DNA of 33,211 nucleotides from Candidatus Zixiibacteriota bacterium (GTDB lineage Bacteria; Zixibacteria; MSB-5A5; GN15; FEB-12). The translations under genes and the position numbers were made by a program. The notes beneath the pieces are model-generated. The model had not been told where the DNA came from and made no database searches. It worked only from the letters and a program-made list of their open reading frames with translations. This document shows positions 1 through 33,211 of the stretch, in pieces (the first letter of the stretch is position 1; every line of letters begins with the position of its first letter). The stretch lies in NCBI GenBank assembly GCA_034439475.1, contig JAWXAN010000066.1, forward strand, positions 1 to 33,211, in the 5' to 3' direction.

Positions 1-123
1 ATGCAGCGCTCACAAGCGGCTGCGAATAGCAGAGTGAGACACTTCGCGGCTACACCTCGACTTCAGGCTTGACATGATACATAGCAGACCTGACGGAACG
101 GGAAAAGATACCAATGAAAAGAT

Positions 124-147
124 GTCAGTCCGCCGCGGCGGACTGAC
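124..147. repeat. Perfect 24-bp palindrome
   Basis: The 12-base half GTCAGTCCGCCG is followed directly by its exact reverse complement, giving a perfect GC-rich dyad with no spacer. No T-tract follows on either strand, so it does not look like an ordinary intrinsic terminator. It could be a dispersed intergenic palindrome (REP-like) or a protein-binding dyad. The perfect symmetry is seen directly; the role is unknown. Confidence 0.7.
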
Positions 148-285
148 CTACGAATATCGGGGAATATGAGATTGCCGCGTCGCTCCGCCGCCCCGGACAT
201 GCGCTAGAGGGTCAATACAAGCGGCAGCAGTTCATTGCAATGAACATTGCACCGGGCAATTCATCTTTGCCCCGCGGGAATCCTG

Positions 286-313
286 TTGACTCAAGAACAT
301 TCCTCTCTATATT
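286..313 (+). promoter_or_regulatory. Putative sigma-70-type promoter for the dehydrogenase gene
   Basis: The -35 hexamer TTGACT (286-291) and the -10 hexamer TATATT (308-313) are separated by 16 bases. The predicted start near 320 leaves a leader of about 30 nt containing the AAAAGGA ribosome-binding site. The same -10 and spacer recur at four other gene starts in this window, which raises confidence. A 14-bp palindrome lies about 40 bp upstream. Confidence 0.65.
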
Positions 314-349
314 TCCCTTTCCAGAAAAAAGAGAAAAGGACCTTTTATA

Positions 350-1492
350 ATGAAAATAGCAGTTATTGGCGCAGGGCTCATGGGACGCGCCGCCCTTTAT
401 GATCTCTGCCAAGCCGAGGGCGTTACCGGAACCGGGGTCTATGATATTTCGCCGACACTTGCCGCCGAAGTCGCAAGCCGATATGGGGACGCCAACACAA
501 TCCATGACCAGCTCGATGCTGGCAATGAAGAGCAGGCCTTCGGCATCCTCAAACGTTACGATGTTGCAGTTTCGTGTGTGACCTACAAATATAACCCCGG
601 TTTGACCCGCGCGGCTATCAAAGCCGGGTGTCATCTGGTTGATCTTGGCGGCAACAACGATACCGTGCGGCAACAAATAGCCATGAATGACGAAGCCGAA
701 AAGGCCAATGTCATAATTGTTCCGGATTGCGGCCTTGCGCCGGGGATGGTGTCCATTATCGCCGCTGACGGCATCTCCAAATTCGACAAAGTTCGTTCGT
801 TAAAAATCCGCGTGGGTGGCTTGCCGCAATCACCGCGCCCGCCGCTCAATTATCAGATGGTTTTCAGCGCCGAAGGTCTTATCAACGAATATTGGGAGCC
901 CTGTATAATTTTGGAGAATGGCGTCCATAAGACTGTGAATCCAATGTCCGATATTGAAGCGCTGGAGTTTGACGGCATCGGTGAACTCGAGGCCTTTTAT
1001 ACTTCCGGCGGGACATCGACATTGCCAGACACCTATCAGAATGTCATCGATTTTCTTGATTACAAGACCATACGATATCCAGGCCATTGCAAACTGATTA
1101 AGCCGATGCTGGAGATCGGTCTTGCATCGCGCAAACCTGTTTCAGTGAACGGTCAAATGGTTGAGCCTCGCGCGGTACTCAAAGCTGTGCTCGATCAGAA
1201 TCTTTCATTCGGTGATTTAGACTTGGTTCTTGTCCGGCTTACCCTCGAAGGAACCAAAGCTGGGAAAGAGAAAAGAGTTGTCTATGAAATTGTCGACCGA
1301 CAGGAGACACGAACCGGGCTCACTGCTATGATGCGCACAACTGCATTTCCGGCCGCGATTATTGCATGGATGGCTGCCGCAGGTCAGGTTTCAGTTCGGG
1401 GAGTGAAACCGCAGGAAGTGGCGATAACGCCATCGCTTTTTATTCCACAACTCAAAAAGCGCGGGATAAATTTGACAGTCAAAGAATCTTAA
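350..1492 (+). CDS. Saccharopine dehydrogenase-family NAD(P)-dependent oxidoreductase
   Basis: This 380-residue protein opens with a Rossmann nucleotide-binding motif, VIGAGLMGRAALYDL (residues 4-18). It contains the family-typical stretch DCGLAPGM (residues 126-133), found in saccharopine dehydrogenases and L-lysine 6-dehydrogenases. Length and layout (N-terminal NAD(P) domain, then the substrate/dimerisation domain) fit the short bacterial members, which act in lysine or related amino-acid metabolism. The substrate cannot be read from sequence. The ATG follows an AAAAGGA site at 9-nt spacing and a clear promoter, so the start is well supported. Its TAA overlaps the stop of the convergent pseudopilin gene by four bases. 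No other lysine-pathway gene is nearby, so it appears to be monocistronic. Confidence 0.85.
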   Translation: MKIAVIGAGLMGRAALYDLCQAEGVTGTGVYDISPTLAAEVASRYGDANTIHDQLDAGNEEQAFGILKRYDVAVSCVTYKYNPGLTRAAIKAGCHLVDLGGNNDTVRQQIAMNDEAEKANVIIVPDCGLAPGMVSIIAADGISKFDKVRSLKIRVGGLPQSPRPPLNYQMVFSAEGLINEYWEPCIILENGVHKTVNPMSDIEALEFDGIGELEAFYTSGGTSTLPDTYQNVIDFLDYKTIRYPGHCKLIKPMLEIGLASRKPVSVNGQMVEPRAVLKAVLDQNLSFGDLDLVLVRLTLEGTKAGKEKRVVYEIVDRQETRTGLTAMMRTTAFPAAIIAWMAAAGQVSVRGVKPQEVAITPSLFIPQLKKRGINLTVKES

Positions 1493-2241
1493 AAGAGATC
1501 GGTCGGGAAGGTCACTTCCAACTTTACGGTCTTGCCCGGATAGACAGCGATCGGATAGCTCACCGTATCAGTGGCCGGAGTGTAGATAAAGCGAAGCTCG
1601 CGGTTTCCAATTGGTATATTGCTGAACGAGAAATTACCTTTGTTGGTCGGATTGGTCGAGGCTGTCGTTGTGCTTCCTGCACCATTGGGAAATGTCAAAA
1701 GAATGCGGATGGAATCCTTGTAAATGGAGCCGGGGATTGTTTTGTTGGCGTCGGTGACTATACCGGAAATAGAGTTAGCAAGCAGGATCGCTGATGATGA
1801 AGCAAACAGTTTATCAATGGTTGAACCTGAGCCTGTCGAAGTGATCGTTGTTCCTGAATAGGAATAGTTCGATCCCCAGCCATCTTTTTTGTAGTCGGTC
1901 GGTGCGATTCCGGATTCCATATACGGCCCATCCCAAGTTGTGTATCCGCCTGGATTCGTTACGAGCGCATCGAGATTAGTAGGAAGCGAGCCAATATCCC
2001 CCACGTACCCAAAGTCAGCTCGGCTGCCCAAAGCGTACGTTTCAGGATTGCCAACGATGGCTTGTGCAAGCTGATCAAGTTCCTTTTTAGTCTGCTCGCT
2101 TTGTGCGGTCGAAATGGCCGAGCCCATTTTTTGCGTTGCCACACCCGCCATGATTCCCAAAATAATTATCACGAGAATGGTTTCAATAAGTGTAAAACCG
2201 CGTTGGCTGGACGCCGACTGCCGCTGTAAAAAAAGATTCAC
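1489..2241 (-). CDS. Type II secretion/pilus pseudopilin with fused C-terminal beta domain (fourth of four paralogs)
   Basis: The 250-residue product has a class III prepilin signal: a 15-residue leader ending in QRG, then FTLIE with the +5 glutamate and a roughly 20-residue hydrophobic helix. Prepilin peptidase should cut after that glycine. The middle resembles the GspG pseudopilin fold and carries the cluster signature GYVGDIGSLPTNL...NPGGY.TW.GPY. A C-terminal part of about 95 residues (ISGIVTD...PNGAGS...IPIGNRELRF) resembles a carboxypeptidase-regulatory/Ig-like beta sandwich. I chose the GTG at 2241 because it overlaps the preceding gene's TGA as GTGA, typical of translational coupling. 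A TTG at 2253 is the alternative. It is last in the operon and converges on the dehydrogenase gene. Confidence 0.85.
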   Translation of the reverse strand: MNLFLQRQSASSQRGFTLIETILVIIILGIMAGVATQKMGSAISTAQSEQTKKELDQLAQAIVGNPETYALGSRADFGYVGDIGSLPTNLDALVTNPGGYTTWDGPYMESGIAPTDYKKDGWGSNYSYSGTTITSTGSGSTIDKLFASSSAILLANSISGIVTDANKTIPGSIYKDSIRILLTFPNGAGSTTTASTNPTNKGNFSFSNIPIGNRELRFIYTPATDTVSYPIAVYPGKTVKLEVTFPTDLF

Positions 2242-2996
2242 GGCGACACCCAAAGATTTGTAGAAAATGCGTGTTCATTATAGACTGTCGATTTGGGGGT
2301 TACTGTGACAAACCGCGATGTTGTATCATTGAGCGGTTTATAAATTACCTGCAGGTCATGATTTCCGATTGGGATGGAGTCGAAAGTGAAGAAACCGCCT
2401 GCGTTAGGCGTCTTCGTTTTCGTTATTGTACTGCCCGTCCCGTTTGGGATGGTCAGACGGAGGGTGATCGAATCTTTATATGTGCTTCCCGGGGGAGTGC
2501 CATCCAGATCATAGAGAATCCCGGTAACGCGATTAATTGTCAAATCGGACGATGCCTCCGCGACCTTTCTTACGATCGAAGTCCCGCCGCCTGTGGAGGT
2601 AATAGTCGTACTGCCGAACGTATAATCCACTCCCCAGCTGTCTTTTTTATAATCATCAGCTACCTGGCTGAAGCGATTAGGGATGTACGGTCCCCGCCAT
2701 GTTGCATAGCCGCCTGGATTCGTGTAAAGCGCATCGAGATTTGCCGGAAGTGCCCCGACATCCCCAACATAACCAAAGTCAGTTCGTACTGAGTTATTGG
2801 CAAGGGTTGCGTTTCCTGCAATTGCCGTTGCAAGGGCATCAAGTTCAGCTTTTGTTTCCTCGACTCTGGAAATATCACTGATTGTTTTCCCTGAACGAAG
2901 CGCGACTGTGGCAAGAATGCCGGCGATGACAATTGCAATCACCAGCTCAACTAATGTAAAACCTGAGTTTTCACTTACTGGTGATATTACGGGCAT
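2238..2996 (-). CDS. Pseudopilin with fused C-terminal beta domain (third of four paralogs)
   Basis: The product is 252 residues. A 12-residue leader ending SENSG precedes FTLVE (Glu at +5) and a hydrophobic helix, marking a prepilin-peptidase substrate. The middle repeats the family signature (DFGYVGDVGALPANL...NPGGYATWRGPY) followed by a YKKDSWG stretch, comparable to the conserved end of GspG-type pseudopilins. The C-terminal domain (VTGILYDLDGTPPGSTYKDS...IPIGNHDLQVIYKPLNDT) matches those of its neighbours. The ATG at 2996 has an AGAGGTG site upstream and overlaps the previous gene by about 10 bases. Close paralogy suggests tandem duplication. No secretion ATPase, inner-membrane platform or secretin gene lies in the window, so the partner machinery is unknown. 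Confidence 0.87.
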   Translation of the reverse strand: MPVISPVSENSGFTLVELVIAIVIAGILATVALRSGKTISDISRVEETKAELDALATAIAGNATLANNSVRTDFGYVGDVGALPANLDALYTNPGGYATWRGPYIPNRFSQVADDYKKDSWGVDYTFGSTTITSTGGGTSIVRKVAEASSDLTINRVTGILYDLDGTPPGSTYKDSITLRLTIPNGTGSTITKTKTPNAGGFFTFDSIPIGNHDLQVIYKPLNDTTSRFVTVTPKSTVYNEHAFSTNLWVSP

Positions 2997-4144
2997 GTTG
3001 GCAGCACCTCTGTAAAAGTTGACCCATCGGAAAGTAATATGGTGATTGTTCGACCAGACATGGAGACGCGCCCCCCACCGCCGTTCGTGTTATTGCTGCG
3101 AAAGTCTTCAATTCTCAACTGGATGCTGGACCCAGAATTGATGGTCTGTGCAGACGAGAATGTGTATGTCGTGCCTGATACTCCTCTCGGGGAACCAGCC
3201 AAATTAAAGACATTATTCGCGTTCCATACAATCTGGCTATAGTATGCGGTTGGAGCTGCCCATGTAACCCGTATGGTCGAAATGGTTCGAGATGCGCCGG
3301 TATTGTTTACAATCCACAGTCGCAAACTTGCGCAGCCGGTGCCATTGACGGTGTCAGAGCTGGCAACAAATGTAAGTGAGCTTGAGGTTGAACCAAAATG
3401 CGCTGATGCGAATTTTACATCAAGTCCCGGGCTATTTTTGTGCCGGGGCAGGACAGTGAAATTTCTTTTGAGCGTATCGTTTAAAGGCTTGTATATGACT
3501 TTAAAATCCCGCACCCCGGCAGGAAGCGAATCGATTGTGAATGCGCCCGATGAGTTGGGATTGACTGTCCGTGTAATATTTCCCGATGCCCCTCGAGGAA
3601 AAGTCACCACGATGTTCACTGAATCCTTCTTAATCGAGCCCGGGAGCGAATCATTCTTGTCTTTAATAATGCCTGTGACCGTGTTCAGAAGATAGTCAGA
3701 TGAGGCATCTGCGATTTTTTCGGTGATGGCGCTTCCACCACCTGGGGAAGTAATGGTCACGCCGCCGGAGTAGGTGTAGGCCGCGCCCCAGTCGTCAAGT
3801 CTGTAAGAAACCGTGTCCTGAGTAAATTCGTTTTGAATATATGGGCCATCCCAGGTTGGCAAGCCCCCGGGATTTGTATAGAGGGCATTGAGATTGACTG
3901 GGAATGCGCCGATATCGCCGACATAACCAAAATCGGCGCGTTGACCGTCCTGCACTCTGTCAGGGTCGCCGGTTATGGCGCGACTGAGCATTTCCATCTC
4001 TCGCTGGGTGCGAACGCGTTTGGTATCTTCGACAATGACCGTCATAGATTGCATGGCGAATCCGAGCATCACCGCGATGATGACCATGACGACCGTCAAT
4101 TCGATAAGACTGAACCCAGCCTGATTTCTACGCATCAATTTCAT
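2987..4144 (-). CDS. Pseudopilin with two C-terminal domains (second of four, enlarged)
   Basis: This is the longest paralog at 385 residues. A short leader MKLMRRNQAG precedes FSLIE and a hydrophobic helix. Next come the cluster signature (DFGYVGDIGAFPVNL...NPGGLPTWDGPY) and the shared beta domain (VTGIIKDKNDSLPGS to about residue 245). It then carries about 137 extra residues absent from the other three copies: Ser/Thr/Asn-rich, predicted beta, with cysteines in NGTGCASLRLW and at the very end (LPTCP). The two cysteines may form a disulfide, which is inference. The ATG at 4144 is preferred over an adjacent GTG at 4147. The gene starts a few bases after the upstream stop, so the four genes very likely form one transcript. 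This copy may be a tip or specialised subunit. Confidence 0.85.
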   Translation of the reverse strand: MKLMRRNQAGFSLIELTVVMVIIAVMLGFAMQSMTVIVEDTKRVRTQREMEMLSRAITGDPDRVQDGQRADFGYVGDIGAFPVNLNALYTNPGGLPTWDGPYIQNEFTQDTVSYRLDDWGAAYTYSGGVTITSPGGGSAITEKIADASSDYLLNTVTGIIKDKNDSLPGSIKKDSVNIVVTFPRGASGNITRTVNPNSSGAFTIDSLPAGVRDFKVIYKPLNDTLKRNFTVLPRHKNSPGLDVKFASAHFGSTSSSLTFVASSDTVNGTGCASLRLWIVNNTGASRTISTIRVTWAAPTAYYSQIVWNANNVFNLAGSPRGVSGTTYTFSSAQTINSGSSIQLRIEDFRSNNTNGGGGRVSMSGRTITILLSDGSTFTEVLPTCP

Positions 4145-4149
4145 CACTA

Positions 4150-4938
4150 CTACCAGACTTTCCGGAAAAGTTGTATCAGCAAGTTATGGTCGGAGCCAGC
4201 TTCGATATTGGCAGTTCGCGATAGTGTGTCGTTGTTCGGAGTGTACACTACACGCAGAGTATGAAGTCCGATCGGGATGGAGTCGAACTGGATTCTGCCA
4301 TTGTAATCAGGAAATTTGATTTTGGTTGTGGTCGATCCGGTTCCGTTTGGGATTGTCAGCAGGGCTTTGACTGAATCTTTGTATGTCGTGCCGGGGGGAG
4401 TGTTATTCAGGTCGGTAATATTGAGGACAACTCGGTTGTACAGAAGATGATTTATCGAGGAAGCAAGCGTCTGGGTCATCGCGCTTCCTCCGCCAGTCGA
4501 TGAAATTGTCGTCCCGCCAGTGTACGAATAGCCATTTCCCCAGGCATCGTTCAAGTATTCGCTATTTCCTCCTCCCGTCGAAAAGGGGTCGGAGATATAC
4601 GGCCCATTCCATGTTGTATAGCCTCCGGGATTTGCCACAAGCCCGGTCAAGTTGACCGGCATGGCGCCAATATCGCCGATATAGCCATAATGTGTCCTGA
4701 CTCCGCCAGAGCGAATGTCGGGATTGCCGATAACGGCATACGCAAGCCGCTTCATTTCTTCGCGGGTTTCCTCAACTCGTGAAATTGTCTGCGTCGCTTT
4801 CATCGACTTGGCCGCAATTGTGCCAAGAATGCCAATGATGATCATCACGACCACCAATTCGATAAGCGAGTAGCCCTTGCTGCGGCGAATCGATGCGTAA
4901 AATGAACGCTCTAATCTCTTATTTTTATGAACAGCCAT
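4150..4938 (-). CDS. Pseudopilin with fused C-terminal beta domain (first of four paralogs)
   Basis: The product is 262 residues. A long basic leader of 22 residues ends RRSKG before YSLIE, with Glu at +5 and a hydrophobic segment VVVMIIIGILGTIAA. The signature reads HYGYIGDIGAMPVNL...NPGGYTTWNGPY (about residues 83-114). The C-terminal part has the same PPGTTYKDS...IPIGLHTLRVVYTPNNDT pattern as its neighbours. I chose ATG 4938; an earlier TTG at 5004 would start inside the terminator of the upstream ferredoxin gene. No Shine-Dalgarno precedes ATG 4938. A TATAAA (4945-4950, minus strand) ends six bases before it, so this transcript could be leaderless. It is the first gene of the pseudopilin operon. 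Confidence 0.85.
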   Translation of the reverse strand: MAVHKNKRLERSFYASIRRSKGYSLIELVVVMIIIGILGTIAAKSMKATQTISRVEETREEMKRLAYAVIGNPDIRSGGVRTHYGYIGDIGAMPVNLTGLVANPGGYTTWNGPYISDPFSTGGGNSEYLNDAWGNGYSYTGGTTISSTGGGSAMTQTLASSINHLLYNRVVLNITDLNNTPPGTTYKDSVKALLTIPNGTGSTTTKIKFPDYNGRIQFDSIPIGLHTLRVVYTPNNDTLSRTANIEAGSDHNLLIQLFRKVW

Positions 4939-4993
4939 ATATGTTTTATATATCGGCAATCTATGGCTCAAGCTTTGGAAGGAAAAATGGCGC

Positions 4994-5029
4994 AAAAAAA
5001 GCAAAACCGGCGGTTAAGCCCCGCCGGTT
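4994..5029 (-). terminator. Rho-independent terminator after the ferredoxin gene
   Basis: The 9-bp stem AACCGGCGG / CCGCCGGTT with a 7-nt loop (5005-5029) is followed on the minus strand by TTTTGCTTTTTTT. It lies just past the ferredoxin stop and separates the Fe-S group from the pseudopilin operon. A second small inverted repeat, AATTCTC / GAGAATT (5040-5060), sits between the stop and this hairpin. Confidence 0.85.
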
Positions 5030-5065
5030 CTGCTTAGAGAATTCTCGGTTTATGAGAATTAATAG

Positions 5066-5386
5066 TTAGAACGTATCATCGTCCCATTTTAATCCCGCTT
5101 TTTCAGGGATTCGGACAATTAAATCTTCTTTGATAATACACTGGCAGGCCAGGCGCGAAGTGTCGGTAAGACCTTCGGCTTCATCGAGCATATCCTGCTC
5201 ATCCTCGGATTTTTCCGGAAGCGTATTATAGCCAGTTTCGACGATGATATGGCATGTCGAGCAGGCGCAATTGCCGCCGCAGTTGTGGTCTATCTGGATA
5301 TTATTATCCAATGCCGCATCGAGCACAGCCGTGCCGTTGGAGACATTCACTTCTATATTTTGCGGCAAAAATAAAACTTTCGGCAT
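5066..5386 (-). CDS. 2Fe-2S ferredoxin (adrenodoxin/Isc type)
   Basis: This is a small plant/adrenodoxin-fold ferredoxin of 106 residues. Its cluster ligands are in HNCGGNCACSTC and LACQC, i.e. C-x5-C-x2-C with a fourth cysteine about 36 residues later, the usual ISC ferredoxin pattern. It would carry single electrons in the cytoplasm. The acidic stretch between the ligands (EKSEDEQDMLDEAEG) matches the partner-binding helix of this family. I prefer the ATG at 5386, which sits seven bases after GAGGA; the ATG at 5392 is too close to that site. Downstream of a DUF2480-like gene and an A-type Fe-S carrier, it probably serves Fe-S cluster assembly. A strong terminator follows. Confidence 0.9.
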   Translation of the reverse strand: MPKVLFLPQNIEVNVSNGTAVLDAALDNNIQIDHNCGGNCACSTCHIIVETGYNTLPEKSEDEQDMLDEAEGLTDTSRLACQCIIKEDLIVRIPEKAGLKWDDDTF

Positions 5387-5457
5387 TTCCATATCCTCAA
5401 AAATCTCGAAATAGCATCCTTATAACGGGCGCAAAGGTATGAAATTCGGTTAAAGAA

Positions 5458-5730
5458 TCAAGTTTTTTTCGTCTCTGCTGTTCTCTGAGAACGATGAACG
5501 ACAAGATTGTCATGTTCGTTTCCGTATCGAATTGACTTAGCAAACGGCATGAGTTTGGAGGTTAACAACATGTAGACCCAGGGCGGCATTATTGTCGAGC
5601 AGCCCCGAACCAAGACCATTTTTCCGTCGAATTTGGACCACTCCAACTCATTTACCTTTGCAATGAAATCGTCCTCGCGGAAAATTCCATCGGTGAGAAA
5701 ATCTTTGGGGTCAACGGTTTCGTAGGTCAT
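5458..5730 (-). CDS. Short DUF2480-like protein
   Basis: A 90-residue protein. The segment VDPKDFLTDGIFREDDFIAK, followed by W-x-x-FDGK and VLVRGCSTIMPPWVYMLL, closely resembles the conserved pattern I recall for DUF2480 (Asp-Phe-Leu, tryptophan, Cys-Ser, then P-x-W-x-Y-M-L-L). DUF2480 proteins are found mainly in Bacteroidetes, often beside Fe-S assembly genes. Those proteins are about 160 residues with two related halves, whereas this one carries only one unit. No function is established that I can name. Placement between a ferredoxin and a HesB/IscA gene supports an Fe-S role. ATG 5730 is preferred; a GTG at 5766 would add 12 residues. Confidence 0.65.
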   Translation of the reverse strand: MTYETVDPKDFLTDGIFREDDFIAKVNELEWSKFDGKMVLVRGCSTIMPPWVYMLLTSKLMPFAKSIRYGNEHDNLVVHRSQRTAETKKT

Positions 5731-5815
5731 AGGAATCTTCGGGGCTAAAAGATCATTCCTGCGCACATTAAAATCTAAAAAGACCCCATGCGCGTCAGTG
5801 GGCGCTTATCGAAAA

Positions 5816-6184
5816 TTAGCAGGTGAATGATGTCCCGCATCCGCAGGAACGTTTGGCGTTCGGGTTGTTAAACTGAAACCCTCCGCCCATCATGCCGCCT
5901 TTGTAGTCGAGGGTCGTCCCGGCAAGGTAGACTAAGGCCTTCAGATCAACGCGAACCTTGACACCGTCGAAATCAAATTCACGGTCGAAAGCATTTGGTT
6001 CATTATCGAAGGACATGGTATAGGACATTCCCGAGCATCCACCCGAGGAAATGCCAAGGCGAAGAAACAGATTGTCTTTTGCGTCTTCTTCGCTGAAAAG
6101 CCGTTTCACTTCCTCAAGCGCTCCGGGCGTCACAATGATGATTTGGTCAGTCGGGGCTGGTTTCGTCAGTGTCTGTTCAGACAT
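5816..6184 (-). CDS. A-type iron-sulfur cluster carrier (HesB/IscA/ErpA family)
   Basis: A 122-residue cytoplasmic scaffold/carrier that passes Fe-S clusters to apo-proteins. The three invariant cysteines are present with canonical spacing: Cys50 in SSGGCSGMSY, and Cys114 and Cys116 in SCGCG near the C-terminus. Other family features are the FLRLGI strand and the FQFNNPNA stretch before the CGCG tail. The N-terminal extension MSEQTLTKPAPTDQ is unconserved. The ATG at 6184 has a good AGGAG site on the minus strand. The gene heads a co-directional group with the DUF2480-like gene and the ferredoxin. IscA, ErpA and SufA cannot be told apart from sequence alone, so no symbol is given. Confidence 0.92.
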   Translation of the reverse strand: MSEQTLTKPAPTDQIIIVTPGALEEVKRLFSEEDAKDNLFLRLGISSGGCSGMSYTMSFDNEPNAFDREFDFDGVKVRVDLKALVYLAGTTLDYKGGMMGGGFQFNNPNAKRSCGCGTSFTC

Positions 6185-6233
6185 TATTCTTCTCCTGTTT
6201 ATTCAAAAATATCTTCTTCAAATCTATCATTCT

Positions 6234-6261
6234 AATATACAGCTATCGGCAGAATCTTAAA
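6234..6261 (-). promoter_or_regulatory. Possible promoter of the Fe-S group
   Basis: On the minus strand, TTTAAG (6261-6256) lies 16 bases before TATATT (6239-6234). The -10 and spacer match the pattern at other gene starts in this window, but the -35 matches the consensus at only three positions. The predicted leader of roughly 40 nt contains the AGGAG site of the HesB/IscA gene. Confidence 0.4.
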
Positions 6262-6578
6262 CAGGTTTTTATTGTCGTGGTTCATAGTTTTTTTGCTCGT
6301 TGAATTTGGGTATGCGCTTATTGAAATGTTAGCTCATTGATCGCCTAAGACTTTGTTGTGCAAGATGTTGCGGTAACAGTATAATCAATGTCATGGTTTG
6401 CGTACTTCCCCGTGCACCAACTTTCCTATGAAGAGAATATAAAAAATGAGCTATGTTTCGAACAAAGGGACTTTTGTCGCAGCCCCTTTCGCCTTGTGGG
6501 ATTCAGACGCATAACGAATATTATTCGGATCCGATCTCCTCGCCATATTAGTCCACTCATGTCAATTGAAAATGCGCG

Positions 6579-6606
6579 TTGCGATTGAAACAGAATAAAC
6601 TATATT
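6579..6606 (+). promoter_or_regulatory. Putative pdxS promoter
   Basis: TTGCGA (6579-6584), 16 bases, then TATATT (6601-6606). The predicted start near 6613 leaves a leader of about 58 nt containing AAGGAG (6657-6662). The palindromes at 6515-6533 could be an operator, but no PdxR-type regulator is seen nearby. Confidence 0.55.
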
Positions 6607-6671
6607 TCGTTTGTACCAGTTACACAAGAATCGACAAAACAATATGTCGCGGTGGTAAGGAGTTTTTTCTG

Positions 6672-7553
6672 ATGAATTTCGACGACAAGCAACACAAAGT
6701 CAAAGTCGGCCTTGCCGAAATGCTCAAAGGCGGAGTGATTATGGATGTGACTACTGCCGAGCAGGCAAAACTCGCCGAGCAGGCCGGAGCCTCGGCAGTA
6801 ATGGCGCTCGAGCGTGTGCCGTCGGATATCCGTGCCGAAGGCGGCGTCGCGCGTATGGCTGATCTCGATGTTATCGATGCCATCAAACGCGTCGTCACCA
6901 TTCCGGTCATGGCCAAATGCCGGATCGGGCATATTATCGAAGCTCGTGTGTTGGAATCAATCGAAGTCGACTTTATTGACGAATCCGAAGTTCTTACTCC
7001 CGCCGATAACTCATATCATATTGACAAATGGCCGTTCAAAGTCCCGTTCGTCTGTGGATGCCGCAATCTCGGCGAGGCCCTGCGGCGTATTTCTGAAGGT
7101 GCGGCCATGATTCGCACCAAGGGCGAAGCCGGTACTGGAGATATCTCGCAGGCTGTCAAACACCTTCGAGAGATTAATGGCGTGATGAAGACTCTGACTG
7201 TGATGTCGAATGAAGAACTCCATGGCATAGCCAAAGAGCACCGTGTCTCGATTGATTTGGTCAAGCTTGTTGCCAAGACCGGAAAACTTCCTGTGCCGAA
7301 TTTTGCCGCGGGGGGTGTAGCGACACCAGCCGATGCCGCGCTCTGTATGCACCTTGGGGCCGAGGCGGTTTTTGTCGGAAGCGGTATTTTCAAATCAAGA
7401 AATCCTGAAAAGCGCGCCAAGGCGATTGTCTCGGCGACGACTCATTGGACTGACTATTCGATTATTGCCCAGTACTCGCATGCATTGGGCGAACCAATGC
7501 GCGGAATCGACGCCGTCTCTATCCCCACCGAGCAGCAACTGCAAGTGAGGTAG
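6672..7553 (+). CDS. pdxS: Pyridoxal 5'-phosphate synthase, PdxS subunit
   Basis: PdxS is the (beta/alpha)8-barrel subunit of the deoxyxylulose-5-phosphate-independent vitamin B6 pathway. It condenses ribose 5-phosphate, glyceraldehyde 3-phosphate and PdxT-derived ammonia into pyridoxal phosphate. The 293-residue length equals the family norm. Very conserved stretches are visible: [37 protein letters not shown] and [13 protein letters not shown], the last forming the phosphate site. I chose ATG 6672 because AAGGAG lies at 6657-6662; an upstream in-frame start at 6579 would place the promoter -35 inside the gene. Its partner pdxT lies about 1 kb downstream, separated by an unrelated nuclease-like gene. 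Confidence 0.96.
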
Positions 7554-7568
7554 CCGAGGGGGAGCTTG

Positions 7569-8213
7569 ATGTTGAATTCAACCGCGTCGCCCCACAATAA
7601 TCTTCGACAGATCACATCCTATGTGCTCAAAGAGTGGCAGGAGGTCTGTTGCTATATTGCCGGGGGGAATTGTCACGAATTTAAGGGGTCCAAGAAGGAA
7701 GCGAAAGTACTGAGCTGTTTAACGAGTCGGATCAGTAAGAATTATCCACAGATTTGCCTTGATTCTAACGTCAGGTTCGGTGACTGGTTTATAGATATTG
7801 TGTGTTGTTACAAGAGCATTGAGTTAGCAATAGAAGGCAAGTTCAAATTACAAAGTGATGGAGCTGTTCCAGACAATAGGAAAGAGGCCTTTTTTGACCT
7901 TCACAAACTTGAAAAGTATTCAAAGCATGAAAACAATCGTGGAGGCGTTTTCTTGTGGCTAACCGACCAGCCGCACTATCTTAAGGAAGCCACCGGAGAC
8001 TCAAAGGACTTTAGCAGCCATCACGGCAGAAATCTCATTGCAGGTCAGCCCCTGGTGGCCAGACGCTTTAGGAGAAAGAACTTCCCGAACCCCCTTATCC
8101 TTGGACAAAGTTACAGTCTAGATTGGAAGCCAGTCGGCGAAACTAATCGGTGGAGTACTCTGATAGTGGAAATCGGAACTGGAAATCAAAGTAAGAAAGA
8201 TCAAATAGCTTAA
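7569..8213 (+). CDS. PD-(D/E)XK nuclease-like hypothetical protein
   Basis: I recognise no named family. The 214-residue protein has a pattern consistent with the PD-(D/E)XK restriction-endonuclease-like fold: Glu44 in a helix (EAKVLSCL), Asp76 in VRFGDWFID, then Glu89-Gly-Lys91 in ELAIEGKFK. A strand-like segment GGVFLWLTD follows about 35 residues later. Such proteins cut or process DNA, but members of this fold also include non-nucleases. ATG 7569 follows a GGGGGAG site. The gene begins 15 bp after pdxS and is followed by a 370-bp noncoding stretch and pdxT's own promoter, so it looks inserted into an ancestral pdxST pair. There are no methylase, integrase or toxin-antitoxin partners. Confidence 0.6.
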   Translation: MLNSTASPHNNLRQITSYVLKEWQEVCCYIAGGNCHEFKGSKKEAKVLSCLTSRISKNYPQICLDSNVRFGDWFIDIVCCYKSIELAIEGKFKLQSDGAVPDNRKEAFFDLHKLEKYSKHENNRGGVFLWLTDQPHYLKEATGDSKDFSSHHGRNLIAGQPLVARRFRRKNFPNPLILGQSYSLDWKPVGETNRWSTLIVEIGTGNQSKKDQIA

Positions 8214-8583
8214 GATAAGCTAATCTGTTTGGTCTTGGCCAATACGAATGCTATCGTTCATCAAGATTATTGCAGTTCCGTCCAGTCTGCTAGGCATAGT
8301 GCTTATCACCTCTCGGTTGATGTGGGCCCTATCTGGGGATAAGTATTGCGAGTGAGCGAGCTCTTATTTCACCCTTCACGCCCTCTGCTCAAACTCTACT
8401 ATCCGCAAAAAGTCGCATAGTTGGGGCTTCTCATTCTTACATAGTGACTGCCGATTCGTAAATCCGGTTTGCCAGTGTCTCAACTTCAACACAGCCGTAC
8501 CGCGAGTAATCCCTCAGACTTGACACCTGGTCTATCTCCCCTATATTCGGGCACTTATAGGAACATGAAGCGTTAAATCAGAG
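8214..8583. other. Noncoding stretch between the nuclease-like gene and pdxT
   Basis: I find no gene-like frame here. A small inverted repeat AGCTTA / TAAGCT (8207-8221) overlaps the end of the upstream gene but lacks a T-tract. The only clear signal is the promoter at 8520-8547. Its presence is consistent with pdxT having regained or kept independent expression after separation from pdxS. Confidence 0.6.
8520..8547 (+). promoter_or_regulatory. Putative pdxT promoter
   Basis: A perfect -35 TTGACA (8520-8525) and TATATT (8542-8547) are separated by 16 bases. The predicted start near 8554 gives a leader of about 30 nt before ATG 8584. This is the best match to the sigma-70 consensus in the window. 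Confidence 0.75.
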
Positions 8584-9189
8584 ATGAGCAAATACAGCAA
8601 ATTGACAGTCGGCGTTTTGGCCCTTCAAGGGGACTATCAAGCTCATATCACACAGATCGAAAAGCTGGGCGCAAAAGCTCGACAGGTGAAATTGCCCGCC
8701 GATCTCGTCAGCCTTGATGCCATCATAATCCCAGGCGGCGAATCGACAACGATGAATATTCTCCTCGACCGCTTCAAACTCCGTGAACCAATGACGAAAT
8801 TTTGCGGATCCAAACCTACCTTTGGGACCTGTGCTGGCATGATTATGCTCTCAAAGACTATCGAGGACAATCTTTCAGGAGTCAAACCGCTTGGATTGCT
8901 CGATATCGATGTTCTTCGCAACGGCTACGGTCGTCAGATTTTCTCTTTTGAAGATAATATCCCTGTCGATTCGAAGAATGGACTTACCAGTCTCACCGGC
9001 ACATTCATCCGTGCGCCAAAGATAACTCGCAAGGGGTCTGGTGTCGCAACTCTGGCAAGTTACCGAGAATCTCCGGTTTTAGTCTCCGAGGGTAATATTC
9101 TTGCAAGCTCATTTCATACGGAACTTGGCTCTAATACGTCTCTTCTCCAGTATTTTTTGGATAATTTTGTGCCTGACAAGTCAATTTAG
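8584..9189 (+). CDS. pdxT: Pyridoxal 5'-phosphate synthase glutaminase subunit PdxT
   Basis: A class I glutamine amidotransferase that hydrolyses glutamine and channels ammonia to PdxS. The 201-residue length is typical. Visible landmarks are VGVLALQGDYQAHI at the N-terminus, IIPGGESTTM (oxyanion strand), FGTCAGMIML carrying the nucleophile cysteine, and the SFHTELG His/Glu pair near the C-terminus completing the triad. The family usually reads FHPE; here it is FHTE, which keeps both catalytic residues. The ATG has no strong Shine-Dalgarno, but a strong promoter lies just upstream. Only 16 bp separate it from lipA, which seems to have its own promoter overlapping the end of this gene. Confidence 0.95.
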   Translation: MSKYSKLTVGVLALQGDYQAHITQIEKLGAKARQVKLPADLVSLDAIIIPGGESTTMNILLDRFKLREPMTKFCGSKPTFGTCAGMIMLSKTIEDNLSGVKPLGLLDIDVLRNGYGRQIFSFEDNIPVDSKNGLTSLTGTFIRAPKITRKGSGVATLASYRESPVLVSEGNILASSFHTELGSNTSLLQYFLDNFVPDKSI

Positions 9190-9200
9190 GGTAGTATATT
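9173..9200 (+). promoter_or_regulatory. Putative lipA promoter, possibly leaderless
   Basis: CTGACA (9173-9178), 16 bases, then TATATT (9195-9200). The -10 ends five bases before the lipA ATG at 9206, so transcription would begin at or very near the start codon. It overlaps the 3' end of pdxT. No Shine-Dalgarno precedes lipA, which agrees with a leaderless transcript. Confidence 0.55.
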
Positions 9201-9205
9201 AGATT

Positions 9206-10171
9206 ATGGAAAAAGTCTTCTTTAGTCAGACGGTCGGAGAAGAGCTTGAGCCGCAAGTCAGCGCAAAGACTCCCACTATCCGCGAACGTGTTGCCGTCCC
9301 GCATACGAGACTTCCGCGATGGATAAAAATCACGCCCACCGAGAACGAAAATTATGTCCGCGTAAAGAGCATCCTCAAACAAAACGGTCTTCATTCCGTC
9401 TGCCAGGAAGCGGCCTGCCCGAATATCCGCGAGTGTTACGGCGAAGGAACTGCCACTTTCATGATTTTGGGCAAACACTGCACGCGCGGCTGTAATTTCT
9501 GCGATGTCCTTAAAGGGAAACCGCTGGGACTTGATCTTGGGGAGCCCAAACGGCTTGCCGATGTTGTCGGCCAGCTTGGACTTAAGCAGGTTGTCATAAC
9601 TACTGTGACGAGGGATGACCTTCCCGATGGCGGGGCCGGAATCTTTGCTGAAACGTTGCGTTTGTTGCGTGAACAAGACAAAAATATCCGCGTTGAATTT
9701 CTCGTTTCTGACTTTGGCGGTAAAACTGATTCGTTGAAAATTGTGCTCGATGCCGGGGTGGATGTTCTGGCTCACAATGTAGAAACGGTCGCTCGGATGC
9801 AGAAGCGCGTCCGGGGCGCAGCGAAACTTGACCGGTCTTTAGCGATGCTTCGTTATGCATCGGACTATCGCCCACGCCCGGTAGTAAAAACGGGATTTAT
9901 GGTTGGTTTGGGAGAGACGGCAGAGGAGATGGTTGAATTGATGCACCAAATCTATGCCGCCGGAGTAGATCTTGTGACTATCGGGCAATATCTGCGGCCA
10001 TCGCTCGAACATTTACCGGTTGAAAAGTTTTATCACCCTGATGAATTCGCTGGTCTGGCCGAAATCGGACGGAAAATAGGATTTGCTCATGTCGAAGCCG
10101 GGCCGTTGGTTCGCAGTTCTTACAAAGCATTTAATCAATCCAAAGGGATTTTAGAGAAAAAACATGATTAA
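9206..10171 (+). CDS. lipA: Lipoyl synthase
   Basis: A radical-SAM enzyme that inserts two sulfurs into protein-bound octanoyl groups to make lipoyl cofactors of 2-oxoacid dehydrogenases and the glycine cleavage system. Both cluster motifs are present: the auxiliary cluster C66-x4-C71-x5-C77 (VCQEAACPNIREC) and the radical-SAM C92-x3-C96-x2-C99 (HCTRGCNFCD). The C-terminal VRSSYKA supplies the serine that ligates the auxiliary cluster. At 321 residues it is normal length. The LipA core begins near LPRWIKI (about residue 36). The start lacks a Shine-Dalgarno and sits immediately after a TATATT. The final eight bases overlap ispH, so the two are probably co-transcribed. No lipB is in view. Confidence 0.96.
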   Translation: MEKVFFSQTVGEELEPQVSAKTPTIRERVAVPHTRLPRWIKITPTENENYVRVKSILKQNGLHSVCQEAACPNIRECYGEGTATFMILGKHCTRGCNFCDVLKGKPLGLDLGEPKRLADVVGQLGLKQVVITTVTRDDLPDGGAGIFAETLRLLREQDKNIRVEFLVSDFGGKTDSLKIVLDAGVDVLAHNVETVARMQKRVRGAAKLDRSLAMLRYASDYRPRPVVKTGFMVGLGETAEEMVELMHQIYAAGVDLVTIGQYLRPSLEHLPVEKFYHPDEFAGLAEIGRKIGFAHVEAGPLVRSSYKAFNQSKGILEKKHD

Positions 10172-11093
10172 GAAGATATTCCTGGCGCGGCATTATGGGT
10201 TTTGTATGGGCGTAAAACGCGCAATTAAAATTGCCGAAGAAACAGCTCAAAAGTCACAGGAGCCTGTGACCATACTCAATGAAATTGTCCACAACGAAAC
10301 GGTCGTTCAAAAATTCCGCGACGACGGTGTCGGACAGGCTCTCGCGCTGGCCGATGTGTCGGCTGGAACACTGATAATCTCGGCCCATGGTGTTGCGCCT
10401 TCGGTAATTGAAGAGGCCGAATCGATGGGGCTTAATGTTGTCGATGCGACCTGTCCGCTTGTGACGGTAATCTATGATGTCGTCAAAGACAAAATCGCTC
10501 AGGATTATTTTATTATTCATTTCGGTGATCGGAATCATGATGAAACAATCGGTGTGGTCGGCCACGCGCCCGACCGCATAACCGTTGTAGGCGGCGAAGA
10601 GGAACTTGCCGTTTTGCCGGAATGGAAAGAGCGCAAACTCTGCCTGACCGTCCAGACGACCTCACACATGGATGAGTTTGCCGAGATGAAACGACTCGCA
10701 AAACAAAAATGGCCGCACCTCGAGGTTTCAGATACTATATGCATGGCGACAACTCAGCGACAAACGGCTATCCGCGATCTGGCTCCGCAAGTCGATATGG
10801 TTATTGTTGTCGGCTCAACGACATCGGCCAATTCGAAACGTCTGGCGCAATTGGCACAGTCGCTTTGTGGACGGGGTGTGCTTATCGGATCCGCGCTTGA
10901 TATCCGCTCTGATTGGTTTACCGGCGAGGACTCATTTGAAAATATAGGCATTTCGGCCGGGGCATCAACACCGGATTTTCTTGTTGAAGCCGTTGTAAAT
11001 AAGTTGATGAAATTATCCGGAGGCGTGGCCGAGCTTGTGCTGCCGGGGAAAAAACGACGGTCGCGCGAGGCGGCTGTTGAAGAATCGCACTGA
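10164..11093 (+). CDS. ispH: 4-hydroxy-3-methylbut-2-enyl diphosphate reductase
   Basis: The last enzyme of the MEP isoprenoid pathway, reducing HMBPP to IPP and DMAPP with a 4Fe-4S cluster. The three cluster cysteines are Cys14 (HYGFCMGVKRA), Cys97 (VDATCPLV) and Cys193 (SDTICMATTQRQ). The substrate-binding AHGV (about residues 74-77) and VVGSTTSANSKRL are conserved. The 309-residue length is typical, with a short basic C-terminal tail (KKRRSREAAVEESH). The ATG overlaps the lipA stop by eight bases, indicating translational coupling. The cluster could draw electrons from a ferredoxin such as the one at 5066-5386, which is inference. The next gene, the CcmF-like one, begins 39 bp later. Confidence 0.96.
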   Translation: MIKKIFLARHYGFCMGVKRAIKIAEETAQKSQEPVTILNEIVHNETVVQKFRDDGVGQALALADVSAGTLIISAHGVAPSVIEEAESMGLNVVDATCPLVTVIYDVVKDKIAQDYFIIHFGDRNHDETIGVVGHAPDRITVVGGEEELAVLPEWKERKLCLTVQTTSHMDEFAEMKRLAKQKWPHLEVSDTICMATTQRQTAIRDLAPQVDMVIVVGSTTSANSKRLAQLAQSLCGRGVLIGSALDIRSDWFTGEDSFENIGISAGASTPDFLVEAVVNKLMKLSGGVAELVLPGKKRRSREAAVEESH

Positions 11094-11132
11094 CATTTAT
11101 CCTTGCCGTGCTTCTAAATCGGAGATTTCTTT

Positions 11133-13388
11133 ATGTCCTATTTTGGTGACTTTTTAATTTTTGGCGCTACTCTGTGCACCCTCTTCTCTGCCATTTTTTA
11201 TTTTCTGGCATGGCGGGGGCGAGACCGATTTCTTAATCTCGGACGAAGACTTTATGGGCTTACGACTCTCCTTGTAACTGCAACACTCGCCACTCTCTTT
11301 TACCTGATTCTCACACACGACTTTTCAATAGCCTATGTTCATGCGTATTCCTCTACTGATCTGCCTCTGGGCTATCTGTTATCAACGTTGTGGGGCGGCC
11401 AGGAAGGGACATTCCTGTTGTGGCTTTTCTACACAGTTATTTTCGGATTAGTGCTTCGAAAAAGCGCCGGAGAATTTGAGAGGGGAACAATGTTTTTCCT
11501 CAATCTATTTGTTCTGTCACTTCTTTTTATCATAACGAAAAAATCTCCGTTTGCGCTCTCGCCTATCTTTCATGCTGAGGGGGCCGGCTTAAATCCGCTC
11601 CTGCAAAATTTTTGGATGCAGATTCATCCGCCCATTATGTTCATAGGTTTTTCTGCTGCGACATTCCCTTTTGTTTTTGCGATAACGGGACTTATCGAAC
11701 GCAAATATCAATTGTGGTCCGAAGCCGCGCGCCGCTGGACGATGTTTGCTTGGTCATCGCTTGGTATTTCGCTGGTCATGGGTGGTTATTGGGCGTATGA
11801 GACTTTAGGCTGGGGAGGCTTCTGGGCATGGGATCCCGTAGAAAATTCCTCGCTTATTCCATGGCTCTTTCTGACAACACAGGTTCATTCGTTATTTATC
11901 AAACGGCGGCGGCGGGGGCTGATGCGCTTCTCGCTAGTTGTTGTCTGTCTGTCCTTCTGGTCTGTTCTTTACGGCACATTTCTGACCCGTTCGGGGGTAC
12001 TAGCAGATTTCTCGGTCCACTCGTTTGTGGACCTTGGTATAAATGCCTTCTTGGTAACGGGCCTGTTTTTCTTTGTCGGACTAGGTTCTTTTTGGCTTAT
12101 GTACCGCTGGCGTGATATCCGTCCCGAACCGTCGTTTTCAGTTGTGGCGTCGCGTTCGTACCTTGTAACGCTTGGAGTCGTAATTCTCTTTCTGGGCGCG
12201 ATGCTTGTGCTTCTGGGAACATCGGCCCCGCTTCTGACCCGAGTGACGGAGACGCCTTCAAATGTGGGCATGTCGTATTACTTTGCGACCATGACACCCA
12301 TATCGATAGCGATACTTCTTTTGATATCGCTCTTCCCAGTTTTTCGCTGGAACTCGGGATTATCCAAACCAATGCTGCTTATTCTCGGAATAGCAGTCGC
12401 CATTGCGACCTGTCTGTTTCTACTGTTCGCTCGAGTTACAACTGAGCCAATGTACCTGCTTCTATTTAGTTTCGCGGCATGGGCAATCACAGTGAATGGA
12501 TATGTTTTCTTTCTTTCGATAAAAGAAAAGAAACTTACACCCGGTTATCTCTCGCATGTTGGACTAGCGATTGCGCTTATCGGCGCGGCGTCATCGGCGG
12601 GATTTGAATCGAAAGAAGTGGTGAGTCTCAAAGAGGGAGAGATGGTTTCTTCGCTGGGCTATAATCTGACCTTCACGGAGGTTACAAATAAAGCCAAGGG
12701 CTTTGATTGTCATGTGACGGTTGACGGAGGTAATGGGACTTTCGCGGCAGTCCTCTCGCATGAGTTTCCAAAGAATGCCGAGGGCGTCATGAAAAAGCCT
12801 CATGTCCACACCTATGCGAGCCATGATGTCTATCTTGCTCCGCAGGCATTCGAGCCGGCCGAATCAAACGATAAGGGGACATTATTTCTCAAAAAAGGGG
12901 AGTCCGCAACGATTGAAAAATACACCTTTACTTTCTTCCGCTTTGATATGGGAGGAACGCATGGCAGTACAAGCGATGAAATGTCTGCTAAAGCTCTTGT
13001 GACAGTCAGCTATGACGGCATCGAGGAATCAATGACTCCGTCACTGTCGGTGCTTGGTAACCAGGTGAAACCCGAAGCGGTCAGTTTTGATAATAGTCGA
13101 GGCAGTGTGGTCATTGCCGGTGTGCGTCCGGAGGACGGCGGCGTTATGCTTGCGATAGCCGGGGATTTTGTCCCGGTTGCTGAAGCAAAACCTGCGACTT
13201 TGGTAGTCGAGCTATCGCGTAAACCACTCATTCAGTTATTCTGGATAGGAACAATGGTGGCATTTTTAGGTGGAATACTGAGCATGTTCAAGCGAAGAAA
13301 AAAGCTGCAGAGCACAACTATCAGTGATGTAGAATCAACTCCAGCCGAACCAAATTCACAGGTGATAGGATTCAGCGAGCGGGCGTAA
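11133..13388 (+). CDS. ccmF: CcmF-type cytochrome c heme lyase subunit
   Basis: A large polytopic inner-membrane protein (751 residues, roughly a dozen or more hydrophobic segments) of the HMM superfamily that attaches heme to apocytochrome c in the periplasm. The diagnostic WWD motif WGGFWAWDPVENSSLIPWL starts at residue 227. Upstream are LWGGQEGTFLLW and the histidine-containing LQNFWMQIHPPIMFIGF, which fit heme-coordinating loops. A soluble, presumably periplasmic domain spans about residues 490-690, before a final membrane helix and basic tail. It is somewhat longer than E. coli CcmF. No ccmA-E, ccmG or ccmH gene is present here, so the rest of the system must lie elsewhere. Confidence 0.9.
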   Translation: MSYFGDFLIFGATLCTLFSAIFYFLAWRGRDRFLNLGRRLYGLTTLLVTATLATLFYLILTHDFSIAYVHAYSSTDLPLGYLLSTLWGGQEGTFLLWLFYTVIFGLVLRKSAGEFERGTMFFLNLFVLSLLFIITKKSPFALSPIFHAEGAGLNPLLQNFWMQIHPPIMFIGFSAATFPFVFAITGLIERKYQLWSEAARRWTMFAWSSLGISLVMGGYWAYETLGWGGFWAWDPVENSSLIPWLFLTTQVHSLFIKRRRRGLMRFSLVVVCLSFWSVLYGTFLTRSGVLADFSVHSFVDLGINAFLVTGLFFFVGLGSFWLMYRWRDIRPEPSFSVVASRSYLVTLGVVILFLGAMLVLLGTSAPLLTRVTETPSNVGMSYYFATMTPISIAILLLISLFPVFRWNSGLSKPMLLILGIAVAIATCLFLLFARVTTEPMYLLLFSFAAWAITVNGYVFFLSIKEKKLTPGYLSHVGLAIALIGAASSAGFESKEVVSLKEGEMVSSLGYNLTFTEVTNKAKGFDCHVTVDGGNGTFAAVLSHEFPKNAEGVMKKPHVHTYASHDVYLAPQAFEPAESNDKGTLFLKKGESATIEKYTFTFFRFDMGGTHGSTSDEMSAKALVTVSYDGIEESMTPSLSVLGNQVKPEAVSFDNSRGSVVIAGVRPEDGGVMLAIAGDFVPVAEAKPATLVVELSRKPLIQLFWIGTMVAFLGGILSMFKRRKKLQSTTISDVESTPAEPNSQVIGFSERA

Positions 13389-13463
13389 GCTGACGGAAAT
13401 GCCACGTATACTCGCTGTTGAGTATTTCACTTTATCCTTTGAAGATTATTACAACTTCTTTTT

Positions 13464-13781
13464 ATGACCAACAAGCCACTCAGAATACTTATGGGAAAGC
13501 TTTCGGCATTGTCTCAGGGAAAAGGGATAGAAAAGCAGGTCATGGCTCGAAAATATGCTGTCTTCAATGACAATGGCACACTCTTCGGCATTGAGGGGGA
13601 ATGTAAACATATGCGGGCCTCTCTGAGCGGAGGGGGCGTTCGCGACGGGGTGCTGACCTGCCGCTGGCATGGCTGGCAGTACAAGCTCTCCGATGGTGAA
13701 TGTATCACGGTTCAAGGCTTCCGGCTCAAAAAATACGATGTCGAAATAGTCGATGACGATATCTACCTGCTTATTCCTTAA
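13464..13781 (+). CDS. Small Rieske-type 2Fe-2S protein
   Basis: A 105-residue single-domain Rieske protein. The ligand pairs are C47-x-H49 (GECKHM) and C66-x2-H69 (TCRWHGWQYKL), the standard C-x-H...C-x2-H pattern with 16 residues between. There is no signal peptide or membrane anchor, so it is a soluble ferredoxin-like or NirD-like protein rather than a bc1 subunit. Similar proteins act as electron carriers for oxygenases or stand alone. No oxygenase is adjacent, so its partner is unknown. The start lacks a clear Shine-Dalgarno. It lies about 75 bp after the CcmF gene and 44 bp before the methyltransferase. Confidence 0.85.
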   Translation: MTNKPLRILMGKLSALSQGKGIEKQVMARKYAVFNDNGTLFGIEGECKHMRASLSGGGVRDGVLTCRWHGWQYKLSDGECITVQGFRLKKYDVEIVDDDIYLLIP

Positions 13782-13825
13782 TACCGGTTCGGATTCGTAA
13801 TCACTTCAAAGGAGGTTCCTAATAT

Positions 13826-14485
13826 ATGTCCGCTAAATCAAAGAAAAAAAATACACCGTTTGCTCGCCAGAGCGAAAGGCTTGACCGATATCTCACCGAT
13901 ATTTCGCCCGAACGACTTCCTGTTATGTGGGAGATGGAAGACGAAGCCCGCAGATCAGGCTTTCCTATTATCGGGCCGATAGTAGGCCGATTCTTATATC
14001 AGATGGCCATGCTGACAAAAGCCAAAAGGATTCTTGAGCTTGGTTCTGGATTTGGCTACTCGGCGTATTGGTTTGCGCTGGCAGGCGGGAGCATGTCCCA
14101 GATAACCATGACTGATACCGATCGGGGAAACAAGAAAAAAGCAACCGATTATCTGTCTCGGGCAAAGCTAACTTCCCATTTTGATTTCCGGGTGGGAAAT
14201 GCTTTAGCTGTTCTCAAGAAGCTTGATGGCCCATTCGATATTATTCTCAACGACATAGATAAGAAGGACTATCCGAAGACAATTGATTTGGTTGCCGAGA
14301 AGCTCAAAAAGGGCGGGCTCTTTATCACAGACAATGTTATATGGTCAGGACGTGTTTTGGAGAAAAATCAGGACGACACGACTCGGGCAATCGTTCAATT
14401 CACACAGGAGCTTTATGCCGATAGCCGTTTTTTTACAACTATTCTTCCAATAAGGGATGGCATCGCCGTTTCTATAAGGCGATAG
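13826..14485 (+). CDS. Class I SAM-dependent O-methyltransferase (family 3, CCoAOMT-like)
   Basis: A 219-residue cytoplasmic methyltransferase. Motif I is RILELGSGFGYSAYWFA (about residues 68-84), with an acidic residue at the next strand (MTDTD). The metal/substrate region includes DIILNDIDKKDYPKT and FITDNVIWSGRVL, matching the DN-x-x-W-x-G-x-V pattern of catechol/CCoA-type O-methyltransferases. The TrmR tRNA hydroxyuridine methyltransferase belongs to the same family and is a plausible alternative. Substrate cannot be inferred. The start has a strong AAAGGAGG site. It is last in the co-directional run that begins with lipA, and nearly 480 bp without a gene follow. Confidence 0.88.
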   Translation: MSAKSKKKNTPFARQSERLDRYLTDISPERLPVMWEMEDEARRSGFPIIGPIVGRFLYQMAMLTKAKRILELGSGFGYSAYWFALAGGSMSQITMTDTDRGNKKKATDYLSRAKLTSHFDFRVGNALAVLKKLDGPFDIILNDIDKKDYPKTIDLVAEKLKKGGLFITDNVIWSGRVLEKNQDDTTRAIVQFTQELYADSRFFTTILPIRDGIAVSIRR

Positions 14486-14961
14486 AAACGATTGTATGGT
14501 TAAAGATGGACTAAATGTCAAGTTGTGCCAGTTTACTCTATTTTTTTCACAAATGACCGCATTTGATATGGAACATTATCGACTCACTATCGTTTTTAAA
14601 CTTAGACGAAATGAAACCGGAGTCAGTATTGATTCCGGCGGAATCGTGGTCTTTTTCTCAACAACAGTACGTATGCGAGAGACGGACAAAGAATCAAACA
14701 TTAGCAACCTGAAAGACGACGACGTAGTTTTGCCTTTTCGTGACGGTTACAAGAAGAGAATACAACCGATACAAACAAATTTATGTTGACAAAAATTGAA
14801 TAATTACCTTTCTTCACCCGATCTGTTTAGGGTCGTTTGCTGGGTCAGCCGAATCAGTAACAGAGTTTTCACACGTGTTTGATCTGAGAAAATCTCAGCA
14901 AAGAAGAGATAAAGTAGCACACACCCGCGAAGCACACCTTGCGGTACACCGAGGAGGAACC
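14486..14961. other. Noncoding stretch before the ArsC-fold gene
   Basis: A frame at 14496-14789 could encode 97 residues but has no Shine-Dalgarno, low-complexity composition and no family features, so I leave it out. TTGACA at 14786-14791 has no convincing -10 downstream. I saw no tRNA-like fold. A ribosome-binding site GAGGAGG at 14951-14957 marks the start of the next gene. Confidence 0.5.
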
Positions 14962-15390
14962 ATGGCTCTGAAAAGAGCGACATTTTTTACTTACGGGGAT
15001 GATCAGCAGACAAATGACACCCGTGAGTTTATCGAGAAGAGCGGTGTCATTTTAGACGTCAGGGACATGGAGAGAAAACCCTTAAATGAGCGCGAATTGT
15101 TTCTGATGCTTGGGTTTCTTGACCTGCGCCATTTCCTCAACCCTATGTCCAAATCATACGAGAAGCACGGTCTTGATAACGCATTGCCCTCGCGCGAAGA
15201 GCTTCTCAAGCTGATTGTTGCTGACAACACGCTTCTTCGCAGACCAATCATCAAAACACCGCGATTGTTGACTGTCGGCAATGACCGCGTTAAGATATCA
15301 GAAATGCTTCAGATTGATGTAAACGGAAACAACGGCGACGACAAGCCCAACGGGACTACCCGCGAAGCTACAAATTCGACAAACAAATAG
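14962..15390 (+). CDS. ArsC/Spx-fold protein lacking cysteines
   Basis: A 142-residue protein resembling arsenate reductase (ArsC/Spx/YffB) proteins: an N-terminal beta strand (ATFFTYGDDQQTND), a helix (TREFIEKSG) and strand (VILDVRDMERKPLNERE), and the C-terminal LLRRPIIKTPRLLTVGND, which matches the L-[IL]-[KR]-R-P-[IL] core of the family. The catalytic cysteine expected after the first strand is replaced by the GDDQQ stretch, and the whole protein contains no cysteine. It therefore cannot work by the usual thiol chemistry. A binding or Spx-like regulatory role is possible, which is inference. The tail (about residues 118-142) is Asn/Thr-rich and probably disordered. ATG 14962 follows GAGGAGG at ideal spacing; an upstream in-frame start at 14875 is unsupported. 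Confidence 0.7.
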   Translation: MALKRATFFTYGDDQQTNDTREFIEKSGVILDVRDMERKPLNERELFLMLGFLDLRHFLNPMSKSYEKHGLDNALPSREELLKLIVADNTLLRRPIIKTPRLLTVGNDRVKISEMLQIDVNGNNGDDKPNGTTREATNSTNK

Positions 15391-15418
15391 TTCTCATACC
15401 CGATAAGTCACTTGTTTG

Positions 15419-15473
15419 ATATAGCGTACTTTCTACTTTTGTCAAAGTAGAGAGTACGCTATATTTATTTTTG
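15419..15473 (+). terminator. Strong Rho-independent terminator
   Basis: A 21-bp stem with a single G-U pair (15419-15439 with 15444-15464) and a 4-nt TGTC loop, followed by TTATTTTT. It ends the ArsC-fold transcript and lies 21 bp before the ETF-QO start. The stem is unusually long, and its symmetry would allow folding in the opposite direction too. Confidence 0.88.
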
Positions 15474-15494
15474 CGCAAAGAGGTATAAGAATGA

Positions 15495-17195
15495 GTGATC
15501 TATATGAATGAAAATAAAGCTACAGAAATAACACGGGAAGTTCTCGAAACCGATATTCTCATCGTCGGGGCCGGGCCAGCCGGGCTTTCGCTTGCATACC
15601 ATCTTGCATCGCTTTTTACTTCGGCAGGTCGGGCGATGCCGGAAATACTTCTTATGGAGAAAGGGAAATATCCCGGCGCTCATTCACTCTCCGGAGCTGT
15701 GATGGACCCCAAAGGAATAGCCGAGTTGATTCCCGATTTTATTGAACGTGGCGCGCCGCTTGAGTCGGCAGTAACGGCTGATTCATTTTATCTGCTTACA
15801 GAAAGCAGCGCAATAAAATCTCCGCTTATGCCTCCGCCGCTTCGCAACCATGGTAACTACGTCATCTCGCTCAATAAATTTACCGGCTGGCTTGCCGGCC
15901 AAGTGGAGGCGAAGGGCATAGATATTTTCTCAGGGTTATCAGGCTATGATTTGCTCGTTGAGGATGGCCGGGTTGTCGGTGTGCAGACTGTGGATCTTGG
16001 TGTAGACAAAGAAGGAAGTCAAAAGCCAAACTTCGAGCCGGGTTCGATTATCAGAGCAAAAGTAACTGTCCTTTGCGAGGGCGTCCATGGGTCGCTTACG
16101 AGGCGCGCATTCGAGCAAATTCCGGAGCTTCGAGCCGATAAACTTCCGCCTTCATATTTGGCCGGTGTCAAAGAGGTCTGGGAAGTGCCGGCGGGAAGAA
16201 TAAATGCGGGCGAAGTAATTCACACCGTTGGTTTCCCTCAGCCGATGAGCGAATATGGCGGCGGGTGGATATATGGAATGAGCGAGACGATGGTCTCGGT
16301 CGGCTATGCGGTTGGACTTGATTCGACCGATCCGACAAACGACCCGCATCGAAAATTCCAAAAGTATAAAACCCACAAGCTTGTTCATTCAATACTTGAC
16401 GGCGGTAAAATGCAGCACTATGGAGCCAAGGCAATTCCAATCGCCGGATATTTCGCAATGCCGAAATTGACCCACGATGGCCTGATGCTTTGTGGAGACT
16501 CGGCTGGGATGTTGAACGCCCGGCGTCTCAAGGGAATTCATTTGGCCATAAAGTCAGGCATGTTGGCCGCCGAGACTCTTTTTGAGGCCGTCAAAGCCGG
16601 GGACTTTTCAGCGGCGAGGCTCGGGCAGTATGAAAAATCATTTGAATCGAGCTGGGCGATGAAGGAGATTCATGAGGTTCGTAATTTTCATGCTGGTTTT
16701 AAGGGAGGACTCATGGCCGGATTATTCCATGCCGGTGTCCAGATGATGACCGGCGGTCGTGGACTCTTCGAACGCCGCGAGCACCGCGCTGATTATACCT
16801 ATGTCAAAAAGCGCGCCGGGAAACAACACGAGAACAGACATGAACCAGTCCCTCAGAAAGTAAAATTTGACAATGAACTGACTTTTGACAAAGTAACCGA
16901 TGTCTATCACTCTGGCACAATGCACGAAGAACACCAGCCGTCACATCTGGTCATAACAGACATCAATATTTGTAATGATCAGTGCACAAAGGAATTCGGC
17001 AACCCATGCCAGCATTTCTGTCCGGCCACCGTCTATAATATGGTCGATAATCTGGATAAGCCGGGCAAACTAATGCTTCAACTAACTCCGTCAAACTGTG
17101 TCCACTGCAAAATATGTGATATTCTGGATCCATATCAAATAATTCGCTGGGTCACCCCTCAGGGCGGCGAAGGCCCGAATTATGTCGATTTGTAG
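15495..17195 (+). CDS. Electron transfer flavoprotein:ubiquinone oxidoreductase (ETF-QO)
   Basis: A membrane-associated flavoprotein that passes electrons from reduced ETF (beta-oxidation, amino-acid catabolism) to the quinone pool. The FAD dinucleotide fold ILIVGAGPAGLSLAYHLA lies near residues 22-39. The C-terminal ferredoxin-like part holds the 4Fe-4S ligands (HFCPATVYN, then NCVHCKICDILDPYQII), and the protein ends in the typical GGEGPNYVDL. At 566 residues it is full length. The GTG at 15495 lies about 11 nt after AAAGAGG. An ATG at 15504 is the alternative, and an ATG at 15491 opens only a six-codon frame. No etfA or etfB is in the window, so the donor is encoded elsewhere. Confidence 0.95.
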   Translation: MIYMNENKATEITREVLETDILIVGAGPAGLSLAYHLASLFTSAGRAMPEILLMEKGKYPGAHSLSGAVMDPKGIAELIPDFIERGAPLESAVTADSFYLLTESSAIKSPLMPPPLRNHGNYVISLNKFTGWLAGQVEAKGIDIFSGLSGYDLLVEDGRVVGVQTVDLGVDKEGSQKPNFEPGSIIRAKVTVLCEGVHGSLTRRAFEQIPELRADKLPPSYLAGVKEVWEVPAGRINAGEVIHTVGFPQPMSEYGGGWIYGMSETMVSVGYAVGLDSTDPTNDPHRKFQKYKTHKLVHSILDGGKMQHYGAKAIPIAGYFAMPKLTHDGLMLCGDSAGMLNARRLKGIHLAIKSGMLAAETLFEAVKAGDFSAARLGQYEKSFESSWAMKEIHEVRNFHAGFKGGLMAGLFHAGVQMMTGGRGLFERREHRADYTYVKKRAGKQHENRHEPVPQKVKFDNELTFDKVTDVYHSGTMHEEHQPSHLVITDINICNDQCTKEFGNPCQHFCPATVYNMVDNLDKPGKLMLQLTPSNCVHCKICDILDPYQIIRWVTPQGGEGPNYVDL

Positions 17196-17225
17196 CATTG
17201 CCATTTTGACCTCCTGGCTTTTCCC

Positions 17226-18017
17226 ATGCTTGTAAAAATAATCGGACTGCAAAGATCGGCTGGCGCGCGGCTGTCTCTCGATGAAAAGATTTATCTTTTC
17301 AAACAACGCCCAGATTTTGTTTGTCTCCCGGAATACCATTTTATTGAAAGCGACACTCATGATTATCATCGGGCGGCGCTCTACTCTCATTCCCACCTCG
17401 AGTATATATTGCAACTTTCGGAAGAATTGGAGACATGCATCATCGGCGGCACTATAGTTGAAGCCGAGGCCGATGCTTTGTATAACACGTCGTATATTTT
17501 TGACCGGGGCCAACTGATCGGGAGGTATCGGAAGCGGCATCCGATGGAAAGGGAGCAAGCGCGAGGAATACGGGCGGGAAGTGATAATTTTGTATTTGTC
17601 ATCGACGGTGTAAAGATAGGCTTGATGATTTGCGGCGATGTATTTTTCCCCGAACGCTATGATGAACTTGGCGCAATGGAGGCTGATATTATTTTTATCC
17701 CGACCTCGTCTCCATACCGGCCTGATGACTCTCTTTCACAGAAAAATGACCGTGATAAAAAATATTTCCTCGATGGCGCGAATCGTGCCGGAGCTTTTGT
17801 CTGTAAAGTATGCGGTATCGGCTCAATTTTCGGAATGCCGAGGCAGGGCAGATCGCTTGTCGCTGCGCCGTGGGGACTGCTTGAGCGGGTCGAAATACGG
17901 GCCGAACAACAGCCGCGGATGCTAACGGCCACACTTGACATCGATGAACTGAGAGAGTTTCGTCGAAAACGCGGCAAACAAAACTCGCTTAAAGAACATG
18001 CCTCGGATACGGCATAG
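17226..18017 (+). CDS. Carbon-nitrogen hydrolase (nitrilase superfamily)
   Basis: A 263-residue enzyme of the nitrilase/amidase superfamily, which cleaves non-peptide C-N bonds. The catalytic triad is visible: Glu36 in VCLPEYHF, Lys103 in GRYRKRHP, and Cys136 in GLMICGDVFFPE. The residue after the nucleophile is Gly-Asp, where many relatives have a Tyr-Asp or Trp-Asp. The closing EFRRKRGKQ is also usual for the family. Substrate is not predictable. It lies 30 bp after ETF-QO with no visible promoter and only a weak ribosome-binding site, so it is probably co-transcribed with it. Confidence 0.85.
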   Translation: MLVKIIGLQRSAGARLSLDEKIYLFKQRPDFVCLPEYHFIESDTHDYHRAALYSHSHLEYILQLSEELETCIIGGTIVEAEADALYNTSYIFDRGQLIGRYRKRHPMEREQARGIRAGSDNFVFVIDGVKIGLMICGDVFFPERYDELGAMEADIIFIPTSSPYRPDDSLSQKNDRDKKYFLDGANRAGAFVCKVCGIGSIFGMPRQGRSLVAAPWGLLERVEIRAEQQPRMLTATLDIDELREFRRKRGKQNSLKEHASDTA

Positions 18018-18038
18018 AACACGAAGAGAGGGAGGCAA

Positions 18039-18293
18039 ATGTCTGTTATTATCGGTTCGCTCGGAGTTGGGTTAGTCCTTCTTGCATTTGTGCTCAATTT
18101 GCTTAACAGGCTTTCTGAAAGTTCGTCCATGTATCTGTTTCTCAACGTTGTGGGCTCCGCCATGGCGGGCTGGTATGCCTGGGAATCGAAGACAATACCC
18201 TTGGTAGTACTTGAAGTTGCTTGGGGCTTGGCCGCGCTTGTGAAATTGTTTGTGGTGATTAAAGCATCGCGACGGTCTCGAATTGCGGCTTGA
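18039..18293 (+). CDS. Small membrane protein, CBU_0592-like
   Basis: An 84-residue protein with three hydrophobic segments (about residues 3-22, 30-48 and 52-73) and a basic C-terminus. The pattern YLFLNVVGSAMAGWYAWESKT followed by VVLEVAWGLAALVKL resembles the CBU_0592 family of small integral membrane proteins, whose function is unknown. A GGGAGG site precedes the ATG. It follows the nitrilase-like gene by 21 bp and is the last gene before a bidirectional terminator, so it likely closes the ETF-QO transcript. Confidence 0.75.
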   Translation: MSVIIGSLGVGLVLLAFVLNLLNRLSESSSMYLFLNVVGSAMAGWYAWESKTIPLVVLEVAWGLAALVKLFVVIKASRRSRIAA

Positions 18294-18316
18294 TTCATAT
18301 TAGAGATTTGAGGCAT

Positions 18317-18350
18317 AAAAAAACTCCCGTTTTCACGGGAGTTTTTTTTA
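18317..18350. terminator. Bidirectional Rho-independent terminator
   Basis: The stem AAAAAACTCCCGT / ACGGGAGTTTTTT with a TTTC loop has A-tracts on the left and T-tracts on the right, so it works in both directions. It sits between the convergent CBU_0592-like gene and the PpiD-like gene. Confidence 0.92.
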
Positions 18351-18372
18351 AGTCGTAAATGTCAGCGAGACG

Positions 18373-20217
18373 CTAATTCGCTTGAGAAATCTGATCAGGC
18401 GCGTTGGTGTTGTTCTCTATTGAGGAGCTCTTGATGAGCTTGTCAAACCACCGGCCATACAGTTCCTGTTGCTTGGCCTGTCTAATAATCGTTCTAAGCG
18501 AATCCTTTTGATCGTTGAATCCGGTCAGATCAGGGCTGGTTCGCTCAATAAGCTGAAGAATGGCCGCGCCGCTCGAGAATTCAACTACCGGGGAGATTTC
18601 GTTCGGACTTTTTAGAGCGAAGGCCGCGCCGATTGCTTTTGGGTCGCGTCCAAGACCCGCAACAAACGCATTGCGATTAAATGGCTCAAGCGTTTGGTAC
18701 TGCGCGTTATGCTTCTCAGCGGCTGCCTTGGCCTCAGATCCGCTCTGGATGTCGGTATAGATGGCGTTTGCGGTGTCTTTGCATAGCTCAGCAATCTTTT
18801 CTCTCACAACCTCTTGCTTTACACGAGCCTTGACTTCTTCGAATGTGGCTGTACCGGCGGGCATTTTTTCGGCCACCTGGATGACAAAATTGCCGACATC
18901 GCCGGTGATCACATCCGAGATAGTGTTGACCGGATTTTCAAAGGCAAATGTATTGGCCGCGGCGTTTACATTAAGGACTCCCATTGCGCCGTCGCGATAG
19001 AATGTTGCGATCTTGCGAACGCTGAGTCCGGCATCTTCGGCCGCTTTTGTGAAGCCCACTGATCTGGCCGCTTCAGCAAACTTTTCAAGCTCCTGTGATT
19101 TTCTGATTTCGCTCTCAGGAGACAGCGGAGCTTTTATGAGGATATGGGCGACATTGGCTTCTTGTGTCGTCTCGCCTTTTTTGCCGTCAGGTACCGCTAC
19201 ATCTCGAAATCCTTTGTGGAGTAAAAGATGCCAGCCGAAATCAGTTCGGACGGGGCGCGACAGTTCGCCTTCCTTAATACTAAAAGCGACTGAGTCAAAC
19301 TGCGGCACCATAATACCACGGCCAAACCAGCCAAGATCGCCGCCTTGCTGGTTATTCGTGGCGTCCTCAGAGAAGGCAGCTGCAAGTTCGCCAAAGTCAG
19401 CTCCCCCCTGGATGGAATCACGAATCTTATCGGCGCGTCCTTTTGCGACTTCCCAATCAAATTCGCTCGGGAGATTATCTGAAATGACCGCGTTGAGTGA
19501 AACGCGCTCCTCCATTTTGTAATTGTCTTTGGTCTTTTCGTATTGCGCTAATAGTTCCGCTTCCGTGGTAACCGGAGGCACTCCAGCAAATCGGCTGTAG
19601 GGGACATTGACCAAAGCGACTGTGACTTTTTCGAGGCTGTCGATATACGCTTGACGAATCTCCGCGTCAGAGACCTGAGCCGCTTCGATAACAATTTGCT
19701 GCATCTTCATTGTGCGGATGTCGTTTCGGACAGCGGAATCAAGGGACTGCCAGACCGCTGCGTACTGTGGGTCGGCGAGCGCATTCAGATACTTTTGGTA
19801 GTCAAATGTTCCATTGGTCTGGAAGGTCGGGGCATTTTGCAAATAGGCGGGAGGAGAGAATTTGAGGAATGTATAGACATCACTGTTAGTCACAGAAATA
19901 CTGTGCTTTTTGGCTTGCTGGGCAAGGAGACGGGACTGCAACAGTTGGTTCCAGGCCTGTTGTTCAATCTGTTTTGTCTGCGTGTCGGTAAGATCGGCAT
20001 CAAGGCGCTGAGTTTCCTGCGATATAAGATTGCTCAGGACACGCTGATAGACTTCCCATGTGACGGGCTCTTCGTTTATCACTCCGGCGTAGCGGGTAGC
20101 TCCGTCCTGAGTTCGCCCTGAAAAATCGTATCCCCACTCGAGGACAATCAGGCCTGCAAATAAAATAAGTACGACGAAGATAATAGGCTTTATCATTCTT
20201 CTTAGTGTTTCAAACAT
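18373..20217 (-). CDS. ppiD: PpiD-type membrane-anchored peptidyl-prolyl isomerase/chaperone
   Basis: A 614-residue periplasmic folding factor anchored by one N-terminal helix (PIIFVVLILFAGLIVLEWGY). A SurA/PpiD-type chaperone region follows (about residues 35-220), then a parvulin domain (about residues 232-340) with GGADFGELAAAFSED...GGDLGWFGRG...FGWHLLL. The C-terminal region continues as chaperone-like alpha/beta sequence. Length and order match E. coli PpiD (about 620). It would help outer-membrane or exported proteins emerge from Sec, plausibly the large secreted proteins encoded here. An AAGGAG site lies about 12 bases upstream of ATG 20217, and a promoter matches at 20328-20355. Confidence 0.88.
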   Translation of the reverse strand: MFETLRRMIKPIIFVVLILFAGLIVLEWGYDFSGRTQDGATRYAGVINEEPVTWEVYQRVLSNLISQETQRLDADLTDTQTKQIEQQAWNQLLQSRLLAQQAKKHSISVTNSDVYTFLKFSPPAYLQNAPTFQTNGTFDYQKYLNALADPQYAAVWQSLDSAVRNDIRTMKMQQIVIEAAQVSDAEIRQAYIDSLEKVTVALVNVPYSRFAGVPPVTTEAELLAQYEKTKDNYKMEERVSLNAVISDNLPSEFDWEVAKGRADKIRDSIQGGADFGELAAAFSEDATNNQQGGDLGWFGRGIMVPQFDSVAFSIKEGELSRPVRTDFGWHLLLHKGFRDVAVPDGKKGETTQEANVAHILIKAPLSPESEIRKSQELEKFAEAARSVGFTKAAEDAGLSVRKIATFYRDGAMGVLNVNAAANTFAFENPVNTISDVITGDVGNFVIQVAEKMPAGTATFEEVKARVKQEVVREKIAELCKDTANAIYTDIQSGSEAKAAAEKHNAQYQTLEPFNRNAFVAGLGRDPKAIGAAFALKSPNEISPVVEFSSGAAILQLIERTSPDLTGFNDQKDSLRTIIRQAKQQELYGRWFDKLIKSSSIENNTNAPDQISQAN

Positions 20218-20264
20218 CGGTAGCGGCTCTCCTTGTATGTACTAAAATGCTATTCTTGCTCATG

Positions 20265-20278
20265 CCCGATCAATCGGG
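20265..20278. promoter_or_regulatory. Inverted repeat in the ppiD leader
   Basis: CCCGAT-CA-ATCGGG is a 14-bp near-continuous dyad. It lies about 50 bp upstream of the PpiD start and downstream of its predicted transcription start, so it would be in the 5' leader. With a 2-nt loop it is more likely a protein-binding operator than an RNA hairpin. Its regulator is unknown. Confidence 0.4.
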
Positions 20279-20327
20279 TAATAGTTATTGTAACCGAAGC
20301 AATCTGCTTATTCGTTCCAAGGCGTCC

Positions 20328-20355
20328 AATATAGCTAATTACTTGATTATGGCAA
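20328..20355 (-). promoter_or_regulatory. Putative ppiD promoter
   Basis: On the minus strand TTGCCA (20355-20350) is followed after 16 bases by TATATT (20333-20328). The predicted start near 20321 gives a leader of about 100 nt. It shares the -10 and spacer of the plus-strand promoters in this window. Confidence 0.6.
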
Positions 20356-20426
20356 GCATACTTGGTGCCAATTTCTTAAAAGAAATAACTGCTCTAATGG
20401 GACATGAAATTGTATACTTGTCAGCA

Positions 20427-22781
20427 ATGAAGCAACTACTTTCCGCGCTTTGTCTCAGAAAAACTGGCCTCTGGCTTAGTAGTTTCCTCTATATCGCTCT
20501 CGCAAGTGGAATGTCCGCAGAGGGCCCGGATCCGCAAATATGGCCCCTCCGCGAAAAGGTAGATCTATCTTCCGGATTCGGCGATTTCCGAAACGGACGA
20601 TTTCATGCCGGCGTTGACCTACGAACGGGCGGGACAGTCGGGAAAAGGATTTTTTCTCCAGTCGATGGCTATATATCCAGAGTAAAGATGTCTTATGATG
20701 GGTATGGCAAAGGATTGTATCTCCACGGAAATGATAATCACATCTACGTTTTCGGCCACCTGCTTGGATTTGCGCCAGAAATTGACAAACCAGTCAAGCT
20801 TGAGCAGACAAAACATAAACGATATTATATTGATAAAGAATTTCCGGCAGACTCTATTCCCGTGACAAAAGGACAGTTGCTCGGTTGGACAGGTCAATCG
20901 GGCGTTGGCGCGCCCCATCTGCATTTTGAAAAGCGGACCGCCGATAATTTCCCTTTGAATCCACTCAAATTTGGCTTTTCCATTTCCGATGTTACAAGGC
21001 CGACTATCAATCAACTCGGCTTTCAGTTGACTGATGACAAGTCTCTTTTTGATGATGGCAGCCGTAAGCGGTTTATTAAAGTCAAAAATTCACAAAACGG
21101 CAAATATACAATAGATTCGATTTTGTTTATGCACCGCCCCTTTGGCGTTCTCATTGACTGTTTCGATAACATGAGAGTCGATGGAATGAAACAAGCCGTC
21201 TACTCAATCAAGCTATCCGTCGACGAAACAATCATTTACGAATCCATCTTTGATACGCTCGATTTTGACATCGGACAATCTGTGAAGCATGAATACGATT
21301 ATGTCGAAGCCGTGTCTGACAAGCCGACAGTCCGGACGCTTTACCATAAGACTGGTAATAAATTTTCCGGCAGTAAAGCAATGAACGGTTCGCGTGGTAT
21401 AGTCGGGATGGACGGGTCCTTAGATCCCGGGCTGCACTACGCCAGGATCAGTGTGAGCGATGCCTTTGGCAACAGTTCAGAGCTGACCTTTAATTTTGTA
21501 TGGGGAATGCCTACGAGTGTTTTTGCGCTGGACTCGACCAAACAGACCAGCGACAGCACAAAACTTTTCTTCTTTACGGCAGCGAAGGGATATGAAAATC
21601 TCAAAATTGATTCTATCAACGTACAACAGAACAACGGTAAGTTGTGGAAGAGCGTCGCTTTCGCCCGTGTTCAAGAATTTGAAGGAAACAAATTAATAAT
21701 CGATCTGACTCGCGAACAATTTGAACGGCTGGCATTCCGACTGAGTGTGTTCAGCGGTCATGGCTGTGTCATCCATGAGCCGTTATTTAGCGGATTGCTC
21801 CCCTTCGGTCAGAAGAGGGTTGTTGTCAGCCACTGGATCGAAGATGAAGGGATGGTTATCCATGCCGAATCCAACGCTTTGACCGCTCTTGAGGCGAACG
21901 CCTATCTCTATTATCAGGACAGCCTGCTCGGCCGAATACCATGCGACAGAATGTACCACATGTCTTCGTATTTTTTCTATGTCCCTCCGCGCCTTGAGTA
22001 TGATCGTATCGATAAAATTCAGGTGAAGCTATCAGCGGATACAATTGCGACGCCGCCTTTTACTGTGGATAGTCTCTCTATCGTATGTCTTGGGTACAAA
22101 GAAATGCAGATGGTGAGACTTGATTCTGTCTTTACCATCACGTTTAAGAAGGATGATGTTTTTGAGCCGCGCTTTGTTTCATTCAGAAAGTCCGCAATCG
22201 TCAGCCGCGGGGTACTGAACCTCAATTCAGATCATTATGAGATTTTTCCGGAGGTTTTTGCTACACAGGCAAATTTCGCTCTCGACCTCACATTCCCGGA
22301 CACGAATGCATTTACCCATCTCTCTGGCCTGTGCTGGCTCGACAAGGGAAAAGACAAATGGACTTGGCTTCCCGGAAACACCTACGATACCGGTTATCTG
22401 CATGCCAGTTCAGGCGGAGGCGGTTCCTTTACGGCTGTTTTCGACTATGACAAGCCAGCAATCCAGTGGCTGAATATTGTCCCCGGTCGTTACCTTGATA
22501 ACCTGCAGCCAAAAATTGAATTTCGAATTAATGAAGAACTTTCAGGCATAGCCGACGACAGAAACATCGAAATTCTTCTCAATAAACAATGGATGATACC
22601 CGAATACGATTCCGAGAAAAAGGTTTGTTCCTTTCAGCCCCTTGAGCCGCTTCCAATCGGAGAACAGCACCTGGCTGTGGTTATAACCGACCGGGCAGGC
22701 AACAAGACCGAGGAATACATTCGTTTCAATGTCCAGGCGCCGAAACCGAACGCGTCGAAATCACGCGGCGTGAGAAAGTAA
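20427..22781 (+). CDS. Secreted M23-family peptidase-domain protein with C-terminal beta domains
   Basis: A 784-residue exported protein. ATG 20427 gives a clear signal peptide (basic MKQLLSALCLRK, hydrophobic LWLSSFLYIALASGMSA). Earlier in-frame starts back to 20205 run across the divergent ppiD promoter and are unlikely. The LytM/M23 domain carries zinc ligands H60 and D64 (RFHAGVD) and the H164-x-H166 pair (PHLHFE), so a catalytically competent peptidoglycan endopeptidase is expected. An insertion sits between them. The remaining 600 residues are beta-rich, ending in an Ig-like segment (FRINEELSGIADDRNIEI...ITDRAGNKTE), and have no family I can name. Rhomboid protease follows after 3 bp. 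Confidence 0.85.
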   Translation: MKQLLSALCLRKTGLWLSSFLYIALASGMSAEGPDPQIWPLREKVDLSSGFGDFRNGRFHAGVDLRTGGTVGKRIFSPVDGYISRVKMSYDGYGKGLYLHGNDNHIYVFGHLLGFAPEIDKPVKLEQTKHKRYYIDKEFPADSIPVTKGQLLGWTGQSGVGAPHLHFEKRTADNFPLNPLKFGFSISDVTRPTINQLGFQLTDDKSLFDDGSRKRFIKVKNSQNGKYTIDSILFMHRPFGVLIDCFDNMRVDGMKQAVYSIKLSVDETIIYESIFDTLDFDIGQSVKHEYDYVEAVSDKPTVRTLYHKTGNKFSGSKAMNGSRGIVGMDGSLDPGLHYARISVSDAFGNSSELTFNFVWGMPTSVFALDSTKQTSDSTKLFFFTAAKGYENLKIDSINVQQNNGKLWKSVAFARVQEFEGNKLIIDLTREQFERLAFRLSVFSGHGCVIHEPLFSGLLPFGQKRVVVSHWIEDEGMVIHAESNALTALEANAYLYYQDSLLGRIPCDRMYHMSSYFFYVPPRLEYDRIDKIQVKLSADTIATPPFTVDSLSIVCLGYKEMQMVRLDSVFTITFKKDDVFEPRFVSFRKSAIVSRGVLNLNSDHYEIFPEVFATQANFALDLTFPDTNAFTHLSGLCWLDKGKDKWTWLPGNTYDTGYLHASSGGGGSFTAVFDYDKPAIQWLNIVPGRYLDNLQPKIEFRINEELSGIADDRNIEILLNKQWMIPEYDSEKKVCSFQPLEPLPIGEQHLAVVITDRAGNKTEEYIRFNVQAPKPNASKSRGVRK

Positions 22782-22784
22782 TCT

Positions 22785-23498
22785 ATGTTTATCCCTATCA
22801 GGGACAATCTACCGACTCTCCGCACTCCCTTTGTTACGGTCACTCTCATTGTAATCAATACCCTTGTTTTTATCCTCTCATGGCTTACAGGCCAGGCGAA
22901 CTTTGAAGGCATTACCATGACCTATGGCTTCACTCCCGATTTTGTTTTAGACCTCCACGACAGATATACCACGCCGTCATGGATTTATTTAACGCCATTT
23001 ACATCAATGTTCATGCACGGCGGCTGGATGCACCTGATAGGCAATATGCTTTTTCTCTGGATTTATGGAAATAATATTGAAGACTTTTTTGGCTCTGTTC
23101 GATTTCTTCTTTTCTATCTCCTGTCTGGAATTGCGGCAATTGCTCTTTACTCGGCGCTCAATTTGGACTCCCAGGTCCCGCTTGTTGGTGCGTCTGGAGC
23201 AATAGCGGGAGTCATGGGCGCGTATATGCTGTTACATCCGAAGGCCGAGATAACTGTTCTCATGTTTTTCTTCTTCATCCAGTTCATCACTATCCCGGCG
23301 CGGGTCCTTCTCGGTTTCTGGATAGGATACCAGCTCCTCATGTCGGCTTTGGGCGCTGCCGGCGGCGGAGGAATCGCATGGCTTGCCCATGTCGGCGGAT
23401 TTGTATTCGGCTATCTCGTACTGCTCCTATACCGAAAAGCTCGGGGTGCAGGCTCTACTCCAACGAGTGGCCCGCGAGTTTATCGCATGCAGTGGTAG
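22785..23498 (+). CDS. Rhomboid-family intramembrane serine protease
   Basis: A 237-residue polytopic membrane protein. The catalytic serine is Ser137 in VGASGAIAGVMG and the histidine is His202 in AHVGGFVFGY. The L1-loop/TM2 motif MHGGWMHLIGNMLFLWIYG, with its conserved His and Asn, is intact. Six or so hydrophobic segments fit the basic bacterial rhomboid. These enzymes cleave transmembrane helices of other proteins. It starts 3 bp after the M23 protein stop, so the two are almost certainly co-transcribed and may act in the same envelope process. No substrate is obvious. Confidence 0.92.
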   Translation: MFIPIRDNLPTLRTPFVTVTLIVINTLVFILSWLTGQANFEGITMTYGFTPDFVLDLHDRYTTPSWIYLTPFTSMFMHGGWMHLIGNMLFLWIYGNNIEDFFGSVRFLLFYLLSGIAAIALYSALNLDSQVPLVGASGAIAGVMGAYMLLHPKAEITVLMFFFFIQFITIPARVLLGFWIGYQLLMSALGAAGGGGIAWLAHVGGFVFGYLVLLLYRKARGAGSTPTSGPRVYRMQW

Positions 23499-23863
23499 AA
23501 TCAATGTAACTGTTGGACGGGTTGGGACCTCAATCCCACAGCCTTGAGGTTGGCACTCATTCTCTTCCTAATAGGTGATAAAAAAAGGGTAAGAAAAGAC
23601 GTCTCTTTTCCGTGCAGTCGGGTGCCCTCGCCTGACTGTCTTTGGACATATTGGTCAGGGATAGCATTCCGCGCTGGGAGCGTCCGTCACCATTTTTTGT
23701 ATTCTTCGTGAAGGCCGTCCCTGGCCTGTACGAAGGCGAAAATGGATTTTCCCCGTTTCCCTTAAGCCGAAAAGACAAAAAATCCCGCTAAAGTAATCCA
23801 GCCGCTTTTCCGATAATTCCGAAAACAGATATGTTATCGAACCCTACCGCAAGGAGGCCCAAA
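23499..23863. other. Noncoding region rich in inverted repeats
   Basis: I find no real gene. A 73-residue minus-strand frame (23557-23778) has no family or start signals. Three inverted repeats are packed together: CCTCAA/TTGAGG (23528-23549), GAAAAGA-CGTC-TCTTTTC (23593-23610) and CAGTCGGG/CCTGACTG with one G-T pair (23615-23638). None has a long T-tract. The last resembles the outer part of the palindrome at 124-147. The region ends with the AAGGAGG site (23851-23857) of the next gene. Confidence 0.5.
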
Positions 23864-24253
23864 ATGGCTGGTAAAGGAAATTATCGATTCCCCGCTTTTG
23901 AAGACTTTGCCCAAGCGTGGTATCAGGGAGACTTTGACTGCGACTCAATAGCCGATTTTAATGATCCGCTCGTTCTCGACTGGTGCTCGCGTCTTGAAGA
24001 CTGGGCTCCCAAAGTTGCACTCTGCTTTAACCGGTTCACTGGCGCAGTGACTTTGGACAGAATTTCCCAACATGAAATGCCCGAGCTTCGCCGTTTGACC
24101 TGTTTTCACCGCAATGTCAGCGTGGAGACTCTTCAGCGCCTGCTTGGCGATAGCGACCAGATTTGCCGCGAAACAGCTCAGGAGTACCTTGAGAAGCGCT
24201 CAAGCTCACCTAAGATCTGGAAGAGCAACAAGAAGAGCCGCGTTCGCAACTAA
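23864..24253 (+). CDS. Hypothetical protein, 129 residues
   Basis: I do not recognise a family. The start is convincing: AAGGAGG at 23851-23857, then ATG at 23864; an earlier start at 23831 precedes the ribosome-binding site. The N-terminal half is aromatic and acidic (FPAFEDFAQAWYQGDFDCDS, then VLDWCSRLEDWAPKV). The second half (MPELRRLTCFHRNVSVETLQRLLGDSDQICRETAQEYLEKR) looks like a pair of HEAT-like helices. The C-terminus is short and basic (KIWKSNKKSRVRN), which could bind nucleic acid or membrane; that is inference. There is no signal peptide. It is monocistronic, with a strong terminator just downstream, and precedes mreB. Confidence 0.75.
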   Translation: MAGKGNYRFPAFEDFAQAWYQGDFDCDSIADFNDPLVLDWCSRLEDWAPKVALCFNRFTGAVTLDRISQHEMPELRRLTCFHRNVSVETLQRLLGDSDQICRETAQEYLEKRSSSPKIWKSNKKSRVRN

Positions 24254-24294
24254 ACGATTGCTTCGTTGTAATTTCGTTACAATTGCCAATACAG

Positions 24295-24323
24295 ACGGCA
24301 GCCGCATGGCTGCCGTTTTTTTT
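24295..24323 (+). terminator. Rho-independent terminator
   Basis: The perfect 9-bp stem ACGGCAGCC / GGCTGCCGT with a GCAT loop is followed by seven T residues. It isolates the 129-residue hypothetical gene from mreB. A separate small dyad TTGTAA / TTACAA (24266-24282) lies between the stop and this hairpin. Confidence 0.92.
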
Positions 24324-24511
24324 ATGCAAAAGCTGTATGGCTAAACGATGTATTGATCCAAAGATTAGTCTCGGATGAGACGGAAAAGAGGGAAAGGTAA
24401 TTTTTGTTGCGATTATTCCCTCATAGCCCTAAACTATCTCCGGCTTCGCTCGATATTGGTAGTATGATATCAGCCCCGCCAAAAAAACAGAGCCGCTCAG
24501 AAGGAAGTAAT

Positions 24512-25540
24512 TTGGGTTTTTTCGATTCACTTTCGAATGATATCGGGATTGATCTTGGCACTGCCAACACTCTTGTCTATGTACGCAATCAGGGAATAGT
24601 TCTCAACGAGCCTTCTGTTGTTGCAATCGAAAAAAGCACTGGCAAAATCCTCGCAGTCGGTTCAGCCGCCAAAGAGATGACCGGTCGTACTCCGAGCGGC
24701 ATCGAAGCTATTCGTCCACTCAAAGATGGCGTAATCGCTGATTTTGATATGTCCGAAAAACTCATCGCAAATTTTATTCGCCGGGTTGTAAAGCATAAAT
24801 ACCTAATGAAGCCCCGTGTGGTCATCTCTGTCCCTTCAGGCATTACCGAAGTCGAAAAGCGTGCGGTGCGTGATTCTGCCGAAGGCGCAGGCGCGCGCGA
24901 GGTTTATCTTATCCAGGAGCCGATGGCCGCCGCGATTGGTGTCGGACTCAATGTCGATCAGCCGACTGGCATCATGATTATCGATATCGGAGGCGGAACT
25001 TCGGAAATTGCTGTTATCGCTCTGAATGGAATCGTGAATGACACCTCAATCCGTGTCGCAGGGGATGAGTTTAATGATTCGATCATTAACTATCTCAAGA
25101 AAAACTATAACCTGCTTATAGGTGAATTGACAGCCGAAGATATAAAAATCAAAATAGGCTCGGCTTTCCCGCTTGAAAAAGAGCTGACGATGGAAGTCAA
25201 AGGACGCGACCTTGTGGCCGGTGTCCCGAAAAATCTCAAAGTCTCCTCGGTACAAATCCGTGAAGCCCTCTCAGAAACGCTTGATATCGTTGTGGAAGCA
25301 GTGCGTCAGGCACTCGAACAGACACCGCCGGAACTGGCTTCTGATATTCTCGAACGGGGTATTATCCTCACCGGAGGGGGCGCCCTTCTCAGAGGGTTGG
25401 ACAAGCTGCTCCGTCAGGAAACAAATCTGCCTGTAAATGTCGCCGATGATCCGCTGACCTGCGTTGTGCGCGGTACCGGCAAAGTTCTTGAGAATTTCCA
25501 GAAATACACAAAAGTCCTTGAGCGCAGTCGCAAAGACTGA
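24512..25540 (+). CDS. mreB: Rod shape-determining protein MreB
   Basis: The bacterial actin that guides lateral cell-wall synthesis and sets rod shape. I chose the TTG at 24512: AAGGAAG (24501-24507) lies at ideal spacing, and the resulting 342 residues ([21 protein letters not shown]) match the family length and N-terminus. In-frame upstream starts at 24404 (TTG) and 24464 (ATG) would add 36 or 16 unconserved residues. Actin-family sites are clear: phosphate-1 GIDLGTANT, connect and phosphate-2 [16 protein letters not shown], and adenosine motif [13 protein letters not shown]. The family-typical [10 protein letters not shown] is present. mreC and mreD do not follow; a Spy-like gene does. 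Confidence 0.95.
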
Positions 25541-25765
25541 TCTCAACTTCTGTCTTTATTCACATCATTCTCCCCTAAAGGCGTCCCTTCGAGTTCAAAA
25601 GGAGAGAAATGTACCCAGTGGTACTACTATTGTTCTGTTTCTCCCCCTTTCGTCTGGAGCATAAGTTCTTGCATTAGTTGAAGTTGTGCTATTGAATTTT
25701 ACATGGCATATTTGATGCATGCTACACCTATCGTGACCGATGTCCATTAATAAAAGGGGATTTCA

Positions 25766-26302
25766 ATGAGACGCATGTTTCCAATCATTTTGTTCGCAGT
25801 ATTTTTGGTTCCGATAGCCGTCTGGGCTGGCCGATCCGATCATCGTCAAAGCCAAGCGGGAAGTGAGAGGACTGATCGAAGCGACCGTATGGAAGGTCGA
25901 CGAAAAACCGAGATGAGGTACCGTGTTGGCGAAAAGATAAAGCTGACCGCGGAGCAGCGCGCGGAAATAGATAAGTTGAGGACGGAGTTTAGGCTCGAGC
26001 AGATCGACCGCACGGGCGAACTAAGAAAAGCGGAGATTCGATTTCGGGAGCTTCGCAGGAACGACCCGCCACAACGGGCAGGTGAAGCAAATCAACGAGA
26101 TAAAGCCATGGGAGCTATAGATGAAATCGCTCGTCAAAAAGCAGAAATAGCCAAGATGCGGTATGATCATGAAGAGCGCGTCAGGCAGACATTTAGCGAA
26201 AAACAGCGTGCGCAGATACGCGAACTGCGAGCGAAAAGGGAAACGATAAGCCGTTTCAAAGCCAAACAAAGGACGGAGAGCCGTAGAGGACATAAAATTT
26301 AA
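25766..26302 (+). CDS. Spy/CpxP-like periplasmic protein
   Basis: A 178-residue exported protein with a signal peptide (MRRMFPIILFAVFLVPIAVWA, cleavage before GRSD). The mature part is highly charged and helical. It includes KLTAEQRAEIDKLRTEF, which fits the LTxxQ motif of the Spy/CpxP/zinc-resistance family, and a second related segment FSEKQRAQIRELRAKR. These proteins act as periplasmic chaperones or stress sensors. Length and the two motifs fit, but the composition (Arg, Glu, Lys) is simple enough that homology needs care. An AAAAGGGG site precedes the ATG. It sits 225 bp after mreB, probably with its own promoter. A 211-bp stretch without a gene follows. Confidence 0.7.
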   Translation: MRRMFPIILFAVFLVPIAVWAGRSDHRQSQAGSERTDRSDRMEGRRKTEMRYRVGEKIKLTAEQRAEIDKLRTEFRLEQIDRTGELRKAEIRFRELRRNDPPQRAGEANQRDKAMGAIDEIARQKAEIAKMRYDHEERVRQTFSEKQRAQIRELRAKRETISRFKAKQRTESRRGHKI

Positions 26303-26513
26303 GAACTAAGCAATGACCCTTCATATCGGGAAGCCAGCGGTCAAACACGAGGGGTTGCTCCTCGCAACGACTCATCTAATAATTTGCTTGTGCACGGGGG
26401 GACCCCACTCCCGACATTTGTCGAGACGGCGTGGCCTATGTGTGGTGTTAGGCGCCCCCGCCCGACACAATGTGTGTCATAAAGAAAATTAATGAACGAG
26501 CAATGATTGTCCG

Positions 26514-27515
26514 TTAGTGCGACTGAGCGAAATAGATAATAAGAATTGCAACAATTGCGAAAAGAGCGAAAATACTCATCAGCATCGCGCCTCCGCGCTT
26601 ATGGCCGTCCACGTTTGCATTCGATGCCAGCTGTGTTTCGCTGTCATCCTTGATTCTTTTTAGCCATTCATCCTCAGCTTCCAACTGTTGCGCCTCTTCG
26701 GCACTGAGAGTGAAAAGATCAAGCGCCGGGAGCGGAGACTCGCGTACTTCAAGAATTTGAATTACGACAACTGAAACATTATCCGAACCGCCCCTGTCAT
26801 TGGCCATTTGGACAAGGTTATTGGCGAGCCTCTCAAGCTCATTGGGGCTCTTTGAGGCTACCGCAAAGATTTCCTCGTCATCGGCAAACCCACACAGCCC
26901 ATCTGTGCAGAGTATGAAAATATCACCGGACGTAATTTTAATCATACGATAATCGACTTCAACTCGTTCGCGAACACCAAGCGCCCGGGTGATTACGTTT
27001 TTTCCGACAATTGACGACGCTTCTTCTTTTGAAAGATTCTGCTGCGCCTGCATCTCGGCGACCCATGAATGGTCCCGTGTCAATGGCTCAAGCATGTCTC
27101 CTCTTAACTTATAGGCCCTACTGTCGCCGACATGGGCAATCGACATGACATCGGCTTCCAATGCTACAGCGACGATTGTCGTTCCCATCCCAGCACGGCC
27201 ACTATCTTCCTGGGCCTTTCTATGAATGGCCCGGTTGGCCATCCTGATAGATTTGAGCAGAAGTTCGCCAGAAGGGGGCAGAGAATGTTTGACGTCGAGA
27301 TTTGGGTCGTCAAGTATTTCTCGGTTGTAATGGTTGAAAAGAGCGAAGATTGTCTCCGAGGCTGTCATTGATGCAACTTCGCCGGCCTGATGGCCGCCCA
27401 TACCGTCGCAAACGGCATAGACATGGTTCTCAGCATCGATATGGACGAAATCTTCGTTACCGGTTCGCACCAGTCCCTTGTCTGATTTGTCGATAACGCG
27501 GACCTTCAGCGACAT
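26514..27515 (-). CDS. PP2C-family Ser/Thr protein phosphatase with C-terminal membrane anchor
   Basis: A 333-residue protein with all core PP2C (PPM) motifs: VRTGNEDF, AVCDGMGGHQAGEVAS (metal aspartate), GTTIVAVAL, IAHVGDSRAYKL, LTRDHSWV, FILCTDGLCGF and GGSDNVSVVVIQI. A charged linker (LEAEDEWLKRIKDDSET) leads to a single C-terminal transmembrane helix (MLMSIFALFAIVAILIIYF), so the catalytic domain faces the cytoplasm. It would dephosphorylate Ser/Thr proteins, usually opposing a Hanks-type kinase; none is present here. I chose ATG 27515, which follows AGAGGA; starts at 27542 and 27587 lack that support. Confidence 0.92.
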   Translation of the reverse strand: MSLKVRVIDKSDKGLVRTGNEDFVHIDAENHVYAVCDGMGGHQAGEVASMTASETIFALFNHYNREILDDPNLDVKHSLPPSGELLLKSIRMANRAIHRKAQEDSGRAGMGTTIVAVALEADVMSIAHVGDSRAYKLRGDMLEPLTRDHSWVAEMQAQQNLSKEEASSIVGKNVITRALGVRERVEVDYRMIKITSGDIFILCTDGLCGFADDEEIFAVASKSPNELERLANNLVQMANDRGGSDNVSVVVIQILEVRESPLPALDLFTLSAEEAQQLEAEDEWLKRIKDDSETQLASNANVDGHKRGGAMLMSIFALFAIVAILIIYFAQSH

Positions 27516-27643
27516 GACTTTTCCTCTTTGAGCAGTTCCCATAATATTGTCACAGCCAAAAATAGGCGGACAGTGACTTGTAGGCAAGATTTATATTCAA
27601 TAACCAAGGGCTGTTTGTACGGCTTTCGCACACAGAGAGACAA

Positions 27644-27674
27644 TAAAAAAAGCCCCGTCAGTTAACGGGGCTTT
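27644..27674 (-). terminator. Rho-independent terminator
   Basis: The minus-strand stem AAAGCCCCGT / ACGGGGCTTT (27649-27674) with a 6-nt loop is followed by a T-rich run. It ends the transcript of the two sorting-domain proteins and separates it from the PP2C gene. Confidence 0.9.
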
Positions 27675-27696
27675 GAACGTTTTCTTGAAATCTGGC

Positions 27697-28716
27697 TTAC
27701 TTCAGGAGGATCATTTTTTTGCTCTGATGAGTCTGTTCCGTTGTCAGTCGATAGAAATAGACGCCGCTCGCAAGCGCTGAGGCATCGTATTGGATTTGGT
27801 GTTCACCGGCGCCGAGACGTCCGAGATCCATTACTTCCACTGTCTGTCCGATGACATTAAATATCTCCAATTGAGCAGTTGTGCTCGATGGGATATTGAA
27901 TGCGATAGTTGTTGTGGGATTGAACGGATTTGGATAATTCTGCATAAGAGTAAAACCACTCGGAAGCGTGATATCGGGATCGCCTGCATCAGTAATTGTG
28001 AAGAAGAGATCTACTGAGCCAGTTAACTTTACGGTCGGATCGGCTGCGGAAATGACTTCGTAGTCAATTGTAATTACCGTGTCGCCGCCGCCAGTAAATG
28101 TCGGGGTTTCAATTTCGAAGTAGAGCGAGATAATCTCCGATGGGTCGGCATAGAAGGCTGAATCCTGTGGAAGGGTCACGAAGTTTCCATTATCAGCAGA
28201 GGCATTGATGTCATAGAAGTCTATCCCGTTGCCATCGTTTCTAATTTGCATCTCAAATTTGACCGTGTCATCGTACGTGCCGGCGCGATTGGTCGGAAGC
28301 GTTATGGCTGACAGGCCAACAGTCGCGGTTGCGGACAGGCTGACTTGCTTGAGAGACTGATTGGTCCATGTGGCGTCGCCCGAACTAACGGTTGATAGAC
28401 GTCCGTTAATCCTAAAAGTAATCATTTGGCCGTGGATTGCGCCCTCGTCTTCAGGCGAATTGCTATCATCACCATACACGGGCATGTAACCAAATGATCC
28501 GGCGGTATGCACGACAAAATAGCCGCAAAGGATACCATCCGGATCGAACGCGCTTACAAGCGTTCCGACAGGCAGAGGTCGACCGTTATAAGTAGAGACG
28601 CCATCCTGAAAGGAGCAGAAGAAAGGGGTCGGATGAATTTCCTGCGCCTGACCAGTGTTTGAGACGAAAAGAAGGGCAGAGGCGGCGATAAGAAAACTGA
28701 AAAAAGTTTTTTTCAC
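27697..28716 (-). CDS. Secreted protein with Por/T9SS type-A-like C-terminal sorting domain
   Basis: A 339-residue exported protein. It has a signal peptide (MKKTFFSFLIAASALLFVSNTGQAQ) from a GTG start at 28716. An N-terminal module (about residues 30-130) contains PLPVGTLVSAFDPDG and SFGYMPVYGDD, and is shared with the next protein. A beta-rich middle follows, without a family I recognise. The C-terminal domain of about 85 residues carries MQNYPNPFNPTTTIAF and ASGVYFYRLTTEQTHQSKKMILLK, the hallmark of FlgD-Ig-like/type A sorting tails. Such tails direct outer-membrane translocation by the type IX machinery in Bacteroidetes; here the machinery is not in view. It lies downstream of the giant paralog with a hairpin between, and a terminator follows. 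Confidence 0.82.
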   Translation of the reverse strand: MKKTFFSFLIAASALLFVSNTGQAQEIHPTPFFCSFQDGVSTYNGRPLPVGTLVSAFDPDGILCGYFVVHTAGSFGYMPVYGDDSNSPEDEGAIHGQMITFRINGRLSTVSSGDATWTNQSLKQVSLSATATVGLSAITLPTNRAGTYDDTVKFEMQIRNDGNGIDFYDINASADNGNFVTLPQDSAFYADPSEIISLYFEIETPTFTGGGDTVITIDYEVISAADPTVKLTGSVDLFFTITDAGDPDITLPSGFTLMQNYPNPFNPTTTIAFNIPSSTTAQLEIFNVIGQTVEVMDLGRLGAGEHQIQYDASALASGVYFYRLTTEQTHQSKKMILLK

Positions 28717-28738
28717 TTCACATCCGTTCGTTGTTAAT

Positions 28739-28763
28739 CCGGCCGGGTATCTCTCCCGGCCGG
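28739..28763 (-). terminator. GC-rich intergenic hairpin between the two sorting-domain genes
   Basis: The perfect 9-bp stem CCGGCCGGG / CCCGGCCGG with a 7-nt loop TATCTCT. On the minus strand it is followed by ATTAACAACG rather than a T-tract. It may therefore be a weak terminator, an attenuator or an mRNA-processing or stability hairpin that lowers expression of the downstream smaller gene. Confidence 0.5.
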
Positions 28764-28787
28764 AATGTTATCGTAGAATCGCGAATC

Positions 28788-31700
28788 TTACTTCAAGAGC
28801 ATCATCTTCATCGTCTGCGAGAATGATCCGGCTGTCAGACGGTAGAAGTATACACCCGAGGCAACCGTTTGACCGGCAGAGCCCTTGCCATCCCAGACCA
28901 CGGTATTATTGCCAGCCGAAGCACTTCCTTCGAAAGGAATAGCAATCAGCTCGCCAAGAACGTTAAAGACTTCGACTTTAGCGAGTCCGGCATTGGCCAA
29001 ACTGTAACTAATGGTAGTCGAGGGGTTGAACGGGTTCGGATAGTTCTGGGCTACGGAGTAGCTTTCCGGCAAGGATGAACCGCCAGCAGTCGATAGATTC
29101 GACACTTCGATTCTGTCTCCATTGCCAGACCAGACAAAGGTTTGCTCGGTTTCCACTCCATCGATGGCCAGGTGGAATTGCTGTCCGGGAACCAGACCAA
29201 CAGTCTTCTGACCATCGGCATCAGCATAGACCGGCATAAAGCCGAACTGGCCGTCTGTCTTCAGGATAAATCCTCCGAGCAGGTCACCAGTCTTGGAAAG
29301 GGCGGTAATAGTTGAACCGGCCTTCACTGCGCTATTATTCAATTGCAGTTTTTGTGAATAAACGTTCACCCAGGCTGTTGTCGGAGTAACACCTTCCGAA
29401 GCCGTTGCTACCTGAGCTACAGTATTATATCTAAGAGCAGGGGATGCATTATCGCCGCCCGGATAGATGAGGTCTTCCGCAGCGTTTACCTTGATCCAGT
29501 AGCCGTTACATGGGGCCATTTCATCCAAGGTATTGAATATCGGCGAGCCCGGCTGGTAGATTAGGATACCATTGCTCCAGCCGTAAGCAAAGAGAAGCTT
29601 ATCGCTAATCGAAGCCAAGGCATCGACCGGGGCAAGTACAACCGAAGGAAGGTAGGAGACCAAATTCCATCCGGTTGTGACCGGAATCGGGGTATTGACC
29701 GCAGCAGGAACGCCTTCGATTTCGAGGCTGAATGCCTGACCTGCTTTGACCTTTATCCAGTAACCGCTGAGATGGTCAACATACCAGAGGGTTGAGAACT
29801 GGGGCAGTTCTGGATCGTAGGTGAGTCCGCCCTGTTCAAAGCCAAGAACGACATCAATCTTATCCCAGTAAGCGCCAAGGATAGACTCGATACCGTCGGT
29901 TTCGGTGTTGACTGACCAAGATACAAGGTTCCAGCCTTCGGAGAGGGCGCAGATTTTTGTGATTGTCGCGCCAGCTTCAAGACAGACCTCAACCGGAGGA
30001 AAAGCGTCGGCGGGATAGGTAACATCGCCATTAGTAAGAGCTTCATCGCCGTTGACTTTGAAGGTGATGACATCACCAGTAGTGGCGCCGTCATCGTTAT
30101 ACGGGAAGCCTTCGCTTGCGCGATAGACCGGCATGAAACCGTATTTGCCGGCTTCAGTTACCCAGAACTGACCGACAAGCAAGCTGCCGGTGTAGGCTTC
30201 GACGACTGTTCCGACCGGCAGAGGTGCGTCAAAATAGGTGTTGCCGTCGCAATAGTAATCGACCCATTGGCTGGTCTGTGTGAATGTCGCAACTGGTGTA
30301 AGAATAATCTCCACACCTTTTGCTCCAAAGTTCAGATCAAGAAGCTCACCGGAGTAATAGCCTTCTTTGTAGGCGTAGAGATCAAAGGGCACCGCAGTGA
30401 AGTCAGTGAAAGCAAAGCCGCCTGAGCTTGAGGAAGTAGTCGTCTGGATAGGCGAACCATTCGGGAAATCGGAATAGAGAAGGACTGTTGCCCCTTCTAT
30501 TTCGTTTCCTTCATCGTCGACAACTACACCGCAGACATAGTTGACGGACGTATCAACAACCACTCCACCGGCAATAAAGACCGGTGTCTCGGTTTCGTTG
30601 TTACCGCAGTTGCGGGCAAACCATAGGGAGCTGTCACCGCCTGCGGCTAAAGTTATCGGATAGAATCCGGCTGTGGCATCGTAGGCGATAGAGAAGTTGA
30701 GATTTAACCAGTTACCTGATCCCGGGGCAATCGAAGCCTGACCATCGGTGTCGACAGTTAATTCGACCGTGAGCGTGCCATTGTTGATATTGGCTTGTTT
30801 GATGGTGACATATTCGACACGTGAGTCAGAATAATCAACCGACTCAAGCGACAACCAAGCAGAGTTCCAACTGAGTTTGGCGTACATCATTGTTGTCGGG
30901 CAGCTATTGCTGAAATCAACAGGGACTGAGACCGTCATTCCGGGAACAGCCGGAACGTTCGAGACGCGAACCGTATCGCTGCTAACGGCTCCGGTCACAA
31001 TTGTATTCACACAGTATGTGACTTCGGAGTAGCAGAGATCTTCGCCTGCAGTATTACCGTATTCGGTGTAGAAAGTCGTGTACGAAGTAAAGGTGCCAGC
31101 ATCGGCAAAAGTTGCTTCGTATGAGACTGTCAATTCAGTCGGGGTTGTTCCGCTTGTCGGGGTGACATCAAAGCCAGCGCCGATCTCGGAATTCCAATCG
31201 AGTTCGTCAGGGGACAATGAACTTTCGAGCGTCGGTGTCGCGCTAAAGGAAGCAGCAACGCCTTCGGTTGTATACAGCGTGACAAAAATGGTGTCTGAGA
31301 AGCTTCCGCTGTCATTCACGATAGTCAGGGAGGGGCAGTCAAGAAGCGTCAGATTTACATACACCCACTGGACGCCATTGGTGACCGGTTCACCCGCATC
31401 CGAGTACACTTTTATAGAGTCACGATATGTGCCAGCAGACAATGCGTCAAAGTCGACAAAGACATTTACTGAGTCAGGGGTTGTGCTGAATGCTTTATCG
31501 AGCGAAATCCAAGTAGACGTCTCCAAGAGCTTGAAGGGTAGTGCGCCGCCATCGAGTTCTGTAACCCGGAATGACTGGTTGGGAGGATTCGATTGGCCGA
31601 TATAGGCTGAGAAGTTAAGCACAGTCGGCTCCACTACCATAGTCATCGGAACAAATACCTCTGTGACGGTAAGGATAACAACGACTGACCGTGGTGAGTT

Positions 31701-33211
31701 ATCGGCATCGACCGATGCAACTTCTACGGTGTCGGCATACACGCCTGCGGTTAGGCCAGTAATGTCAACGTTGACAGCGACTGAGTCAGGTGTTGTTCCA
31801 TCGGCATCAGTAAGTGAGAGCCAAGCCGCACCATCGACGGAGGTGTAAGCTATTGCTTCCCCGCCAAGTTCTGTGACGTCAAACCACTGCGAAACCGGGT
31901 TTGAGGCGCCTTGGACAGCATTAAAATCCAAAGTAGACGGAGCGACCACAAGTGATTTGGTGTCTGCGGCTGAAACAGTCAGCTTTACGATCACCTTTTG
32001 AGGAGAATTGACCGTCGCACCTGAGGACACAGTTATAGAATCAACAAGTACTCCGGCAAGAAGACCGGCGATGTTGACCGATACCTGGGCTTCATCGGGG
32101 GTAGTACCCGACACACCGGTAAGAGACAACCATGTTGCGGATGTAGTGGCAGTGAAGCTGACCGGGTCGCCATCGGTATCAACGTTAAAAGATTGGTTGA
32201 GCGGATTGGCTTCGCCGACTACGCCAGTGAAGAATAAAGTATCAGGCTCGACAACCAAATCAATTGGTGCGGGCGTGATGGTGAGGTTTATAGCAACTTT
32301 ACGCGGTGAATTGTTCGCCGCGCCTGAAGAGACCGTAACGGTGTCGGTATAACTTCCGTCAGCCCGGCCAGTAATGTTTATATTTACACCAACTGAATCG
32401 GGCGTTGTACCGTTAGGATCAGTTAAAGTAATCCATAATGATGGCTCGGATGACGAATAGGCAATAGCGCCTCCACCAGCCTCGGTTACATCAAACCACT
32501 GACTCAGAGGGTTTGCGCCGCCTTCGGTCGCCGAAAAGTTGAGTACAGTTGGCGCAACCACGAGCACTTTCGGGGCAGCTGCGACGTTAAATGTGACTGG
32601 CACTTTTATCGGCGAGTTGTCCGCAGTAATGGCTGTGACAGTCACAGTATCAGTGTATGTTCCCGGAGCCAGGCCTGCGAGATTGGCATTGACGGTAATA
32701 GTTCCGGGGGTTGTACCGTTTGGCGTTGTCAATGACAGCCATGTTGCAGTTTCGGCAGATGTGTAGGCTGTCGCGATAGCGGCGGCCTCGGTCACATTGA
32801 GAATCTGTGCTGCTGGATTTGCGCCGCCTTGGGTGGCTGCGAAAGTCAGCGAACCAGGACCAACAACAAGTGTGGCACCCGGTTCAGGACGATTCGGATC
32901 AAAAATGATGAGCTTTTGCCCCCAGCTCGGTTTAAAGGATAGCCCAACCAAGGGGACAAATTTCATAATCGCGCCGGAGGAGAAGGCATTGGTATCAATG
33001 ACAATGGAGTCATTAACCGTCCAGCCCGGCACATCCCAGTTGTAGGTCGCTATAAGCTGCCTGGTGACCGACGGCGCCAAGCCATTGCCAAAAATGCGCG
33101 CTGCACCAAACAAGAATTGATTGTATAAGTTAGTCGAATCAATATTGTTATTGCGATAGACAAATTGGGACAGATTAAATGCGGCAATTGCCGCGGGCGA
33201 AACCACAGCTG
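28788..33211 (-). CDS. Giant modular secreted protein with C-terminal sorting domain (5' end outside the window)
   Basis: At least 1,473 residues are visible. The reading frame is still open at the window edge, where the apparent start (a GTG at 33206) looks internal. Order, counted from that edge: a nonrepetitive part (1-112); five BACON-like beta repeats of about 102 residues (113-623); further beta sequence; a cohesin-like domain (about 741-883, PGMTVSVPVDFSNSC... SWNSAWLSLESVDY); a carboxypeptidase-regulatory-like domain (about 889-972, CGVVVDDEGNEIEGATV); a PLPVGTVVEAY...KYGFMPVY module; two GWNLVS...GYWIKV modules (about 1088-1246); a second FGFMPVY module; and a YPNPFNP sorting tail. 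It suggests a surface adhesin or carbohydrate-binding scaffold. No catalytic domain is seen. Confidence 0.85.
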   Translation of the reverse strand, partial: AVVSPAAIAAFNLSQFVYRNNNIDSTNLYNQFLFGAARIFGNGLAPSVTRQLIATYNWDVPGWTVNDSIVIDTNAFSSGAIMKFVPLVGLSFKPSWGQKLIIFDPNRPEPGATLVVGPGSLTFAATQGGANPAAQILNVTEAAAIATAYTSAETATWLSLTTPNGTTPGTITVNANLAGLAPGTYTDTVTVTAITADNSPIKVPVTFNVAAAPKVLVVAPTVLNFSATEGGANPLSQWFDVTEAGGGAIAYSSSEPSLWITLTDPNGTTPDSVGVNINITGRADGSYTDTVTVSSGAANNSPRKVAINLTITPAPIDLVVEPDTLFFTGVVGEANPLNQSFNVDTDGDPVSFTATTSATWLSLTGVSGTTPDEAQVSVNIAGLLAGVLVDSITVSSGATVNSPQKVIVKLTVSAADTKSLVVAPSTLDFNAVQGASNPVSQWFDVTELGGEAIAYTSVDGAAWLSLTDADGTTPDSVAVNVDITGLTAGVYADTVEVASVDADNSPRSVVVILTVTEVFVPMTMVVEPTVLNFSAYIGQSNPPNQSFRVTELDGGALPFKLLETSTWISLDKAFSTTPDSVNVFVDFDALSAGTYRDSIKVYSDAGEPVTNGVQWVYVNLTLLDCPSLTIVNDSGSFSDTIFVTLYTTEGVAASFSATPTLESSLSPDELDWNSEIGAGFDVTPTSGTTPTELTVSYEATFADAGTFTSYTTFYTEYGNTAGEDLCYSEVTYCVNTIVTGAVSSDTVRVSNVPAVPGMTVSVPVDFSNSCPTTMMYAKLSWNSAWLSLESVDYSDSRVEYVTIKQANINNGTLTVELTVDTDGQASIAPGSGNWLNLNFSIAYDATAGFYPITLAAGGDSSLWFARNCGNNETETPVFIAGGVVVDTSVNYVCGVVVDDEGNEIEGATVLLYSDFPNGSPIQTTTSSSSGGFAFTDFTAVPFDLYAYKEGYYSGELLDLNFGAKGVEIILTPVATFTQTSQWVDYYCDGNTYFDAPLPVGTVVEAYTGSLLVGQFWVTEAGKYGFMPVYRASEGFPYNDDGATTGDVITFKVNGDEALTNGDVTYPADAFPPVEVCLEAGATITKICALSEGWNLVSWSVNTETDGIESILGAYWDKIDVVLGFEQGGLTYDPELPQFSTLWYVDHLSGYWIKVKAGQAFSLEIEGVPAAVNTPIPVTTGWNLVSYLPSVVLAPVDALASISDKLLFAYGWSNGILIYQPGSPIFNTLDEMAPCNGYWIKVNAAEDLIYPGGDNASPALRYNTVAQVATASEGVTPTTAWVNVYSQKLQLNNSAVKAGSTITALSKTGDLLGGFILKTDGQFGFMPVYADADGQKTVGLVPGQQFHLAIDGVETEQTFVWSGNGDRIEVSNLSTAGGSSLPESYSVAQNYPNPFNPSTTISYSLANAGLAKVEVFNVLGELIAIPFEGSASAGNNTVVWDGKGSAGQTVASGVYFYRLTAGSFSQTMKMMLLK
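31340..32870 (-). repeat. Five tandem BACON-like domain repeats
   Basis: The five units average about 306 bp (102 residues). Each begins LVVxPxxLxF and continues with a GxxNPxxQ element. Each has a W-[LI]-[ST]-L strand (sATWLSL, sLWITL), TTP-D, a [GA]-x-Y-x-D-[ST] turn and a hydrophobic V-x-[LV]-T end. The fifth is the most divergent. The pattern fits BACON (all-beta) domains, often linked to carbohydrate or mucin binding, though other Ig-like families cannot be excluded. Confidence 0.75.

What the first reader, a model, noticed from the sequence alone, without database searches (positions are those of the whole stretch)
1489..4938. Operon of four paralogous pseudopilins with a fused C-terminal beta domain
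Four consecutive genes, overlapping or nearly touching, each encode a type IV prepilin signal (G|FTLIE, G|FTLVE, G|FSLIE, G|YSLIE). Each also has a GspG-like middle with a near-invariant signature ([FY]GY[VI]GD[IV]G..P.NL..L..NPGG...W.GPY) and then a roughly 95-residue beta domain (PGS/PGT..KDS...PNG.GS/T...IPIG). A normal GspG ends after the middle domain. Standard T2SS/T4P operons have several different pseudopilins, not four copies of one fused type, and no ATPase, platform or secretin gene is adjacent. This could be a stand-alone pilus-like filament with decorated surfaces or a lineage-specific secretion pseudopilus.
Basis: partly seen in the sequence, partly recalled or inferred. Interest (0 to 1): 0.78.

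Follow-up and report, generated by a model that had tools for sequence, protein, structure and literature searches.

The report
Relocated modular pilins of Zixibacteria filament
Four neighbouring genes encode pilin subunits that each carry an extra binding-type domain; they are not a stand-alone filament but the displaced, specialised subunits of a pilus or secretion machine whose motor genes sit elsewhere in the same genome, and the arrangement recurs across a little-studied bacterial phylum.

Summary
In detail: four overlapping genes (window 1489-4938, minus strand) encode prepilins with a complete GspG-like core followed by an extra domain. AlphaFold and structure comparison make that domain a transthyretin-like (carboxypeptidase-regulatory-type) beta-sandwich, not the GspG beta region.

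The stand-alone reading is not supported. In 22 named contigs (other Zixibacteria, plus single Eisenbacteria, WOR-3, Latescibacterota and KSB1 records) one to three fused pilins lie within an operon of ATPase, platform, major pilin, unfused GspG-like pilin, FUSED PILINS, PilM/N-, PilO-, PilP-like genes and secretin. In the window's genome that operon is on another contig, without fused pilins. Over 97 genomes, fused and major pilin co-occur (76 both, 19 neither, 2 fused only, 0 major only).

The four are not interchangeable copies: a tree resolves four orthologous classes in fixed order A-B-C-D. Classes A-C often carry exchangeable C-terminal modules (including LamG lectin); class D does not.

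Best reading: heteromeric modular accessory pilins of an FCB-group type IV filament machine. Whether it secretes proteins or extends a surface pilus is undecided. Modular pilins are a known kind; this system I could not find described.

The parts
4150..4938 (-). Gene A: modular prepilin (G|YSLIE), GspG-like core + transthyretin-like domain; no tail module here
   Evidence: tree class A, +1 residue Tyr in all 33 class A rows
4153..4452 (-). Gene A, fused C-terminal transthyretin-like domain (boundary by alignment)
   Evidence: fold inferred from models of B and D
2987..4144 (-). Gene B: modular prepilin (G|FSLIE), core + transthyretin-like domain + extra tail module
   Evidence: class B; AlphaFold model mean pLDDT 91.9
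3395..3706 (-). Gene B, transthyretin-like domain (residues 147-250)
   Evidence: Z 9.5-10.5 to 5aq0, 2nsm, 6hif; rmsd 1.9-2.1 over 78-86 residues
2990..3388 (-). Gene B, tail module, beta-sandwich (residues 253-385), the commonest of several exchangeable tail types
2238..2996 (-). Gene C: modular prepilin (G|FTLVE), core + transthyretin-like domain; tail absent here although most class C relatives have one
   Evidence: class C; lengths
2241..2549 (-). Gene C, fused transthyretin-like domain (boundary by alignment)
1489..2241 (-). Gene D: modular prepilin (G|FTLIE), core + transthyretin-like domain; class D in four-gene clusters has no tail
   Evidence: class D; lengths; AlphaFold model mean pLDDT 90.7
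1492..1797 (-). Gene D, transthyretin-like domain (residues 149-250)
   Evidence: Z 9.7-11.0, rmsd 1.7-2.2
4999..5035 (-). Terminator-like hairpin (15 pairs + T run) that separates the upstream ferredoxin gene from gene A

Best explanation
Genes A-B-C-D are modular accessory (minor-type) pilins of a type IV filament machine whose motor and pore are encoded in trans on contig C7 (16788-24644: ATPase, platform, major pilin P0008, unfused GspG-like pilin P0007, PilM/N-like, PilO-like, PilP/GspB-like, secretin). Prepilin peptidase (C7:42572) matures them, their N-terminal helices let them join the filament built by that ATPase and platform, and the transthyretin-like domain (plus, on B here, a tail module) is displayed beyond the pilin body, probably at or near the filament tip as a heteromeric complex, to bind a ligand or substrate. 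In the arrangement found most widely the fused pilin gene lies inside the machine operon; in the window's family it lies apart and is duplicated into four specialised classes. Shown: domain make-up, four orthologous classes, operon linkage in relatives, co-occurrence. Inferred: shared assembly in this genome, direction of the move, tip position, ligand binding. Undecided: protein secretion (pseudopilus) or surface pilus.
For: Operon linkage: nine stretches from families f3, f4, f6, f7, f14, f18 have 1-3 fused pilins between the unfused GspG-like gene and the PilM/N-like gene; 22 of 73 loci from named contigs show machine genes beside fused pilins, including Eisenbacteria L124, WOR-3 L125, Latescibacterota L126 and KSB1 L127. 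Co-occurrence in the same 97 phylum genomes: fused pilin in 78, major pilin P0008 in 76; 76 both, 19 neither, 2 fused only, 0 major only; Fisher p 3e-18 (not corrected for relatedness), with concordant splits inside seven families (f2, f5, f7, f9, f14, f15, f16). By elimination: the other above-threshold prepilins of the genome sit in the C7 operon (2) or beside type IVa pilus-like genes or alone (C27, C24, C15), so no other accessory pilins are evident for the C7 machine. Nearest non-fused relative of the four is P0007 of the C7 operon. Four classes: A 100, B 100, C 84, D 98 SH-aLRT; order A-B-C-D in 24 clusters. Fold of the added domain. Exchangeable tails, including LamG lectin.
Against: No experiment. 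In the window's own family the two loci are unlinked (1.2 Mb apart in the single-contig genome G070), so use by the C7 machine rather than by the genome's type IVa pilus-like machine (PilB/PilT on C42) rests on relatives. A mixed filament is not excluded. Two genomes (G024, G075) have fused pilins and no detected P0008, though both hold the PilM/N-like gene. Tip position is inferred from other modular pilins, not shown. The trees were made by the quick method with SH-aLRT only.
Confidence: 0.85

Rival explanations
1. Sub-question of the best explanation: the machine is a protein-secretion (type II-like) system and A-D are a pseudopilus tip that recognises substrates, playing the part of GspH-I-J-K but evolved separately from a GspG-like pilin.
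For: GspG-like core (TIGR01710 E 1.3e-11 for D); platform closest to GspF (321 bits); PilP-like protein hits T2SSB; GspE-GspF-pilin order and no retraction ATPase recognised in the operon. In some clusters the last fused pilin lacks Glu5, as GspK does (GFSLVTIL, GFSLIGVL, AFALVGVL). The Bacteroidetes 'T2SS', also T4aP-like by phylogeny, affects cellulose use in C. hutchinsonii (PMC5553014, PMC6668835).
Against: No component reaches a curated T2SS equivalog cut-off; no GspC seen; secretin short (425 aa; STN and a weak Secretin_N match); all four window genes keep Glu5. The genome also has a type IX system (SprA, 30 sorting tails) that can carry secretion.
Confidence: 0.45
2. Sub-question of the best explanation: the machine is a surface pilus (MSHA/T4aP-like adhesion or sensing) and A-D with their tails are tip adhesins of differing specificity.
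For: ATPase closest to PilB in NCBIfam (604 against 544 bits for GspE) and among solved chains, with an MshE-type c-di-GMP motif over its cut-off (65.8 against 38); secretin closest to PilQ; major pilin closest to MshA and PilA chains, GspG last. Tails are swapped between species and include LamG lectin modules, sometimes behind poly-Gly runs, as in known modular adhesive pilins (PMC8179133).
Against: No retraction ATPase in the operon; a PilY1/PilC adhesin was not looked for; GspG-like cores and GspF-like platform.
Confidence: 0.45
3. A-D form an independent filament of their own.
For: No machine gene next to A-D in the window or in 51 of 73 loci.
Against: Near-perfect tie to the machine over the phylum and operon linkage in relatives.
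Confidence: 0.03
4. A-D are accessory pilins of the genome's type IVa pilus (PilB/PilT on C42) and not of the C7 machine.
For: Unlinked loci; pilins can be shared between machines.
Against: All linked cases join them to the C7-type operon; the T4aP-like genes have their own GspH/PilV/PilW-like pilins.
Confidence: 0.07

Closest known systems
Modular (bimodular) type IV pilins, e.g. S. sanguinis PilB/PilC (PMC8179133)
   Same: Class III signal and pilin module with an extra functional module at the C-terminus; PF13620 (the family that weakly matches here) is listed there among the 15 most frequent added modules.
   Different: Here four orthologous classes all share one added domain, sit in one operon in fixed order, and classes A-C may carry a second, exchangeable module.
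Bacteroidetes 'T2SS' (C. hutchinsonii; PMC5553014, PMC6668835)
   Same: FCB-group machine with secretin, ATPase, platform, GspG, divergent PilM/N/O/P-like genes and minor pilins; T4aP-like by phylogeny there.
   Different: Gene order differs and no fused transthyretin-like pilins are described in the passages read; no direct sequence comparison was made here.
Canonical T2SS pseudopilins GspG/H/I/J/K
   Same: GspG-like core; several different pseudopilins in one operon; in some clusters a last gene without Glu5 as in GspK.
   Different: All four derive from one GspG-like fused ancestor, none matches GspH/I/J/K above cut-off, and each carries an added sandwich domain.
Carboxypeptidase D/M/N transthyretin-like domain (5aq0, 1uwy, 2nsm)
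   Same: Fold of the added domain (Z 9.4-10, rmsd 1.9-2.2).
   Different: Sequence identity 11-20%; attached to a pilin, no peptidase domain.

Membership tests
Type IV prepilins (class III signal) | N_methyl motif with G|xxxxE and hydrophobic helix | tested here: met
   All four over the Pfam cut-off; helix 13-58 in B, 18-63 in D
Modular pilins | Complete pilin module followed by a separate extra domain | tested here: met
   unfused homologues end where the added domain begins
GspG (TIGR01710, PF08334) | Curated family cut-offs | tested here: not met
   TIGR01710 20.7-44.7 bits against 88.85; PF08334 met only by D, 22.8 against 21
T2SS | Components reach T2SS equivalog cut-offs (GspE, GspF, GspD) | tested here: not met
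   GspE 544/630, GspF 321/424, GspD 199.5/351 bits
T2SS | Distinct minor pseudopilins GspH, I, J, K | tested here: not met
   No such cut-off reached by A-D
T2SS | Secretes folded proteins across the outer membrane | not testable with these tools
   Needs secretome of mutants
T4aP | PilB/PilQ curated cut-offs | tested here: not met
   PilB 604/675.65, PilQ 205/284 bits, though these are the best-scoring models
T4aP | Retraction ATPase PilT with the system | tested here: inconclusive
   Not in the operon; PilT-like ATPases elsewhere in the genome (C42, C48)
Transthyretin-like / carboxypeptidase-regulatory fold | Seven-strand prealbumin-like sandwich | tested here: met
   VIA Z 9.4-10.0 to carboxypeptidase D/M/N domains in both models
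PF13620 CarboxypepD_reg | Gathering score 32.3 bits | tested here: not met
   14.7-20.1 bits in B-D, none listed for A; 15 of 57 relatives match at E<=0.01
Bacteroidetes 'T2SS' | Phylogenetic placement of ATPase and platform with the Cytophaga system | not tested
   No reference sequences at hand; resemblance rests on PMC5553014 and PMC6668835

The most novel reading that the evidence does not exclude
Zixibacteria and allied FCB phyla possess a previously undescribed type IV filament machine whose tip is a heteromeric set of transthyretin-fused pilins (A-D) that evolved independently of GspH/I/J/K by duplicating a GspG-like fused pilin, and that carries species-specific exchangeable binding modules.
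Probability: 0.4. Interest if true: 0.65.

Novelty: new variant of a known kind. Interest (0 to 1): 0.48.

Why it matters
It assigns an orphan operon to a machine and shows how filament subunits diversify: one fused pilin gene inside a machine operon becomes, in one lineage, four fixed classes in a separate locus, while other families seem to duplicate it on their own inside the operon. It gives a defined subunit set for testing how minor pilins specialise and what swapped tail modules bind, in a phylum for which my literature searches found no account of this machine.

Tried and rejected
Stand-alone filament: rejected. Chance or gene-calling artefact: rejected (conserved in 60 of 61 relatives). 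Ordinary GspG beta region: rejected by the models and by unfused homologues that end before the domain. PilM/N-like protein P0005 as a co-occurrence probe: too divergent outside the order and cross-hits the T4aP PilM, so P0008 was used. Function of neighbours: the locus lies in a conserved place between an ISC-type ferredoxin and a saccharopine-dehydrogenase-like gene (22-25 of the loci examined), judged positional, not functional. T9SS-type sorting tails as substrates of this machine: dropped, since the genome has SprA. Tail modules: Pfam finds only LamG (and DUF2341) in some; the commonest type gave no Pfam match alone; Arch_flagellin matches to six whole members were not seen in the isolated tails tested, and structure matches to archaeal pilin-type proteins were middling, so an archaellin link is not claimed.
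Full report
OBSERVATION. The window is a whole contig (C66) of a 2.66 Mb, 98.7% complete genome whose relatives are almost all Candidatus Zixiibacteriota. Four minus-strand genes, A (4150-4938), B (2987-4144), C (2238-2996), D (1489-2241), encode prepilins. All pass the N_methyl cut-off; T2SSG matches are weak and only D passes that cut-off; CarboxypepD_reg matches are sub-threshold. A strong terminator-like hairpin lies upstream of A.

ANATOMY. AlphaFold models built on alignments of natural relatives are confident: B, mean pLDDT 91.9, and D, 90.7. Both show the pilin helix, a short GspG-like strand region, then a separate seven-strand sandwich. Structure comparison puts that sandwich with transthyretin-like domains of carboxypeptidases D, M and N and similar domains (Z 9.4-11, rmsd 1.7-2.3 over about 80 residues). 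Unfused GspG-like pilins of the same machine end just where this domain starts, so it is a graft onto a complete pilin. Tail modules vary: an about 130-residue sandwich (as on B here), an about 165-residue module starting LRPxGxG, LamG lectin, and others, sometimes after poly-Gly runs. They occur on classes A, B and C. Class D proteins of the four-gene clusters are 240-254 aa without a tail; four longer proteins that score best to D come from divergent loci outside these clusters.

FOUR CLASSES, NOT FOUR COPIES. A tree of 147 proteins (core and fused domain only) gives four groups that follow gene position: A 100, B 100, C 84, D 98 SH-aLRT. 24 clusters read A-B-C-D; incomplete ones keep the same order, and a few have extra B copies. 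All 33 class A proteins start with Tyr after the cleavage site; Glu5 is kept in all four classes. In a second tree, operon-embedded fused pilins form a separate (weakly supported) group, and copies within f3, and within f6 and f14, cluster together, which suggests separate duplications.

THE MACHINE. The genome has one operon on C7 with ATPase, platform, two pilins (P0008, P0007), PilM/N-like, PilO-like, PilP/GspB-like protein and secretin, and one recognised prepilin peptidase gene. In relatives of other families, and in single records named Eisenbacteria, WOR-3, Latescibacterota and KSB1, fused pilins sit next to the unfused GspG-like gene of this kind of operon. In the window's family the two loci are apart, also in single-contig genomes (G070: 1.2 Mb), so this is not an assembly effect.

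CO-OCCURRENCE. Over the same 97 genomes of the phylum (at least 85% complete), the fused pilin is in 78 and the major pilin P0008, whose best matches are mostly 50-74% identical, in 76: 76 both, 19 neither, 2 fused only, 0 major only (Fisher p 3e-18). Relatedness inflates the p value, but seven families split concordantly. Two of the 76 (G005, G052) have only weak, partial P0008 matches.

WHAT KIND OF MACHINE. It matches no curated family fully. ATPase and secretin score best to PilB and PilQ, platform to GspF, none over its cut-off; the ATPase has an MshE-type c-di-GMP motif over its cut-off. Solved relatives of the ATPase are PilB first, of the major pilin MshA/PilA-type with GspG last. This mixed picture resembles the Bacteroidetes 'T2SS', which groups with T4aP in published trees (PMC6668835) and affects cellulose use in C. 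hutchinsonii (PMC5553014). I did not compare the sequences directly. Secretion and surface pilus remain about equally likely.

NOVELTY. Modular pilins are known, and PF13620 fusions are among the frequent ones (PMC8179133). What I did not find described (open-access library only) is this machine, its set of four orthologous transthyretin-fused pilins, and their separation from the operon. I file it as a new variant of a known kind.

Noticed in passing
window 28788-33209 and 27697-28716: Two neighbouring secreted-type proteins (1472+ aa, cut by the contig end, and 339 aa) end in T9SS type A sorting domains. The genome has a SprA homologue on C22 and 30 such tails, so a type IX system is likely.
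   Followed up: partly
window 350-1492 and 5066-6184: The pilin locus sits at a conserved place across the family: ISC-type ferredoxin, a 102-aa unknown protein and an IscA-like gene on one side, a convergent saccharopine-dehydrogenase-like gene on the other.
   Followed up: partly
L110:6962-7723, L116:7754-8602, L117:1373-2191: In some operon-embedded clusters the last fused pilin lacks Glu5 (GFSLVTIL, GFSLIGVL, AFALVGVL), as the tip pseudopilin GspK does.
   Followed up: no
L075:163-6534, L100, L106: Some genomes have amplified class B: L075 reads A-B-B-B-C-D.
   Followed up: no
L068:2278-4386, L078:2826-4637: Class B pilins of 703 and 604 aa carry LamG/ConA lectin modules, one also a DUF2341 domain.
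   Followed up: no
L016:4789-6531: The machine's ATPase carries an MshE-type c-di-GMP-binding motif over the curated cut-off, so assembly may be controlled by c-di-GMP.
   Followed up: no
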